Assembly: GCA_017439585.1 (NCBI GenBank)
Contig: JAFSIV010000002.1
Span: 1 to 64,000 of the forward strand
Direction of reading: 5' to 3'
Length of the DNA: 64,000 nt
DNA from: Clostridia bacterium
Lineage (GTDB): Bacteria; Bacillota; Clostridia; Oscillospirales; Acutalibacteraceae
Shown piece after piece: positions 1 through 64,000 of the stretch (within the stretch, counting starts at the first letter, position 1; every line of letters begins with the position of its first letter). The notes beneath the pieces are model-generated. The model saw only the letters and a list, made by a program, of their open reading frames with translations. It had not been told where the DNA came from and searched no databases. The position numbers and the translations under genes are program-made.

Positions 1-417
1 TGTGGCTACCATATGGGAGATTACTTCAAGCATTGGTTAGAAATGGGCGAGAAGCTAGGCGATAAGGCTCCTAATATTTTCAATGTTAACTGGTTCAGAA
101 CTGATGATGAAGGTAACTTCTTATGGCCAGGATTTGGCGATAATATGAGAGTTCTTAACTGGATTATCGACCGTTGCGAAGGCAAGGCTGATGCAACCGA
201 AACTGCTATCGGTTATGTTCCGAAGCCGGAGGATATTGACCTTACTGACTTGGATATGGATATTGAAACCTTAAAGGGTATTTTAGCTGTTGATAAGGAT
301 GTTTGGACTCGCGAAGCTGAGGAAATTGAAGAGCATTACAAGAAGTTTGGAGACAGACTTCCCGAAGCTCTTAAAGAGCAGTTGGCTAACCTTAAAGCAA
401 ATCTTGCTAAAATGTAA
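1..417 (+). CDS. pckG: Phosphoenolpyruvate carboxykinase (GTP), C-terminal part
   Basis: The frame is open from the first base and ends with TAA at 415-417, so only about 138 C-terminal residues are in the window. The motifs NVNWFR, FLWPGFGDN and ETAIGYVP are the C-terminal landmarks of GTP-dependent PEP carboxykinase, which interconverts oxaloacetate and PEP in the cytoplasm. The usual length is about 600 residues, so roughly three quarters lie upstream. A strong terminator follows directly. An ATP-type PEPCK is unlikely because its C-terminus differs from these motifs. Confidence 0.92.
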   Translation, partial: CGYHMGDYFKHWLEMGEKLGDKAPNIFNVNWFRTDDEGNFLWPGFGDNMRVLNWIIDRCEGKADATETAIGYVPKPEDIDLTDLDMDIETLKGILAVDKDVWTREAEEIEEHYKKFGDRLPEALKEQLANLKANLAKM

Positions 418-437
418 TTTTAATATTAAAATATCTC

Positions 438-466
438 AAAAACTCGCAGATTTTCTGCGAGTTTTT
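438..466 (+). terminator. Intrinsic terminator after pckG
   Basis: The perfect 8-bp stem CTCGCAGA/TCTGCGAG (443-450 and 454-461) has a 3-nt loop and is followed by a T run. Confidence 0.9.
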
Positions 467-516
467 GTTCGTTTTATAGAAACTGAAAAATTCATATTTT
501 TTTAATTTTTAATTGC

Positions 517-560
517 TTGACAATTAAAATTAAGAATACTATAATAGTTAGCAGGCTAAC
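517..560 (+). promoter_or_regulatory. Consensus promoter and probable MarR operator
   Basis: TTGACA (517-522), a 17-bp spacer and TATAAT (540-545) form a perfect sigma-A promoter. Immediately downstream, GTTAGC AG GCTAAC (547-560) is a perfect 6-bp inverted repeat, and TTAATTG/CAATTAA (509-515 and 521-527) is a 7-bp inverted repeat across the -35. Such palindromes at a marR-ABC operon promoter usually mark autorepression; that role is inferred. Confidence 0.8.
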
Positions 561-587
561 ATTTTTAACCTGAAAAGAGGGTGTTTT

Positions 588-1034
588 ATGCAAAGGAAAA
601 ATGATATAGGTTTTGCTGTCAGAAGACTTAGTAATGCCATAAAACGCGATATTGAAAAAAGTAAATTAAAAATGCAAATTGATAGTGCTAAAAGTATTAA
701 TGGATGGGCGATAGATTACTTTTATGAAAACCGCGATAATGATATTTTTCAACGCGATTTTGAGCAGAAATTTTCTATAAGACGCTCAACCGCTTCAAAA
801 ATGCTTAAAACAATGGAGCAAAATGGTTTTATTGAAAGAATAAGCGTTGAGAGTGATGCAAGGCTTAAAAAGATAGTTTTAACCGATAAAGCTATCGAGC
901 AGCATAAACGCATTTTAGAAGATATTGAAAGACGGGAGAAAATTTTAAGAAAAGGTTTAAGCGAAACTGAGGTTAAACAGTTTTTAGATGTTTTGCAGGT
1001 TATAACAGCGAATATGGAGGAAGAAAATGATTAA
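588..1034 (+). CDS. MarR-family transcriptional regulator
   Basis: The 148-residue protein has the size and layout of a MarR dimeric repressor: N-terminal helix, winged helix-turn-helix at roughly residues 50-100 (RRSTASKMLKTMEQNGFIER, then a wing containing DARLKK) and a long C-terminal dimerisation helix. The start ATG follows an AGAGGGTG ribosome site. Its stop overlaps the next gene by 8 nt, so it heads an operon with two ABC half-transporters. Two palindromes at its promoter suggest it represses itself and the exporter. The ligand is unknown; drugs or toxic compounds are the usual inducers in this arrangement. Confidence 0.88.
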   Translation: MQRKNDIGFAVRRLSNAIKRDIEKSKLKMQIDSAKSINGWAIDYFYENRDNDIFQRDFEQKFSIRRSTASKMLKTMEQNGFIERISVESDARLKKIVLTDKAIEQHKRILEDIERREKILRKGLSETEVKQFLDVLQVITANMEEEND

Positions 1035-2769
1035 AACGTTAATGAAATCAATAAGAGAATATAAATTGCCTTCTATTTTAACGATTATATTCATTATGGG
1101 TGAGGTTATTATAGAGGTTATTATACCTTTTATAACTGCAAATCTTGTGAATGATATTAAATATCAGGCACCTATTGAGTCGGTTTTAATTACAGGTCTT
1201 TGGCTTGTTGCTTTGGCACTTATATCGCTTTGTTGCGGTGGTATTGCGGCAATTACTTGCGCTAAGGCATCGGCAGGCTTTGCTAAGAATTTAAGAGGGG
1301 ATATGTATGAAAATATTCAAAAGTATTCTTTTTCTAATATAGATAAATTTTCTTCAACCTCTCTTGTAACCCGTTTAACTACTGATGTTACTAATGTTCA
1401 GATGTCGTATATGATGGTTATTCGTACTGCTATCAGAAGTCCTATGATGTTCATATTCTCAATTATTATGGCATATACAATGGGCGGGGCGCTGGCTACA
1501 ACCTTTGTTGTTGTGGTTCCTGTGCTTGTTTTTGGTCTTTTTATGATAGCAAGAAAGGCTATGCCGGCTTTCAGAAGAGTGTTTAAAAAATACGATAAAT
1601 TAAATGAGTCTATTGAAGAAAATGTCAGAGGTATGAGGGTTGTTAAGGGCTTTTCGCGCGAGGAGTTTGAAAAGCAAAAGTTCAGCTCCGCATCTGATGA
1701 TATTTGCCGCGATTTTACAAAGGCAGAGCGTATAGTAGCCCTTAATACTCCGATTATGCAGTTTTGTATGTATTTCAATACTGTGGGTATTTTGCTTTTG
1801 GGTGCTTTTCTTGTTATAACAACAGGCGGTACTAAGGTGGATGTCGGTCAAATTTCGGCAATGCTCACCTACGGAATGCAAATACTAATGTCTCTTATGA
1901 TGCTTTCTATGATTTATGTTATGATAACTATATCGCTTGAATCAATGAAGCGTATTTGCGAGGTACTTGAAGAAAAGCCTTCGCTTGAAAACCCCGAAAA
2001 CCCTGTAACCGAAGTAAAAGACGGCTCAATAGTATTCCAAAATGTGAGCTTTAAGTATTCTAAAAAAGCTAAAAGGAATGCTCTCGAAAATGTTAATTTT
2101 AATATAGAGTCGGGAATGACGGTAGGTGTTATCGGCGGAACAGGTTCGAGCAAATCTTCGTTGGTGCAGTTAATTCCGCGTCTTTATGATGTTACTGAGG
2201 GTGCAGTCTTAGTTGGCGGTGTTGATGTTAGGGAGTATGATATTGAATCACTTCGCAACAGTGTTGCAATGGTGCTTCAAAAAAATCAGCTTTTCTCGGG
2301 AACAATAAAAGAAAATCTTCGTTGGGGTAACGAAAATGCAACTGATGAAGAAATAAAGTATGTTTGCAAGCTTTCTCAGGCTGATGAATTTATCGAAACA
2401 TTTCCTGACGGATATGATACCTATATAGAACAAGGCGGTACTAATGTATCGGGTGGACAAAAGCAAAGACTATGCATTGCGCGAGCCCTTCTTAAAAATC
2501 CGAAAATTCTTATTTTGGATGACTCAACGAGCGCGGTTGATACCAAAACAGATGCTTTTATAAGAAAAGGTTTTAGAGAGTTTATTCCCGAAACCACAAA
2601 GATTATAATTGCTCAGCGTATAGCCTCGGTGGAGGATGCAGATTTGATTATTGTTATGGATAACGGTAAAATTTCTGCTATGGGTAGCCATAAAGAGCTT
2701 ATTTCAAGCAGTGATATTTATCGCGATGTTTATGAACAGCAGAGAAACGGAGGCGAGGAGAATGAGTAA
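1027..2769 (+). CDS. ABC exporter half-transporter, degenerate-site subunit
   Basis: The 580-residue protein has six N-terminal membrane segments (about residues 15-300) followed by a nucleotide-binding domain. The ATP site is non-canonical: Walker A reads GGTGSSKSS (about residue 368) with Ser in place of the last Gly, Walker B ends in DD instead of DE (about 498), and the H-loop residue is Gln (AQRIAS, about 530). The signature VSGGQ is intact. This is the pattern of one half of heterodimeric exporters such as TM287/288, LmrCD and BmrCD. It overlaps marR and the next gene by 8 nt each, so translational coupling is likely. Exported substrate unknown. Confidence 0.9.
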   Translation: MIKTLMKSIREYKLPSILTIIFIMGEVIIEVIIPFITANLVNDIKYQAPIESVLITGLWLVALALISLCCGGIAAITCAKASAGFAKNLRGDMYENIQKYSFSNIDKFSSTSLVTRLTTDVTNVQMSYMMVIRTAIRSPMMFIFSIIMAYTMGGALATTFVVVVPVLVFGLFMIARKAMPAFRRVFKKYDKLNESIEENVRGMRVVKGFSREEFEKQKFSSASDDICRDFTKAERIVALNTPIMQFCMYFNTVGILLLGAFLVITTGGTKVDVGQISAMLTYGMQILMSLMMLSMIYVMITISLESMKRICEVLEEKPSLENPENPVTEVKDGSIVFQNVSFKYSKKAKRNALENVNFNIESGMTVGVIGGTGSSKSSLVQLIPRLYDVTEGAVLVGGVDVREYDIESLRNSVAMVLQKNQLFSGTIKENLRWGNENATDEEIKYVCKLSQADEFIETFPDGYDTYIEQGGTNVSGGQKQRLCIARALLKNPKILILDDSTSAVDTKTDAFIRKGFREFIPETTKIIIAQRIASVEDADLIIVMDNGKISAMGSHKELISSSDIYRDVYEQQRNGGEENE

Positions 2770-4720
2770 ACCGAATGTTCCTATGGGCAGAAGTGCTATG
2801 GCTGGCAGACCAAGACCTAAGTTCAACGGTAATACTCTTAAAAGAGTTTTAAAAATGCTTTTTGAAAGCTATCCGGTTTTAATGCCTATAACCATTGCTT
2901 GTATTATATTTTCTGCTATTGTTAATACCTTGCCTGCAATTTTCAATCAACAGATTATTGAACTTATCGAGGAATGGTATGTTAGTAGAGACTGGGCTTC
3001 GGCTAAGCTTGAAATTATGCCGAGAATAATAACTCTCGCAGTTTTGTATGTTATTTCACTTATTTCGTTTTTTACCCACACTCAGTTAATGGCATATATT
3101 ACTCAGGGATTTTTGAGTAAAGCGCGTAAAAAGATGTTTTCGGGTATGCAAAATCTTCCCATAAAGTATTTTGATACTAATAAACATGGCGACATTATGA
3201 GCCATTATACTAACGATATTGATACTCTGCGTCAGCTTGTATCTCAGGCAATTCCTGCGGTTTTGCAGGCGGGACTTATTGTAATATCGGTTTTCTTTAT
3301 AATGCTTTGGTATAGCGCTTGGATGACCCTTGTTGTTATTGGCGGTATATTATTGCTAACCTTTGTTACAAAGACGGTTGGTGGCGGTTCTGCTAAATAT
3401 TTTATCCGCCAGCAAAAGTCGATGGGTAAAGCCGAGGGCTTTATTCAGGAAATGATGAACGGGCAGAAGGTTATAAAGGTTTTTTGCCACGAAAAGAACA
3501 GTATAAATGATTTTAATGAGATAAACAATGCTCTTTATGAGGATAGCAAAAAAGCTCATAGTTATGCAAACCTTTTAGGTCCTATAAATATGAATATAGG
3601 CAATATCATTTACGTTATTATTGCAACGGTAGGAGGTCTTTTCCTCTTATCTGAGGGATTTACTAATATAAGTCTTTCAAAAGCGGTAGGCCGTGAGGTT
3701 GTTTTTGGTATCAGCGTTGTTATTCCTTTTCTTAATATGACAAGGCAGTTCACTGGAAATGTTAATCAGGTATCTCAACAGATTAACTCGGTTGTTATGG
3801 GACTTGCAGGCGCTGAGCGTATTTTAAATCTTATGGATGCCGAGCCTGAGGCAGACGACGGATATGTTTCCCTTGTTAACGCTTTGATTGATGAAAACGG
3901 TAATATTACCGAAACTGATAAGAGAACAGGCAAATGGGCTTGGAAGCATCCCCACCAAGCAGACGGAACAGTTACCTATACCGAGCTTAAAGGCGATGTT
4001 AGACTTTTTGATGTTGATTTTAGTTATGATGAAGAAAAAATGGTGCTTCATAACATAGATGTTTATGCCGAACCCGGTCAAAAGGTTGCATTTGTTGGTG
4101 CTACGGGAGCGGGTAAAACAACTATTACAAATCTTATAAACCGTTTCTATGATATAGCAGACGGTAAAATCCGTTATGACGGAATAAATATAAATAAGAT
4201 TAAAAAAAGCGACCTCAGACGCTCGCTTGGTATTGTTCTTCAAGAAACTAATCTGTTTACAGGTACGGTTATGGAGAATATCCGTTATGGTAGACTTGAT
4301 GCTACTGACGAGGAATGTATCGAAGCAGCTCGTCTTTCGGGCGCGGATGACTTTATAAGCCGATTGCCCGACGGATATAATACTGAGCTTACAAATAACG
4401 GCTCAAACCTTTCACAAGGTCAAAGGCAGTTGATTGCTATTGCCCGCGCCGCTGTTGCCGACCCACCTGTTATGATATTGGATGAGGCAACCTCTTCTAT
4501 TGATACCAGAACCGAAGCGATTGTTCAAAAGGGTATGGATAGATTAATGCAGGGCAGAACAGTATTTGTTATCGCGCATAGATTATCTACTGTTAAAAAC
4601 TCGGATGTTATTATGGTTTTAGAAAAAGGTAGAATAATCGAACGCGGAAATCATAATTCCTTAATAGAGCAAAAAGGTAAATATTATCAGCTTTATACCG
4701 GTGCTTTTGAATTAGAATAA
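2762..4720 (+). CDS. ABC exporter half-transporter, catalytic-site subunit
   Basis: The start is placed at ATG 2762, which overlaps the stop of the previous gene and follows GGAGGCGAGGAG; this gives 652 residues. Six membrane segments precede the ATPase domain. Walker A GATGAGKTT (about 445), Walker B ILDEA (about 571) and the H-loop His (AHRLST, about 603) are canonical, but the signature is LSQGQ instead of LSGGQ (about 549). This complements the defects of its partner, so a heterodimer would have one consensus and one degenerate ATP site. An extra segment of about 40 residues rich in W, K and H lies between the membrane and ATPase domains. Confidence 0.9.
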   Translation: MSKPNVPMGRSAMAGRPRPKFNGNTLKRVLKMLFESYPVLMPITIACIIFSAIVNTLPAIFNQQIIELIEEWYVSRDWASAKLEIMPRIITLAVLYVISLISFFTHTQLMAYITQGFLSKARKKMFSGMQNLPIKYFDTNKHGDIMSHYTNDIDTLRQLVSQAIPAVLQAGLIVISVFFIMLWYSAWMTLVVIGGILLLTFVTKTVGGGSAKYFIRQQKSMGKAEGFIQEMMNGQKVIKVFCHEKNSINDFNEINNALYEDSKKAHSYANLLGPINMNIGNIIYVIIATVGGLFLLSEGFTNISLSKAVGREVVFGISVVIPFLNMTRQFTGNVNQVSQQINSVVMGLAGAERILNLMDAEPEADDGYVSLVNALIDENGNITETDKRTGKWAWKHPHQADGTVTYTELKGDVRLFDVDFSYDEEKMVLHNIDVYAEPGQKVAFVGATGAGKTTITNLINRFYDIADGKIRYDGININKIKKSDLRRSLGIVLQETNLFTGTVMENIRYGRLDATDEECIEAARLSGADDFISRLPDGYNTELTNNGSNLSQGQRQLIAIARAAVADPPVMILDEATSSIDTRTEAIVQKGMDRLMQGRTVFVIAHRLSTVKNSDVIMVLEKGRIIERGNHNSLIEQKGKYYQLYTGAFELE

Positions 4721-4790
4721 TTTTAATCATAATCCTCTTTTTATGCGAATATTATTTAATATATAAATCGTATAAAGAGAGGATTATTTT

Positions 4791-6323
4791 ATGGAAGAAA
4801 AGGTTTTGAAAACTAGTGTGTATGTTAATGAGAATTTAGTAAACGAATTGCTTGAAGTGCCGATAGATGTTGATTTCACCTTGCCTGATTATTGTGGTGA
4901 TATATCTAAAATCTTTAAATGCAAGGCAGTGCCGCGCATTTTATCAAAAGCAGTGAACGCAAAATCTATAACCATAGACGGTGTTGTTTGCATAACAATT
5001 ATTTACTGCGATAAAGACGGGAAACTTTCTTCTTTTGAATATCAGTATCCATTTAATAAAACAACCGAAGTTTCGGTTGATATTTCATCGGCTAATTTAT
5101 GCTGTAAAATTAAAACAGAATATATAAACTGCCGCGCGGTTACAGGCAGAAAGGTTGATATTCACGGTGCTGTTGGAATAACCGTTAAAGCATTTAAAAG
5201 AAAATGCACCGATATTATTTCTGATTTTGATGATGACTCGGTTGAGCTTAAACGCGGTGTTACCCCAGCAACTGTGCCAATGGGATATGCCGAAAAATAT
5301 TTGATTATTGAGGAAGATATAAGAATAGGTCAGGGCAAGCCTTCGGTTAAGAGTATTTTAAGATGTGATACAGCTGCCTCGGTTAAAGAAACAAAGGTTA
5401 TAAATGGCAAGGCGGTTGTTAAAGGGGATATGACCGTAAATATCCTATATTGTGGCGAGGAGACAGATACTCCTCAGTGCATAAAAACTGTTATTCCGTT
5501 TAGCCAGATTATTGATATTATTGGTATTACTGATGAATGCAAGTGCGAAACCAAGGCGGAAATCAGCTTTTGCGAGATTAAGCCTAAAATGTCGGTTTCG
5601 GGCGAAAACAAAGGCTTTACTTTAAATGCTAAAATACTTTTGAGCAGTAATAGCTATTGCGGTAATGATATTGCGGTTATAACAGATGCGTTTTCAAAAA
5701 AATATTCTGCCGATATTAAAAAGGATAAGGTGTGTTTTGAAAAAATAGCATTAAATGTAAATGAAAATTATACCTGTAAAAAGACGGTTAATCTTGATAA
5801 TGACATTACTTCAATGGTGGATTTATGGTGCTCGGTTATGCCGTCAACCACAAAATTTGAAAGCGGAGATATGACGGTTTCTTCTTCGGTTCTAGCTTGT
5901 ATGATAGTTTTAAACGAAGAGGGAAATGCTCAGTATGTAGAAAAGCCTATTGAGTTTGAATATTTATATAAAACCGAGATGGATACATCAGGCTTTTACT
6001 CTGATCCGCAAATTGAAATTGTTTCAGCTTCTTATACAATAGTTTCGGCTAATAGCGTTGAAATTGTTTGCGAGTTATCAATTAATGCCTCGGTTTATGA
6101 GAAAAATGAAATAATGTTAATCAGCGAGATGACGGTTAATCATGAAAAACCTATACAAAAAAATACCGATATAGCTTTAACTGTTTATTTTGCAAACGAG
6201 GGTGAAGATATTTGGGATATAGCGAGGAACTATAATTCCTCGGTTGATGAAATTATGAACATAAACAATCTCGAAACCGATATTTTGCCAAATAACAAAA
6301 TGCTTTTAGTACCAATGCTTTAA
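4791..6323 (+). CDS. sipL: SipL-like spore coat morphogenesis protein (SPOCS/DUF3794 plus LysM)
   Basis: The 510-residue protein has the DUF3794/SPOCS signature near the N-terminus (DFTLPDYCGDISKIFKC, about residues 28-45), further SPOCS-like beta repeats, and a C-terminal LysM domain (GEDIWDIARNYNSSVDEI, about 468-485). This order and length match Clostridioides difficile SipL, which binds SpoIVA through its LysM domain during coat assembly in the mother cell. It starts at ATG behind GAGAGG. It is convergent with tatD-metG, genes that lie near sipL or yabG in other Clostridia. A diverged DUF3794-LysM paralogue is the alternative. Confidence 0.8.
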   Translation: MEEKVLKTSVYVNENLVNELLEVPIDVDFTLPDYCGDISKIFKCKAVPRILSKAVNAKSITIDGVVCITIIYCDKDGKLSSFEYQYPFNKTTEVSVDISSANLCCKIKTEYINCRAVTGRKVDIHGAVGITVKAFKRKCTDIISDFDDDSVELKRGVTPATVPMGYAEKYLIIEEDIRIGQGKPSVKSILRCDTAASVKETKVINGKAVVKGDMTVNILYCGEETDTPQCIKTVIPFSQIIDIIGITDECKCETKAEISFCEIKPKMSVSGENKGFTLNAKILLSSNSYCGNDIAVITDAFSKKYSADIKKDKVCFEKIALNVNENYTCKKTVNLDNDITSMVDLWCSVMPSTTKFESGDMTVSSSVLACMIVLNEEGNAQYVEKPIEFEYLYKTEMDTSGFYSDPQIEIVSASYTIVSANSVEIVCELSINASVYEKNEIMLISEMTVNHEKPIQKNTDIALTVYFANEGEDIWDIARNYNSSVDEIMNINNLETDILPNNKMLLVPML

Positions 6324-6332
6324 AATGAAAAT

Positions 6333-6551
6333 GGGCTGTCTCATTAAGGTTAAAATGCATAAATCTGTAAAGCCAAATTTCAAAGACGGCTCCCTCTGAC
6401 GAGGGAGCTGTCGAGTGAAACGAGACTGAGGGAGAGAAACTTATAATGTAGAGTTTTTATTTTTTCTCTCCCTCCGACACGGCTACGCCGTGCCACATCC
6501 CTCATCAGAGGGAGGCAGAGTTTGTGCAAATTCCCTTTAATGAGACAGCCC
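6333..6551. mobile_element. MITE-like foldback element with 15-bp perfect terminal inverted repeats
   Basis: The ends are GGGCTGTCTCATTAA (6333-6347) and its exact reverse complement (6537-6551), enclosing 219 bp with no long ORF. Inside are nested hairpins: CTCCCTC TGAC GAGGGAG (6390-6407) and CACGGC TAC GCCGTG (6478-6492), plus near-inverted copies of a GAGGGAGC-type motif towards both ends. No clear target duplication is visible. I recognise the GAGGGAG-type motifs as similar to dispersed repeats of gut Clostridia; that is from memory, not a search. Confidence 0.7.
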
Positions 6552-6563
6552 TTTTCTGATGAC

Positions 6564-6698
6564 TTAGTTATTGTTATTGTTTTGATTCTTGTTTTGGTTG
6601 TTCTTTTTGTTTTGATTGTTTTTATTCTGATTATTTTTATCAGTATTATTGTTATTGCTGTTGTTATTGTTGTTATATTTGTTTTGATTGTTTTCCAC
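6564..6698 (-). CDS. Asn/Gln/Lys-rich micro-ORF (44 residues)
   Basis: The minus strand carries an uninterrupted 44-codon frame from GTG (6696-6698) to TAA (6564-6566). About 60% of residues are Asn, the rest mostly Gln and Lys, with single S, T, Y, D, E and V. An SD-like GGGGTGA (6705-6711 on the plus strand as its complement) lies 6 nt before the GTG. That SD sits in the 3' arm of a 17-bp hairpin (6703-6747). It is downstream of tatD on the same strand. I do not recognise a family. Low-complexity AAC/AAT repeats could also be non-coding. Confidence 0.45.
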   Translation of the reverse strand: MENNQNKYNNNNNSNNNNTDKNNQNKNNQNKKNNQNKNQNNNNN

Positions 6699-6702
6699 CT
6701 GA

Positions 6703-6747
6703 AATCACCCCGCTTTCACTTATATTATTCGTGAAAACGGGGTGATT
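6703..6747. promoter_or_regulatory. Long hairpin over the SD of the Asn-rich micro-ORF
   Basis: Two 17-nt arms (plus-strand 6703-6719 and 6731-6747) are complementary except for one G:T pair, with an 11-nt loop. Neither side has a clear T run, so it is a poor intrinsic terminator. On the minus strand it would bury the GGGGTGA ribosome site. Confidence 0.6.
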
Positions 6748-6752
6748 ATTCG

Positions 6753-7544
6753 TTAGTTTATACCGAAAAGAGTTTTTGCGTTTTGGTAAGTTATCTTTAA
6801 AATATGCTCGGTTGTTGTATTCCTGATTTCTGCAATTTTTTCGGCGGTTAAATAAATAAGAGCAGAATTATTGGTTTTGCCTCTAAATGGAACAGGCGAT
6901 AAATACGGCGCATCGGTTTCAAGCAAAATTTTATCCTCAGGTAAATTTTTAACAATATCTGGTAATTTTTTTGCATTTTTAAAGGTTATAACTCCGCCAA
7001 CGCCGATGTACATACCTAAATTTATAATATCTTCTGCCATTTCCATACTTCCTGAAAAGCTATGAACAACACCCTTCGGTTTGTATTCTTTTAGAATTTC
7101 AAGAGTGTCAGCATGGGCATCGCGGTCGTGAACCAAAACAGGCAAATTATATTTTTTTGCAAGTTCAAGCTGAGAAATAAAAATTTCTTTTTGTTTTTCC
7201 TTGTTATCCTGAACCCAATAATAGTCTAACCCAATTTCGCCGATAGCAACACATTTTTCGAAATTTAAAAGCTTTTCAATATCTGAAACGGTGGTGCCGC
7301 TATCAATATTACCAGGGTGAATACCAACTGCCGCATAAACAATATCAGATTCTTTTGCCATTTTTAAGGCGGCAAGTGAAGATTCCTTATCGCAACCGCA
7401 GGTGATAATACCGCCAACGCCGTGAGCCTTTAAAGTTTCAAACAAATTTTCTCGGTCTTGATCAAAACGGCTATCTTCATAATGAGCGTGGCTATCAAAA
7501 ATAAGGGGCTCTTTTAAAGGGCTTTCCTGAATAAATTCCATCAT
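6753..7544 (-). CDS. tatD: TatD-family metal-dependent hydrolase/DNase
   Basis: The 263-residue TIM-barrel amidohydrolase has all TatD metal-site motifs: HAH (19-21), GEIGLDYYW (about 102), LVHDRDAH (about 137), VHSFSG (about 161) and ETDAPYLSP (about 210). Family members act as 3'-5' DNA exonucleases or D-aminoacyl-tRNA deacylases. Its ATG overlaps the metG stop by 4 nt (ATGA), so the two are translationally coupled, as in many Firmicutes. About nine residues precede the usual N-terminus. Confidence 0.93.
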   Translation of the reverse strand: MMEFIQESPLKEPLIFDSHAHYEDSRFDQDRENLFETLKAHGVGGIITCGCDKESSLAALKMAKESDIVYAAVGIHPGNIDSGTTVSDIEKLLNFEKCVAIGEIGLDYYWVQDNKEKQKEIFISQLELAKKYNLPVLVHDRDAHADTLEILKEYKPKGVVHSFSGSMEMAEDIINLGMYIGVGGVITFKNAKKLPDIVKNLPEDKILLETDAPYLSPVPFRGKTNNSALIYLTAEKIAEIRNTTTEHILKITYQNAKTLFGIN

Positions 7545-9451
7545 CTGATTTTGCTTCCTTCAGGTACACCATCGATAAACAATACCTTAACATCATCCTC
7601 GCTGCAATCTGCGGCTAAAATCATACCGTTTGATTCAATACCGCAAAGCTTGGCGGGTTTTAAGTTGGAAACAACGATAACGGTATGACCGATAAGGTCT
7701 TCGGGTTTATACCATTTTGCAATTCCGGAGGCCACTGTGCGAGGAGTTGAACTACCGTCGTTTAAGGTTAATTTGAGTAGCTTTTTAGCTTTCGGAATAG
7801 GCTCGCAAGCGGTTATTTTAGCCGCTTTAAGCTCAACCTTCATAAAGTCTTCAATTCCGATTTGAGCAATACCTTCTATTTCCTCTTTTTCCTCTGTCTT
7901 TGCTTTTGCCTCCTGTTCGGCAGCAATTTCCTCTAATACCTTTTGAGTATCAAGACGGGGGAAAAGAGTGGGTATTTCATCAGGAGTGATACTCTCTGCT
8001 ATGCGTAGAGCAGTATCCTCATTTTCGCCTGCAATAGCCTTTGCGGTTTCAGGCATAATGGGTTTTAATAAAATACCTATTATTTTTATTAAATCTAAAA
8101 GATTATAAAGCACATCGTTTAAGCGGTCCTTTTGGCTTTCGTCCTTAGCAAGAGCCCAAGGAGCAGTTTCATCAATATACTTATTACAACGCTTCGCAAG
8201 CTCTAAAACGGCATTACAGGCGTCTGCATTCAAATAAGAGTCCATACTCTTATGGTATTTTTCAATTTGAGCTTGGGCAAAAGCAAATAATTCTTTATCT
8301 AAGTTCTCGCTAAGCTCGTTTTTAACAACTGTACCGCCGAAATACTTTTTAGTCATAGCAATAGTACGGCTGACAAGGTTTCCGATTGTGTTAGCAAGGT
8401 CGGTGTTAAATACATTAATAAAGCTTTCGTAGGTTATTGTTCCGTCATTAGCAAAGGGCATCTGAGAAAGCAAGTAATAACGAACTGAATCTGCACCGAA
8501 GCGATTTGCCAATTCGTCGGCATAGATAACATTACCCTTGGATTTACTCATTTTATCCTCGCCAACCAATACCCAAGGATGACCTAGCACCTGTTTGGGT
8601 AGAGGCAGACCTAATGCCATAAGAATAATTGGCCAATAAATAGTATGGAAACGAACAATATCCTTGCCGATAACATGCAAATCAGCAGGCCAAAGAGCAT
8701 TAAACTGCTCGCTTGCGTTATCGGGGTCATAGCCGATACCGGTGATATAGTTCGAAAGGGCATCAAGCCAAACATAAACAACATGCTTCTCGTCAAACGG
8801 AACGGGAATACCCCATTTGAAAGAGGTTCTTGAAACGCAAAGGTCGGAAAGACCGGGCTTTAAGAAGTTGTTTATCATTTCGTTTTTACGAGATTCGGGT
8901 TTTATAAAATCGGGATTTTGCTCAAAGTATTCAAGCAATTTATCCTGATATTTGCTGAGCTTTAAGAAATATGCTTCTTCCTTAGAGTCAATAACCTCTC
9001 TGCCGCAATCGGGACATTTACCGTCAACCAACTGAGAAGCGGTGAAAAAGGATTCGCAGGGAACACAGTATTTTCCCTCATAATAACCTTTATAAATATC
9101 ACCTTGATCGTATAATTTTTTGAAAATCTTTTGAATAACAGCCTCGTGGTAATCATCTGTTGTGCGGATAAATTTATCGTAATCAGTGTTAAGACTGTTC
9201 CAAACTTCTTTGATTTGGTCGGATATTTTATCAACATATTCCTTAGGTGAAACACCCGCAGCTTTTGCATATTCTTCTATTTTTTGACCATGTTCATCAG
9301 AGCCGGTCATAAGAAAAACATCAAAGCCCATTTGCTTTTTATAGCGGGCTATCATATCTGCAAGAACTATATCATAGGCATTGCCAATATGTGGTTTTCT
9401 TGAAGTGTACGCAATAGCGGTTGTTATATAAAATTTGGGTTTTTTAGACAT
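7541..9451 (-). CDS. metG: Methionyl-tRNA synthetase
   Basis: The 636-residue class I synthetase charges tRNA-Met. It has the HIGH-type motif (KPHIGNAY, about 19-26), a zinc knuckle with paired cysteines (CVPCE and CPDCG, about 127-146), KMSKSKGN (about 302-309) and a C-terminal OB-fold tRNA-binding domain (about 530-636). This is the Firmicute form with fused EMAP-like domain. The ATG at 9449-9451 follows AGGAGGAG. That ribosome site directly abuts the terminal repeat of the 9463-9740 element, so the element has displaced the original upstream region. No Met T-box is visible. Confidence 0.96.
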   Translation of the reverse strand: MSKKPKFYITTAIAYTSRKPHIGNAYDIVLADMIARYKKQMGFDVFLMTGSDEHGQKIEEYAKAAGVSPKEYVDKISDQIKEVWNSLNTDYDKFIRTTDDYHEAVIQKIFKKLYDQGDIYKGYYEGKYCVPCESFFTASQLVDGKCPDCGREVIDSKEEAYFLKLSKYQDKLLEYFEQNPDFIKPESRKNEMINNFLKPGLSDLCVSRTSFKWGIPVPFDEKHVVYVWLDALSNYITGIGYDPDNASEQFNALWPADLHVIGKDIVRFHTIYWPIILMALGLPLPKQVLGHPWVLVGEDKMSKSKGNVIYADELANRFGADSVRYYLLSQMPFANDGTITYESFINVFNTDLANTIGNLVSRTIAMTKKYFGGTVVKNELSENLDKELFAFAQAQIEKYHKSMDSYLNADACNAVLELAKRCNKYIDETAPWALAKDESQKDRLNDVLYNLLDLIKIIGILLKPIMPETAKAIAGENEDTALRIAESITPDEIPTLFPRLDTQKVLEEIAAEQEAKAKTEEKEEIEGIAQIGIEDFMKVELKAAKITACEPIPKAKKLLKLTLNDGSSTPRTVASGIAKWYKPEDLIGHTVIVVSNLKPAKLCGIESNGMILAADCSEDDVKVLFIDGVPEGSKIR

Positions 9452-9462
9452 AATACTCCTCC

Positions 9463-9740
9463 TAGGGTGACAAGAGTCGAACCTGTCACGCCTGATAAAT
9501 AATAATTTTTAGTTTTTTCTTGCCTCATCACTTGTAATACTCTAGTATTACTGCATTCTTCGGCTTCGCCTCTCCTAAAAATTATTCATTTTCAGGTCGA
9601 AGAATTTCTCTCTGCCACCTTTTTTTGAAAGGCGCAGCGTGAAATTTGCAGTAAGGCTAGGCGCCTTACAAAAATGAACGCAAGAAAGGCAAATAAAGGT
9701 GGCGAGCGAAATCGTAACATTTTCGACTCTTGTCACCCTA
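9463..9740. mobile_element. MITE-like element with 19-bp perfect terminal inverted repeats
   Basis: TAGGGTGACAAGAGTCGAA (9463-9481) is exactly repeated in inverse at 9722-9740, enclosing 278 bp with no credible gene. The interior holds palindromes such as GTAATACT CT AGTATTAC near 9533-9550. The right end contributes CTA (9738-9740), which is the TAG stop of the upstream minus-strand gene; the left end abuts the metG ribosome site. It therefore fills the whole intergenic space between two co-directional genes. Confidence 0.75.
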
Positions 9741-12356
9741 AGGTCTAGTGAAAAGATAAGCAAAATATGAAATAATAGTACTTCCTAATCCGTATAATAA
9801 AAGCACGCTCTCATTTATAAGCTCGCCTGAACCGCTTAATGAAGAATAAGCGAAAAGGAGCGAACCTAGCACTAATGAAATAACATATAAAACAGTAAGT
9901 AATATGTTTGAACGCTTGATTTTTGCCGCGCAGTTTAAAGCGCTAACTAATGCCATCGGATTAGCTTTGAACATAGCGGGCGCAGATGCGGTTTTAACAG
10001 GGGTTAAAGCGTTTTTATACATATAACTTCCTGCGGCGGTCATAACCTTAACCGAATCGGTATAAAGACCGAAATAATCACAAATCATTTCTTCAATCAA
10101 GTTAGGGTCGCAACTGTTGATTAGAATAGTAACACCAGAAGAGGTAAGCTTTCTAAGCTCTTTTGCAATCTCAGGGTCAACCGAGTATTTAATAATTAGT
10201 AAAGCACAAGCCTTGTCCTCAGTTGCAACATAAACAGGGAAGAAGCCTTGACGCAAAATCTTGCGGTCAACCTCAACAGAGGGAACTTCAATTCCGTGCG
10301 CTTCCATAAGAGTTCGGTTTCCGATAAACAGAAGTCTATTATCAACCCAACCTGAAATACCCATACGGTCCTCATATTTAATAGTATCGGAATCGGGTAA
10401 TACTTCAATATTTCCTGTGTTTATAATCCTTTTAAATATAGGTGCCAATGAGCTGTTTAGACTCTCGGTAAGTGAAGCGGCTCGAATGAGGGTATCTTCT
10501 AAATTATTTTCGCTAAGCACCCTCATTTGATGAAGAGTTATAGTGCCTGCGGGGAAGATATCTGCTGAATTTAAAACAACTGCATTTGCAGCCTCTAAAT
10601 GCTCTGCGGCGGTTTTTCCTGCAATAACACCGCCTTTTCGACCGAGTTTTTTAGAAGTTCGGTATAAAGGCAAGGTTTCTATAAAGAAAATAACGGGTAG
10701 AGCGGTGAAGCATTGAACTGCCGCGGCAGCATAAAAACCATAAACCAATCCATCAAAATAGCTTGCGCAAACAAACCCTAAAATGATAGATAGAATAATC
10801 GAAACTATGTTAAGTATGGGTAGTTTTCCGCCCAAAAAACGACCAAAGCTAGAATATTTAATATAGTCGGTTATAATGTTTGCTTTTTGAGGAGCCGCTA
10901 TTAAAACATCACCCTCAATAGCATTTTTAGCCATTGCAAAGGTAACCGCAGGGTCATTTACCAGTCTTACCGCATTTTTAACAGTACCAGAGCTTATAAG
11001 TCTTATATTGTTCAAATTATAAGAAGCTTTAAAGAATGTAAACAACGCTCTGAAAGATAGTATAACGCAAATAAGCAATAATAAATCAATTATAATACTT
11101 TCTGCAAGAATACCGAAAACCGCATATAAAATTATGCTCAATGAGGCAAGAGATACGCAAACATCGGGCGACGAGCGAGGTTTAAACATATTTTTAAATG
11201 AGGCAAACATATTAAGATTTAATAAAATTACTATTCCTGCCATCACGGTGCAGATTATCATAGTGGTCTTTGTGTATGATAATGTTAGCTGAGTCATAAA
11301 AGGCAGCTTCATAATAGAAAGCAAAACAGTTATGAATATTGAAAAAACAGAGGAAATAAATGCATTTCTCTTTTTGATTGAGAATTTTCTGATAAATTTT
11401 GGTGCATTTTCAGGAGAAATTTCTTCCGAAACAACAAAATTCTCAAATTCATTTTTTTCAAGATGAAGTTCTTCCTCTTTGTTTTCATTGTTTTCGGGAA
11501 GCTTTGCAAGTTCACCTGTTAGGTCAATAGAACGGGTTTGAGTTATGGTACTAACCTTAGGAGTTTTGGATTTACCGTCATTAACAACTGTAAAGGTTAT
11601 GGTTGCGGTATCGGCAATACTTTCCTCAGGCTTTATGATAGTTGAAGTTCCGTCAATATCGGAGATAATTGATTTAACATTAGACTGAATTTGTTTTAAT
11701 GGAATTTGTTCATCAAAAACAGTTTCTTCTTCCTCTATTTGAGGCACTTCTGCTTTCAATTCTTCCTGTTTTTTTTCGGGATTCGAAGCAGGCGGGATAT
11801 TTTCCTCAGCTTTTGGCTTCTGATACCCTAAATCATCAAACAAAACATCATAATTTTTAGATAAACGCTCTAAGGCTTTTTCACTGTCAGACTTTAAAAT
11901 TTCAGCAACGGTTTGAAGCTTGTAAAGAGGTTCGGAATTTAAATCTGCTTCATTTCCGTCATCATCAGTTATATAGGGTAGACATTTATCAAAAAGCGAT
12001 TTCTGAGGCTTTTGCGGTTCTTCCTTTTTGGCATTGAACTCTGAAAAAACACTTCCTGATACGGTTTCGGTTTTTTTAGGTCTAATCTCAGTTTTAATTT
12101 CAACCTTTTTAAATTCCGACTTATCATCTTCGGTTTTGTTATCTTCGGCAGCAGATTGAATTCGTTTTTTGAGCATATCTAATGCACCGCTTTCTTTAAC
12201 AGCGGTGTTTGAATTATCGCTAAAACCTGCTAAGATTTCGTCAGGGGTTAAGGTTGTATGCGAAACCTTTTTATCGGTTTTTATTGTATTTATATTTTCC
12301 GAATTATCTGATTCTTTTAAAATTTTTTCATCCTTTTTATTAAAAGAAAACTTCAT
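9738..12356 (-). CDS. P-type-ATPase-like membrane protein lacking catalytic motifs
   Basis: The 872-residue protein has an acidic/Lys-rich, probably disordered N-terminal 330 residues, then membrane segments (about 334-350, 365-385, 402-440, 513-560, 817-838, 850-868). The order resembles P1B ATPases: actuator-like region at 450-510, a hinge (KKLGRKGGVIAGKTAAEHLE), an N-domain-like LLFIGNRTLMEAHGI (about 675-689) and a P-domain-like GVTILINSCD (741-750). The phosphorylated DKTGT is absent (NSADIFPAGTIT at 596-607), and no TGES, CPC or GDGxND motif is visible. It is probably not an ion pump. It lies 3 nt downstream of rlmB. Its TAG stop is inside the adjacent inverted-repeat element, so its C-terminus may have been altered. 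Confidence 0.7.
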   Translation of the reverse strand: MKFSFNKKDEKILKESDNSENINTIKTDKKVSHTTLTPDEILAGFSDNSNTAVKESGALDMLKKRIQSAAEDNKTEDDKSEFKKVEIKTEIRPKKTETVSGSVFSEFNAKKEEPQKPQKSLFDKCLPYITDDDGNEADLNSEPLYKLQTVAEILKSDSEKALERLSKNYDVLFDDLGYQKPKAEENIPPASNPEKKQEELKAEVPQIEEEETVFDEQIPLKQIQSNVKSIISDIDGTSTIIKPEESIADTATITFTVVNDGKSKTPKVSTITQTRSIDLTGELAKLPENNENKEEELHLEKNEFENFVVSEEISPENAPKFIRKFSIKKRNAFISSVFSIFITVLLSIMKLPFMTQLTLSYTKTTMIICTVMAGIVILLNLNMFASFKNMFKPRSSPDVCVSLASLSIILYAVFGILAESIIIDLLLLICVILSFRALFTFFKASYNLNNIRLISSGTVKNAVRLVNDPAVTFAMAKNAIEGDVLIAAPQKANIITDYIKYSSFGRFLGGKLPILNIVSIILSIILGFVCASYFDGLVYGFYAAAAVQCFTALPVIFFIETLPLYRTSKKLGRKGGVIAGKTAAEHLEAANAVVLNSADIFPAGTITLHQMRVLSENNLEDTLIRAASLTESLNSSLAPIFKRIINTGNIEVLPDSDTIKYEDRMGISGWVDNRLLFIGNRTLMEAHGIEVPSVEVDRKILRQGFFPVYVATEDKACALLIIKYSVDPEIAKELRKLTSSGVTILINSCDPNLIEEMICDYFGLYTDSVKVMTAAGSYMYKNALTPVKTASAPAMFKANPMALVSALNCAAKIKRSNILLTVLYVISLVLGSLLFAYSSLSGSGELINESVLLLYGLGSTIISYFAYLFTRP

Positions 12357-12359
12357 TTT

Positions 12360-13115
12360 TTAACTCCTTTTACGAACTGCTTCATACATAAGTATACCCG
12401 CCGCCACTGAGGCATTAAGCGAGTTTATTTTGCCTTTCATTGGAAGGCTTATAATTCGGTCGCACTTTTTAGCTGTTAAATTGCCTATTCCTTTGCCTTC
12501 GTTACCGATAACTATCGCGCAAGGAAGGTCAAAATCAACCGCAGTGTAATCCTCACCGTCCATATCGGCGCCAAACACCCAAACACCCTGTTCTTTTAAA
12601 TCGTCAATAGTGTTTGCGATATTTGTAACTCGGGCAACCTTCATATATTCGAGCGCTCCGCTTGCTGATTTTGCAACAGTGGCGTTTAAAGATGCGCTGC
12701 GGCGCTTTGGAATGATAATTCCGTGAACACCGCTAGCTTCGGCGGTTCTTATAATAGCGCCTAAATTATGAGGGTCTTCTATTTCATCGCAAATGATTAT
12801 AAACGGTTTTTCGTCTCGCTCTTTTGCGGTGTTTAAAATGTCTTCAACTGTGGAATATTCTTGAGAGGCAGGGAATACTGCAACACCTTGATGGTTAGCA
12901 CCGCCGCAATAATAATCAAGCTTTTGAGGGCTTATTTCTTTAATCAATATTCCTTTTGCTTTGCATTTTGCAATTATTGCGGTAACAGTTCCTCCCGATG
13001 TTCCGTGAGCCACTAAAAGACGGTCAATCTCTCTTCCTGAGCGCACCGCTTCTAAAACGGGATTTCTGCCACAAATTATATTAAGCTCGGTTGTTTCTTT
13101 AATATTATCATTCAT
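12360..13115 (-). CDS. rlmB: TrmH/SpoU-family rRNA (guanosine-2'-O) methyltransferase
   Basis: The 251-residue protein has an N-terminal RNA-binding substrate domain (RNPVLEAVRSG, GGANHQGVA) and a C-terminal SPOUT knot with the three family motifs: DEIEDPHNLGAIIRTAEASG (about 111-130), IVIGNEGKGI (about 200) and ISLPMKGKINSLNASVAAGI (about 221-240). The family uses S-adenosylmethionine to methylate the ribose of a 23S rRNA guanosine. It is first in a minus-strand operon with the pseudo-P-type ATPase. RlmB and the tRNA methylase TrmH are hard to separate, but the N-terminal domain favours RlmB. Confidence 0.9.
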   Translation of the reverse strand: MNDNIKETTELNIICGRNPVLEAVRSGREIDRLLVAHGTSGGTVTAIIAKCKAKGILIKEISPQKLDYYCGGANHQGVAVFPASQEYSTVEDILNTAKERDEKPFIIICDEIEDPHNLGAIIRTAEASGVHGIIIPKRRSASLNATVAKSASGALEYMKVARVTNIANTIDDLKEQGVWVFGADMDGEDYTAVDFDLPCAIVIGNEGKGIGNLTAKKCDRIISLPMKGKINSLNASVAAGILMYEAVRKRS

Positions 13116-13154
13116 TTTTTAGTTAATCCTTTATTGCATAAATATACATAGTAT

Positions 13155-13160
13155 ATTATA
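13155..13160 (-). promoter_or_regulatory. Extended -10 promoter for rlmB
   Basis: On the minus strand TGTTATAAT forms a TGnTATAAT extended -10 about 40 nt upstream of the rlmB start; no good -35 is visible. Confidence 0.55.
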
Positions 13161-13221
13161 ACATACCAAACTAAAAAATGAAACATAATTTTTTTATTTT
13201 TTCGAAATTTTTTCATTTCAC

Positions 13222-13276
13222 TTGACAGTTTGATTTAGCGGTATTAAAATAGAATTTGCAAATGAGTTGCAAATTC
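13222..13276 (+). promoter_or_regulatory. Promoter and palindromic operator of the metal importer
   Basis: TTGACA (13222-13227), a 17-bp spacer and TAAAAT (13245-13250) form a sigma-A promoter. Just downstream is a perfect 10-bp inverted repeat, GAATTTGCAA (13252-13261) and TTGCAAATTC (13267-13276), separated by 5 bp. Its position over the start of transcription fits a repressor. A Fur/Zur-type protein is the natural candidate; one is encoded at 22069-22479. Confidence 0.75.
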
Positions 13277-13292
13277 AAAATCGGAGAATACA

Positions 13293-14147
13293 ATGAAAAA
13301 AATATTATCATTTTTATTGATTGTTATATTGCTTTTTTCTTTATCTGCTTGCGGTGGAAAAAAGGTATCTGATAATAAAGAAAAAAGAGTTGTTGCCGTT
13401 TCAATATTGCCAATAGCCGGAATTTTAAATGAGGTTTGCGGTGATGATTTTGAAATTATAACCGTTATACCTGAGGGGGCTTCTCCTGAAACCTATGATC
13501 CATCGCCCGAGCTTATTAAAAAGCTTCAGGATGCTGAGGTTTATTTTGCAATCGGCATTTCGGCAGAGGATAAGATACTTAAAAATTTTGTTTCTGAAAA
13601 AACTGAAATTATAAAGCTTCAAGAGGAGGTTGCTAAAAAATATAATGACCTTAAAATCGGTAATAGCCGCGACCCGCATATTTGGTTATCGGTAAAAAGA
13701 GCTGTTATTATAACCGAAAAAATAGCAGAGGTTTTGTCTGAGAAAAATTTTGAAAACTCTCAAAAATATATTGAAAACTCAAAAAAATATACCGAAAAAC
13801 TTGATTTGCTTGATAAAGAAATTAAGGAATTGATAAATTCTAAAAACGGCAAAAATTTTATAGCGGTGCATCCGGCTTTCGGATATTTCGCAGAAGATTA
13901 TTCGCTTAATATGACTGTTTTAGAGCAAGACGGAAAATCACCCTCTCCAAAAGATTTAGTAAAGCTTATTGATTTTGCAAAAAAAGAAGATATTAAAACT
14001 GTTTTTTATCAGGTGCAAGACGGTGTTTTTGAAGCAGAATCTTTTGCAGAGGAAATCGGCGGTAAAACGGTTTGCTTAGACCCCTTAGCTTACGATTATG
14101 AAAAGAATTTAAAGGATATTGCGATAAAAATTGCAGAGGCGATATAA
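13293..14147 (+). CDS. znuA: Metal ABC transporter substrate-binding lipoprotein (ZnuA/AdcA type)
   Basis: The 284-residue protein has a lipoprotein signal with lipobox LSAC (Cys20), so it is tethered outside the membrane. It belongs to the cluster A-I binding proteins for zinc or manganese: SILPIAGI, VIPEGASPE, YDPSPELI, DPHIWLSV, AVHPAFGYFAEDY and CLDPLAYDY. Putative metal ligands are His in DPHIW, His in VHPAF and Asp in LDPL. The usual first His (PHxYEP) is Glu in SPETYDP. The acidic/His-rich loop typical of zinc-specific ZnuA is missing, so manganese is possible. First gene of znuA-znuC-znuB. Confidence 0.88.
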   Translation: MKKILSFLLIVILLFSLSACGGKKVSDNKEKRVVAVSILPIAGILNEVCGDDFEIITVIPEGASPETYDPSPELIKKLQDAEVYFAIGISAEDKILKNFVSEKTEIIKLQEEVAKKYNDLKIGNSRDPHIWLSVKRAVIITEKIAEVLSEKNFENSQKYIENSKKYTEKLDLLDKEIKELINSKNGKNFIAVHPAFGYFAEDYSLNMTVLEQDGKSPSPKDLVKLIDFAKKEDIKTVFYQVQDGVFEAESFAEEIGGKTVCLDPLAYDYEKNLKDIAIKIAEAI

Positions 14148-14148
14148 A

Positions 14149-14787
14149 ATGAATGAAACTGTTATAAGCATTAAAAATTTAAGCGTTTCTTACGGTAAAT
14201 ACGATGCTATTCAAAATATTTCTCTTGATATAAAAAGGGGAGAGTTTGTTTGTATTATAGGTGCTAATGGTGTCGGTAAAACCACCCTTTTGCATACGGT
14301 TTTAGGATTTATAAAGCAATATAGCGGTGAGGTTAAGGTTTTAGGAAAAAATGTTAAGCGAGTATATAAGCATATAGGTTTTGTGCCTCAAACTGAAACA
14401 TGTGAAAAAAATTTCCCAATAACAGTAGAAAAAGCCGTGTTAACTGCAACGCTTGGACCTAAAATTATCCCTTTTAAATATTTTTCTAAAAATGATTGCT
14501 ATAAGGCTTCGAAGCTTTTGGAAAATGTTGGATTAAGAGGATACGAAAAGCGAGCGGTAGGGGAGCTTTCGGGCGGCGAATTTCAGCGTATGCTAATCGC
14601 GAGAGCACTTGCTCAAAATCCTGAAATTTTGTTTTTAGATGAGCCAACTGCCAATATTGATACTGAGACGGCAGATAAAATATTTTCTATTTTGAGCGAG
14701 CTTAATAAAAACTCGGTTACTATTGTACTTGTAACCCATGATTTAGGTTTGGCAAAAAAATATTCAACGAAAATTATAAATTTATAA
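14149..14787 (+). CDS. znuC: Metal ABC transporter ATP-binding protein
   Basis: The start ATG 14149, 1 nt after the znuA stop and about 8 nt after AGAGG, gives 212 residues. Walker A GANGVGKTT, signature LSGGEFQR, Walker B ILFLDEPTANID and the switch VTHD are all canonical. It energises the importer with the preceding binding protein and following permease. The protein ends soon after the H-loop, shorter than the usual 230-250 residues. Confidence 0.92.
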   Translation: MNETVISIKNLSVSYGKYDAIQNISLDIKRGEFVCIIGANGVGKTTLLHTVLGFIKQYSGEVKVLGKNVKRVYKHIGFVPQTETCEKNFPITVEKAVLTATLGPKIIPFKYFSKNDCYKASKLLENVGLRGYEKRAVGELSGGEFQRMLIARALAQNPEILFLDEPTANIDTETADKIFSILSELNKNSVTIVLVTHDLGLAKKYSTKIINL

Positions 14788-14799
14788 AGGATATAAATA

Positions 14800-15618
14800 A
14801 TGATTAAGGATTTTTTTCAGTATGAATTTCTGCAAAATGCCTTTTGGGCAAGTTTGCTTTCTGCCATAATATGCGGTGTTATAGGGGTTATAATTTCTCA
14901 AAAAAAGCTATTTATGATGGCGGGCGGAATTGCACACACCTCTTATGGAGGTGTTGGTCTCGGATTTTTATTAGGTATTGAGCCAATGATTACCGCCACC
15001 GCGTTTTCGGTTATTTCTGCTCTTATAATTGGCAGAGTTCGAAAAAAGGGCGGTAGAAATTCCGATATAATTATAGCGCTTTTATGGTCTCTCGGTATGG
15101 CGCTAGGCGTTGTTTTCACTTCACTTTTAAAGGGCTATCCGCCCGATATAAATGCCTATTTGTTTGGAAATATTTTAGCTGTTAAAAAAAGTGATATTTT
15201 AATAATGGCGCTCTTTTGCCTGATTATTTTAATTGCATTTTTTATGCTTTATAATTATATCATATCTTTTTTATTCGATGAAACTTTTGCTCTTGTATCG
15301 GGAATAAATCCTGTATTTTTCGAGAATTTAATATTAATTTTAATTGCGTTAAGTATAATTCTCCTTATACGGGTTGTTGGTATTATATTAGTTATGGCTT
15401 TGCTTTCGGCGCCCTCTGCAACAGCTTCACTTATTTGCAAAAACATAAAAGGACAGATAATTTTATCTTCGGTTTTCAGTTTCGCTTTTTGTTTAATCGG
15501 ACTTTTAATTTCTTATAATTTCTCGGTTTCATCGGGAGCTGTAATCGTTTTTGTTGCAGTTATTTCTTATTTGATTTCGCTTCTTTTAAATAAAATTATA
15601 AATAGAAAGAATCGCTAA
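14800..15618 (+). CDS. znuB: Metal ABC transporter permease
   Basis: The 272-residue ABC-3 family permease has about eight hydrophobic segments and the family motifs MAGGIAHTSYGGVGLG (about 40-55) and SAPSATASLI. It follows znuC by 12 nt with AAAGGA as ribosome site. Its last codons lie in the left arm of a 41-bp palindrome shared with the convergent nptA-like gene, overlapping that gene by 4 nt. Confidence 0.92.
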   Translation: MIKDFFQYEFLQNAFWASLLSAIICGVIGVIISQKKLFMMAGGIAHTSYGGVGLGFLLGIEPMITATAFSVISALIIGRVRKKGGRNSDIIIALLWSLGMALGVVFTSLLKGYPPDINAYLFGNILAVKKSDILIMALFCLIILIAFFMLYNYIISFLFDETFALVSGINPVFFENLILILIALSIILLIRVVGIILVMALLSAPSATASLICKNIKGQIILSSVFSFAFCLIGLLISYNFSVSSGAVIVFVAVISYLISLLLNKIINRKNR

Positions 15619-15640
15619 AATTTAGCGATTCTTTCTATTT
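15600..15640. terminator. Bidirectional terminator made of the two gene ends
   Basis: Perfect 20-bp arms (15600-15619 and 15621-15640) around a single central base contain both convergent stop codons. Each strand ends the right arm in a T-rich stretch. Confidence 0.8.
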
Positions 15641-16646
15641 TAAATTCAGATATGTTTTTATTTGATTTTTCAGGTGCAATAAATTCGCATAATTTAATAA
15701 GCTGATTTTTAAAGGGTAGGAGCATAATAGCGTCAATAATATTAAATGAAGTATGAATAATTGCAACCGATAACATAGATATTTCAATAGATAAAATATC
15801 TGAATTAAAATATTTTAAAAAGTATAGTATCAGCATGCAAGCTATTGAGCCTAAAATATTAACTAAAAAATGCATAATAACAAGTTGTTTTGCGGCTTTA
15901 TTCGTCCCGATACTTGATATTAATGCGGTAACGCAAGTACCTATATTTGCCCCTAAAACTAACGGAATTGCCATTTCTAAGGTTATGCCACCTGTTAGTG
16001 CTAAGGCTTGAACAATAGCTATTGTTGCAGCAGAGGACTGAATAATACCTGTAAATATTGTTGAAATCAAAAGCGCGGCAAGTGGACTTTTAAGGGTTAA
16101 TAAAAATAAATCAAAACCGTTTAATGTTCGGATATTTTTCATAGAGTTGTCCATAAACTCCATTCCAAACATTAAAATGGCAAAACCAATAAAAATCAGA
16201 CCAAGATTTTGTTTTCTTTCTGATTTTGAAATCATTTTCATAGTTAAACCGAAAAAGGCGAGAATTGGCGCAAAGGTCATAGGCTGCAAGAGGGTTATTA
16301 AGAAATTATTTTTACCAATACCCATAAAGCTAAATAACCAAGCGGTAAGAGTTGTGCCAACATTTGAGCCCATAATAACCCCAAAGGTGTTTCTGAATTC
16401 TAAAATCCCCGAGTTTACAAGGGATACCAGCATAACCGTCATAGCAGATGAGGACTGAATAGCGATAGTTATACCCGCACCTAATATAAAGCCTAAAAAA
16501 TCGTTAGAGGCTATTTTGTTTAAAGAGCGTTCAAGACTGCTTCCTGTTACTTTTTTTAGACTTTCGGACATAACGCTCATACCATAAATAAAAAAAGTAA
16601 GGCCGCCCAAAAGCAGAGCGGCCATAGTTAAAATCTTATTTTCCAT
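15615..16646 (-). CDS. Na/phosphate cotransporter family protein (NptA-like)
   Basis: The start ATG 16646 is chosen because AGGGTGA lies 6 nt upstream, giving 343 residues. Two inverted repeats carry the hallmark QSSSA-type motifs, AIQSSSAMTVM (about 61-71) and IIQSSAATIAIVQ (about 205-217), with GSNVGTTLTAW and GANIGTCVTAL after them. About eight membrane segments. It lacks the C-terminal PhoU-like domain of many NptA homologues (usually near 550 residues). The SD is in a small hairpin (ATCACC/GGTGAT, 16651-16666). Confidence 0.88.
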   Translation of the reverse strand: MENKILTMAALLLGGLTFFIYGMSVMSESLKKVTGSSLERSLNKIASNDFLGFILGAGITIAIQSSSAMTVMLVSLVNSGILEFRNTFGVIMGSNVGTTLTAWLFSFMGIGKNNFLITLLQPMTFAPILAFFGLTMKMISKSERKQNLGLIFIGFAILMFGMEFMDNSMKNIRTLNGFDLFLLTLKSPLAALLISTIFTGIIQSSAATIAIVQALALTGGITLEMAIPLVLGANIGTCVTALISSIGTNKAAKQLVIMHFLVNILGSIACMLILYFLKYFNSDILSIEISMLSVAIIHTSFNIIDAIMLLPFKNQLIKLCEFIAPEKSNKNISEFKIERIAKF

Positions 16647-16679
16647 AATAATCACCCTATGGTGATATTATGCTAAAAC

Positions 16680-18071
16680 TTAAAATTCTATTACTTTTTC
16701 GATATATTCTTTAAGCTCACCGATTGAAATTCTCTTTTGCTCCATAGTATCGCGGTCGCGAACAGTAACACAACCGTCCTCCAAAGAATCAAAATCGTAT
16801 GTGATGCAAATAGGAGTACCAATTTCATCCTCTCTGCGATAGCGCTTGCCGATAGAGCCTGCATCGTCGTAATCAACAGGGAAGTATTTGGAAAGTTCAG
16901 AGTAAATTTCCATAGCTTTATCGCTTAATTTTTTGGAAAGGGGAAGAATAGCGGCTTTGAAGGGCGCGAGGGCAGGGTGGAAGCGAAGAACAGTTCTTGT
17001 ATCACCCTTTTCGTCGGTCTCCTCGTCATAAGCGTTGCAAAGGAATGCTAAAAGCACGCGGTCTGCACCCAAAGATGGCTCGATAACATAAGGAATATAT
17101 TTTTCGTTCGTTTCGGGGTCAAAATATTCCATAGCTTCGCCTGAGTGGTTGCTATGTTGAGTTAAATCGTAATCAGTTCTGTCAGCAACGCCCCAGAGCT
17201 CGCCCCAACCAAACGGGAATAAGAACTCAAAGTCGGTAGTTGCTTTTGAATAGAAGCAAAGCTCGTCTTTATCGTGGTCGCGAAGACGGAGGCTATCCTT
17301 ATCCATACCTAAGTTCAGAAGCCAATCACGGCAATATCCGCGCCAGAATTCAAACCATTCAAGGTCGGTTCCCGGTTTGCAGAAGAATTCAAGCTCCATC
17401 TGTTCGAATTCGCGAGTTCTGAAAATGAAGTTGCCGGGTGTTATTTCATTACGGAAGGATTTTCCGATTTGAGCCACACCGAAAGGCACTTTTTTACGGG
17501 AAGTTCTTGCAATATTTTTAAAGTTTACGAAAATACCCTGAGCGGTTTCGGGACGAAGATAAAGGGTTGAGGAATTATCCTCGGTAACACCCTGAAAGGT
17601 TTTAAACATAAGGTTGAATTTTCTGATATCGGTAAAATCCTTAGAGCCGCAAGAGGGGCATACGATGCCTTTTTCTACTATGTATGCCATCATTTCCTCG
17701 TCACTCATAGCGGCAGGGTTATCGTTTAAATTATTTTCGGCAACATAGTCCTCAATAAGCTTATCTGCTCTATGACGGGTTTTACAGGATTTACAGTCCA
17801 TAAGAGGATCGGAGAAACCGCCTAAATGACCCGAGGCTACCCAAGTTTCAGGATTCATTAAAATAGCACTGTCTAGTCCAACATTATAAGGACATTCCTG
17901 AACAAACTTTTTCCACCAAGCTTTTTTAATGTTATTTTTTAGTTCAACACCCAAAGGGCCGTAATCCCAAGAGTTTGCAAGACCGCCGTAAATCTCGCTA
18001 CCTGCATATACAAAGCCTCTGCCTTTGGCGAGGCTAACTATCGTTTCCATATTTTTTTGTGAATTTTCCAA
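16680..18071 (-). CDS. glyS: Glycyl-tRNA synthetase (dimeric, single-chain type)
   Basis: This class II synthetase charges tRNA-Gly. An upstream TTG at 18086 overlaps the ribosome site; TTG 18071 lies 6 nt after GGAGGAG and is the better start (463 residues). Motifs include [20 protein letters not shown] at the N-terminus, a zinc-like pair (CKSC and CPSC) and motif 2 [19 protein letters not shown]. The C-terminal anticodon-binding domain is complete. It is the archaeal/eukaryote-like form, not the alpha-beta GlyQS. No glycine T-box precedes it. Confidence 0.95.
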
Positions 18072-18109
18072 AATTTTCTCCTCCAAAATAACAAACTAAT
18101 ACAAATAAT

Positions 18110-18179
18110 ATAGTACATAATATTTAATAAAAAGTCAATAATTAATTGACTTGACATATTAAATTATATAGTTTATACT
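18110..18179. promoter_or_regulatory. Divergent promoters sharing a palindrome
   Basis: Plus strand: TTGACA (18151-18156), 17 bp, TATACT (18174-18179). Minus strand: TTGACT (18133-18138), 17 bp, TACTAT (18110-18115). The perfect inverted repeat AGTCAAT/ATTGACT (18133-18139 and 18145-18151) covers both -35 boxes and could be a shared operator. Confidence 0.65.
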
Positions 18180-18211
18180 TTAATAAGTAAAAAATTGGGA
18201 GGTTTATTTAG

Positions 18212-18472
18212 ATGGACAATAAAATCAAACTTCATAATATTGATTTTGATGATTTTATAAAAGCTATTGACGAATGTAAAGGTGATGTTTATCTCGAAAC
18301 TGTTGAGGGCGATGTGCTTAATCTTAAATCTAAGCTTTGCCAGATGATTGGTCTTAGTACTATTTTAAAGAGCACCGAGATAGAAGAAGCAACCATTACC
18401 TGTTCAAATAAAGATGATGAAACAATGCTTTTCCGTTATAATCTTTACGGAAAACCTATGGAGGAAAATTAA
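18212..18472 (+). CDS. HPr-domain-like small protein (Crh-like candidate)
   Basis: The 86-residue protein aligns by eye with HPr: a core GDVYLETVEGDVLNLKSKL (about 24-42) corresponds to the HPr strand-helix region around Ser46, with Ser40 in the LKS motif. The active-site context HARPA is missing; His8 lies near the expected position but without the Arg. This resembles Crh, which is phosphorylated only on the serine by HPr kinase (hprK is at 33014). It has a consensus promoter and GGGAGG ribosome site and is followed with no gap by another small gene. Fold assignment is moderate; regulatory role is inference. Confidence 0.65.
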   Translation: MDNKIKLHNIDFDDFIKAIDECKGDVYLETVEGDVLNLKSKLCQMIGLSTILKSTEIEEATITCSNKDDETMLFRYNLYGKPMEEN

Positions 18473-18739
18473 ATGGCAGAATTTTTAACCTATAAAGGAA
18501 AACCGTTGGTTCGCTGTGAAAACGAGATTTATTATGGTGATATGGCTGAGCCTTATGTTGTTAGATTTGAAATTTTATCAAGTGATAATGATATAGCCTC
18601 AAAGGTTAGCGTTCAACTTTTAAAGAGTGATATACAGCTTGATATGAAAGATAGAATTGTTAAAGAAACAACCAAAAATTCTATGTTTGAAGCATTGGAT
18701 TTCGGTCTTGTTTGGCTTGAAAGAGCATTAAAGGGATAA
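18473..18739 (+). CDS. Conserved small protein of unknown function
   Basis: The 88-residue acidic protein (GKPLVRCENEIYYGDM, VSVQLLKSD, FEALDFGLVWLERAL) starts at the base after the previous stop, with GGAGG inside that gene's end as ribosome site. I recall similar short proteins in other Clostridia but no function. No signal peptide or membrane segment. Its strict coupling to the HPr-like gene suggests a shared role. Confidence 0.75.
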   Translation: MAEFLTYKGKPLVRCENEIYYGDMAEPYVVRFEILSSDNDIASKVSVQLLKSDIQLDMKDRIVKETTKNSMFEALDFGLVWLERALKG

Positions 18740-18742
18740 ATT

Positions 18743-18768
18743 AAAACCGCCAAAATTTTGGCGGTTTT
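18743..18768. terminator. Bidirectional intrinsic terminator
   Basis: The perfect palindrome AAAACCGCC AAAATTTT GGCGGTTTT serves the plus-strand operon and the convergent gene at 18773. Confidence 0.9.
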
Positions 18769-18772
18769 AATT

Positions 18773-19207
18773 TTACAAATATTTTCTTAAATCAACTGCT
18801 AAATCAGCTTCAAGATTTATTAGCTTTTTGGTTAAATCCTTAGATTTTTCGTCTGCTGCGGCATATTTGTTAAGGTATTTATTTAAAGATTTAACGCCCA
18901 TATTACAACCGTCGGTTATAAGGTCGGCTATTGTGTTGTCGGTATAATTCATTTGAAGCTTAACCTCAGTTTTCATTTTAGCCATTGTTTCAGCAATAAA
19001 ATTAGGGTCTTTGCCTTCGTCACCGTATCTGCCTAAGAGCTCTTGAAGTTTTTTATCAATCTCATCGTGGCGGTCTTTGTTTGCGTGAAGAAGCTCTTTT
19101 AAATCCTTGTTTTCAACTCGGTCAATAACATCTGTTATGGATTTAACACCCATTTTAATGCCCGCATCGCATTCTCTTAAAAGCTTAATAGTATCTTGTT
19201 CTATCAT
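18773..19207 (-). CDS. Ferritin-like helical-bundle protein (DUF2383-like)
   Basis: ATG 19207 lies 8 nt after AAGGAG, giving 144 residues; an upstream GTG overlaps this ribosome site. The sequence is almost all helix, with two similar halves (CDAGIKMGVKSITDVID and GCNMGVKSLNKYLN) and charged linkers, as in the PA2169/DUF2383 family of four-helix bundles. No signal peptide and no obvious di-iron ExxH set, so metal binding is uncertain. It lies downstream of a candidate structured RNA on the same strand, and no good promoter of its own is visible. Confidence 0.75.
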   Translation of the reverse strand: MIEQDTIKLLRECDAGIKMGVKSITDVIDRVENKDLKELLHANKDRHDEIDKKLQELLGRYGDEGKDPNFIAETMAKMKTEVKLQMNYTDNTIADLITDGCNMGVKSLNKYLNKYAAADEKSKDLTKKLINLEADLAVDLRKYL

Positions 19208-19266
19208 AATGCACACTCCTTTTTAGTTATTATGTGCATTAAATTTCAATTTATAAAATAAAAAAA

Positions 19267-19280
19267 TCGCCCAAAGGCGA
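19267..19280 (-). terminator. Second tandem terminator
   Basis: TCGCC TTTG GGCGA is followed by seven T on the minus strand, about 35 nt after the first terminator. Confidence 0.75.
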
Positions 19281-19316
19281 CCGATTATAAAATACGATAA
19301 AATAAAAAAGAAATAA

Positions 19317-19359
19317 CTCCCAACCGATGTTTCTTTACACATCTCATACAGGTTGGGAG
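19317..19359 (-). terminator. Strong terminator of the candidate RNA
   Basis: A 9-bp GC-rich stem encloses a loop with a further 5-bp hairpin (GATGT/ACATC), and a T-rich tail follows on the minus strand. Confidence 0.85.
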
Positions 19360-19389
19360 CTACTTCTGTTCACTCTTAGTATCTAGCAT
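19360..19389 (-). CDS. Nine-codon mini-ORF before the terminator
   Basis: ATG at 19387-19389 encodes MLDTKSEQK and its TAG directly abuts the terminator stem. GAAAGAGAGG lies 11 nt upstream. A leader peptide overlapping a terminator is the classical arrangement for ribosome-mediated attenuation, but coding is unproven. Confidence 0.3.
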   Translation of the reverse strand: MLDTKSEQK

Positions 19390-19604
19390 CTTTATTTTAA
19401 CCTCTCTTTCTGTTGTTTGCCTTTACCTTTAAGCTTATTGCATTTTTTTAATATTAAATACTTTTAAACTTTATGTAAAGGATTTATATATACACTTTCT
19501 ACTAATCTTAAAACCTTCTTTAATCAAACCATCGCGATTTTATTTTAACTACTGATATTTAATCTTATTTTATTTTGTTTTAAGTTTTCGAAAGTGATTG
19601 GCGC

Positions 19605-19616
19605 TTACCTTCTCAT
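19605..19616 (-). CDS. Three-codon mini-ORF (Met-Arg-Arg)
   Basis: ATG AGA AGG TAA lies 6 nt after AAAGAGGTGA, a nearly perfect anti-SD complement. The ORF is inside the first hairpin of the candidate RNA. It could be a ribosome-loading or stalling element, or the SD-like sequence may simply be part of the RNA fold. Confidence 0.3.
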   Translation of the reverse strand: MRR

Positions 19617-19685
19617 CGGGTATCACCTCTTTCTTTTCTGTGTCTTTAATATACCATACTTTTTGATAGTTTGCAAGATGTAATA

Positions 19686-19780
19686 TTGTGCAAACTTAAC
19701 ACTATTTTCTTGTGCATATAGCAGAAATAAGTTTAATTTGCACAAAAAATATTGACATTTAAAAATAGATTTGATATAAT
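19686..19780 (+). promoter_or_regulatory. Aquaporin promoter with three TTGTGCA-type repeats
   Basis: TTGACA (19752-19757), 17 bp, TATAAT (19775-19780) form a perfect sigma-A promoter. Upstream are TTGTGCA at 19686-19692 and 19710-19716 and its inverse TGCACAA at 19739-19745, possible regulator sites between the two divergent promoters. Nothing else is seen in the 19677-19834 gap. Confidence 0.7.
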
Positions 19781-19834
19781 AAATTTGTTGAGTTGTTAAA
19801 ATTTTACACTAAAAAAGTATCAGGAGGGATTTTT

Positions 19835-20503
19835 ATGAATTTATTGAAAAAATGTACGGCAGAATTTATCGGAACCTTTGTGCTGGTATTTTTTGCTTGC
19901 GGAACTGCCGCTGTTGTTGGTTGTTCGGCTGAAAACGGAACAGGATATCTGCTAACAGCTCTGGCTTTTGGTCTTGTTATTGTGGCAATGGCGTATTCCA
20001 TTGGCAATATTTCAGGCTGCCATATCAATCCTGCTGTATCTATTGCAATGCTTGTTAGCGGTAAGCTTTCATTAAAAGATTTTATCGGTTATCTTGTTGC
20101 TCAATTTGCCGGTGCTACTGTCGGTGCGGCCGCATTGATGGCTTTCGTAGGTAAAGATAGCGGATTGGGTGCAAACGCACTTTATAAGGATAATATAGTT
20201 TTATCCTTGTTGATTGAGGTTATTCTTACCTTTGTATTTGTTATCGCTATTCTCGGTGTTACTTCCAAAAAGGAAAATGGCGCTGTATCCGGAATTGTAA
20301 TCGGTTTAACACTAACACTTGTACATATTCTTGGAATTTCTTTCACAGGAACTTCTGTTAACCCTGCTCGTAGCTTTGGACCTGCGCTTTTTGTTGGAGG
20401 TGAAGCACTGGCTTCTGTTTGGGTATTCCTGGTGGCTCCCTTGGTGGGCGGCGTTCTTGCAGCTCTTGTATATAAATTTCTTGATAGCAAGAAAGCAGAA
20501 TAA
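19835..20503 (+). CDS. aqpZ: Aquaporin Z-type water channel
   Basis: ATG 19835 follows CAGGAGGGA by 6 nt and gives 222 residues. Six membrane helices and the two half-helix motifs INPAVS (about 64) and VNPARS (about 186) define the MIP family. His in LVHILGIS, Thr and Arg around NPARS match the water-selective filter of AqpZ; GlpF would have a Gly in place of the His and NPARD. So a water channel is favoured over glycerol facilitator, although a glycerol kinase is present at 29059. Confidence 0.92.
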   Translation: MNLLKKCTAEFIGTFVLVFFACGTAAVVGCSAENGTGYLLTALAFGLVIVAMAYSIGNISGCHINPAVSIAMLVSGKLSLKDFIGYLVAQFAGATVGAAALMAFVGKDSGLGANALYKDNIVLSLLIEVILTFVFVIAILGVTSKKENGAVSGIVIGLTLTLVHILGISFTGTSVNPARSFGPALFVGGEALASVWVFLVAPLVGGVLAALVYKFLDSKKAE

Positions 20504-20552
20504 GATAGATTTTGATAGTATCATTTAACTTCATAAAATTAATCTAATTTCA

Positions 20553-20583
20553 AAAAATGCAGCCGTTAAGCGGCTGCATTTTT
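20553..20583. terminator. Bidirectional intrinsic terminator
   Basis: Perfect 13-bp arms AAAAATGCAGCCG/CGGCTGCATTTTT with loop TTAAG separate the aquaporin from the convergent ATPase gene. Confidence 0.9.
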
Positions 20584-20592
20584 GGTACTAAT

Positions 20593-21348
20593 TTATTTAT
20601 CGCTATTATCCAACAAATAGTGAAGTATTTTTTCGGGGTTTTCTATGAAGCTTTTGGTGATTTGAAAATGCTCGGTATCTTGGTAATTCACTATTTTAAT
20701 GCCATCTTTTGTAAATTCTAAAATTTCGGCATTTGGAAAAGCCATTAGAATAGGCGAGTGGGTTGCTATTATGAATTGAGAATTTTTCTTTACTAATTCG
20801 TTAATTTCAGCAATTAAAGTAAGTAATCGCATAGGGGATAAAGCTGCTTCCGGCTCGTCTAAAATGTAAAGCCCGTTACCAAAAAATCGATTTTGAACAA
20901 TCGAAAGAAAACTTTCGCCGTGGGATTGATTATGTAAAGATACACCGCCGTAACTATCAATCACAAAAGGGTCAAAAGAAGCCTCTTTGTCCATATCATC
21001 AATATTTGTAGCAACATTGTATAGACTTTCCGCCCTGAGAAAAAAGCCGTCCTTTGCAAAGCCCTTTTTCCCAACCTCAATATGTTTAAATAGTTCGGAA
21101 TGTGTAGCATTTGTTGAAAATGTGAAATTTTTTGAGCCACCCTCGGCATTAAACCCGTATGCAACCGCGATTGCTTCAAGCAAAGTGGATTTTCCAGTTC
21201 CGTTTTCGCCGACAAAAAAGGTAACATTTGAAGAAAAAGAAAGACATTTTTCTTTTGCTAAATATTTTATAACAGGTAAATTATTTAAATAGGAATTTTC
21301 ATCTAGGTTATTATGGAATATAATATTGCTTATATATTTTGTTGACAC
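20593..21348 (-). CDS. AAA/ABC-type ATPase (COG3910-like)
   Basis: The 251-residue protein has Walker A GENGTGKST (about 48-56), a signature-like HGESFLSIVQ (about 143), Walker B GLYILDEPEAALSP (about 158) and a switch His in IIATHSPIL (about 193). It lacks a transporter or coiled-coil arm, as in the COG3910 predicted ATPases. GTG start 21348 follows GAGGTGAG. A 95-residue membrane protein gene lies 38 nt upstream on the same strand. Role unknown; related ATPases occur in repair and defence systems. Confidence 0.82.
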   Translation of the reverse strand: MSTKYISNIIFHNNLDENSYLNNLPVIKYLAKEKCLSFSSNVTFFVGENGTGKSTLLEAIAVAYGFNAEGGSKNFTFSTNATHSELFKHIEVGKKGFAKDGFFLRAESLYNVATNIDDMDKEASFDPFVIDSYGGVSLHNQSHGESFLSIVQNRFFGNGLYILDEPEAALSPMRLLTLIAEINELVKKNSQFIIATHSPILMAFPNAEILEFTKDGIKIVNYQDTEHFQITKSFIENPEKILHYLLDNSDK

Positions 21349-21386
21349 AAACTCACCTCGTGTAACTATTTTAGAAATTAATTGTT

Positions 21387-21674
21387 TTATCGTTCAGCAA
21401 CATCAATAGGTATATCAAAAATATAAAATATGCTTTTAACAACATCCATTCTTCCATCTGGCGTTATTCCATGTTCTTGCTTGATTTTTATAATTTCTAT
21501 ATTAAACATATTTTTTTCATAATCTTCTTTTTCTTCATAGAAAAAAGGTTGATAAAAATTCTTATGACGAGAAAAATCGATGAAAATGGTTGAAAGAAGT
21601 AGTATAACAAAAAGAATAAATACTATAAAAACAGATTTTTCCCATTTTTTTAAAGAAGAAAACCATTTAAACAT
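21387..21674 (-). CDS. Small single-pass membrane protein, unknown
   Basis: ATG 21674 follows AAAGGGTG by 8 nt and gives 95 residues. One membrane segment (about 14-32, SVFIVFILFVILLLSTIFI) is followed by a charged region with FFYEEKEDYEK and a C-terminal hydrophobic patch. No family recognised. It has its own promoter and precedes the ATPase gene. Confidence 0.7.
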   Translation of the reverse strand: MFKWFSSLKKWEKSVFIVFILFVILLLSTIFIDFSRHKNFYQPFFYEEKEDYEKNMFNIEIIKIKQEHGITPDGRMDVVKSIFYIFDIPIDVAER

Positions 21675-21698
21675 TTTAATTACACCCTTTCGCAATTC

Positions 21699-21727
21699 AG
21701 TATAGCAGAATTTTTTAGTCTTTTCAA
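21699..21727 (-). promoter_or_regulatory. Sigma-A promoter of the small membrane protein gene
   Basis: Minus strand TTGAAA (complement of 21722-21727), 17-bp spacer, TATACT (complement of 21699-21704). Confidence 0.75.
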
Positions 21728-21837
21728 TAAAAAATGAAGTGTGAGTTTTATAATGCAAAAACCTCACCCAACGAGCAACGCCCGTCGACCTCATAACCCA
21801 AATATCATAAATTCAAAAATTCAAACCCCATAACAAG

Positions 21838-21875
21838 AAAAATCTCTCCATTCCAAAAGGAACGAAGAGATTTTT
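21838..21875 (-). terminator. Terminator after tRNA-fMet
   Basis: AAAAATCTCT/AGAGATTTTT arms with an inner TTCC/GGAA stem follow directly on the encoded CCA end. Confidence 0.85.
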
Positions 21876-21951
<76 letters not shown>

Positions 21952-22068
21952 ATGTCTTATTTACAATATTATTATACACAAAAGGGCAGGGGTTTGCAAC
22001 CCTTTTTTAAAATTTTTTTAATTTTTATTATTATAACCATAATTTTCATAAAATATCAAAAAAGTTTG

Positions 22069-22479
22069 TTATTCTTTACATAAATCGCAAATGCCGTATA
22101 GAATACTACCGTCACAACTTAAAGAAAAATTATGGTCTTTTAAGAGATGGTTTTCAATTTCTTCCATAAAACCGCAGTCTAAATGAATTAGTCTTCCACA
22201 TTTAATGCATTTAACATGGATATGCTCGTGGCAGGCTTTATCGCTATGTTTTAGCTGATAAATTGAACCGCTACCGCTTTTTGAGGGGAATTTAACAACA
22301 CTTTGCTCAGCGGCTAGTTTATTCAAATAACGGTAAACGGTTGTTATATTGACATTTAAACCATTTTCGGATAAAAATTCGGAAATATCGGCGGCAGTAA
22401 CAGTAGTATCATGGTTTGCCTTTAAATATTCTAAAATATATTTACGAGCATTAGTGTTATAATTTTGTTTTTCTGCCAC
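22069..22479 (-). CDS. Fur-family metalloregulator
   Basis: The 136-residue protein has an N-terminal winged helix (NITTVYRYLNKLAAEQSVVKF, recognition helix about 48-58) and a metal/dimerisation domain with HEHIHVKC and two zinc CxxC motifs (CIKC and CDLC). GTG 22479 is preferred because AAGGAAGTGA lies 5 nt upstream; the GTG at 22488 is inside that ribosome site. It ends the thyX-mltG operon. Fur, Zur and PerR are hard to distinguish; the zinc-importer palindrome at 13252 makes Zur attractive, by inference. Confidence 0.88.
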   Translation of the reverse strand: MAEKQNYNTNARKYILEYLKANHDTTVTAADISEFLSENGLNVNITTVYRYLNKLAAEQSVVKFPSKSGSGSIYQLKHSDKACHEHIHVKCIKCGRLIHLDCGFMEEIENHLLKDHNFSLSCDGSILYGICDLCKE

Positions 22480-22493
22480 CGAGTTCACTTCCT

Positions 22494-23729
22494 TTATTCT
22501 GATTTCATTCTAAGTAAAGCTCCGTTTTTAATCGGTCTGTCAAATGGGATTTTAATTGTCATCATAGGGTGGGGAGCAGAGTCAATAAGCTCGCCCTTTT
22601 CGTTATATAACTCGTCGGTTTTAACAATAAACGGCGCCGACATAGGTTCTAAACAGTCTAGCTCCTGACCTCTTAAAAATTTGTTTTTAAGTATTGCGGT
22701 AACGCACCCGTTTTCATATCCGTTTACTATTGCCGCAACCGCATAATCTCTGACATATCCCGCATTTTCATAGGTTTGAGAGTTTTGTGGCGCTCCGAAA
22801 TAGAAGCCGGTTGAATAGGTGCGGTGGCTTATTTTATTAAGCTCGTCAGTCACCCATTCGGGACATTTCCAATTTTCGTCAGCGGTTAAGCTATCAAGCG
22901 CGCCGCGATAAGCATTGGTAACAACGGCGGTATAATAATGAGATTTTGCTCTTCCTTCAAGCTTAATACTGTCAACCCCGGCTGCGACCATTTTATTAAG
23001 GTTTTCTGCCATACATAAATCGTTTGCGTTTAAAATATAAGTTCCTTTATCGGTTTCGGTTATATCAAAATGCTGACCTGGGCGTTTTTCCTCTATCAGC
23101 GAATAACTCCAACGGCAAGGCTGAGCGCAGTCTCCTCGGTTTGCATCACGACCTGTCATATAGCTTGAAAGTAAGCATCTGGCAGAGAAGGATACACACA
23201 TAGCGCCGTGGGCAAAGGCTTCGAGTTCTAAATCCATAGGGGTTTTTGCTCTGATTTCAGCGATTTCGTGAAGCGAAAGCTCGCGAGCTAAAACGACACG
23301 TTTTGCGCCTAAATCATAAAAAGCCCTTGCAGTTTCATAATTGCATATACCCGATTGAACAGAAGCGTGAAGCTCGCAATTAGGTGCATATTTTTTAACC
23401 ATTTGGATAGTGCCTAAATCGGCGGCAATTATAGCATCTGCGCCTAAATCGTTTATGGTTTTTAAAAAGTCAGGCAGACGCGGAATTTCGCTATTATGCG
23501 GAATAGTATTGCAAGCCACATGAACCTTAACACCATTTTTATGGGCATATTCGATACCTAGTTTTAAATCCTCTAAGCCGAAATTTGAAGCTGCGGTGCG
23601 CATACCAAATTCCTCGCCTGCAAGATAAACTGCATCTGCGCCATAGTCGACAGCGGCTTTAAGTCTTGTTAAATCGCCTGCGGGGGCTAAAAGCTCAGGA
23701 AGCTTTATAATATCAGTTGAAATATTCAT
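22494..23729 (-). CDS. Peptidase U32 family protein (TrhP-like tRNA hydroxylation factor)
   Basis: The 411-residue protein shows the U32 hallmarks: PELLAPAGDLTRLKAAVDYG at the N-terminus, AFAHGAMCVSFSARCLLSSY (about 163-182), a Cys pair in RGDCAQPCRW and SIKLEGRAKS. E. coli TrhP and Bacillus YrrN/YrrO, members of this family, are needed for prephenate-dependent 5-hydroxyuridine in tRNA; peptidase activity is doubtful. ATG lies inside the end of mltG (17-nt overlap). mltG-U32 adjacency is common in Firmicutes. Confidence 0.88.
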   Translation of the reverse strand: MNISTDIIKLPELLAPAGDLTRLKAAVDYGADAVYLAGEEFGMRTAASNFGLEDLKLGIEYAHKNGVKVHVACNTIPHNSEIPRLPDFLKTINDLGADAIIAADLGTIQMVKKYAPNCELHASVQSGICNYETARAFYDLGAKRVVLARELSLHEIAEIRAKTPMDLELEAFAHGAMCVSFSARCLLSSYMTGRDANRGDCAQPCRWSYSLIEEKRPGQHFDITETDKGTYILNANDLCMAENLNKMVAAGVDSIKLEGRAKSHYYTAVVTNAYRGALDSLTADENWKCPEWVTDELNKISHRTYSTGFYFGAPQNSQTYENAGYVRDYAVAAIVNGYENGCVTAILKNKFLRGQELDCLEPMSAPFIVKTDELYNEKGELIDSAPHPMMTIKIPFDRPIKNGALLRMKSE

Positions 23730-25002
23730 AAATCCATTGTTTTCCTTGTTTGAGTTTTGCTATGGTTGCATTTTGCTCTGCCATAGTTTTATGGAAATAA
23801 AAATTACCGCTGCTATCGGTCACAAAATAATAGTAATCAGAGGTTTTGGGATATAAAGCGGCATTTATAGCATCAATTCCCGGAGAGCAGATGGGTCCGG
23901 GTGGAAGTCCCTTAATAGCGGAAAAATCATTATCTGCTTGGGTATTGTATCTTCCGTCATCCTGATTAAAACTATCTCCGTAAAACAGGGTGGGGGAAGA
24001 GCCTAATGTTCCGCCTGTTTCAGCGGCATTAAGTCTATTATAAAATACGCTTGAAACACCCTTCATATTTTCTTTAAGGCGTTCTTTTGCAACGGCAGTT
24101 TTAGCGTCAATTCCGGCTTCAAGTTGGATAATAGATGCCATAGTTAGAATTTCGTTCATTGAATAACCTAATTCATCAGCTCGCTTAAACATTTCGTCCG
24201 TTATTTTAATTTCCGATTGCTGTATCATACGCTCGATTGCTAATTTAGCACAGGTTTTGCCATCATAAAAAGAATAGAAGCTATAAGTATCAGGGAATAA
24301 ATAACCCTCTAATGTGTGGTAGGTTTTAACATCGTCGGCACATTTTAAGAGCTTTGATTCTCTCTTAACCTCTTCAAGAGCTTCAAGGAATTCAGACCTT
24401 GTGCATACGCCCGCTTTTTCTAAAATAGTTGTGATACCGGGGACGGTGACCTTTTCGCTGTTAACATTTTTGGTAAAATCATTAATGCCTGTACCTTCGG
24501 GTATGGTAACCTCAACCGATTCTGCCTTTGCACCCTCGTTTATAAGCATTTGGCACAAGCCTTCATAACCCGCTTCGGTATTGAAGGTATAAAGACCGTA
24601 TTTAAACTGATTGTCATAACCTTTAAGCTTTGCATAAACTCTGAAAAGCATAGGGATTTTTACGGCGCCACTATCTTTTAATTGCTCTGCGATTTGAGAA
24701 GCAGGAGTGCCGAGATTTATGTCCATCGTAGTGTCATGACCTCTACCGAAGCCTAAGCCCATATAGTCAGCCCCCGCATAAATGATACCGAAGCCGAGAG
24801 AAACTGACACAATAATAATAGCCAAAATCCAAACAATTACTTTTATAGGATTATCGCCTTTTTTCTCTTTTTTTGCCTTTTTATTTTTCCTTGATTTTTT
24901 CAAAGGCTCAGCTTCAAAATTTTCTTCAATTTCAAAGCCTTTGCCGATTATAAAATCATCATCAGAGCCGTTTTCAAGAAATTCGTTTTTATTCTCTTCC
25001 AT
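23713..25002 (-). CDS. mltG: Endolytic murein transglycosylase MltG
   Basis: The 429-residue protein has an acidic/Lys-rich cytoplasmic N-terminus, one membrane anchor (about 55-78) and an external YceG domain. Family motifs are ASIIQLEAG (about 287), SSVFYNRLN and LPPGPICSPG. MltG cleaves nascent glycan strands. The conserved segment usually reads ASIVEKEA; here the first Glu is Gln and the second Glu is kept, so activity may depend on the second. Confidence 0.9.
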   Translation of the reverse strand: MEENKNEFLENGSDDDFIIGKGFEIEENFEAEPLKKSRKNKKAKKEKKGDNPIKVIVWILAIIIVSVSLGFGIIYAGADYMGLGFGRGHDTTMDINLGTPASQIAEQLKDSGAVKIPMLFRVYAKLKGYDNQFKYGLYTFNTEAGYEGLCQMLINEGAKAESVEVTIPEGTGINDFTKNVNSEKVTVPGITTILEKAGVCTRSEFLEALEEVKRESKLLKCADDVKTYHTLEGYLFPDTYSFYSFYDGKTCAKLAIERMIQQSEIKITDEMFKRADELGYSMNEILTMASIIQLEAGIDAKTAVAKERLKENMKGVSSVFYNRLNAAETGGTLGSSPTLFYGDSFNQDDGRYNTQADNDFSAIKGLPPGPICSPGIDAINAALYPKTSDYYYFVTDSSGNFYFHKTMAEQNATIAKLKQGKQWIYEYFN

Positions 25003-25012
25003 TTTAAACCTC

Positions 25013-25549
25013 TCAGTATCGCATTTGTTCTTTTAAAGCGTTTGCGGTTTCATAATCCTTTAAAAATTCAAGTATTTTAAAACCAAAATCAAAAGCTGCG
25101 CCTGCACCGTAGGCAGTTATGATATTACCGTCCGCTTCAACGCGATTTTCGGTTACAAAAGCATCGGTCAAATCCTTTTCAAAGCCTTTAAAACAACAAG
25201 CTTTTTTATTTTTTAGCAAGCCTTTATGTCCCAAAATAGAGGGAGCAGCACAAATAGCAGAAATTAAAAGACCGCTTTTATAAGAGTAATCTAAAAATTC
25301 TTGAACAGTATCGCTTTTTTCAAGGTTAAGAGTTCCGGGCATACCGCCTGGGAGAATAATACCCTCTAAATTATCGGTTTGAGCTTCATTTTCTGAAATA
25401 TCGCATAAAACTTTAATGTTATGCGATCCTGAAATAGTTTTAGACCCAATTCCAACCGTTTTTACCTCGATATTAGCTCTTCTTAAAATGTCAACAGGTG
25501 CCAGAGCTTCGCATTCCTCGAAACCATCAGCTAAAAATACATAAATCAT
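25013..25549 (-). CDS. DJ-1/PfpI family protein
   Basis: The 178-residue flavodoxin-like protein has ADGFEECEALAPVDILRR with the conserved Glu, GGMPGTLNL and the nucleophile elbow ISAICAAPSIL (Cys near 99). This is the DJ-1 branch (YajL/ThiJ-like) linked to protein or glyoxal quality control; activity within the family is debated. It lies 3 nt after tmk and 10 nt before mltG in the same operon. Confidence 0.9.
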   Translation of the reverse strand: MIYVFLADGFEECEALAPVDILRRANIEVKTVGIGSKTISGSHNIKVLCDISENEAQTDNLEGIILPGGMPGTLNLEKSDTVQEFLDYSYKSGLLISAICAAPSILGHKGLLKNKKACCFKGFEKDLTDAFVTENRVEADGNIITAYGAGAAFDFGFKILEFLKDYETANALKEQMRY

Positions 25550-25552
25550 AAT

Positions 25553-26221
25553 TTACTCCGAATATAGTTTTAATACACTCTGCAAAACATCATTTGCAAT
25601 ATCTTCGATTGTTCTGGCTTCGCCGCCTTTTGAACAGTCTATAATCTCCCAGTTTGAAAACTCAGCGGTGAAAATAGCCGCTTTGCGACATTTAGCAAGA
25701 TATTCAGTATCGCTTTCGTGAATATCTTTTTTATTTTCATCGCCCTTGTATCTACCGGTTAAAAGCTTTTGAGAAACCTCAATAGGCATATCAAGGAAAA
25801 TAACCTTATTGGGTTTTGGTATTCCGATTTTATTATATTCAAAATCATAAAGCCAAGACAAAAAGCTTTCCCATTCGGCTTCGGGGAGTTTTGAGGCTTG
25901 GTGAACTGCGTTAGAGGTTGTGTATCTTCCTGAAACTATTGTTCCGCCATTATTATAGTATTCACCCCAAGAGGTTTTAAAAGATGCATAGCGGTCTGCG
26001 GCATAGAAAACCGAGGCGGCAAATGCATTAACATCGCCAGGCTTTTTGCCAAAATCACCCGCTAAATACATTTTAACAAGGGTGCTTGAAAGACTATCAT
26101 AATCAGGAAAAGAGACCGCCTTGCAGTCTATATTCTGAGCTTTTAGATTTTTATTAAGAAGTTCGAGTTGGGTGGATTTACCGCTACCGTCAAGACCTTC
26201 TATAACAATAAGTTTACCCAT
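25553..26221 (-). CDS. tmk: Thymidylate kinase
   Basis: The 222-residue P-loop kinase phosphorylates dTMP to dTDP. P-loop GLDGSGKST (about 9-17), the DR-type motif AADRYASF (about 76) and LTGRYKGDENK (lid region) are present. It overlaps thyX by 8 nt, linking the two sequential steps of dTTP synthesis. The DRY motif, normally followed closely by H, is slightly divergent. Confidence 0.92.
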   Translation of the reverse strand: MGKLIVIEGLDGSGKSTQLELLNKNLKAQNIDCKAVSFPDYDSLSSTLVKMYLAGDFGKKPGDVNAFAASVFYAADRYASFKTSWGEYYNNGGTIVSGRYTTSNAVHQASKLPEAEWESFLSWLYDFEYNKIGIPKPNKVIFLDMPIEVSQKLLTGRYKGDENKKDIHESDTEYLAKCRKAAIFTAEFSNWEIIDCSKGGEARTIEDIANDVLQSVLKLYSE

Positions 26222-26987
26222 GTTTTTTAAGTTCCTTATAAAAATTTCTAACCTCTTGCGCGTTTCCGCAAGACATTTTACCCTCTGAGCATTTTCCTTT
26301 TATGCAAGAGGGACCTGCATTTTTAAATAAATTTGGCGCAACCTCAGAAACCAAAGCTAGCATTTGGTTTGCAATATCCTGAATTTCCCATTGAGCACGC
26401 TTGCAGCAACGAACCTTAAAGAAATTCTGCAAAGACCTTGCGTTCATAGTCATAATCATTTGAGTTTCGCAAGCATTAGGCAAAACAAATCTAGCATCTT
26501 CAATAGCTTTCTTTTCAGCCATTCTTTCGGCAGTTTTCTGGTCTTTGCCCTCGGCTAAAAAGCTTTTTATGTGTTTTTCTTTTAAGATTTCAGTTAATCG
26601 GTCGTATTTTCTTTGGTCCTCAGCCATAATTTCATCGTAGATTTCTAAGGCTTCGGGAACTTCTGCAATTTCGGGAGGGGTTACATATTCAAAGCTGCCC
26701 TCTCTTACATAGCGCTGACTTTTAACCGAGAAAGATGCCATTCTATGCCTTGTTATTTGGGCTAAAAGAGCTCGCGAAACACCCTCGATACCAAAGGTGA
26801 AGCTTGCATGTTCAATCGGGCTTTCATGACCGATTTCAGCTAGCATCTCAACAAAAGAAGCCGCCTTTTCGTCGGTCAAATTATCGGTGAGCCCTGTTAT
26901 GGTTGAACTACTGTAACAAAGCTTTGCAGCAGAAGCTACGGTGTGCTCAGGGTTTGGAGTATGAGCTAATAAATATACTTTTGCCAT
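26214..26987 (-). CDS. thyX: FAD-dependent thymidylate synthase
   Basis: The 257-residue protein carries the ThyX motif RHRMASFSVKSQRY (RHRx7S type, about 81-94) and HESPIEHASFTF. ThyX methylates dUMP using methylenetetrahydrofolate, FAD and NADPH, without needing the DHFR cycle. The C-terminus has a Cys-rich tail (CIKGKCSEGKMSC, about 229-241) that I do not recognise as part of the core fold. First gene of the operon, behind a sigma-A promoter. Confidence 0.95.
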   Translation of the reverse strand: MAKVYLLAHTPNPEHTVASAAKLCYSSSTITGLTDNLTDEKAASFVEMLAEIGHESPIEHASFTFGIEGVSRALLAQITRHRMASFSVKSQRYVREGSFEYVTPPEIAEVPEALEIYDEIMAEDQRKYDRLTEILKEKHIKSFLAEGKDQKTAERMAEKKAIEDARFVLPNACETQMIMTMNARSLQNFFKVRCCKRAQWEIQDIANQMLALVSEVAPNLFKNAGPSCIKGKCSEGKMSCGNAQEVRNFYKELKKHG

Positions 26988-27029
26988 TTATTATCAATTC
27001 CTTTCGAAACCTATATTATAGTCTATATT

Positions 27030-27058
27030 ATTATACAATATAATCTTTAAAGATTCAA
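27030..27058 (-). promoter_or_regulatory. Sigma-A promoter of the thyX operon
   Basis: Minus strand TTGAAT (complement of 27053-27058), 17 bp, TATAAT (complement of 27030-27035). Confidence 0.8.
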
Positions 27059-27088
27059 CAAAAAATTACTTAATTTTCATAGCAAAAT

Positions 27089-27120
27089 AAAAGGCACAGT
27101 TTTCAAAAACTGCGCCTTTT
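27089..27120 (-). terminator. Terminator after the lipid kinase gene
   Basis: Arms AAAAGGCGCAGTTTT/AAAACTGTGCCTTTT (one G:U pair) lie 7 nt after the stop. Confidence 0.85.
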
Positions 27121-27127
27121 TAAAGAT

Positions 27128-28000
27128 TTATACTTTAACGGTTTCTTTCGCGGAAATTGCGGTATATGAAATAACATCCAATATTGTTTCACCGTCAATT
27201 TGCAAGGCGGTTGGTCGGTCAAACTCGACTGTTATCTCTTTGCCCTCTAAAATTTCAACTAACTTAGTGTGCTTTATGTGTTCACCCTTAAATATAGAGG
27301 GGAATAGCATAAGAGTTTTAAGTTTTCCTGAACTGTGGAAAATCATAGTTGATAGTGTGCCGTTTATATTTTTACGGTCTTGATTAGGGGTTGGAATCAT
27401 ACCGCCGCCGTAATATCTTCCGTGCATAGTGGGGGCAATCCAAACCTTTTTGTAGGTGTTTGTCTTGCCGTCAACCGTAACGGTGGCATTGGTTGGTTTA
27501 TAGTGGAATAAAAGACCTTTTATTGCAATAGAAGTATAATTAACCTTTTTATTTGAGTTTTCTTTAATCTTATCCCCAACCTCGCAGCAGTAACCGTCAA
27601 TACCGTAGCCTACTCCGTTTATAAAACGGTAGGTTTTATCTTTAACCGTAACAGTCGGTAAATCTTTTATGTATTCATTTATAGAGAAAGGCTTAGAGCC
27701 TTTTTTATAACCTAAATCTGCCGCAAAATCGTTACCGGTTCCAAACGGATAATAGAGGATATCGTTTTTAATTTCGATGCCTTCTGTTTCATTGACAAAG
27801 CGGTTAATAGTACCATCTCCGCCGCAGAGAATTATAAAATCATCAGCTTCTAGTTTTGAAAAAAATTCTTTATAATCCTCAATGGAAACAATATTTAGAA
27901 ATTCTAATTCGCTATTGATTTTTCCTTCAACGAGTTTAATATTTTCAAGATTTGTTTCAAATCCTGCCTTTAAATTATAAAGAACATAACCCTTAGACAT
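27128..28000 (-). CDS. Diacylglycerol/lipid kinase family protein
   Basis: The 290-residue protein has the catalytic-domain motif CGGDGTINRFVNE (about 59-71), PFGTGNDFAADLG (about 85) and FINGVGYGIDG. These define the DagK/YegS/BmrU superfamily that phosphorylates diacylglycerol or related lipids. A C-terminal LQIDGE with beta strands completes the fold. Monocistronic: own promoter and terminator. Substrate unresolved. Confidence 0.88.
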   Translation of the reverse strand: MSKGYVLYNLKAGFETNLENIKLVEGKINSELEFLNIVSIEDYKEFFSKLEADDFIILCGGDGTINRFVNETEGIEIKNDILYYPFGTGNDFAADLGYKKGSKPFSINEYIKDLPTVTVKDKTYRFINGVGYGIDGYCCEVGDKIKENSNKKVNYTSIAIKGLLFHYKPTNATVTVDGKTNTYKKVWIAPTMHGRYYGGGMIPTPNQDRKNINGTLSTMIFHSSGKLKTLMLFPSIFKGEHIKHTKLVEILEGKEITVEFDRPTALQIDGETILDVISYTAISAKETVKV

Positions 28001-28040
28001 AGTAAAATCTCCTCGTATTAAATTTTAATCCGCAACGAAA

Positions 28041-28069
28041 ATTATACTACATAAAATTACTATTTTCAA
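28041..28069 (-). promoter_or_regulatory. Sigma-A promoter of the lipid kinase gene
   Basis: Minus strand TTGAAA (complement of 28064-28069), 17 bp, TATAAT (complement of 28041-28046). Confidence 0.8.
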
Positions 28070-28096
28070 CTAAAAATTACCTTTTTCGACAAAATG

Positions 28097-28124
28097 AAAT
28101 GGGCAACCGTTTGGTTGCCCATTT
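28097..28124 (-). terminator. Terminator after the lipase gene
   Basis: Perfect arms AAATGGGCAACC/GGTTGCCCATTT with a 4-nt loop, 13 nt after the stop. Confidence 0.8.
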
Positions 28125-28136
28125 AATATAAAAATA

Positions 28137-29054
28137 TTATTTTCGCAAAAATTTCAGAATATCGTTTGAAACTTCGTCTTTTAGGCTGTCATTCAGTATT
28201 TCGTGGCGGCAGTTTTCATAGAGCTTGATTTCTGCACTATTTCCGTTCTTAATCAGCTTGTTATAAACCCAAACAACTCCTTTACCGTAATTACCGACAG
28301 GGTCTTGGTCGCCCGCGATTAAGAGAATAGGAGTATGGAAATTTAAGCTTTTAAACCAAGCGTTTCGGTTAGAATAGGAGTTTAGCTTTATAAGGTCGTG
28401 CATTGCGCTGACGGTGAAAAAATAGTTGCAGAATTTATCGTTTCGGTATTTTTCAATAATTTCTGTGTCTTTTGTTAGCCATTCGCGACCTGTATTTCCA
28501 TTAAAACGTTTGTTATAAGAGCCGAAAGCCATAGAATAAACCAGTTTTGAAATATGTTTTTTCCCTCTTAAAAAGCCGATAATATCGGTAGTTAACAAAC
28601 CTAAAGGAGCTAGCGGATTTTTGCCACCTGTACCGCAAAAAATAACCTTTTCGTAAGCTTCCTTAAAGCTTTCTGCCGCTAATCTTGCAATAAAAGAGCC
28701 CATAGAATGACCAAAAAGATATAGCGGAAGCATAGGGTACATATTTTTAACAACATTTTCAAATGCGTTTACATCATTTACTAAATATTTCCAACCGTTA
28801 TGATAAGCTATAAAGCCTAATTCGGTATCATCCTTTGCAGTTTTTCCATGACCTAAATTATCATAGCCGAAAGCAACATATCCGCTTTCTGCTAAGAAAC
28901 TCATAAATTTATCATAGCGTTCGATATGCTCGGTCATGCCGTGAATAATATGAAATAAGCCTTTAATATCGCCGGAGGGAATATAGATTTTACCCTGCAA
29001 GGTATGTATATTATCGGTGCTCGGTACAGACAGACTCTTTACTTCAAAAGACAT
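28137..29054 (-). CDS. Alpha/beta hydrolase, monoacylglycerol lipase-like
   Basis: The 305-residue hydrolase has HGMTEHIERYD (oxyanion and lid region, about 38-48), the nucleophile elbow LFGHSMGSF (Ser near 115), the acid in LIAGDQDPVG (about 249) and the catalytic His in ENCRHEILND (about 284). This matches monoacylglycerol lipases/lysophospholipases. No signal peptide, so cytoplasmic. It starts 4 nt after glpK, which fits release of glycerol from lipids for phosphorylation. Confidence 0.88.
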   Translation of the reverse strand: MSFEVKSLSVPSTDNIHTLQGKIYIPSGDIKGLFHIIHGMTEHIERYDKFMSFLAESGYVAFGYDNLGHGKTAKDDTELGFIAYHNGWKYLVNDVNAFENVVKNMYPMLPLYLFGHSMGSFIARLAAESFKEAYEKVIFCGTGGKNPLAPLGLLTTDIIGFLRGKKHISKLVYSMAFGSYNKRFNGNTGREWLTKDTEIIEKYRNDKFCNYFFTVSAMHDLIKLNSYSNRNAWFKSLNFHTPILLIAGDQDPVGNYGKGVVWVYNKLIKNGNSAEIKLYENCRHEILNDSLKDEVSNDILKFLRK

Positions 29055-29058
29055 AAAA

Positions 29059-30549
29059 TCACTCCTTTAAATCGGAAAATGTTCTACTAACCGCTAATTT
29101 CCAACCGTTTAGTAAGTCCTTTCTTTCGGTATAGCTTATAGTTGGATTATATTCGGTTTTGCCTGAAAAAATTTCAATGATTTCGGATTTATCTTTCCAA
29201 AATCCAACCGCTAAGCCTGCCAAAAAAGCGGCTCCCAAAGCGGTGGCTTCACTGCAATCGGGTTTAATTATTTTAATATCAGAAATATCTGATTGAAATT
29301 GCATTAAAAATTTGTTTTGAGCGGCGCCACCGTCTGCTTTAAGAGAGGAAAATTCAATACCGCTATCCGATTTCATAGATGTTAATAAATCGTTTGTCTG
29401 AAAGGCGATAGATTCTAGCGCTGCTCTTATAATATGGTTTTTATTACTACCGCGAGTAAGCCCTGATATAGTGCCTCTGGCATACATATCCCAATAGGGC
29501 GCGCCTAATCCTGCAAAGGCGGGAACTATATAAACTCCTCCGTTGTTTTCAACCAAATTTGCATATTTTTCACTATCGGCAGAGTTTTTTATTAAGCCTA
29601 ATTCGTCTCTGAGCCATTGTATAACTGCACCGCCGACAAAAACACTGCCTTCTAAGGCATATTTGGTTTCTTCACCATTTTCAAAGGCGGCTATTGTTGT
29701 TAAAAGACCGTTTTTGCTCTCAATAGCGCAAGAGCCTGTATTCATAAGCAAAAAGCAACCCGTTCCGTAGGTGTTTTTTATATCACCCTCATTAAAGCAA
29801 CGCTGACCGAAAAGGGCGGCCTGTTGGTCGCCTGCTATACCGCAAACGGGAATATTTTTGCCTAAAATATTAATTTCACCGTAAATCTCGCTGCTTGATT
29901 TAACCTTTGGTAACATACATTCGGGAATATCAAAGATTTCTAACAATTTTTTATCCCAACAAAGCTTATGTATATCAAAAAGGAGAGTTCGGGAGGCGTT
30001 GGTATAATCAGTGACATGGATTTTACCGTTTGATAATTTCCAAATAAGCCAGGTATCAATAGTTCCGCAAAGAAGCTTGCCTTTATTGGCTTTTTCTCTT
30101 GCACCCTCAACATTATCGAGTATCCATTTGATTTTCGTGGCACTGAAATAAGCATCAATTTTAAGACCGGTTGTTTTTTTAATATAGTCCTCTAAACCGT
30201 CTTTTTTAAGCTGTTCACATATATCGGCGGTTCTTCTGCATTGCCAGACTATTGCATTATAAACAGGATTTCCGCTATCTTTATCCCAAACTATGACCGT
30301 TTCGCGCTGGTTGGTTATACCGATACCTGCGATTTCTTCTGCATTAGCATCAATTTGGGTGATAGCTTCGGTTAAAGCGGAGTATTGAGCAGAATAAATT
30401 TCTAACGGATTATGCTCAACATAACTCGGCTTTGGATATATTTGAGTAAACTCGTGCTGAGCGGTTGAAACGGCATTACCGTTTTTATCAAAGAGTATTG
30501 CTCGGGCACTCGTTGTACCTTCGTCTAAGGCTAAAATATATTTTTTCAT
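29059..30549 (-). CDS. glpK: Glycerol kinase
   Basis: The 496-residue FGGY kinase makes glycerol-3-phosphate. N-terminal phosphate loop [15 protein letters not shown] (the usual DQGTTS has Glu here), [13 protein letters not shown], the FGGY signature near [33 protein letters not shown] and [13 protein letters not shown] are present. It lies in a minus-strand cluster ychF-alr-glpK-lipase with short gaps. No glpF or glpD is nearby. Confidence 0.95.
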
Positions 30550-30564
30550 ATTGCGCCTCTCAGT

Positions 30565-31689
30565 TTAAAGAATAATTCTGGGAACTCTCGGCGATATACC
30601 GCATACAATTTCATAGTTAATAGTATTGCAAATATTTGCAAGGGTTTCAACCGGAAGCTCTTTGCCGAAAAGTATAACCTCGTCGCCAAGCTTAATATCC
30701 TCTATATCGGTAACATCAACACTTAACTGGTCCATACAAATTCGACCTAAAACTTTGGCTTTTTTGCCGTTTATCAAAACAAACGCTTTGTTAGATAAGA
30801 CTCTGGGATAACCGTCTGCATAGCCTGCGGCAACCGTTGCAATCTTAATTTTTTTATCTGCTTTAAAGGTTCTGCCATAGCTTACGGTATCGCCCTCTTC
30901 TATTTCCTTAACCATAGAAACAACCGATTTTAAGGTCATTACGGGGGTGAATCTTTCGTCAATACTAAGCTCAGCTGAGGGGGTGAGTCCGTATAAAATA
31001 ATACCCGGTCGGCAAAGGTCAAAATGCTTATCAAAGTCGTTTATTATTCCTGCCGAGTTGCAACAATGGCAAATTTTTGGGTTAAAACCGTTTTCTTTAA
31101 AAATTTTAACTGCATTTTTAAAGCGGTTATACTGAATATTTGTAAAACCGTCTTCTTCGTTTTCGTTTCGGTCAGCAACTGCAAAATGGGTGAATATGCC
31201 TTCAAGTATAAAGCCTTCCATTTTAGCGGCTGATATTGCCTCGTTTATACCGTCTAAACTGTCTTTTCGGCAGTTGAAACCAAGCCTTGACATACCTGTA
31301 TCCAGCTTGATATGTATATTTATTTTGACGTTTTCTTCCTGTGCAACCGCTGATAAAGTGGATGCATATTCGGTTGAATAAACGCATTGGGAAATGTTTT
31401 TCTCGGCTAAAAGCTTAGCTTCGGTAACAGGGGTATAGCCTAAAATTAAAATAGGCTTTGTTATCCCAATTTCTCTAAGCTGCAAAGCTTCCTCTATGTT
31501 GGAAACTGCGAAAAAATCAGTGCCCATTTCTTCTAAAACAGGTGCGATTTCGGACACCGAATGTCCGTAAGCATTTGCCTTAACAACCGACATTATTTTA
31601 GAGCCATTTGTTATTTCTTTAATTAAGTTAAAGTTAGTTTTCAGGGCATTTAAATCAATTTCTGCCCAAGTTCTGTGTGAAAAAAGCAA
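30565..31689 (-). CDS. alr: Alanine racemase
   Basis: The 374-residue PLP enzyme interconverts L- and D-alanine for peptidoglycan. The PLP lysine is in SVVKANAYGH (about 38), and the second catalytic residue is Tyr in TVSYGRTF (about 269). AGYADGYPR and the C-terminal RVPR are conserved. It starts at TTG or an equivalent near CTTGC after the GTGTAAAC region; 23 nt separate it from ychF. A biosynthetic rather than catabolic role is likely in this core-gene setting. Confidence 0.94.
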   Translation of the reverse strand: MLFSHRTWAEIDLNALKTNFNLIKEITNGSKIMSVVKANAYGHSVSEIAPVLEEMGTDFFAVSNIEEALQLREIGITKPILILGYTPVTEAKLLAEKNISQCVYSTEYASTLSAVAQEENVKINIHIKLDTGMSRLGFNCRKDSLDGINEAISAAKMEGFILEGIFTHFAVADRNENEEDGFTNIQYNRFKNAVKIFKENGFNPKICHCCNSAGIINDFDKHFDLCRPGIILYGLTPSAELSIDERFTPVMTLKSVVSMVKEIEEGDTVSYGRTFKADKKIKIATVAAGYADGYPRVLSNKAFVLINGKKAKVLGRICMDQLSVDVTDIEDIKLGDEVILFGKELPVETLANICNTINYEIVCGISPRVPRIIL

Positions 31690-31712
31690 GTTTACACAAC
31701 CTTTAAAATAAA

Positions 31713-32813
31713 TTAAACATTAAAGCGGAAGAGAACGATATCTCCGTCCTTCATAACATATTCTTTACCTTCGCTTCTAACTAACCCTTTTTCCTTGGCA
31801 GTTACCATATTACCGCCGCAAGAGATAAAGTCATCAAAAGCGATAACCTCGGCTCTTATGAAGCCACGCTCAAAGTCGGAATGGATTTTACCTGCCGCCT
31901 GAGGAGCCTTTGTACCTTCGGTTATAGTCCAAGCGCGAACCTCGGGCTTACCTGCGGTTAAATATGATATAAGACCTAATAGGGAATAACATTTTTGTAT
32001 CATTCGGTCAAGTCCTGAACGCTCTAAATTAAGCTCTTCTAAGAACATGATTTTTTCTTCGTCTGAAAGACCGGAAATTTCTGCCTCTAATGCGGCGCAA
32101 ATGGGGAGAATTTCTGCCTTTTCCAAAGCGGCAATTTCTTTAACAATATTAACATTTTTGTTGTTTTCAATTCCGTTTGCAAAATCATCTTCACTCATAT
32201 TGCAAGCATAGATTACGGGCTTTGCAGAAAGTAGGGCAGTGGTATTAATAATATCCTGCTCACTTTCGTCCTCTATTTCAATAGAACGAGCGGGCAGGCC
32301 TTTTTCAAGGTGAGCCATAAGACGTTTTAAAAAGTCAACCTCGCCTTGCATTTTCTTATCGCCCTTTAAAGCCTTTGTTGCTTTATCCAAGCGTCTTTGC
32401 ACCATTTCGATATCAGAGAAAATAAGCTCTAAATTTATAGTTTCAATGTCTCTTGCAGGGTCGATAGAGCCTTCAACATGGATTATATCATCGCTTTCAA
32501 AGCAACGAACAACATGAACGATAGCATCAACCTCGCGGATATTTGAAAGGAATTTATTTCCCAAACCCTCGCCCTTTGAAGCACCTTTAACAAGACCTGC
32601 TATATCAACAAATTCTATAACAGCAGGGGTGAATTTATCAGGAGAATAAATCTCAGCTAATTTTTCAAGTCTTTCATCAGGCACGCTAACCATACCAACA
32701 TTTGGCTCAATGGTGCAGAAAGGATAGTTTGCCGACTGCGCGCCTGCATTTGTAATTGCATTAAATAAAGTAGACTTACCAACATTAGGAAGTCCCAACA
32801 TACCTAGTTTCAT
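31713..32813 (-). CDS. ychF: Obg-like ATPase YchF
   Basis: The 366-residue P-loop protein has [15 protein letters not shown] (G1), [12 protein letters not shown] (switch), [17 protein letters not shown] (G3) and a degenerate NxxE-type G4 (NMSED), which gives ATP preference. The C-terminal TGS domain ends in [10 protein letters not shown]. It is a ribosome- and stress-associated ATPase. Consensus promoter upstream; heads the minus-strand cluster. Confidence 0.96.
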
Positions 32814-32864
32814 AAATTCTCGTCCTTTATAATTCTTTTTTCAAAATATAATATTTCATTTTCT

Positions 32865-32893
32865 ATTATATATCTATTTCTCTTCATTGGCAA
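32865..32893 (-). promoter_or_regulatory. Sigma-A promoter of ychF
   Basis: Minus strand TTGCCA (complement of 32888-32893), 17 bp, TATAAT (complement of 32865-32870). Confidence 0.8.
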
Positions 32894-32933
32894 GAAAAAA
32901 CTTTATTTTTAACCAAATAATGTATAAAAACAC

Positions 32934-32963
32934 TTTACTTTTTATAACTACTCGTTGTATAAT
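32934..32963 (+). promoter_or_regulatory. Probable promoter of the hprK block
   Basis: TTTACT (32934-32939), 18 bp, TATAAT (32958-32963). Confidence 0.6.
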
Positions 32964-33013
32964 AGTATGAATAATTTTATATTGAAGCAATATTAGTTTA
33001 AGGAGGTATAATT

Positions 33014-33943
33014 TTGCATACTAATTTTAAAATAAGTTTAAACAAAATCATATCCGAATTTTCTCTTGAAATTCTGAATATGCCTTTAACAGATAATGAA
33101 ATTTTGGTTTCTTCAAACGAAATAAACAGACCTGGTCTTCAAATGGCAGGTTATTTTGAGTTTTTTGATAGCGATAGAATACAGATTATCGGCAAAAGCG
33201 AGGAAAGCTTTTTGAGAAGGTTTACTCCTGAAAAAGCCGAAAGTCGATTAAAAGAGCTTTTTTCAAAAAAACCGGTGGCAGTTGTTATTTGCCGAGATTT
33301 AGAGGTTAGTGATATTTATAATAAAATAGCGGCAAAATATGATGTGCCGTTACTCAGAACCGGTATAAGTACCTCCGAGTTTGAAGCCGCTCTTATAGCT
33401 TACTTAAATCTTCACTTAGCACCAAGAATTACAAGACACGGTGTTTTGGTTGAGGTTTACGGTGAAGGTATCTTGCTCCTGGGCGAAAGCGGAGTTGGTA
33501 AGAGTGAAACTGCTATCGAGCTTGTTAAAAGAGGTCATAGATTAATAGCAGACGATGCGGTTGAAATCAAAAGGGTTTCGAGCAAGGCGCTCGTTGGCTC
33601 AGCACCTGATAATATCAGGCACTTTATTGAGCTTAGAGGTATCGGTATTATAAATGCAAGCCGTATATTCGGTGCAGGTGCGGTTAAGCTTACCGAAAAA
33701 ATTGACCTGGTTATAAATTTAGAGCCTTGGGATGTTAATAAAACATACGACCGTATGGGCCTTGAAAATAAAACAACCGAGATTTTAGGTCTTAATATTC
33801 CTTCGCTTACGATACCTGTTAAACCCGGTAGAAACTTAGCGGTTATTATTGAGGTTGCGGCTATGAACAGTCGTCAGAAAAAGCTGGGTTACAATGCGGC
33901 TGAGGATTTGCTTAAAAAACTCGGTATGACAGATGAAATTTAA
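33014..33943 (+). CDS. hprK: HPr kinase/phosphorylase
   Basis: The 309-residue protein phosphorylates and dephosphorylates the regulatory Ser of HPr in catabolite control. It starts at TTG, 7 nt after AAGGAGGT. The N-terminal domain is followed by the P-loop GESGVGKSETAIELVKRGH (about 156-174), the catalytic ADDAVEIKR and the family signature IELRGIGIINASRIFGAGAV (about 202-221). A Crh/HPr-like candidate substrate is at 18212. First gene of a long plus-strand core block. Confidence 0.96.
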   Translation: MHTNFKISLNKIISEFSLEILNMPLTDNEILVSSNEINRPGLQMAGYFEFFDSDRIQIIGKSEESFLRRFTPEKAESRLKELFSKKPVAVVICRDLEVSDIYNKIAAKYDVPLLRTGISTSEFEAALIAYLNLHLAPRITRHGVLVEVYGEGILLLGESGVGKSETAIELVKRGHRLIADDAVEIKRVSSKALVGSAPDNIRHFIELRGIGIINASRIFGAGAVKLTEKIDLVINLEPWDVNKTYDRMGLENKTTEILGLNIPSLTIPVKPGRNLAVIIEVAAMNSRQKKLGYNAAEDLLKKLGMTDEI

Positions 33944-33970
33944 AAATTTTTCTTATAGGAGTGAAAAATT

Positions 33971-34927
33971 ATGTATAAATTAGGAATTGATTTAGGCGGA
34001 ACAAATATCGTTGCAAGCGTTGTTGACGATAATTTTAAAATTATTTCCACCGCAAAAAGAAAAACTAACTGTCCTCGTCCTGCTGATGAAATTGTTGCCG
34101 ATATGGCGGCAGTTGCTTTGGAGGCGATTGAGCTTGCAGGAATCAAAAAGGAAGAGATAGACGGTGCGGGTGTTGGCTCTCCCGGTTCTATCGACCCTGA
34201 AAACGGTATTGTTGTTTATTCGAACAATTTAGGCTTTTTTGACCTTCCTTTATCAAAAATGCTTAAAGAAAAAACCGGTATTGATTTTTATCTTGAAAAT
34301 GATGCTAATGCAGCAGCTTACGGCGAGCTTTTAGCAGGAGCCGGAAAAGGCGCTAAAAATTTCATTATGATAACACTCGGAACAGGTGTTGGCGGCGGTG
34401 TTATTATTGATGGTAAGATTTATTCAGGTTCTAACCACGCAGGCGCTGAGCTCGGTCATACCGTTATCGCTATGGACGGTGAAATGTGCTCCTGCGGAAG
34501 ACAGGGTTGTTTTGAGGCTTATGCGTCTGCAACCGCTCTTATCCGTCAAACCAAGCAGGCTATGATCAAATATCCTGATACTGTTATGTGGGATTTAGTT
34601 GACGGGGATATTAAAGTTGTTAATGGACGCACTGCTTTTGATGCAATGCGCAAGGGAGACAAGGCAGGCAAAGCGGTTGTTGATAAATATATTGAATATC
34701 TTGCAGTTGGTATTGCTAATAATGTTAATATATTCCAGCCTGAGATTTTATGTATTGGCGGCGGTATTTCAAAAGAGGGAGATAATTTAATAGTTCCGCT
34801 AGGTGAGATTTTAGAAGGCGAGAACTATGCTCGTAATATCCCAAATAAAGTAGAAGTTAAAGTTGCTAAGCTCGGAAACGATGCAGGTATTATCGGCGCG
34901 GCATTTATCTGCGATTTATATAAATAA
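33971..34927 (+). CDS. glcK: ROK-family glucokinase
   Basis: The 318-residue ROK protein has LGIDLGGTNIVASVV (phosphate 1), LENDANAAAYGE (catalytic Asp), MITLGTGVGGGVI and the zinc motif SCGRQGCFEAYAS (about 176-188). No DNA-binding domain, so a sugar kinase rather than a repressor. Its position right after hprK supports a role in glucose entry and catabolite control. Ribosome site TAGGAGTG. Confidence 0.93.
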   Translation: MYKLGIDLGGTNIVASVVDDNFKIISTAKRKTNCPRPADEIVADMAAVALEAIELAGIKKEEIDGAGVGSPGSIDPENGIVVYSNNLGFFDLPLSKMLKEKTGIDFYLENDANAAAYGELLAGAGKGAKNFIMITLGTGVGGGVIIDGKIYSGSNHAGAELGHTVIAMDGEMCSCGRQGCFEAYASATALIRQTKQAMIKYPDTVMWDLVDGDIKVVNGRTAFDAMRKGDKAGKAVVDKYIEYLAVGIANNVNIFQPEILCIGGGISKEGDNLIVPLGEILEGENYARNIPNKVEVKVAKLGNDAGIIGAAFICDLYK

Positions 34928-34944
34928 TTATAATGGAGAAACTG

Positions 34945-35850
34945 ATGGCTTATTCTGATTTTGAGAACTTTTTGAATTCGAAAAAAATAGAATATAAACT
35001 TAATGAGCCTTTAAAAAAGCATACTAGCTTTAAAATTGGCGGTAATGCAGATTATTTTGTTTCAGTTAAATCTACCGATGAGCTGATTTTAATTTTAAAA
35101 GAGTTAAATGAAAAGCAAATTCCTTTTTTTATTATCGGAAAAGGCTCTAATTTGTTGGTTTCCGATAAAGGTATTGAGGGAGTAGTTATAAGCCTTGCTA
35201 AAATGGATGAGATTACCGTAAACGGTGATATTCTTAAAGCTGATGCAGGCGCTAATTTAGCGGGTGTATGTCTTAAAGCGCAATACTTTGGACTTTCAGG
35301 TCTCGAATTTGCATACGGTATACCCGGTAGCGTTGGCGGTGCTCTCTTTATGAATGCAGGAGCTTATGGGGGAGAGATGTCCCAAGTTGTAGTTTCTGCT
35401 GAGTATGTAACTTTTTCGGGAGAATTGGGCATTATTAATTTATCGGATATGAAATTAGGCTACCGAACCAGTATTTTTAAAGAGGGCGAAAAAATTATAA
35501 CTTCGGTATCTTTTGGTCTGAAAAAAGGAAATAAAGCTGAAATTTTAGCTTTAATGGAGGATTTTCTAGGTCGCCGAAAAGCTAAGCAACCGCTTGAATA
35601 TCCAAGTGCAGGAAGCACCTTTAAGCGTCCTGAGGGGTATTTTGCAGGCGCTCTTATTGAAAAAAATAATTTAAAGGGCAAATCGGTTGGCGGCGCTATG
35701 GTTAGTGAAAAGCATGCAGGATTTATAATAAATTTCGATAATGCAACGAGCCAGGATGTGAGAAAACTTATATCTGATGTTCAAAAAACGGTTTTAGAGG
35801 CAGACGGTGTTTTGCTTGAAACCGAAGTTATATTTGTTGGAAAAGAATAA
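34945..35850 (+). CDS. murB: UDP-N-acetylenolpyruvoylglucosamine reductase
   Basis: ATG 34945 is chosen because GGAG lies 6 nt upstream and falls within the alternative start at 34933; the product is 301 residues. The FAD-binding GKGSNLLVSDKGIEGVVI, GIPGSVGGALFMNAGAYGGEM, the catalytic PSAGSTFKRP (Ser) and KHAGFIIN define type II MurB. It reduces enolpyruvyl-UDP-GlcNAc to UDP-MurNAc in cell-wall synthesis. Adjacent to rapZ-whiA as in many Clostridia. Confidence 0.95.
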   Translation: MAYSDFENFLNSKKIEYKLNEPLKKHTSFKIGGNADYFVSVKSTDELILILKELNEKQIPFFIIGKGSNLLVSDKGIEGVVISLAKMDEITVNGDILKADAGANLAGVCLKAQYFGLSGLEFAYGIPGSVGGALFMNAGAYGGEMSQVVVSAEYVTFSGELGIINLSDMKLGYRTSIFKEGEKIITSVSFGLKKGNKAEILALMEDFLGRRKAKQPLEYPSAGSTFKRPEGYFAGALIEKNNLKGKSVGGAMVSEKHAGFIINFDNATSQDVRKLISDVQKTVLEADGVLLETEVIFVGKE

Positions 35851-35878
35851 GTAAAAACGATTAAAGGAGGGAAAACAA

Positions 35879-36739
35879 ATGGAGTTACTTTTAGTTACAG
35901 GTCTTTCGGGAGCAGGAAAATCTCAGGCGGCTGATGCGCTTGAAGATATGGGTTTTTATTGTGTTGATAATATACCGCCTGCAATTATACCTTCGTTTGT
36001 TGACCTCTCTTCAAAAAGTGGAGACGAATTAAGCAAATTAGCGGTTGTAACCGATGCCAGAGGCGGAGATTTGTTTTCTGATATCCCTGAGGTTTTAGAA
36101 AACTTAAAGCTTAAAGAAATTAATTTTAAAATTCTTTTTCTTGATGCATCAAATGAGGTTCTTATTCGCAGATATAAGGAAAACCGTCGCAAGCATCCGC
36201 TTATGAGTGGTGAAAAGGCTTCGCTTTCTGAAGCGGTTAAAAAAGAACGCGAAATGCTTGATAAAATTCGCATTATTGCAGATTATGTTGTTGATACGAG
36301 TTATATTTCAAATTCTCAGCTTAAAGAAAAGTTGACCGGAATTTTTTCGGAAAATGGTCAGAATGTGTTGAAAATTCAAACTAAATCCTTCGGTTTTAAA
36401 TACGGTGCTGATACCGAGGCTGATTTAGTAATAGATGTTAGGTGCTTGCCAAATCCTTTTTATATTGATTCTCTAAAACATAAAACAGGTTTGGACCAAG
36501 ATGTTAGAGATTATGTTATGCAAACTAATGAAAGTAAGGAATTTTACGAAAAGTTGGTTGATTTTATTGATTTTTCGATGCCTTTATATGTTAAAGAGGG
36601 TAAAAGCCAGTTGGTTATAGCCTTTGGTTGCACAGGTGGTAAGCATAGGTCGGTAACCTTCGCAGAGCTTTTGGCAAAGCATTTGAAAAGTCAAGGGTAT
36701 GACTGCAAAACAATGCACCGCGATATTCAAAAAAGGTGA
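35879..36739 (+). CDS. rapZ: RapZ/YvcJ nucleotide-binding protein
   Basis: The 286-residue protein has P-loop GLSGAGKSQAADALED (about 8-23), FYCVDNIPP, a second nucleotide loop VTDARGGD and the C-terminal AFGCTGGKHRSVTFAE (about 254-269). Known members bind GTP or sense UDP-GlcNAc and, in Enterobacteria, adapt RNase E. Ribosome site AAAGGAGGGAAAA. Usually followed by yvcK then whiA; here yvcK is absent and whiA follows at 6 nt. Confidence 0.93.
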   Translation: MELLLVTGLSGAGKSQAADALEDMGFYCVDNIPPAIIPSFVDLSSKSGDELSKLAVVTDARGGDLFSDIPEVLENLKLKEINFKILFLDASNEVLIRRYKENRRKHPLMSGEKASLSEAVKKEREMLDKIRIIADYVVDTSYISNSQLKEKLTGIFSENGQNVLKIQTKSFGFKYGADTEADLVIDVRCLPNPFYIDSLKHKTGLDQDVRDYVMQTNESKEFYEKLVDFIDFSMPLYVKEGKSQLVIAFGCTGGKHRSVTFAELLAKHLKSQGYDCKTMHRDIQKR

Positions 36740-36745
36740 TATAAA

Positions 36746-37636
36746 ATGTCCTTTTGCAAGGAAGTTAAGAATGAGTTAATTGGTTTAAGAACAGGGTGGT
36801 GCTGTAAACCAGCAATGGTTTACGGTCTAATGCTTTTTGGCAGAGCCTTTTCTATCAAAAAAATTTCCATTCAAACTAACAATGAAAATGTTGCAAAGGC
36901 TTATTGTAATTTGATTAAAGAAGTTTATAAAATTGAACCCTCGCTTTCGGTTGGCGGAACAGCGAGACCAACCTATAAAGCTGAGGTTTCATCCGAGTCT
37001 GAGCGGCTTAAAATTTTAGCTTCTATTGATTTCGGTATTGAAGAAGAGGTTATAGACAGAACTCTTTTTTTAAGGGATTGTTGTATAAATTCCTTTATAA
37101 GAGGAGTGTTTTTAGCCTGCGGTAATATAAATGACCCCGAAAAAGAATACAGGGCAGAATTTAATGTTAAAACCGAAAAATTAGCAGACGAGCTTTTGAA
37201 TTTGCTTTTAGAAAGCGGAATTGTTATGCGCAAGGTTGCGGCTAAAAACGGATTCAAGCTTTACACTAAGGAAAGTGCAGTAATAGAAGACCTTTTAACC
37301 CTTATCGGCGCCGGAAAGCAAACATTGAATTTAATTGATACTAAAATTATGAAAAGTGTTAAAAATAATATTAATCGCGCCAGAAATTGTGATAGCGCAA
37401 ATATTTCTAAAACGGTGGAGGCTTCTATCCGTCAGAGAACGGCTATTGAGTTTTTAGAGAAAAAGGGAATGCTATATTCCTTGCCAGAGGAATTAAAATC
37501 GGTAGCTTTGCTTAGAAAAGAGAACGAATCGGCATCCTTAAAGGAGCTTTGCCGATTATCGAATGAACCGATTTCGGTTTCGGGACTAAATCACAGATTT
37601 GAAAAAATCATAAAAATTTACGAAGAGCTTAAATAA
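36746..37636 (+). CDS. whiA: Sporulation/cell-division regulator WhiA
   Basis: The 296-residue protein has the N-terminal LAGLIDADG-like domain (SFCKEVKNEL, LFLRDCCINSFIRGVFLACG) and C-terminal WhiA helix-turn-helix (LKELCRLSNEPISVSGLNHRF, about 267-287 in two parts). WhiA is a DNA-binding factor linked to division and chromosome segregation in Gram-positives. Confidence 0.94.
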   Translation: MSFCKEVKNELIGLRTGWCCKPAMVYGLMLFGRAFSIKKISIQTNNENVAKAYCNLIKEVYKIEPSLSVGGTARPTYKAEVSSESERLKILASIDFGIEEEVIDRTLFLRDCCINSFIRGVFLACGNINDPEKEYRAEFNVKTEKLADELLNLLLESGIVMRKVAAKNGFKLYTKESAVIEDLLTLIGAGKQTLNLIDTKIMKSVKNNINRARNCDSANISKTVEASIRQRTAIEFLEKKGMLYSLPEELKSVALLRKENESASLKELCRLSNEPISVSGLNHRFEKIIKIYEELK

Positions 37637-37672
37637 AGCTTATACATATATAATTTGGAGGATACATTTTTA

Positions 37673-39517
37673 ATGAACGAAAACTCTTTTGAAAAGGATT
37701 TCAAAAAAAATAATTATAAAAGAAAAAATACAAATAACGGTAAAACCTATAATAAAAAAGGAACTGGGAAGATTGAGCATTCAAAAAGCTCTAAAACCTC
37801 AAACTATAATTCTCAAAAGAAAAGAAGCCAAAGCAGACCTGTTTTGCCACCTGAGCCTTCTAAACCGGTCAAGATAATACCTCTTGGAGGACTAGGGGAA
37901 ATCGGCAAGAATATTACTCTTTACGAGTATGACGGCGATATGTTTTTGGTTGATTGCGGTATGTCTTTTCCTGACGAGGAAATGCCGGGTATCGATATAG
38001 TAATCCCTGATTTCAGTTATGTTTTAGAAAACAAAGATAGAATTAAGGGTTTGGTTGTAACTCACGGACATGAGGACCATATCGGCGCAATACCATATCT
38101 TCTTACAAATTTCAATTTACCGATATATGCTACAAGACTTACTATCGGTTTAATAGAATGCAAACTTAAAGAGCATAAGCTTTTGGGAGATGCAAAACTA
38201 AATATTGTAAATCCGGGCGAAACGGTAAACCTTGGTAAATTTTCGATTGAATTTATCCATGTTAACCATTCTATTCCCGATGCTGTTGCTTTTGCAATAA
38301 CCTGTCCCGCAGGAACTGTAATGCATACGGGTGACTTTAAGATTGATACAACCCCTATCGACGATTTTCCAATGGATATAGGCAGATTTGCCGAGCTTGG
38401 AAAACAGGGAGTTTTGGCTTTACTTGCCGATTCAACCAATGCTGAGCGTCCCGGCTATACGGCTTCCGAGAGACTGGTTGGCGAATCGCTTTCCCAAATT
38501 TTTAAAAAGGCTGAGGGTCACCGCATAATTGTTGCAACCTTTTCATCAAACATCCACCGTATTCAGCAGATTATTAAGGAAGCGGTTAACTGCGGAAGAA
38601 AGGTTGCTATTTCAGGCAGAAGTATGTTAAACGTTGTAACTATTGCAGAAGAACTTGGATATTTGAATGTTCCCCAAAATGTTCTTATAGATGTTGGAGA
38701 TATTAAGGAATATCCGCCTGAAAAGATAGTTATTGTAACAACGGGTAGCCAAGGCGAGCCTCTATCGGCGCTTCATAGAATTGCTTTTGCTGACCATAAG
38801 CAGATTGAGATTATTCCTGGAGATATGATAATTATTTCGGCAACTCCGATTCCCGGTAATGAAAAGTTAGTTAGCAAGGTTATAAACGAGCTTATGAAAA
38901 GCGGCGCTAATGTTGTATATGAAAAAATGTATGATGTGCATGTTTCGGGACACGCTTGCCAAGAAGAATTAAAGCTTATTATGAGTGTTGTTAAGCCTAA
39001 GTATTTCATTCCGCTTCACGGCGAGCAAAAGCATCTGAAAAAACATGCCGGTTTAGCAGAACAGATGGGTATTAAGGCTGAAAATGTTTTAATAACCATA
39101 AACGGAGCGGTTATTGAATTATCCGAAGAAAAAATGGTTTGTTCTCAAACTGTTCAGGCAGGCAGAGTTTTGGTTGACGGTTTGGGTGTTGGCGATGTCG
39201 GAAGTATAGTTTTAAGAGACAGAAAGCATCTTTCGGATGATGGTATTATAGTGGTTGCGGTTTCGATAGACAGATATTCGCATGATATTATTTCAGGACC
39301 TGATATAGTTTCGAGAGGCTTTGTTTATGTTAAGGAATCAGAAGAGCTTATGAACGAGCTCAGAGAGCTGGTTTATGATATAATTGAGCGTTGCAATATG
39401 AATAATATCAGAGATTGGATGACCATTAAAACAAGAATTAAAGACGGCGTTTCAAAATTCTTATTCACACGAACAAAACGCAGTCCTATGGTGCTTCCGA
39501 TTATTTTGGAAGTTTAA
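37673..39517 (+). CDS. rnj: Ribonuclease J
   Basis: ATG 37673 is used (614 residues); the upstream TTG overlaps the GGAGG. The beta-lactamase/beta-CASP core begins near residue 66 (KIIPLGGLGEIGKN) with the metal motif THGHEDHIGA (about 127-136), HTGDFKIDTTP and SGHACQEELK. It is both an endo- and 5'-3' exoribonuclease. The first 60 residues are a Lys/Asn/Ser-rich extension not found in Bacillus RNase J, a likely disordered RNA-binding tail. The SD-start gap is 11 nt, longer than usual. Confidence 0.93.
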   Translation: MNENSFEKDFKKNNYKRKNTNNGKTYNKKGTGKIEHSKSSKTSNYNSQKKRSQSRPVLPPEPSKPVKIIPLGGLGEIGKNITLYEYDGDMFLVDCGMSFPDEEMPGIDIVIPDFSYVLENKDRIKGLVVTHGHEDHIGAIPYLLTNFNLPIYATRLTIGLIECKLKEHKLLGDAKLNIVNPGETVNLGKFSIEFIHVNHSIPDAVAFAITCPAGTVMHTGDFKIDTTPIDDFPMDIGRFAELGKQGVLALLADSTNAERPGYTASERLVGESLSQIFKKAEGHRIIVATFSSNIHRIQQIIKEAVNCGRKVAISGRSMLNVVTIAEELGYLNVPQNVLIDVGDIKEYPPEKIVIVTTGSQGEPLSALHRIAFADHKQIEIIPGDMIIISATPIPGNEKLVSKVINELMKSGANVVYEKMYDVHVSGHACQEELKLIMSVVKPKYFIPLHGEQKHLKKHAGLAEQMGIKAENVLITINGAVIELSEEKMVCSQTVQAGRVLVDGLGVGDVGSIVLRDRKHLSDDGIIVVAVSIDRYSHDIISGPDIVSRGFVYVKESEELMNELRELVYDIIERCNMNNIRDWMTIKTRIKDGVSKFLFTRTKRSPMVLPIILEV

Positions 39518-39532
39518 AACGGAGGAAAGAAT

Positions 39533-39973
39533 ATGAAAGTTATATTATTAGCAGATGTTAAGGGACACGGAAAAAAGGGCGAGCTTTGCAATGTTTCGGA
39601 TGGTTATGCAAGAAATTTCTTGTTTCCGAAAAAGCTAGCTATTGAGGCTGATAATGCCGCAATGAACGAGCTTAAAAACCGCGAAGAAGCTGCGGCTCAC
39701 CATAAAAAAGAGGAAATAAATGCCGCAAAGGAAACAGCCGCTCTTTTAGAGGGTAAAACGGTTACTATTAAAGCTAAAGCGGGTCAAAACGGAAGACTTT
39801 TCGGCTCGGTTACTTCAAAAGAAATAGCGGCTGAAATTAAAAACAGCCTAAAAGTTGAAATCGACCGCAAGAAAATGAATGTTTCTGATATTAAAAATTT
39901 CGGCGAATATACTGCTGAAATCAAGCTTTATCAGGGTATTATTGCTAAGGTTAATGTAAAGGTTACGGAATAA
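39533..39973 (+). CDS. rplI: 50S ribosomal protein L9
   Basis: The 146-residue protein has the L9 N-terminal [28 protein letters not shown] signature (split here), the long connecting helix and the C-terminal domain ([13 protein letters not shown]). It sits between RNase J and dnaB; rplI-dnaB adjacency is widely conserved. Confidence 0.97.
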
Positions 39974-39977
39974 TAAT

Positions 39978-41351
39978 ATGAGTGACGAAAAAACAATTTA
40001 TAATTTAGACGGTGCGAGGCTTCCTTATTCGGTTGAAGCGGAGCAGTCGGTTTTAGGCTCGGTGCTTATTGACCCTAAATGCTTAAACGATATCGCAGTT
40101 TTAATGAAGCCTGAGTATTTTTATATCCCTCAGCATAAAGAGATTTACAAGGTAATGTCTACTATGTATGAGCTAAGTCAGGTAATAGACTTTGTTTCTC
40201 TCTTGGAAAAGCTGAAAAAAGAGGGGGTTTATGATGAAGCAGGCGGTAAAGCATATTTAACTCAGCTTGTTCAAACTGTTCCCTCGGCGGCTAATGTTTT
40301 AACCTATGTTGCAATTATAAGAGAGCGTTATTATGCGCGCGCTCTTATGACTGCGGCTCAGGATATAATTAACGATGTTAATGAAAACACATACGATTCG
40401 GATATGCTTTTAAATTCTGCCGAGCAGAAGATATATGATATCCGTCAGGGCAGAGAGATAAGCGGTTTAACCCATATTAAATCGGTTATCGAAAACGAAA
40501 CATACGACCGTTTGGCAAAAATGGCAAACCCCGAAACCAGAAGCGATTATGTTGGAATACCTTGCGGTATTTCGGCATTGGATAAAAAAATAACCGGTCT
40601 TAATAAATCAGACCTTATTATTTTAGGCGCTCGTCCCGGTATGGGTAAAACCTCATTTGCGCTTAATATTGCGAGAAATGTGGCTGTTGGTAGCGGAAGA
40701 ACAGTTTGTTTCTTCTCCCTCGAAATGACTCGCGACCAATTAGCTCAAAGACTGTTATCAAGCGAGGCAGGTATTAAGAGCGAAAAACTAAGAACCGGCG
40801 AGCTTGATGATAACGAATGGGCAAGACTGGCGCAAGCAGGCGAGAATTTGTCAAAATCAAATATTTATTTTGATGAAAGCTCGGCTATAACCGTTCCTGA
40901 AATGAAGGCAAAGCTCAGAAGAATGAAGCCTGCGCCTGATTTGGTTATAGTTGACTATTTAGGTCTTATGAAGTCTGCAAGGAAAACTGAAAACCGTGTT
41001 CAAGAGGTTTCGGAAATAACAAGAAACCTAAAAATTATGGCAAAAGAGCTTAAAGTTCCGGTTATTGCCTGTGCTCAGTTATCTCGTGGTACTGAAACTA
41101 AGGGTAAATCGCATAAGCCTGCTCTTGCTGACCTCAGAGAATCAGGCTCTATTGAGCAGGATGCAGATATTGTATTATTCTTATACAGAGAAACCTATTA
41201 TGATAATGAAAAGGCTGATGATGAGGATAGAGGCGACCCGAATAAAGCTATCTGTACTGTTGCTAAAAACCGACATGGTGAGATAGGCGATATTGATCTT
41301 TATTGGGATGGTCAGTTTACCCGTTTTACATCGGTGGAAGTGTTTAGATGA
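39978..41351 (+). CDS. dnaB: Replicative DNA helicase DnaB
   Basis: The 457-residue hexameric helicase has the N-terminal domain (LPYSVEAEQSVLGSVLID), Walker A GARPGMGKTSFALN (about 213-226), LFFSLEM-type motif and Walker B VIVDYLGLM (about 320). SQLSRGTE, ADLRESGSIEQDAD and the C-terminal RHGEIG are conserved. Starts 4 nt after rplI; its TGA overlaps the tilS start. No intein. Confidence 0.97.
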   Translation: MSDEKTIYNLDGARLPYSVEAEQSVLGSVLIDPKCLNDIAVLMKPEYFYIPQHKEIYKVMSTMYELSQVIDFVSLLEKLKKEGVYDEAGGKAYLTQLVQTVPSAANVLTYVAIIRERYYARALMTAAQDIINDVNENTYDSDMLLNSAEQKIYDIRQGREISGLTHIKSVIENETYDRLAKMANPETRSDYVGIPCGISALDKKITGLNKSDLIILGARPGMGKTSFALNIARNVAVGSGRTVCFFSLEMTRDQLAQRLLSSEAGIKSEKLRTGELDDNEWARLAQAGENLSKSNIYFDESSAITVPEMKAKLRRMKPAPDLVIVDYLGLMKSARKTENRVQEVSEITRNLKIMAKELKVPVIACAQLSRGTETKGKSHKPALADLRESGSIEQDADIVLFLYRETYYDNEKADDEDRGDPNKAICTVAKNRHGEIGDIDLYWDGQFTRFTSVEVFR

Positions 41352-42667
41352 TGAAAAAACAGGTGATTTCGGCGATAGACCGTTTTTCGCTTCTTGAAAG
41401 AGGGGAAAATATAACGGTTGCGTTATCAGGCGGAGCCGATTCCATGGCTCTTTTATATGTTCTTTTAGAGCTTAGAAAAAACCTAGGGATTACCGTTTCA
41501 GCCGCCCATTTAAACCATCAAATTCGCGGAGACGAGGCTTTAAGAGATGAAAGCTTTGTTAAAGAGCAATGTGAAAAACTAGGTGTTCCGCTTTTTATCG
41601 AGCGAGCAGAGGTTTTAAAGCTTGCAAAAGAACAAAATCTTAGCGTTGAGCTTGCCGCAAGAAAGCTTCGCTATGAGTTCTTAGAGCGAGTAAATACGGG
41701 TAAGGTTGCAACCGCCCATACGGCTAGCGATAATTTAGAAACAGTTATTTTTAATATAACAAGAGGCTCAGGACTCGGCGGTGTTTGCGGTATACCTGCA
41801 AAACGGGATATATTTATAAGACCCTTAATTTTTTGCACAAGGCAAGACATTGAAAATTACTGCGAGGCTAATAATATACCTTATATTACCGATAGCACTA
41901 ATTTAACTGATGATTATGCAAGAAATAAAATAAGGCATAATGTTATTCCTGTTTTAAAAGAGTTAAATCCCTCTGTGGAGGAAACCGTACTTAGAATGAG
42001 CCTTAATGCAACCGAAGATTTAGAGTTTATAGAAGGTATGGCAGAGGAATATTTGAGCAAATATGCAAATAATAATTCTTTCGCTTTAAATGATTTTGAA
42101 AAGCTTAATCCTGCGGTTGCTAAGAGGGTTATAAAGCTTTTTATAGATAAATGCAATAAAGAAATTTCTCCTGAGGCTATTCATATAGAAAATGCATATA
42201 ATAAAGCATTGTTGGGAGGAAAAACAAGTTTGCCTAAAAACTATTCGGCAGTTTGCGAAAATGGTGAATTCTGGGTTATAAAAAACGGTGAGCCTCAGAT
42301 TGTTCCAAAATTTTCGGTCTCAATTACCGGATATGAAAAGGAAGATTTTGAAAAATTTAAAAAAATTAATAATTTGTTATTAAATAATTGCTTTGATTAT
42401 GATAAAATAGTAGGCAAATTGGAATTAAGAACCAGAAAAACGGGTGATAGTATCCGTCTTAAAAACCGAGGCTGCACTAAAACTTTAAACCAAATTTTCA
42501 ATGAAAACAAAACTCCTGTGGCTTTCAGGGATAAAATCCCTGTTTTAGCGGATGAAAAGGGTGTTGTTTGGGTTTGCGGTTCGGGTGTTGCCCAGAGAGT
42601 TTGTATTAATTCGTGTAGCAAAAAAATAGGATATATAAAGGCTTTTGAGGAGAAGTTAAATGGATAA
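41348..42667 (+). CDS. tilS: tRNA(Ile)-lysidine synthase
   Basis: The 439-residue PP-loop ATPase converts the C34 of tRNA-Ile(CAU) to lysidine. PP-loop ALSGGADSMALL (about 25-36), AHLNHQIRG (about 54), ELAARKLRYEF, ATAHTASDNLET and ITDSTN are present, with the C-terminal substrate domains. ATGA overlap with dnaB; a second ATG at 41351 is an equal start choice. Confidence 0.94.
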   Translation: MMKKQVISAIDRFSLLERGENITVALSGGADSMALLYVLLELRKNLGITVSAAHLNHQIRGDEALRDESFVKEQCEKLGVPLFIERAEVLKLAKEQNLSVELAARKLRYEFLERVNTGKVATAHTASDNLETVIFNITRGSGLGGVCGIPAKRDIFIRPLIFCTRQDIENYCEANNIPYITDSTNLTDDYARNKIRHNVIPVLKELNPSVEETVLRMSLNATEDLEFIEGMAEEYLSKYANNNSFALNDFEKLNPAVAKRVIKLFIDKCNKEISPEAIHIENAYNKALLGGKTSLPKNYSAVCENGEFWVIKNGEPQIVPKFSVSITGYEKEDFEKFKKINNLLLNNCFDYDKIVGKLELRTRKTGDSIRLKNRGCTKTLNQIFNENKTPVAFRDKIPVLADEKGVVWVCGSGVAQRVCINSCSKKIGYIKAFEEKLNG

Positions 42668-43199
42668 GGATTTTTGTAAAATCTTAGTTTCTGAAGAAGA
42701 AGCAAAAGAAATCTGCAAAAGATTAGGCGAGCAGATTTCAAAAGATTATGCCGGCAAAAAGTTATATTTAGTTAGCGTTTTAAAGGGTGCAGTTGTGTTT
42801 ATGGCAGATTTAATGCGAAATATAACCTGCGACTGTGAAATTGACTTTATGGCAGTTTCTTCTTATAGCGGAACTAAAACTACCGGTGTTGTTAAATTTA
42901 AGAAGGACTTGGATATAGACCCTGATGGTAAGGATATTTTGATTGTTGAAGATATACTTGATTCAGGCATAACCCTTTCTTATCTTAAAAATGTGCTTTT
43001 GCAGAGAAATGCGAACAGTATAAAGGTTTGCGCTTTTTTGGATAAGCCTGCTAATCATAGGGCGGATATAACTGCCGATTATGTCGGTAAAGTTATTCCT
43101 GATGAATTTGTTGTTGGATACGGCTTGGATTATGATGAAAAATACAGAAATTTACCTTTTGTTGCCGTGTTAGCCCCCGAAGTTTACGGTGGCAAATAG
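42660..43199 (+). CDS. hpt: Hypoxanthine phosphoribosyltransferase
   Basis: The 179-residue purine salvage enzyme has the PRPP-binding motif ILIVEDILDSGITL (about 97-110), LVSVLKGAVVFMADL and YRNLPFVAVL. It overlaps tilS by 8 nt. The tilS-hpt-ftsH order is conserved over many Firmicutes. Confidence 0.96.
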   Translation: MDKDFCKILVSEEEAKEICKRLGEQISKDYAGKKLYLVSVLKGAVVFMADLMRNITCDCEIDFMAVSSYSGTKTTGVVKFKKDLDIDPDGKDILIVEDILDSGITLSYLKNVLLQRNANSIKVCAFLDKPANHRADITADYVGKVIPDEFVVGYGLDYDEKYRNLPFVAVLAPEVYGGK

Positions 43200-43213
43200 G
43201 AAGGAGATAAATC

Positions 43214-45109
43214 TTGAAAAATTTAAAAAATGTGCTTTTGTATATCGCAATACCGATTATTCTTATTATAACTGTTATTTCGGTTTCATATTTAACAAAA
43301 GATACTAATCAAATGAAATATTCCGAGATAATAGAAATGGTTAAGGAAAATGAGATTTCTCAGTTTGAGTTAAATCTCTATAATGGTGAGCTTTCCTATA
43401 TTAAGCGCTCGGATGCTGAAAAAATAGAAAAAGAAAACGAAAAGTTAAGCAAGAGAGAAAAGAAAAAGGCAAAGGTTAATAAATATACCGTTGCCGACCC
43501 GGGCTTGTTTATCCAGGATGTTAGAGATGCTATTGATAAGATAAACACCGAAAATAAAGGCACTGATAAGGAAATAGTATTCCATTATGAGCGCGGAGGC
43601 GACGGTGCTTGGATTAAGAGCTTTCTTCCTATGGTTTTAACCGGTGGCTTGCTATTGCTTGTATTCTTCTTTTTAATGAAGAAAATGAACGATTCGCTAA
43701 GTTCTTCTATCAACGGCGATAAAATGGGCTTTGGCAAATCGAAAGCTCGAAAAGCCGATCCAAAAAAGAAAACCACCTTTGCTGATGTTGCAGGTGCAGA
43801 CGAGGAAAAAGAGGAAATGAGCGAGATAGTTGATTTCCTTAAAGACCCGAAAAAGTTTAATGATTTGGGTGCCAGAATTCCTAAGGGTGTGCTTTTGGTA
43901 GGTCCTCCCGGAACAGGTAAAACCTTGCTCGCCCGCGCTGTTGCAGGCGAAGCAGGAGTTCCTTTCTTCTCTATTTCGGGCTCAGATTTCGTTGAAATGT
44001 TTGTTGGTGTTGGTGCTTCCCGTGTGCGCGACCTTTTTGGTGAAGCTAAAAAAGAAGCCCCCGCAATTATTTTTATTGATGAAATTGATGCGGTTGGTCG
44101 TCAGCGTGGCGCTGGCTTAGGCGGCGGTCATGATGAGCGCGAGCAAACCCTTAACCAGTTGCTTGTTGAGATGGATGGTTTTGGAATTAACGAGGGTGTT
44201 ATCGTTATGGCGGCAACCAACCGTCCTGATATTCTCGACCGCGCATTACTAAGACCTGGTCGTTTTGACCGTCAAATAACCGTAAATTATCCTGATGTTA
44301 AGGGTAGAGAGGAAATTTTAAAGGTTCATTCTCGCGGTAAGCCGTTAGGACCTGATGTTAACCTCGCAACCATTGCAAAATCAACCTCCGGATTTACAGG
44401 TGCAGACCTTGAAAATCTTCTTAACGAATCAGCCCTTTTGGCTGTTCGCCACGGTAAAAAGGCTATAACCCAAGAGGAAGTTGAGGAAGCCACCATTAAA
44501 GTTGTTATGGGCGCTGAGAAAAAATCTCATATCGTTTCTGATAAGGATAAAATGGTTACCGCTTATCACGAAGCAGGTCATGCGGTTGTATCTTATTTCT
44601 TGCCAACCCAAGACCCTGTTCATCAAATTTCTATTATTAGAAGAGGTATGGCGGCAGGATATACTATGTATTTGCCGACCGAGGAGAAGGGACATACCTC
44701 CAAAAACCAAATGTTAGAGCAAATTTGTTCGCTTTTAGGCGGTCGTGCAGCCGAGCAATTAACTCAGGACGATATTTGCACAGGAGCTTCTAACGATATT
44801 GATAGAGCAACCGATTTAGCTCGCAAAATGGTTACTAAGTTTGGTATGAGCGACCGTTTGGGCCTTGTTTCTTACGGTAATGATAATAATGAGGTGTTCT
44901 TAGGAAGAGATTTCTCTTCAACACCTAATTATTCAGAAAAGACTGCCGCTATTATAGACGAGGAAATCGAAAATGTTGTAACTGCGCAGTATCAAAAGGC
45001 ATTAAAGCTTTTAGAGGGTGCGATGCCTAAGCTTCACGAGGTTGCTAAGATTTTATTTGAAGAAGAAAAAATCTCAGGTGAAGAATTTAGAAAAATTATG
45101 GAAAATTAA
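43214..45109 (+). CDS. ftsH: ATP-dependent zinc metalloprotease FtsH
   Basis: The 631-residue membrane protease starts at TTG after AAGGAGATAAATC. Two N-terminal membrane segments (about 5-24 and 140-157) flank an external domain with a charged stretch ([16 protein letters not shown]). AAA domain: GPPGTGKT (about 231), [35 protein letters not shown] (split). Zinc site HEAGH (about 452). C-terminus shorter than in Bacillus. Confidence 0.97.
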
Positions 45110-45114
45110 TCTTA

Positions 45115-45141
45115 AAAAACGGCACATTTTGTGCCGTTTTT
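45115..45141 (+). terminator. Terminator after ftsH
   Basis: Arms AAAAACGGCACA/TGTGCCGTTTTT with a 3-nt loop. Confidence 0.92.
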
Positions 45142-45185
45142 GATTTTTTAAAGGATTTTTGGGCAGAATATCCTTGGTGATTAAA

Positions 45186-45794
45186 TTGAAGAAGAAATTC
45201 AGGCTTTTTTTTAAAACTTTATCGGTAACATTTTTTTGCTGTCTTATTTTTGTTTCAGGTGGATATTTTTATTTGAATTCTCAAAATACCGATAAGGTAA
45301 ACGAGGAAGTGAGCAGTGTTCCATATACTTATTATCCTGATAATGTTAGTATTTTATTTGATGTTTTAGATAGCAAAATCCTTTTTAATTTAGATTTTGA
45401 TGATAATACAGTTTCGGTTATAAACGCAAATGATTTAAAAAGCGGTGAAACCGAAATATTTGGATATGTTGTTGATTATCGTGTTAAGGCAGACTCTAAT
45501 CTCGTTTGTATTATTGTTGATAGGATAGGCGGTATTGACATAATTAAAGATGGAAAAGCTTATGCTTATACGGGAGTTCAGGTTGAAGAGCTGATAACAA
45601 CTACTGTTATAGATGAAAATTTTAAGAAAGAATTGATTTTAGAAATTTTAAACAGAATTTCAAAAAACGGCTTTTCAAAAGAAGACTTTTTATGTATAAT
45701 AGAAAATAGTAAGACCGACCTTACCTTGCCCGACTGCTATTTTTGGGAAGATTATATTATGGATATTTGCAAAACGGTGCGTTTTGTAAATTGA
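45186..45794 (+). CDS. Membrane-anchored LytR-CpsA-Psr-like protein, diverged
   Basis: TTG 45186, 5 nt after GGTGA, is the best start (202 residues); TTG 45159 in the same frame has a ribosome site too close. An N-terminal Lys-rich stretch and one membrane anchor precede an external domain. VDRIGGIDIIKDGKAYAYTG and a helical C-terminus resemble the LCP fold (FExLVDxIGGVDI, TGEQ), but the catalytic Arg and Asp residues are not evident. An accessory wall protein is inferred; no firm family. Confidence 0.6.
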   Translation: MKKKFRLFFKTLSVTFFCCLIFVSGGYFYLNSQNTDKVNEEVSSVPYTYYPDNVSILFDVLDSKILFNLDFDDNTVSVINANDLKSGETEIFGYVVDYRVKADSNLVCIIVDRIGGIDIIKDGKAYAYTGVQVEELITTTVIDENFKKELILEILNRISKNGFSKEDFLCIIENSKTDLTLPDCYFWEDYIMDICKTVRFVN

Positions 45795-45814
45795 TTTAGA
45801 AAGGGGAGAGAATT

Positions 45815-47026
45815 ATAAAAAAGCTTTTATCTGTTTTATTGATTTTGGTTTTAATCGTTTCGCTTTGCGGATGCGATTTTAATACTAAGCAGTTAGAATA
45901 TATAGCAGAAGAGTTTATAGGGTTATTTTCGCGAGAAAAAACCATTGTTGAGGAATATTATGTTTTTCCTCCCGAATATAACGCGGCTTATAATTCTCTA
46001 TCAAATAAGCAAAAACAAATTTATCGAAAAATATATGCAATATCTGAGCAAATGCCTGAGGGGTATGTTGCAGTCAGCAAACAATATGAAGATGTTATAA
46101 GGGACATTTCTCTGTCATATACAGCGGTGTTATACGACCATCCTGAGATTTTTTGGATGCCTAGTACATATATTGTCGGAGAACAAAATACTGGATTTGG
46201 CAAAGAAATTTTATTATCCTTTAATTATCAGATTTCAGGCAGTACTACCAAATATTCGGTTACAAAAACCAAACGCGATGAAATGCGAAAAGAACTTGAA
46301 AACAAGGTTAATTCTATAATTTCCGCTATATCTGAAAATGATGGCGAATTTGAGAAAGAGAAAATAATAAATGATTATATCTGCCAAAATACAGAATATG
46401 TCAAGCAAGGCGAATGGGTTGATACGGCATACGGCTGTTTGATTAATAAAAAGGCTTTATGCGAGGGATATTCAAAAGCTTTTAAATTGCTTTGCAATGA
46501 GGTTGGTATTGAATGCGACCTTATCGTAGGTCATGCTGGCGGCGAGGGGCATATGTGGAACAGCGTTAATATTGAAAACAAGCATAGCTTCGTTGATGTT
46601 ACTTGGAACGATAATCCCGATTTTCCTTATTTATATTTTAATATAACAACCGAGCAAATTTCTTATGACCATACTTTTATGCCGCTTTTTTCGGAAATGG
46701 AGGAGGATTCGGTTATAAAGGGGAACTCCTTTAATTTTGTTGAAAGAGTTTGCGAGTTTAAAGGCAATACCTATTATGATAAATACGGTTTTGCATTAGA
46801 TGATTTTGATGCTTCTAATTACTCTACTGTTGCCGCAGAGATTATAAATAATACCGAAATTGGCGATAAAAAGTCTGTACAGCTTCTTTTAAGCAGTAAT
46901 GAGCTGAAAAAGGAATTTGAAAATAACCCCGAAAAATTTCTTATAAAAATTCAAAGACATCTAAGAAATTTAGTAATAACGGCATATGCCTTTGAAAGAG
47001 ATGTTTTGGTAATATATTTTGAATAA
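45815..47026 (+). CDS. Transglutaminase-like lipoprotein with a non-ATG start
   Basis: The frame contains a full lipoprotein signal (KKLLSVLLILVLIVSL then CGC) only if translation begins at ATA 45815 or ATT 45812, just after GGGGAGAG; the first TTG (45839) would remove the Lys residues. The mature protein has a transglutaminase core: ALCEGYSKAFKLL (Cys), GGEGHMWNSV (His) and FVDVTWND (Asp), about residues 210-270. Bacterial members often act as peptidases or wall cross-linkers. An assembly error of ATG to ATA is possible. Confidence 0.75.
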   Translation: MKKLLSVLLILVLIVSLCGCDFNTKQLEYIAEEFIGLFSREKTIVEEYYVFPPEYNAAYNSLSNKQKQIYRKIYAISEQMPEGYVAVSKQYEDVIRDISLSYTAVLYDHPEIFWMPSTYIVGEQNTGFGKEILLSFNYQISGSTTKYSVTKTKRDEMRKELENKVNSIISAISENDGEFEKEKIINDYICQNTEYVKQGEWVDTAYGCLINKKALCEGYSKAFKLLCNEVGIECDLIVGHAGGEGHMWNSVNIENKHSFVDVTWNDNPDFPYLYFNITTEQISYDHTFMPLFSEMEEDSVIKGNSFNFVERVCEFKGNTYYDKYGFALDDFDASNYSTVAAEIINNTEIGDKKSVQLLLSSNELKKEFENNPEKFLIKIQRHLRNLVITAYAFERDVLVIYFE

Positions 47027-47029
47027 TTA

Positions 47030-47071
47030 TATACCTTGCAGATTGACAAAATTCTTTCTGCAAGGTATAAT
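47030..47071 (+). promoter_or_regulatory. glnN promoter embedded in a hairpin
   Basis: TTGACA (47043-47048), 17 bp, TATAAT (47066-47071) is a perfect promoter. The -10 forms the end of the right arm of a 13-bp perfect inverted repeat (TATACCTTGCAGA at 47030-47042, inverse at 47057-47069), with the -35 in the loop. Confidence 0.8.
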
Positions 47072-47104
47072 TATATGTAAACTTTTATAAAGGGGAGTTT
47101 TGGC

Positions 47105-49195
47105 TTGAATAAAGTGGACGAGCTTTTTGGCTGTAATGTTTTTGGCGATTCAGTTATGAAAGAAAAACTGTCGCCAGAAGTTTATAATGCCTTAAAAAGC
47201 GCAATAAAAGAGGGAAAAACAATTGATAGCAGTATTGCGGATGATGTTGCAAATGCTATGAAGGATTGGGCAATTTCTAAGGGTGCTACTCATTTTACCC
47301 ATTGGTTTCAGCCTTTAACAGGAATAACAGCCGAGAAACACGATAGTTTTATCAGTCCAACTGAGGACGGTCATATTATGATGGAATTTTCCGGGAAGGA
47401 GCTTATAAAAGGTGAACCGGATGCCTCGTCGTTCCCATCGGGAGGCCTTAGAGCTACTTTTGAGGCTCGCGGATATACCGCTTGGGACCCTAGCTCTTAT
47501 GCATTTGTTAAAGACCAAACTTTATGTATTCCAACCGCTTTTTGCTCATATTCAGGCGAAGCTCTTGACCAAAAAACCCCCTTGCTAAGAAGTATGGAGG
47601 CTATAAATAAACAAGCTTTGCGAATTATTAAGCTTTTTGGATATAATGATGTTAAGCGGGTTAATGTAACCGTAGGTCCTGAGCAGGAATATTTTCTTGT
47701 TGATAAAGAGGTTTATGAAAAGCGTCCTGACCTTATTTTCTGCGGCAGAACTTTAATCGGCTCGATGCCACCAAAGGGTCAGGAGATGGACGATCATTAT
47801 TTTGGTGTTTTAAAGCCCCGAGTTGCCGCATTTATGCGCGAGCTTGATTGCGAACTTTGGAAATTAGGAGTTTTAGCAAAGACCGAGCATAATGAGGCTG
47901 CTCCCTCTCAGCACGAATTAGCCCCGATTTTTACAACTATTAATATCGCGGCAGACCATAATCAGTTGACTATGGAAATGATGAAAAAAATAGCTTTAAG
48001 GCATGGGCTTGTTTGCCTATTGCATGAAAAACCGTTTGATGGTGTTAACGGTAGCGGTAAGCATAATAACTGGTCGCTTTCTACCGATACGGGCATCAAT
48101 TTCTTAAAACCCGGTAAAAATCCTGACCAAAATCCATTGTTTTTGCTATCATTAGTTGCGGTTATTAAAGCGGTTTATGAGCATCAGGAGCTACTTAGAA
48201 TATCGGTTGCAACTGCCGGAAATGACCACCGCTTAGGTGCAAATGAAGCTCCCCCTGCAATACTTTCTATTTTCTTAGGAGAAGAGCTTGAAGGTATTTT
48301 AGAGGATATAGCAAACGGTGTTCAGCACGATAATGCAAAACGCGTTAAAATGAATATGGGCGCAGATATTATCCCTGCTATCAGAAAGGATAATACCGAT
48401 AGAAACCGTACCTCACCCTTTGCGTTTACAGGTAATAAATTCGAGTTCAGAATGTTAGGCTCTGCTTCCTCAATATCTGATACCAATGTTATGCTAAATA
48501 CTATGGTTGCGGATGTATTCTGCGAGTTTGCTGATAGACTTGAAAAAGCCGATAATTTCGAAAATGAAATTAACCTTATTATAAAAGAGGTTATGGAAAA
48601 CTGTTCGAAGATAATTTTCAATGGCGACGGTTATTCAGAAGAATGGAAAAAAGAGGCTGAGAAGAGAGGATTATTAAATCTCGAAAGCACGGTTGATGCT
48701 TTACCTCTTTTGAAATCTGAAAAGAACATTGCTCTTTTTGAAAAGCATAAGGTTTTAAGCCGCACTGAAATTAATTCTCGCGTTGATATAATTTTAGAAA
48801 ACTATTTCAAAATTTTGCATATTGAGGCTTTGACCTTAATTGAAATGATGAACAGAGAGGTTGTTCCTGCAATAACCGCTTATACCGACCTTTTATGTAC
48901 CGCAGTGCTTAATAAAAATAGTATCGGCGGAATAAGTACCTCGGTTGAAAGAGAACTTATTGCAAGACTTTCTGCTGCTAATAAAGAAATTTTTAATTTA
49001 ACAAATTCGCTTAAAATGGCGGTTTCTTCTGCTGAATGTACTGCCGATAACTTAGAGCGCGCTCGCGAATACCATGATAATGTTTTAAAGATTATGGCAG
49101 ATATACGCAAATATGCCGATAGTGCGGAAAGTGTTGTTCCGTCTGATTATTGGCCGTATCCTAGTTATAGTGAGCTTTTGTTTAGTAACAATTAA
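47105..49195 (+). CDS. glnN: Glutamine synthetase type III
   Basis: The 696-residue length and the GSIII motifs identify it: THFTHWFQPLTG, GPEQEYFLVD (about 196), EHNEAAPSQHELAPIF (about 260), GVNGSGKHNNWSLST (about 316), AGNDHRLGANEAPPA and NRTSPFAFTGNKFEFRMLGS. It assimilates ammonia into glutamine. TTG start behind AAAGGGGAG. GSIII is typical of Clostridia and Bacteroidetes. A consensus promoter within a palindrome suggests regulation, perhaps by nitrogen. Confidence 0.95.
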   Translation: MNKVDELFGCNVFGDSVMKEKLSPEVYNALKSAIKEGKTIDSSIADDVANAMKDWAISKGATHFTHWFQPLTGITAEKHDSFISPTEDGHIMMEFSGKELIKGEPDASSFPSGGLRATFEARGYTAWDPSSYAFVKDQTLCIPTAFCSYSGEALDQKTPLLRSMEAINKQALRIIKLFGYNDVKRVNVTVGPEQEYFLVDKEVYEKRPDLIFCGRTLIGSMPPKGQEMDDHYFGVLKPRVAAFMRELDCELWKLGVLAKTEHNEAAPSQHELAPIFTTINIAADHNQLTMEMMKKIALRHGLVCLLHEKPFDGVNGSGKHNNWSLSTDTGINFLKPGKNPDQNPLFLLSLVAVIKAVYEHQELLRISVATAGNDHRLGANEAPPAILSIFLGEELEGILEDIANGVQHDNAKRVKMNMGADIIPAIRKDNTDRNRTSPFAFTGNKFEFRMLGSASSISDTNVMLNTMVADVFCEFADRLEKADNFENEINLIIKEVMENCSKIIFNGDGYSEEWKKEAEKRGLLNLESTVDALPLLKSEKNIALFEKHKVLSRTEINSRVDIILENYFKILHIEALTLIEMMNREVVPAITAYTDLLCTAVLNKNSIGGISTSVERELIARLSAANKEIFNLTNSLKMAVSSAECTADNLERAREYHDNVLKIMADIRKYADSAESVVPSDYWPYPSYSELLFSNN

Positions 49196-49208
49196 TATTG
49201 AGGTAAAA

Positions 49209-50339
49209 ATGTATAAACTTTTAAAAGAAGAAAATAATGCCCGCAGAGCAGAGTTTATAACAAATAAGGGAACGGTTCAAACCCCTGCTTTTATGAATGT
49301 TGCAACCTGCGGAGCGATAAAAGGTGCCGTTTCGGCAGAGGACTTAAAAGAGCTTGACTGTCAGGTTATGCTTTCTAATACCTATCATTTGCATGTCCGT
49401 CCGGGAGATGAGCTTATTAAAGACTGCGGCGGTCTTCATAAGTTTACAACTTGGGATGGTCCAATACTTACCGATAGCGGTGGATTTCAGGTGTTTTCGC
49501 TTTCTTCGCTTCGAAAAATAGAGGAGGAGGGCGTAACCTTTGCAAGCCATGTGGACGGTAAACGCATTTTTATGGGACCTGAGGAAAGTATGCAAATTCA
49601 GTCAAATCTAGGCTCTACTATTGCAATGGCATTCGATGAATGTGTTGAAAATCCTGCCGAACATTCTTATTCCAAGGCTTCCTGTGAGCGAACAACCAGA
49701 TGGCTTAAACGCTGCAAGGCTGAAATGCAGAGACTAAATTCATTAGATGCCACAATAAACCGCGAGCAGATGCTTTTCGGTATTAATCAGGGTTGCACTT
49801 ATGCTGACCTTAGAATTGAGCATATGAAGGAAATTGCCGAGCTTGATTTAGATGGTTATGCTATTGGAGGTCTTGCGGTTGGCGAGCCAACTGAGGTTAT
49901 GTATGACATAATTGAAAAGGTTACTCCTTATATGCCTAAGGATAAAATAAGATATTTAATGGGTGTTGGAACCCCTGCTAATATTTTAAATGCGGTTGAA
50001 CGAGGTGTTGATTTGTTCGATTGCGTTATGCCGAGCCGAAATGCCAGACACGGTCATTTGTTCACGAGTAAAGGTATAATTAATATCAATAATAAAAAGT
50101 ATGACCACGATATGACACCTATTGATGAAAACTGCGATTGCCCTGTTTGCAGAAGATACAGTAAGGCTTATATCAGGCATCTTTTAAAAGCAGAGGAAAT
50201 GCTTTCTCAAAGGCTTTTGGTTATGCATAATTTATGGTTTTATAATCATTTAATGATAGATATAAGAAATGCCTTAGATAACGGTAATTTCACTGAATTT
50301 AAAAAAGAAAAAGAAATTATTTATTCTAAAAGGATATAA
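49209..50339 (+). CDS. tgt: Queuine tRNA-ribosyltransferase
   Basis: ATG 49209 follows GAGGT and gives 376 residues. The nucleophile and base-recognition motifs are present: MLSNTYHLHVRPG, LTDSGGFQVFSL (Asp near 92), MAFDECVENP, FDCVMPSRNARHG and the zinc site CDCPVCRRYSKAYIRHL (about 308-324). Exchanges G34 for a queuosine precursor in tRNA. Upstream of yajC, a common arrangement. Confidence 0.96.
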   Translation: MYKLLKEENNARRAEFITNKGTVQTPAFMNVATCGAIKGAVSAEDLKELDCQVMLSNTYHLHVRPGDELIKDCGGLHKFTTWDGPILTDSGGFQVFSLSSLRKIEEEGVTFASHVDGKRIFMGPEESMQIQSNLGSTIAMAFDECVENPAEHSYSKASCERTTRWLKRCKAEMQRLNSLDATINREQMLFGINQGCTYADLRIEHMKEIAELDLDGYAIGGLAVGEPTEVMYDIIEKVTPYMPKDKIRYLMGVGTPANILNAVERGVDLFDCVMPSRNARHGHLFTSKGIININNKKYDHDMTPIDENCDCPVCRRYSKAYIRHLLKAEEMLSQRLLVMHNLWFYNHLMIDIRNALDNGNFTEFKKEKEIIYSKRI

Positions 50340-50353
50340 TTTACAATTTGTTC

Positions 50354-50382
50354 TTGAAAAAACATTGAATATAGGGTATAAT
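50354..50382 (+). promoter_or_regulatory. Sigma-A promoter of yajC
   Basis: TTGAAA (50354-50359), 17 bp, TATAAT (50377-50382). Confidence 0.82.
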
Positions 50383-50416
50383 CTTAAAGATACAATTTTT
50401 GGAGGTTTAAAAAATT

Positions 50417-50743
50417 ATGGAAATTAGTCCTATTTTATTAGAAAAAGCCGCAGGTCCTTTGCCGCTTGGAGCATTGCTTGTTATTTATGCTTTGATTTTC
50501 GGCGCAATGTGGTTTTTCCTTATTCGTCCTCAGAAGAAAAAACAAAAAGAAGAAAAGAAGATGCGCGAAAATTTAAGCATTGGCGATGAAATCGTTACTA
50601 TTGGCGGAATTTACGGCAGAGTTATTTCTTTAAAAGAGGATACTATAGTTATTGAGTCTAAGAGCGACCATAGCAAATTAACTATTGCTCGCTGGGCTTT
50701 GCAGTCTAATCTTACTGTTCATGACGAAGTTCCCTCAAAATAA
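50417..50743 (+). CDS. yajC: Preprotein translocase subunit YajC
   Basis: The 108-residue protein has one membrane segment (about 16-36), the hallmark FFLIRPQKKKQKE (about 39-51) and a small C-terminal beta domain (GDEIVTIGGIYGRV). It is an accessory subunit of the Sec translocon. Ribosome site TTGGAGGT. Confidence 0.95.
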   Translation: MEISPILLEKAAGPLPLGALLVIYALIFGAMWFFLIRPQKKKQKEEKKMRENLSIGDEIVTIGGIYGRVISLKEDTIVIESKSDHSKLTIARWALQSNLTVHDEVPSK

Positions 50744-50759
50744 TAAGTTCTAAATAAAA

Positions 50760-50802
50760 CCCCTTTCGAATACACTAGTAATGGTGTTCGGAAGGGGTTT
50801 TT
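50760..50802 (+). terminator. Terminator after yajC, overlapping the next ribosome site
   Basis: CCCCTTTCGAA..CAC pairs with GTG..TTCGGAAGGGG, followed by TTTTTG. The right arm's AAGGGG is also the ribosome site for ATG 50807. Confidence 0.8.
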
Positions 50803-50806
50803 GTTT

Positions 50807-51208
50807 ATGAAAACGCAAGATAAATTTGAAATTAAAAAATTTAAAAATTATATATTTGCTGTTATTTTGCAAATACTTACAACCGCAATTTCTATTGGAA
50901 TATTTGCGGCTGTTATGCTTTTTTTGGAAACCGATAGCAGTATTGCTGTTATTTTTGCAACCATTTCAGTAGCCGCAGGTTGCTTTGTTTCCTCGTTTTA
51001 TTTGGCACGGAAGATAAAAGCAAAAGGGTATATAATAGGCGCTTTAACAGGTCTTATAACCTTTTCGGTTGTAACACTAGTGTCGCTAATGATAGATAAA
51101 AGCGGAGTTTCGGTTAATACTCTTTTTCATTTAATAATTTTTATGCTTTCAAGTCTTTCGGGCGGAATAATGGGAGTTAATAAAGCTGCTAATAAAAAGT
51201 ATATTTAA
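50807..51208 (+). CDS. TIGR04086-type four-helix membrane protein
   Basis: The 133-residue protein has four hydrophobic segments (about 17-40, 45-65, 75-95, 105-125). Size, topology and its position after tgt-yajC match the TIGR04086/YrzE family of Clostridia. In many relatives the SCIFF peptide and its radical SAM enzyme follow; they are absent here. ATG 50807 is preferred over an upstream TTG. Confidence 0.75.
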   Translation: MKTQDKFEIKKFKNYIFAVILQILTTAISIGIFAAVMLFLETDSSIAVIFATISVAAGCFVSSFYLARKIKAKGYIIGALTGLITFSVVTLVSLMIDKSGVSVNTLFHLIIFMLSSLSGGIMGVNKAANKKYI

Positions 51209-53077
51209 TTATTTTTTCTTTTTATGAACATTTCTGATAGTCTTTTTCTTTTTGGGACTTGTTTTTGCAGAAAAGTTATTATCATGCTTTATCAGGCAGT
51301 CAGGACCATTTCCTATAAGGTCAGTTCTGCCTGCCTTTTTTAAAGCGGATAAGACTATTTTTCGGTTTTCAGGCTTGAAATACTGCAAAAGAGCGCGTTG
51401 CTCTGCCTTCTCAGCGGCAGTTTTAGGAACATAAACAGGCTTTTCGGTTATGGGGTCTAACCCTGTATAGAACATACAGGTTGAAATAGTACCCGGTGTT
51501 GGATAAAAATCCTGCACCTGTTCAGGATGAAGATTATTCCGCTTTAAAAAGAGAGATAGCTCTATTGCGTCGTTTAAGGTGCTACCTGGGTGGGAGGACA
51601 TTAAATACGGCACTAAATATTGCTTTTTACCTGCTGCCTTAGTAAGCTCATAAAAGCGTTTTTCAAATCTTTTATAAACCTTAAATGAGGGCTTGCCCAT
51701 ATATTTTAAAACATTATCTGAGCAATGCTCGGGGGCAACCTTTAATTGACCACTTGTGTGATTTAAAACAAGCTCTTTGAAAAATGCTTCGTCGGTATCT
51801 GCTATTAAGTAATCAAAACGGATACCCGAACGAATAAACACTTTTTTAACCTTAGGCAAAGCTCTTAATTCTTTTAAAAGCTTTAAATAATCGCTATGTG
51901 AAACCTTAACCGCAGGGCAAATTTCGGGCGCTAAGCATTTTTTGTTAGGACACATTCCGTGAGTAATCTGTTTATCGCAAGATATGTCGCGGAAGTTAGC
52001 AGTAGGACCGCCAACATCATGTATATAACCCTTGAAATCCTTCATATTGGTGATTTTTTTAGCCTCTTCAATAACAGAATTATGGCTTCTAACCGATATT
52101 TCTCTGCCTTGATGGTAGGCTAGCGCACAGAAATTGCAAGCGCCGAAGCAACCACGGTTATGAATTATTGAAAACTTAACCTCTTCGATACCCGGAACAC
52201 CGCCAAGTGCTTTATAAGACGGGTGGTAATCACGCATAAAGGGCAAGGAATAGACCTCGTCCATTTCTTCGGTGGTTAATGGTGGTTCAGGTGGGTTCTG
52301 AACAAGGATAATATCACCATGTTTTTGAATAACTGTTTTGCCGAGCTTCGAGTTATGCTCGGTTTGTTGAATACGGCAAGAAATTGCATATTGCTTTTTA
52401 GAAGCCGGAGTATCCTCTTTAACCAGTTCATAAGACGGACATTCGCAAGCACCCTTAATATGCTCAAAATCGGTTGTTTTAACCTTATAGCAAGTACCTT
52501 TTATATCGGTTAAATTTTTTATATCTTCGCCGTTGTTTAAACGGTCGGCGATTTTAATGATATGGCGCTCACCCATACCGTACATAAGCAGGTCTGCACC
52601 CGAGTCGATAAGTATTGAAGGTCTAACCTTATCATCCCAATAATCATAATGCGCAAATCTTCTGAGCGATGCTTCAATACCGCCGATTGCGATTGCAGAG
52701 TTAGGGAAGAACTGCCTAATTTTTTTGGAATATACTATAACCGCTCGATCAGGTCTGGCACCTGATTTTCCACCGGGGGTATATGCATCGTCATTACGGC
52801 GTTTTTTAGCGGCGGTATAATGAGCCACCATAGAGTCGATATTTCCGCTGTTTACTAAAAAAGCAAGTCTCGGTTCACCGAAAATTTTATAATCGTCATC
52901 AGATTTTGGTTGAGAGATAATGCAAACCTTATAGCCTCGGCTTTCTAAAACGCGAGAGATTATAGCCGTGCCAAAGCTAGGGTGGTCAACATAAGCATCA
53001 CCCGTAACAATTATAAAATCAGGTTTATTAAAGCCTTGCGCTATCATTTCTTTTTTGGTTATAGGTAAAAAGGGCAT
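51209..53077 (-). CDS. ygiQ: YgiQ-family radical SAM protein
   Basis: ATG 53077 has ACGGAG 7 nt upstream; the product is 622 residues. The 4Fe-4S motif CFGACNFCA (about 312-320) is in RGCFGACNFCALAYHQGR. The N-terminal MPFLPITKKEM, DYWDDKVRPSIL and the C-terminal VQDFYPTPGTISTCMFYTG are family hallmarks. Function of YgiQ is unknown. Its stop abuts that of the convergent gene (51208/51209). Confidence 0.93.
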   Translation of the reverse strand: MPFLPITKKEMIAQGFNKPDFIIVTGDAYVDHPSFGTAIISRVLESRGYKVCIISQPKSDDDYKIFGEPRLAFLVNSGNIDSMVAHYTAAKKRRNDDAYTPGGKSGARPDRAVIVYSKKIRQFFPNSAIAIGGIEASLRRFAHYDYWDDKVRPSILIDSGADLLMYGMGERHIIKIADRLNNGEDIKNLTDIKGTCYKVKTTDFEHIKGACECPSYELVKEDTPASKKQYAISCRIQQTEHNSKLGKTVIQKHGDIILVQNPPEPPLTTEEMDEVYSLPFMRDYHPSYKALGGVPGIEEVKFSIIHNRGCFGACNFCALAYHQGREISVRSHNSVIEEAKKITNMKDFKGYIHDVGGPTANFRDISCDKQITHGMCPNKKCLAPEICPAVKVSHSDYLKLLKELRALPKVKKVFIRSGIRFDYLIADTDEAFFKELVLNHTSGQLKVAPEHCSDNVLKYMGKPSFKVYKRFEKRFYELTKAAGKKQYLVPYLMSSHPGSTLNDAIELSLFLKRNNLHPEQVQDFYPTPGTISTCMFYTGLDPITEKPVYVPKTAAEKAEQRALLQYFKPENRKIVLSALKKAGRTDLIGNGPDCLIKHDNNFSAKTSPKKKKTIRNVHKKKK

Positions 53078-53109
53078 ATAAATACTCCGTTTCAAGCTAG
53101 TTTAATCAT

Positions 53110-53138
53110 ATTATATCAAAAATAGACTTTTTTTACAA
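53110..53138 (-). promoter_or_regulatory. Sigma-A promoter of ygiQ
   Basis: Minus strand TTGTAA (complement of 53133-53138), 17 bp, TATAAT (complement of 53110-53115). The -35 overlaps the region just before the ribosome site of the divergent gene. Confidence 0.7.
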
Positions 53139-53152
53139 GGAGTAAACCTAAA

Positions 53153-53356
53153 ATGGAAAACGAAGAGATAATAAAAAACCCGTTTAACTGTTATTTCGCT
53201 ATTTTAATAACTCAGTTTATTACGGTTTTGATTATAATTTTAAGCCTTTTGATTATAAAATATTTTTTCAAACCAACCTTTAAAAGCATAAATCGGTTTT
53301 ATGAGAAAAATATATGCCAAGAGGTTAGTATTGGTGAGGTTATAGATGAAATTTAA
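53153..53356 (+). CDS. Small single-pass membrane protein, partner of the M50 protease
   Basis: The 67-residue protein has one strong membrane segment (about 14-40) flanked by an acidic N-terminus and a charged C-terminus. It overlaps the next gene, a site-2 protease homologue, by 11 nt. Family not recognised. By position it could play the part of SpoIVFA or BofA, but it has no M23 domain. Confidence 0.65.
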   Translation: MENEEIIKNPFNCYFAILITQFITVLIIILSLLIIKYFFKPTFKSINRFYEKNICQEVSIGEVIDEI

Positions 53357-53936
53357 ACTTTTTGGAACTAAAATTTATATTTCCTTTTTCTTTATGGCGG
53401 TTTTCACAGTTATGCTTGCAACCGATAGAACAGGACTTATTTTGCCATTGTTTTTTGCGATAATTATGCACGAATGCGGTCATTTATTTTGTATGTGGGC
53501 GGAGGATGTTTCTCTAAAACAGATAAAGATAATACCGTCTGGAATACAGATTGTAAGCGGTTTTTCGGGAGAATATAAAAAAGATATAAAGGTAGCGCTT
53601 TGCGGTCCGATAGTAAATATCGCACTTTTTTCTATTCTATATTTTAATTATTTGAGCTTTGGTAATGAGCAGGTTTTAAATTATGCGCTACTTAATCTTA
53701 TAATCGCTCTTTATAATTTATTGCCTGTTAAGGGGCTAGACGGCGGTACCATTCTTTATTCTGTTATTGCCCGAAAATCAAACATAAACAAAGCTGAAAT
53801 AACCATTAAATTTATAACCTTATCAGTGGCTGTTGCAGTATTGATAACCGCGGTTTTATTAACTGTTAATGATGTGCTAAATATATCGGTTTATATAGTT
53901 GGCATATATTTGTTTATCATGAGTCTTATTAAATAA
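53346..53936 (+). CDS. Site-2 (M50) metalloprotease, SpoIVFB-like
   Basis: The 196-residue polytopic protein has the zinc motif MHECGHLF (HExxH near residue 40) and the third-ligand motif NLLPVKGLDGG (about 127-137). Compact M50B members such as SpoIVFB cleave pro-sigma-K in the mother cell. The tight overlap with a small membrane protein mirrors spoIVFA-spoIVFB. Six or so membrane segments. Assignment to SpoIVFB function is inference. Confidence 0.82.
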   Translation: MKFKLFGTKIYISFFFMAVFTVMLATDRTGLILPLFFAIIMHECGHLFCMWAEDVSLKQIKIIPSGIQIVSGFSGEYKKDIKVALCGPIVNIALFSILYFNYLSFGNEQVLNYALLNLIIALYNLLPVKGLDGGTILYSVIARKSNINKAEITIKFITLSVAVAVLITAVLLTVNDVLNISVYIVGIYLFIMSLIK

Positions 53937-53939
53937 AGG

Positions 53940-53968
53940 TTGAAAGTTTTGGAGGTTTATTGTAAAAT
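53940..53968 (+). promoter_or_regulatory. Sigma-A promoter of the radical SAM pair
   Basis: TTGAAA (53940-53945), 17 bp, TAAAAT (53963-53968). Confidence 0.65.
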
Positions 53969-53997
53969 ATATTTATTAATTATAAAGGAAATGTTTT

Positions 53998-55842
53998 ATG
54001 GAAATCAAAGAATTAGAAAAGCTTTTGTTATCTGTTCAAAAACCCGGTAGATATTCGGGCGGAGAGATAAATAGTGTTATTAAGGATAAAAGCAAAATAG
54101 ATGTTCGTTTTGCATTTTGTTTTCCCGATACTTATGAGATTGGTATGTCTCATTTGGGTATGAAAATATTATATTCTCAGTTTAACAAACGAGAGGATAT
54201 TTGGTGCGAGAGGGTATTTGCGCCTTGGCTTGATTTCGAAGATGTTATGAGAGAAAATAATATTCCTCTTTTTGCTCTTGAAAGCCGCGACCCGATTAAA
54301 GATTTCGATTTTATTGGGTTTACTCTTCAATACGAAATGTCCTATACCAATATGCTAAATATGTTAGACCTGGCAGGTGTTCCGCTAAGGTCTTCTGATA
54401 GAAAGGATTTATCTTCCTTGGTGGTTGCAGGAGGTCCTTGCGTTTGCAATCCTGAGCCTATTGCAGATTTTGTTGATTTGTTTTTCTTGGGCGAGGGAGA
54501 AGAGGTGGATTTAGAGGTAATTGACCTTTATAAAGAGTATAAAAAAGCAGGCAAAACAAAACAAGAGTTTTTAATTGCGGCTTCTAAAATTGAGGGCGTT
54601 TATGTTCCATCACTATATGATGTTTCTTATAATGATGATGGTTCTATAAAAGCGGTTACTCCGTTGCATAATGCTCCAAAAACTATCAGAAAACGAATTA
54701 TTAAGGATATGGACAAGTCTTTTTATCCCGAAAGCTTTGTTGTTCCTTTTATTGAAATAGTTCATGACAGAGCGGTTCAGGAGATTTTCAGAGGATGTAT
54801 CAGAGGTTGCAGATTTTGTCAGGCAGGGTTTATTTACAGACCTGTCAGAGAAAAATCGGTTGATACAATTAACCGCCAAGCAAAATGCCTTTGCGAGAAT
54901 ACGGGGTATGACGAAATCTCGCTTTCTTCGCTTAGCACGAGTGATTATAGCGGTATTGAGCCTCTTTTAAATAAACTGCTTGAATGGACCGACGATAATC
55001 ATGTTAGCCTTGCTTTGCCGTCGCTTAGAATTGATAATTTTTCGGACGAGCTTTTAGATAAAATCAAGCATATCCGCAAAAATGGGCTTACCTTTGCGCC
55101 TGAGGCAGGAACTCAAAGACTTCGCGATGTTATAAACAAAAATGTAACCGAGGAAGAGATTTTATCAACCTGCAAAACTGCATTTTTAGGCGGATATACT
55201 TCGGTTAAATTATACTTTATGTTGGGACTTCCAACCGAGACTGACGAGGATTTAAAGGGTATTGCTGATTTAGGTCAAAAAATCGTTAATATGTATTATG
55301 ATATGCCTGAGCGACCAAAGGGAAAATCGGTATCGGTTTCAATCAGCGTTTCAACCTTTGTTCCTAAACCGTTTACCCCGTTCCAGTTTGAGCCTCAAAT
55401 AACCGAGGCTGAGATGCGTCGCCGTCAGGAATATTTGAAATCCTGCATAACAACCAAAAAGATATCACTTAGCTATCACGATAGTTCAACGAGCTTCTTA
55501 GAGGGTGCTTTTGCCAGAGGCGACCGTAGACTTTGCAATGTTTTGGAAAATGCTTATAAAAACGGTTGCAAGTTTGATAGCTGGAGCGAGTGCTTCAATT
55601 TGGAAAAATGGCTTGATGCTTTTGAAAAATCGGGCTTAACGGCAGAATATTTTGCTAATAAAGAGTATTCTTATAGTGAGATTTTAGCTTGGGACCATTT
55701 GGATTATGCCGTTTCAAAGAATTTCCTAATTAATGAAAATAAAAAGGCAAAAGAGGCTAAAACAACTCAAAACTGCCGAGAAAAATGTGCCGGCTGCGGA
55801 GCTAACTGTTACGGGGAGGGCGTTTGCTTTGAGAAACATTAG
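53998..55842 (+). CDS. B12-binding-type radical SAM protein (TIGR03960)
   Basis: The 614-residue protein has an N-terminal cobalamin-binding-like domain (FCFPDTYEIGMSHLGMK) and a radical SAM motif CIRGCRFCQAG (about 264-274). The C-terminus adds a Cys cluster (CREKCAGCGANCYGEGVC). TIGR03960 proteins are paired or fused with the DUF2344 protein that follows, here separate and overlapping by 14 nt. They often neighbour rng and rplU; function unsettled. Confidence 0.9.
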   Translation: MEIKELEKLLLSVQKPGRYSGGEINSVIKDKSKIDVRFAFCFPDTYEIGMSHLGMKILYSQFNKREDIWCERVFAPWLDFEDVMRENNIPLFALESRDPIKDFDFIGFTLQYEMSYTNMLNMLDLAGVPLRSSDRKDLSSLVVAGGPCVCNPEPIADFVDLFFLGEGEEVDLEVIDLYKEYKKAGKTKQEFLIAASKIEGVYVPSLYDVSYNDDGSIKAVTPLHNAPKTIRKRIIKDMDKSFYPESFVVPFIEIVHDRAVQEIFRGCIRGCRFCQAGFIYRPVREKSVDTINRQAKCLCENTGYDEISLSSLSTSDYSGIEPLLNKLLEWTDDNHVSLALPSLRIDNFSDELLDKIKHIRKNGLTFAPEAGTQRLRDVINKNVTEEEILSTCKTAFLGGYTSVKLYFMLGLPTETDEDLKGIADLGQKIVNMYYDMPERPKGKSVSVSISVSTFVPKPFTPFQFEPQITEAEMRRRQEYLKSCITTKKISLSYHDSSTSFLEGAFARGDRRLCNVLENAYKNGCKFDSWSECFNLEKWLDAFEKSGLTAEYFANKEYSYSEILAWDHLDYAVSKNFLINENKKAKEAKTTQNCREKCAGCGANCYGEGVCFEKH

Positions 55843-56473
55843 AATTTATTTTGCTAAAAAAGGCAGACTTAAATTTGTATCCCACCTTGATATGACTCGT
55901 TTTATGGCAAGGATTATAACAAAATCCAAAATCCCGATTTGGTATACCGAGGGCTTTAACCAGCATATTTATATGAATTTTGCTCTGCCTTTGTCTTTGG
56001 GCTATGAGGGATTGTATGAAATTATGGATTTCAGGCTTGTTGATGATAAATATAGTATTGAAGAATGTTTAGAGGCTTTAAAAAAAGTTTCTCCACATGA
56101 TATAGAGTTTTTAAAAATCAGAGAAACCTTTGCTCCTATGAAAGAAATAGCTTTTGCTGAGTATGTTTTGGATTTTGAAACTTTAAATGAGGAAACTGCT
56201 TCTAAGTTATCCGATTTTTTAAAGCGTGAGTCTATTATTTGCAGTAAAAAAGGGAAAAAGGGCAAGATTAGAGAAATTGATATTGCACCTAAAATTAAAT
56301 CCTTTGATTTCGAAAATAATAATTTAACGCTAATACTTACTGCGGGTAACGAAAATACCTTAAACCCCTCATTAGTGCTTGATGCTTTTTTTGCGGATAG
56401 CAAAATCACACCGATATTTTATACCGTTAAACGAACTATGGTTTTCAACGAGAAATTAGAGGTGTTTGAATAA
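55829..56473 (+). CDS. TIGR03936/DUF2344 family protein
   Basis: TTG 55829 lies 8 nt after GGGGAGGG and gives 214 residues beginning MRNIRIYFAKKGRLKF. The family signature continues with SHLDMTRFMARI, YTEGFNQHIYMNFALPLSLG. It overlaps the radical SAM gene by 14 nt. The pair probably acts together in an RNA- or ribosome-related modification, which is inference. Confidence 0.88.
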   Translation: MRNIRIYFAKKGRLKFVSHLDMTRFMARIITKSKIPIWYTEGFNQHIYMNFALPLSLGYEGLYEIMDFRLVDDKYSIEECLEALKKVSPHDIEFLKIRETFAPMKEIAFAEYVLDFETLNEETASKLSDFLKRESIICSKKGKKGKIREIDIAPKIKSFDFENNNLTLILTAGNENTLNPSLVLDAFFADSKITPIFYTVKRTMVFNEKLEVFE

Positions 56474-56475
56474 AA

Positions 56476-57003
56476 ATGAAAGGGCAAAAAAGGAAACATT
56501 TATTAGATTTGGTTTTAGCTTCAATGTTTTTGAGTTTGGCTGTTATTTTGCCTACCATAACAATGAATATTAAAGAAATTGCTGATTCGCTTCTTTTAAT
56601 GCATCTGCCGATTATGCTTTGCGGACTTATATGCGGCGCAGAATACGGATTAGCGGCAGGTTTTATGGCGCCTATTATCCGTTCGCTTATTTTTACGATG
56701 CCGCCTTTATATCCGAGAGCTATATATATGGCATTAGAGCTTGCAACATACGGCTTTGTTTTAGGACTTCTTTATAAGAAAAGCAAGGGCAAGATATATG
56801 TTAGCTTGATTTCTTCGCAGATTGCCGGAAGAATTGTTTGGGCAATCTCAAAGACCTTGCTTTTAGGATTTTCGCATGAAGATATAACCTTTAAAGCATT
56901 TTTGGTTGGAGGCTTTTTAGATGCGATACCGGGTATCGCTTTGCAACTAGTTTTAATACCTTTAATAATGTTAATAGTGAAAAAAACTAAATTAAAGACC
57001 TGA
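56476..57003 (+). CDS. ECF transporter S component
   Basis: The 175-residue protein has five to six membrane segments and motifs typical of ECF vitamin-binding subunits (LMHLPIMLCGLICGAEYGLAAG shown in two parts, MALELATYGFVLGLLY). The substrate cannot be fixed from sequence. No ECF ATPase genes are adjacent, so it would use a shared energising module. Starts 2 nt after the DUF2344 stop. Confidence 0.82.
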   Translation: MKGQKRKHLLDLVLASMFLSLAVILPTITMNIKEIADSLLLMHLPIMLCGLICGAEYGLAAGFMAPIIRSLIFTMPPLYPRAIYMALELATYGFVLGLLYKKSKGKIYVSLISSQIAGRIVWAISKTLLLGFSHEDITFKAFLVGGFLDAIPGIALQLVLIPLIMLIVKKTKLKT

Positions 57004-57022
57004 ATCTGAGATTCAGGTCTTT
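56994..57022. terminator. Bidirectional intrinsic terminator
   Basis: Perfect 14-bp arms AAAGACCTGAATCT/AGATTCAGGTCTTT with one central base. The ECF gene's stop codon lies inside the left arm. Confidence 0.88.
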
Positions 57023-57031
57023 AAAATTTTG

Positions 57032-59644
57032 TTATTCAGTTCTGAGCGCGGTTACGGGGTCTTTCTTTGCTGCGATTTTGGAGGGAATAAGTCCTGCAAT
57101 AAAGGTAAGCAACATACTAATTGCTACCAAAAGCAGAGCGGCCATTATTGGCAGTTCCGCCAAACCGCCGATACTAGTTAATGCTTTTATAATAATATTT
57201 ATCGGTATTAAAAGGATAAGGGTTACTAAGATACCTAAAAGTCCCGCTGTGAAACCAACTATAAGGGTTTCGGCATTAAATACTCTCGATATATCCTTCT
57301 TAGAAGCACCAATAGCACGCAAAATACCGATTTCCTTTGTTCTCTCTAAAACCGAGATATAGGTTATGATACCTATCATAATAGAGGAAACAATTAACGA
57401 AATACTAACAAATGCTATAAGAATATAGCTTATTGCGTTAATAATAGTGGTTATAGAGGACATCATTAAACCAATATAATCGGTATAGGTTATTTGCTCG
57501 TCCTCATGTGCTTTTAAGTTATATTTTGATATAAGCTCCGAAATACTGTCCTTAGCCTCAAAATCTTTTGGATAGATATTGATTTTGAAAGGCTTTTTCA
57601 AATCAGAAACACCCATAAGCTTTAAGTTGCTTTCATAGGTGGCTTCGCCCGACTGAGCTTTCATAACCGATACAAATTGAGCAGTAATTTCCTCCTCAGA
57701 TTTGCCCTGAGCCTTTAATTGATAGATATATCCGTTATATTGCTGTTGCTCAGTTTCTGGGAGAGTTGAGATATAAGCGGTTAATTTTTGGAAATCAAAG
57801 TCATCGAAATTATTGTTAAAGGGTCTTCCTGTAAATACATTTGTTTCGGTATCTGCTTTTTGGGCTTTAACAATTTCGCTTTCGTTAACATCAGTTATAA
57901 GCTTTTCCATAAGCTCTTTTTTATAGCCTATGAGACCGCTAACCCTATCATTTACTGCATTTTCTGAGGGACGCATAATACCAACAACCTTAATGGTTTC
58001 GGCATCCTTTAATTTTGTGCTTATAAATAAATCGTCCTTGGTTTTATCGGTCCAAATGCCGTTTGCATTTTTCTCGAAATAATCGCTGTTTTTGAGAAGC
58101 TTAAACTTTAAATTAAGAATATCATCAAAGGAATAGGTGGAGTTAGCAGTCGGTTCAATTTTTTCGCCGCGTTTTGCTTTTTCAATCATTTCCTTTAATT
58201 CTTCAACATCTTTGAGACCTAAGGAATAAAGGGTGAAATCGCTTATTTGATTGTTTTTATCAACAATAAGAATAACCTCATTATATTTCTCGGGCATTTT
58301 TCCTGCGATAACATCATACTGATTTGCTAAAAGCTCTTCATTATCTAATAGCTGAGTCCAGGTTTCATTGTTCATCATCGACATAGACGAGGTTTCATTG
58401 GTATCAATATCCATACCCATTCCACTGTAAATAATGTTAAAAATTTGGTTGGGGTTGATATGCTCGCCGTTTTCGGTGTAGATGTTTAAATCGGTTGAAT
58501 AAACATATTCGATAGAACTTGTGTAATCCTTAAACTCTTCGGTTTTATCTAAATGAACTTTAAATTTTTCTAAGTTATTTGCCGAAAGACCGTTTATCAT
58601 TGTGGACATCATTTCGGTCATAATATTATTAGAATAAATTTTATTTGCATCTTTATTGGTTTCAAGTTGATTTTCTTCCATTAAATCGGTTGCCATGCTG
58701 TTCATATCAAAGCCGGCTTCCTCAATGGTTATAGGATAGCTTGAAAGGGTTTCCTCTTCGACTTGGGTTATATAAGCATTAACACCGCTTGAAAGCGATA
58801 GAATAAGCGCTATGCCGATAATACCTATTGAGCCTGCAAATGAGGTTAAAAAAGTTCTGGCTTTCTTTGTCAGCAAATTATTAAGCGAGAGCGACAAAGC
58901 CGTTATAAACGACATAGAGGGCTTTTTAGGCTCTTTTTTATTGGTTGGAGCTTCTTCTTGCTCGGTTGAAAAGGAAGAAGTATCGTCGGTAACCTGACCG
59001 TCAAAAAGGCTTATAATTCTTGTTGAATATTCTTTTGCAAGGTCGGGGTTATGGGTTACCATTATAACCAGCTTATCCTTTGCAATTTCTTTTAAAAGCT
59101 CCATTATTTGAACCGAGGTTTTGCTATCGAGCGCGCCGGTGGGCTCGTCTGCCAAAAGAATATCTGGGTTATTTATAAGAGCGCGGGCAATAGCTACTCT
59201 CTGCATCTGACCGCCGGACATTTGGTTTGGTTTTTTATTAATTTGGTCGGATAACCCTACCTTTTCCAAAACCTCAATAGCTCTTTTTCTTCTCTCAGCT
59301 TTGGAAACACCCGAAAGAGTAAGCGCTAATTCAACATTTGAAAGCACGGTTTGATGGGGGATAAGGTTATAGGTCTGGAATATGAAACCTATTGTATGAT
59401 TACGGTAGTTATCCCAATCGCTGTCGCGATAAAGCTTGGTTGATTTTCCGTTTATGAAAAGGTCTCCTGAGGTATATCTGTCAAGTCCGCCTATGATATT
59501 AAGAAGGGTTGTTTTTCCGCAACCTGACGGACCTAATATAGATACAAACTCATTTTCGCGAAATTCAAGGTCGATACCCTTTAAGGCTTCAACATTGCTA
59601 TCGCCAGTTTTATATTCCTTTACGATGCTTTTGAGTTTAAGCAT
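57032..59644 (-). CDS. ABC transporter with fused ATPase and FtsX/MacB-type permease
   Basis: The 870-residue fusion begins with an ABC domain (Walker A GPSGCGKTT near 37, signature MSGGQMQR near 142, Walker B ILLADEPTGALD near 162, VTHNP). A linker leads to the first membrane segment (about 265-290), a large external domain of about 400 residues and three C-terminal membrane segments with RTKEIGILRAIGASKKDI. This is the MacB/LolD-E-type mechanotransmission family. Cargo may be a lipoprotein, peptide or toxin. An AT-rich palindrome overlaps its promoter. Confidence 0.9.
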   Translation of the reverse strand: MLKLKSIVKEYKTGDSNVEALKGIDLEFRENEFVSILGPSGCGKTTLLNIIGGLDRYTSGDLFINGKSTKLYRDSDWDNYRNHTIGFIFQTYNLIPHQTVLSNVELALTLSGVSKAERRKRAIEVLEKVGLSDQINKKPNQMSGGQMQRVAIARALINNPDILLADEPTGALDSKTSVQIMELLKEIAKDKLVIMVTHNPDLAKEYSTRIISLFDGQVTDDTSSFSTEQEEAPTNKKEPKKPSMSFITALSLSLNNLLTKKARTFLTSFAGSIGIIGIALILSLSSGVNAYITQVEEETLSSYPITIEEAGFDMNSMATDLMEENQLETNKDANKIYSNNIMTEMMSTMINGLSANNLEKFKVHLDKTEEFKDYTSSIEYVYSTDLNIYTENGEHINPNQIFNIIYSGMGMDIDTNETSSMSMMNNETWTQLLDNEELLANQYDVIAGKMPEKYNEVILIVDKNNQISDFTLYSLGLKDVEELKEMIEKAKRGEKIEPTANSTYSFDDILNLKFKLLKNSDYFEKNANGIWTDKTKDDLFISTKLKDAETIKVVGIMRPSENAVNDRVSGLIGYKKELMEKLITDVNESEIVKAQKADTETNVFTGRPFNNNFDDFDFQKLTAYISTLPETEQQQYNGYIYQLKAQGKSEEEITAQFVSVMKAQSGEATYESNLKLMGVSDLKKPFKINIYPKDFEAKDSISELISKYNLKAHEDEQITYTDYIGLMMSSITTIINAISYILIAFVSISLIVSSIMIGIITYISVLERTKEIGILRAIGASKKDISRVFNAETLIVGFTAGLLGILVTLILLIPINIIIKALTSIGGLAELPIMAALLLVAISMLLTFIAGLIPSKIAAKKDPVTALRTE

Positions 59645-59665
59645 TTAATGCTCATTTCCTTTCAA

Positions 59666-59704
59666 TGTTATAATATATTTTTTCTATTATTATATATTAT
59701 AACA
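59666..59704 (-). promoter_or_regulatory. Promoter within a 13-bp inverted repeat
   Basis: TGTTATAATATAT (59666-59678) and its exact inverse (59692-59704) are 13 bp apart. On the minus strand the outer arm contains TGTTATAAT, an extended -10 with a TTAACA 18 bp upstream. Confidence 0.6.
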
Positions 59705-59736
59705 TAAAAATGGAAAAATTGTTAATATTTATTAAA

Positions 59737-60702
59737 TTATTTAAATTTTTCTATTTTGCAGTCTTTATAATAGTGTTTTAATATTTCTTTATAGGTTTTT
59801 CCTTGCTTCGCCATATAGTTTGCGCCGTTTTGGCTCATACCAACACCGTGCCCATATCCGTAGGTTTTAAATTCAAATTTATCGTCTTTATAAGTTATTT
59901 CAAAGTTGGAAGACCTTAAATCTAAGATGCTTCTAAGTCTCGCTCCTGACATTTCTTTACCGCAAACCTTAATTTTTAAAATTGTTCCCGATTTCGAGCG
60001 GGTTATATTTGAAAAATCGGATTTTTTGATAGCAGAAATTTCCATACTTTCAGATAAAAGTTTAACAAGCTCGGCTTCGGTGAAGCTTTTTTCCGATATA
60101 TAACCGGAAGCTAGTTTATCTCCCTCGCTTGAAACCGAAACTAGATAGGGAATAGCCATACCCCAAACATTTTCGGCAGTTTCGGTTTTACCTGATGAAA
60201 TTGCGTGATAAACGGCGGTTATAGGACTTCCTTTGTAGGTTATAACCTCGTTTTCGGTATCACTGATTGCAGATTTTATTTTTTCTACATATTCGTCAGC
60301 TTTTTCGCCCCATTTTTCGCGCGCGGCTTTTTCGGTTATAAAGCTTTGGTCGGTTGTATGGTCATCAGTTATATCATAAGATTTGTTCTTATTTTCCGAT
60401 TTTCTGTTTAATGCGAAGGTATATGCTGCAACCGCTTGCGCCTTTAATGCCTCTTTTTCATAAAGAGCAGGCATTTCGGCAGCAACAACTCCGAATATGT
60501 AATCCGAGGTTTTAATCTCGGTTATTTCTCCGTTTTCGGTGTGGCATAGCTTAAAGCTTGTACCCTCTGTGTTAAAATCAAAGGGAGTGTTTTCGAGTAT
60601 TTGAGTGGTTTTGAGCGTGTTTTCGGTTTTGTTAAGTGCGGATAGAGGCAATATAAGCATAATTGCAGATAAAATGACCGAAACAGATAGAATTTTTTTC
60701 AA
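59737..60702 (-). CDS. spoIID: Stage II sporulation protein D
   Basis: The 321-residue protein starts at TTG after AGAGGG. A signal/anchor segment (about 4-22) precedes the SpoIID domain: VVAAEMPALYEKEALKAQAVAA (catalytic Glu in AAEMP, about 75), DQSF, YHAISSGKTETAENVWG and the C-terminal GYGHGVGMSQNGAN (about 287). SpoIID is a lytic transglycosylase that drives engulfment in sporulation. The SpoIIM/SpoIIP partners are not in the window. Confidence 0.9.
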   Translation of the reverse strand: MKKILSVSVILSAIMLILPLSALNKTENTLKTTQILENTPFDFNTEGTSFKLCHTENGEITEIKTSDYIFGVVAAEMPALYEKEALKAQAVAAYTFALNRKSENKNKSYDITDDHTTDQSFITEKAAREKWGEKADEYVEKIKSAISDTENEVITYKGSPITAVYHAISSGKTETAENVWGMAIPYLVSVSSEGDKLASGYISEKSFTEAELVKLLSESMEISAIKKSDFSNITRSKSGTILKIKVCGKEMSGARLRSILDLRSSNFEITYKDDKFEFKTYGYGHGVGMSQNGANYMAKQGKTYKEILKHYYKDCKIEKFK

Positions 60703-60729
60703 TTTTAATCCCTCTTTTTAGAAAATTTA

Positions 60730-60758
60730 TTGACTTTTAAATTAACTCATTATAAAAT
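60730..60758 (+). promoter_or_regulatory. Promoter of the membrane protein-typA pair
   Basis: TTGACT (60730-60735), 17 bp, TAAAAT (60753-60758). Confidence 0.65.
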
Positions 60759-60813
60759 TAATATATTATATGCATTTTTAAAATCAATAATGCTTTGGAG
60801 ATGTTTTTAGATT

Positions 60814-61611
60814 ATGAAATATAAAAAAATTCTTCTTTTTTCGGGTATTGCTTTACCTATATGCTTAGGTTTAAGATTTTTGCAATTATTTTATATAATA
60901 GAAACTGAAACAGGCTTTTATAAGCCTGAATTTAAAAATTTCGGCTCTTATATTTTATTTTTAATTTTTGGCTTTGTTGCGGCAACCGTTATGTTTTCAT
61001 TTTTTACTCACCGCAGACCTGATAAGCTTCCAAAAATAAATATATTTATGTCTGTATCTTCTTTTTTCTTAGCGATTTCTATTGTGTTTGAGCTTTTTAA
61101 TCAAGGCGATCTTTTTGGAACTGTTATCTGGCAGGTGCTTTTGCTTAGGCTTTTTGGATTATTGTCGGCGGTATGGCTTATTCTATTCGGCTTAAAAGGT
61201 TTTTTAAATATTAAAATCCCTGTTATTACCTCAGCAGTGCTCGGCGTTTTTTGGGTTATGAAAATTATTTGCAATTTTGCTTCGATATCATCTCTTGCAT
61301 TAATTTCAGATAATATTCTGCTTATAGGCGCTTATTGCTTTGTTTTGCTTTTTATGATGAATTTTGGCAAGCTATATAGCGGTTTGGATTTTGAGCGCGG
61401 ATTTAAAAAGCTTATGGCAACAGGCCTTGGCTCTATAATTCTTTGTTTTACTCAATCGGTGCCAAATATAATTTATAATTTAGTAACCGGCGGAGATTAT
61501 AACCATATTGCAATGGCATCTAACGTTAATCTTTTTATTACGGGAATATTTATTTTAGTGTTTGTTTTATCGCATTTTTCTCATAAAAATGCTTGCGAAA
61601 GGATAGATTAA
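60814..61611 (+). CDS. Polytopic membrane protein of unknown function
   Basis: The 265-residue protein has about seven hydrophobic segments, short loops and no recognisable catalytic motif. Ribosome site TGGAGATG. Its stop TAA is immediately followed by the typA ATG, so the two are co-transcribed. No family recognised. Confidence 0.75.
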   Translation: MKYKKILLFSGIALPICLGLRFLQLFYIIETETGFYKPEFKNFGSYILFLIFGFVAATVMFSFFTHRRPDKLPKINIFMSVSSFFLAISIVFELFNQGDLFGTVIWQVLLLRLFGLLSAVWLILFGLKGFLNIKIPVITSAVLGVFWVMKIICNFASISSLALISDNILLIGAYCFVLLFMMNFGKLYSGLDFERGFKKLMATGLGSIILCFTQSVPNIIYNLVTGGDYNHIAMASNVNLFITGIFILVFVLSHFSHKNACERID

Positions 61612-63435
61612 ATGGCAAAAATAGAAAATTTAAGAAATATAGCAATAATAGCCCACGTTGACCATGGTAAAACCACCTTGGTTGATCAGCTTTTAAAACA
61701 AAGCGGAACTTTCAGAGCGAATGAAAATGTTAATGATAGGGTTATGGACTCTAATGATTTAGAGCGTGAAAGAGGAATAACCATACTTTCTAAAAATACA
61801 AGCGTTATGTATGGCGATATTAAAATCAATATTGTTGATACTCCCGGGCATGCTGATTTCGGCGGTGAGGTTGAGCGTATTCTCCAAATGGTTGACGGTG
61901 TTTTGCTTTTAGTTGATGCATTTGAGGGATGTATGCCTCAAACTCGTTTCGTTCTTAAAAAGGCTTTGGCTCTCGGTAAAAAAGCGGTTGTTGTTGTTAA
62001 TAAAATTGATAGACCAATGGCTAGACCTCATGAGGTTGTTGATGAGGTTTTAGATTTGTTTATTGAGCTTGGCGCTGATGAAGACCAAATTGAATTTCCG
62101 GTTATTTTTGCATCTGGCAGAGATGGGTACGCTTCCTATTCTCCTGATACAAAAGGTGAAGATATGAAGCCTTTATTTGAGGCAATTATTAAAGAAATTG
62201 ATGCTCCCGAAGGTGATACCGACGGTGCTTTGCAAATTCTTTTTACCAATATCGAATATGACGATTATTTGGGAAGAATTGGTGTTGGCCGTGTTATTCG
62301 CGGTTCGGTTAAGAGTGGGCAAACTGTTGCTCTTTGCCATAAGGACGGCAGTAGTTCTAATGTTAAAATTTCTAAGCTCTTTATGTATAGAGGTCTTAAA
62401 AGATACGAGGAGGAAACCGCAACGGTTGGAGATATAATTCAGGTTGCAGGTCTTTCTGAGCTCGAAATAGGAGAAACTGCCTGTGCTACCGAGTCTATCG
62501 AGCCTCTTCCGTTTGTTAAGATAGACGAGCCCACCTTGTCTATGAACTTTATGGTTAATAATTCTCCGTTTGCAGGGCAGGACGGTAAGTTTGTTACCTC
62601 TCGTAATCTTAGAGACAGACTTTTTAAAGAGGTTATGACTAATGTTAGTTTAAGAGTTGAGGAAACCGATAGCGCGGATACCTTTAAGGTTTCAGGCAGA
62701 GGAGAACTTCACCTTTCTATTTTAATTGAAACTATGCGCCGTCAGGGTTATGAATTTCAGGTTTCGCCCCCTGAGGTTATTTATAAAAAGGGTGAAAATG
62801 GGGAGCTTTTAGAGCCGGTTGAGCTTCTTATGATTGAAGTGCCTGAGGAATATGTTGGCGCGGTTATGGAAAGACTTGGTACCCGCAAAGCCGAAATTCG
62901 CAATATGGGAACTCGCGAGGGTGGAACTTCGCATCTTGAATTTTTAATACCTTCAAGAGGTCTTTTGGGATACCGTTCTCAGTTTTTAACCGATACTAAC
63001 GGAAACGGTATAATGAACCATGTGTTTGATAGCTATGAGGAGTATAAGGGTGATATTGACCAGCGTTCAACCGGCTCAATTATCGCGTTTGAGCGAGGCG
63101 AAGCCACAGGTTACGGTTTGTTTAACACCCAAAGCAGAGGCAGACTTTTTATTGAGCCCGGAACTCCTGTTTATGAGGGTATGATTGTTGGTGAAAATCC
63201 AAAGAGCGAGGATATAGTTTGTAATGTTTGCAAGAAAAAGCAAATGACTAATACAAGAGCCTCAGGCTCAGATGATGCATTGAGACTAGTGCCACCCTCA
63301 AAATTAAGTCTTGAACAGTCGCTTGAATTTATTAAGAATGATGAGCTTGTTGAAATAACCCCTGAAAATATAAGACTCAGAAAGAAAATTCTTAATAAGG
63401 AAGAAAGAATGAAAGCGGAATCGAGAAAGAAATAA
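61612..63435 (+). CDS. typA: Translational GTPase TypA/BipA
   Basis: The 607-residue GTPase has AHVDHGKTTLVDQLL (G1), RERGITILSKNT (G2), VDTPGHADFGGEVER (G3) and VVNKIDRPMARP (G4), followed by EF-G-like domains and the BipA C-terminal domain (RGLLGYRSQFLTDTNGNGI, in two parts, and KPKMTNxRxSG-type KKKQMTNTRASGSD). It binds the ribosome under stress or cold. The start is directly after the preceding stop. Confidence 0.97.
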   Translation: MAKIENLRNIAIIAHVDHGKTTLVDQLLKQSGTFRANENVNDRVMDSNDLERERGITILSKNTSVMYGDIKINIVDTPGHADFGGEVERILQMVDGVLLLVDAFEGCMPQTRFVLKKALALGKKAVVVVNKIDRPMARPHEVVDEVLDLFIELGADEDQIEFPVIFASGRDGYASYSPDTKGEDMKPLFEAIIKEIDAPEGDTDGALQILFTNIEYDDYLGRIGVGRVIRGSVKSGQTVALCHKDGSSSNVKISKLFMYRGLKRYEEETATVGDIIQVAGLSELEIGETACATESIEPLPFVKIDEPTLSMNFMVNNSPFAGQDGKFVTSRNLRDRLFKEVMTNVSLRVEETDSADTFKVSGRGELHLSILIETMRRQGYEFQVSPPEVIYKKGENGELLEPVELLMIEVPEEYVGAVMERLGTRKAEIRNMGTREGGTSHLEFLIPSRGLLGYRSQFLTDTNGNGIMNHVFDSYEEYKGDIDQRSTGSIIAFERGEATGYGLFNTQSRGRLFIEPGTPVYEGMIVGENPKSEDIVCNVCKKKQMTNTRASGSDDALRLVPPSKLSLEQSLEFIKNDELVEITPENIRLRKKILNKEERMKAESRKK

Positions 63436-64000
63436 TGGAATATATTGTTACCGATTTAGAGTGGGATAATGTTTATTTTAGACCCGAGAAACGCTTTATA
63501 AATCAAATTCTTCAAATAGGTGCGGTAAAGCTAAACGATAATTTTGAGATTATAGATAGTTTAGATATAATTGTTCGTTCTGAAATTTCTAATAAGGTTA
63601 CGGGAAGATTTGCTAAGCTTACGGGAATAACCTCAGAAATTATGCGCGAGGGTATTCCTTTTGAAGAGGCGGTTGAAAAGTATAATAGCTTCGTAGAAAA
63701 CGCAGATGTTACGATGACTTGGAGCGATTCCGACCTTTATACAATTCTCGAAAATGAGGATTTCAGGCTAAAAGACGGTCTTAAATTCAAATTAAACTAT
63801 TATCTCGATTTGCAAAAATTTGTGCAACAAGAGCTTTACAAAAGGGGATATGAGAGCAAAAATCAAATAGCCTTAGAAGCGGCAGCTGATTTTCTAGGTC
63901 TTAACACCGAGGGCTTTGAGTTTCATACTGCGATTGATGATTGCAAGGTCTCTGCCGAGCTTTTTAAAATTTCGTATGATAAGGCTAGATTTGATAGTTT
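63435..64000 (+). CDS. DEDDh-type 3'-5' exonuclease, 5' part
   Basis: ATG at 63435-63437 overlaps the typA stop (TAATG). The frame stays open to the window edge (188 codons). VTDLEWD at the N-terminus (DxE), ILQIGAVKLND, MTWSDSDL and HTAIDDCKVSAELF (HxxxxD) are the ExoI, II and III motifs of the RNase T/DnaQ-like fold, close to KapD-type exonucleases. Continues beyond the window; substrate unknown. Confidence 0.88.
   Translation, partial: MEYIVTDLEWDNVYFRPEKRFINQILQIGAVKLNDNFEIIDSLDIIVRSEISNKVTGRFAKLTGITSEIMREGIPFEEAVEKYNSFVENADVTMTWSDSDLYTILENEDFRLKDGLKFKLNYYLDLQKFVQQELYKRGYESKNQIALEAAADFLGLNTEGFEFHTAIDDCKVSAELFKISYDKARFDS

Follow-up and report, generated by a model that had tools for sequence, protein, structure and literature searches.

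In the window (the whole 64,000-nucleotide stretch of DNA that was analysed), the minus strand from 19641 to 19265 carries what looks, judged from its sequence and that of its relatives, like a genuine RNA gene, free-standing and unnamed, of which many uncultured Clostridia have copies. Its 5′ end, near 19641, is placed from the promoter TTGCAA-17-TATATT (19648–19676, minus strand), which has a TG before the second hexamer. A promoter scan gives this site nine of 12 consensus bases, and the scan by itself is weak proof, as it found five sites in the real sequence vs 4.2 in shuffles; what makes the promoter credible is its conservation in relatives, which also bears out an earlier, sequence-only reading of the window that had singled it out. 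The same reading had found no normal gene here and two mini-ORFs, the first behind a near-perfect ribosome site; both ORFs recur in relatives.

Downstream of the promoter, on the same strand, lies an extended Shine-Dalgarno (SD) sequence, GAAAGAGGTGAT (19622–19634), complementary to the 16S 3′ tail GGATCACCTCCTTTCT, followed by the micro-ORF here called ORF1, ATG AGA AGG TAA (M-R-R-stop; 19605–19616), and by a structured middle domain (19415–19604) that is present in the long forms of the RNA and nearly missing from minimal copies such as L165. The SD sequence of ORF2, AGAAAGAGAGG (19401–19411), was recognised by its pairing energy and by motif count, and precedes ORF2 itself, ATG CTA GAT ACT AAG AGT GAA CAG AAG TAG (MLDTKSEQK; 19360–19389). 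Two terminators in tandem, as had been proposed, close the unit: T1, a long terminator-like stem with the loop motif GTGTAAAGAAAC that was identified by covariation (about 19309–19368, limits drawn by eye), and T2, a canonical terminator found by a terminator scan (19265–19282). The nine-codon length read earlier for ORF2 stands; that its last codons lie inside the T1 stem had not been part of that reading. The predicted folding energy of the 380-nt RNA with T1 is −86.3 kcal/mol, vs a mean of −60.65 kcal/mol for 100 shuffles (sd 4.55; z −5.64). A long-range pairing of CCGATG with CATCGG, also part of the sequence-only reading, can be drawn in the window and in one relative (L002), yet it occurs in just three of 99 scored copies and is not a feature of the RNA at large.

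A nucleotide search of 60 genomes, including the window's own, gave a match in 13, four of which (G003, G020, G027, and G057) have a single short match of 31–46 bases that may be chance; leaving the window's own genome aside, six matched at the 5′ end and at the 3′ end separately, and seven genomes, counting the window's own, yielded both ends. Relatives match these ends at 71–96% identity, in line with the conservation that the sequence-only reading expected. Within the order, a model built on the 3′ module detected the RNA in 62 of 394 genomes, covering 34 of 168 genera and 11 families, the weakest matches, near 3e-4, being possibly due to chance. A broader model found it in 21 of 391 genomes of the class (13 of 222 genera), all but one of the 21 outside the order, and a draw of 299 genomes from the phylum gave a match in the window's own genome alone. 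As far as searched, the RNA gene is confined to one class, which to judge by contig titles is Clostridia. In a pattern scan of named genomes at least 117 stretches matched, and the 80 titles listed among the matches are all of metagenome-assembled or uncultured organisms, many from animal gut samples; most carry the label Oscillospiraceae, Ruminococcaceae or Clostridia, two are Lachnospiraceae, and a few have broader names. In the genome of the window, which is 87% complete, one copy is clear; the next match has an E value of 0.98.

Profiles of both halves yielded 159 distinct 3′ modules, 108 of them with a 5′ module in front, and ten loci hold more than one copy. At six loci (L044, L064, L084, L103, L129, and L141), adjacent copies follow one another on the same strand at about 440–800 bp, and every copy has a 3′ module of its own. 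Among the 108 copies the gap between the matches to the 5′ and 3′ profiles varies from nearly zero to 948 nt, with a median of 166, and in L165 just 73 nt separate the start of the −10 hexamer from ORF2. Because the gap can shrink to almost nothing, the constant core of the RNA gene is taken to be the promoter, ORF1, ORF2, and T1.

The start of ORF1 was recognised by pattern in 90 of the 108 copies with a 5′ module; the ORF has three codons in 66 of these, two in 15 (81 of 90 together), and another length in nine. Its commonest peptide is MYR (27 copies), and its stop is TAA in 71 of the 85 copies having a stop. About nine of the 18 copies with no start recognised by pattern lack an ATG there, as judged by eye. 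Under a strict pattern, two ORF1-type units are found in two of the 108 copies (L032 and L172), one unit in 72 and none in 34; a further copy, L042, shows two units by eye. In the window, the duplex with the 16S tail is worth −18.6 kcal/mol for the SD of ORF1 and −13.7 kcal/mol for that of ORF2. The median energies over the collected copies, −16.0 for ORF1 (n = 90) and −14.8 for ORF2 (n = 157), compare with −10.05 for 288 crudely called genes, each of which was given the best of its early starts; 5.2% and 8.7% of these genes are as strong as the ORF1 and ORF2 medians, respectively. The 16S tail used throughout comes from G044, a genome of the same order and the sole pattern match in 60 genomes, the window's own 16S end not having been found.

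ORF2 is the more uniform of the two. Its SD motif, GAAAGnGAG, is present in 146 of the 159 copies, and its start was found by pattern in 157, where the ORF mostly reads MLD[ITN]K... and ends inside the terminator stem. Nine codons make up ORF2 in 140 of the 157 copies, eight in ten and 10–15 in seven; 12 of these 17 departures look like the loss or gain of whole codons (the ten with eight and two with ten), and five do not. The stop is TGA in 78 copies, TAA in 60 and TAG in 19, and at this tenth codon the stem would permit TGG too, yet TGG occurs not once. Since most copies were collected with an ORF-shaped pattern, lengths were recounted on 40 loci fetched with covariance models: among their 41 hits, ORF2 has nine codons in 36, ten in three (the extra codon standing at the second place), and more in two. 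These loci overlap the 157 and the models were built from collected copies, which makes the recount a check rather than an independent proof. Codons 2, 3, and 5 are near-invariant even synonymously (TTA in 143, GAT in 155, and AAG in 151 of 157 copies), with the qualification that the collecting patterns favoured these very letters, and because these codons hardly vary, a constraint on nucleotides may explain part of the apparent coding signal. Taken together, both micro-ORFs look translated, as far as sequence can tell. Visual inspection of same-genus copies suggested an antiterminator pairing within ORF2 in some of them; the window lacks it, and the idea was set aside. Codons 2–4 have TTAGATACC-like letters, which we take to be the sequence of the 16S 790 loop, a match of seven to nine bases that could easily be chance.

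The stem of T1 covaries. Compensatory changes affect 17 of its 18 pairs, in an alignment of 82 of 107 non-redundant 3′ modules, and the covariation expected by the earlier reading of a structured RNA is therefore found among homologues. The loop motif is exact in 35 of 157 copies and present in a looser form in 58, vs three of 157 shuffled sequences; T1 was missing from the simple terminator scan of the window, probably owing to this long loop. T2-like hairpins occur in 91 of 152 copies, vs 14 of 152 shuffles, so that T2 is common without being universal. With the stop codon of ORF2 inside the 5′ arm of T1, the 3′ end of the RNA is laid out such that translation of a short ORF might compete with a terminator stem, as in a leader attenuator.

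The middle domain is an optional part of the RNA. Among the 108 copies, 82 with a middle of 60–330 nt were scored and folded more stably than their shuffles, with a mean z of −2.37 (47 below −2 and three above 0); the copy in the window (L001) has a z of −2.65. Helices were poorly aligned by MAFFT, both in an alignment of seven same-genus copies and in two alignments of the middle domain, on which RNAalifold gave four pairs for A5 (three compensatory) and eight for A4 (two compensatory). For this reason the closing helix was assessed by swapping arms between copies: over 92 copies, an arm pairs with its own partner at a mean of −22.0 kcal/mol, vs −17.3 kcal/mol with a swapped one (p = 5e-13). 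The own partner beats all 30 swaps in 12 of the 92 copies and ranks in the best tenth in 36. The first hairpin of the middle, P1, shows little covariation (p = 0.035).

Beyond what had been read earlier, a conserved divergent promoter and an operator-like region lie at about 19670–19785. The divergent promoter, TTGACA-17-TATAAT (19752–19780, plus strand), has all 12 consensus bases in the promoter scan of the window, and at least ten of the 12 are present in 85 of 87 copies, vs two of 87 shuffles. It stands 115–119 bp from the −10 hexamer of the RNA promoter in 46 of the 87 copies and at about 70 to 134 bp in the others. The consensus of 87 distinct promoter regions also contains two operator-like boxes, placed by eye on the minus strand of the window: box A, ATTTCTGCGTTTTGCACAAA, at about 19710–19728, and box B, TTTTGTACAATATTnCATATTG, at about 19670–19695, where it overlaps the −35 hexamer. 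The two boxes are alike, as TTTTGCACAAA and TTTTGTACAA show, and look like two predicted sites for one dimeric regulator. GTTGG-like letters near the divergent start are present in 67 of 85 copies, and a hairpin followed by a T run, about 30 nt into the divergent transcript, in 71 of 85, vs 19 of 85 shuffles; together with T2, such outward terminator-like hairpins flank both ends of the RNA unit. The window has no plus-strand terminator-like site up to 19850, and its divergent promoter reads through 19752–19837 (plus strand) into an aquaporin-family gene (MIP, 3.1e-53). Between the divergent transcript and the long RNA no copy-specific pairing was detected in 81 copies, where own partners gave −23.1 and swapped partners −22.9 (p = 0.55), a test of copy-specific fit that pairing through letters common to all copies would escape.

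Identity with a family of Rfam, which the sequence-only reading had suggested checking, is contradicted by a search of Rfam 15, which finds no family at this place. Over the whole window the single match is a tRNA elsewhere; from 19000 to 19900, with E values up to 5 admitted, seven matches appear, all under their gathering scores; and at 18 loci with copies the matches are to tRNAs, a T-box, and a ZTP riboswitch, all of them outside the RNA gene. Two well-known RNAs were considered and rejected. tmRNA has no match at the locus, the sole one above the cut-off being on contig C4 (160.3 bits), and 6S RNA has no covariance-model match at the locus or in the genome, although its model detects just five of 14 control genomes, and its absence elsewhere in the genome thus says little. 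A literature search, in a collection short of most subscription papers, returned no description of such an RNA or of its peptides. That no annotation was found for an RNA gene of dozens of genera is explained by the lengths of its ORFs, which at three and nine codons are far under those used by gene callers, and by the lack of an Rfam model.

Several known systems share parts of this architecture. Dual-function small RNAs such as RNAIII and SgrS are free-standing and structured, carry a small ORF, and end at an intrinsic terminator, as the RNA here does by comparison among its copies; their peptides are longer, and we know of no dual-function RNA with a start-stop ORF at its 5′ end and a nine-codon ORF in its terminator, or with such a divergent promoter. 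Type I toxin-antitoxin systems of the tisB/istR type likewise have divergent promoters, with one RNA that is long and structured and another that is short and ends at a terminator, whereas the present RNAs show no copy-specific antisense fit and no toxin-sized ORF. From OLE, ROOL, GOLLD, and raiA the RNA differs by its lack of an Rfam match, its shorter core, its micro-ORFs, and its optional middle. GOLLD, ROOL, and raiA are structured RNAs and the function of several is unknown, according to the accessible part of a recent source (PMC12286853). The present RNA gene could already be included among the 3161 candidate structured RNAs from intergenic regions that a large screen of gut RNAs, accessible in part, lists (Fremin and Bhatt, 2021; PMC8040213). 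The STAB-SD of cry3A in Bacillus thuringiensis, a strong SD near the 5′ end able to pair with the 16S 3′ end, is described in the available text as binding a 30S subunit that blocks RNase J1 (PMC4113751). A feature of this type is present here, as the SD of ORF1 lies near the inferred 5′ end and is complementary to the 16S tail; the STAB-SD, however, precedes a protein gene and involves no initiation, whereas here the site heads an ORF of two to three codons in a free-standing RNA that has a second site near its 3′ end. Minigenes (axe-txe; LEE1 ler) provide a further likeness, a tiny ORF in cis with proposed protection of the RNA: in the accessible part of the source, protection of its own mRNA is proposed for a two-codon minigene, and a strong SD and UAA are said to favour re-initiation and peptidyl-tRNA drop-off (PMC8708949). 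They differ in standing in the leaders of coding operons, and the same part of that source describes no second ORF fused to a terminator (PMC8708949).

Other explanations must be weighed against a free-standing, ribosome-engaged RNA. The sequence-only reading had offered, besides a free-standing RNA, a ribosome-controlled attenuator of the next gene on the same strand, which encodes a helical bundle (18773–19207, minus strand; probably starting at ATG 19207 rather than GTG 19216) and is DUF2383-like at E 9.2e-7 (29.4 bits, below the Pfam cut-off of 30.8). The position of this gene and the overlap of ORF2 with a terminator stem suit such a role; the comparison between genomes largely refutes it. 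The DUF2383-like gene was found in 18 of 40 genomes searched, and within the flanks fetched the RNA stands beside it in the window's genome alone (for one of the 17 RNA-free loci, L203, about 180 nt upstream were covered), so that the RNA can hardly be its attenuator. Moreover, T2 sits between the two, and the ORF downstream of the RNA lies on the same strand in 71 copies and on the opposite one in 70 (upstream, 67 and 76; crude ORF calls, some of them spurious), which leaves this option with very little probability. Many relatives (L190–L206) have, by eye, a GGTATACTA-like stretch shortly before the SD of the DUF2383-like gene, presumably resembling a promoter for a sporulation sigma factor, and this ATACTA-like stretch is possibly the gene's own promoter. 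Farther on, 18212–18739 (plus strand) holds two small ORFs; one has 86 aa, and the other, of 88 aa, has no Pfam match. A free-standing RNA, in turn, is well supported by its presence in many genomes, by the covarying stem, and by neighbours without a common family: among 75 proteins hand-picked from 231 candidate flanking proteins, 130 of which were listed, the top shared Pfam family has four members. The same scattered neighbours, the patchy occurrence within the order, and the ten multi-copy loci could also be those of a dispersed MITE-like repeat with its own promoters and terminators and no host function. Against this, the promoter, the ORFs, and the covarying stem are conserved, which points to selection acting on the RNA. 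The 25 of 114 Pfam families listed for the flanking proteins include none of mobile elements, and thin searches found no viral contig with the exact pattern, nothing in phages with one copy as query, and nothing in plasmids with the window's copy. A mere repeat is quite improbable on this showing.

The two remaining rivals accept a functional RNA and disagree on what its ORFs do. In one, unlikely in our estimate, the RNA is a translation sink or growth-limiting minigene, whose ORF of two to three codons ties up initiation and frees peptidyl-tRNA, so that cells would slow down when it is induced; the divergent promoter and the boxes would keep it off, and its action would resemble that of a type I toxin RNA. 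The traits linked to minigene toxicity in the accessible part of PMC8708949, namely shortness, a strong SD, and UAA, are the very ones conserved in ORF1, and the ORF1 unit is sometimes repeated; yet the minigene studied there caused no growth arrest, as far as that part goes, the divergent transcript does not look like an antitoxin RNA when own partners are compared with swapped ones, and both ORF2 and T1 are left without explanation. In the other, which we consider similarly doubtful, the RNA acts purely by structure or as an antisense, and its ORFs are unread by-products of motifs that bind protein or RNA (purine runs like the 16S tail, TTAGATAnnAAGA). The near-invariant nucleotides in codons 2, 3, and 5 of ORF2, the covarying stem that spans its stop, and the conserved T1 loop would all be expected of such an RNA, and it is the behaviour of the ORFs that speaks against it: at the stop of ORF2 all three stop codons occur but never TGG, its length changes mostly by whole codons, and two separate micro-ORFs each have a strong SD.

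The best reading, held tentatively and at somewhat below an even chance, is that a free-standing RNA is transcribed from one of two divergent promoters and engages ribosomes at both of its ends. On this reading, a 30S subunit or ribosome on the strong 5′ site would read two to three codons, stop, and start again, and would thereby shield the 5′ end from a 5′–3′ exonuclease in the manner of a STAB-SD or a minigene. A second ribosome would read ORF2, and its translation would determine which of T1 and T2 ends the RNA; since the stop codon of ORF2 lies in the rising arm of T1, folding of T1 and translation of ORF2 should exclude each other. Ribosome control of the terminator itself, with no downstream gene involved, is a possible form of this arrangement. 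Preserved in this way, the RNA, with a folded middle where it has one, might then have an action in trans that would depend on the loading of ribosomes or report it. This is the least certain step, and it cannot rest on the middle alone, because minimal copies keep almost none of it.

More speculatively, and less likely than not, the family may represent a new class of RNA gene that works by ribosome occupancy, in which minimal ORFs serve as a sensor or sink of initiation, and competition between a 3′ ribosome and a terminator sets the end of the RNA. If the ribosome-engaged reading is true, these Clostridia would possess a natural RNA that is organised around start-stop translation and not around the making of a protein, and what conserved minimal ORFs do could be tested directly.
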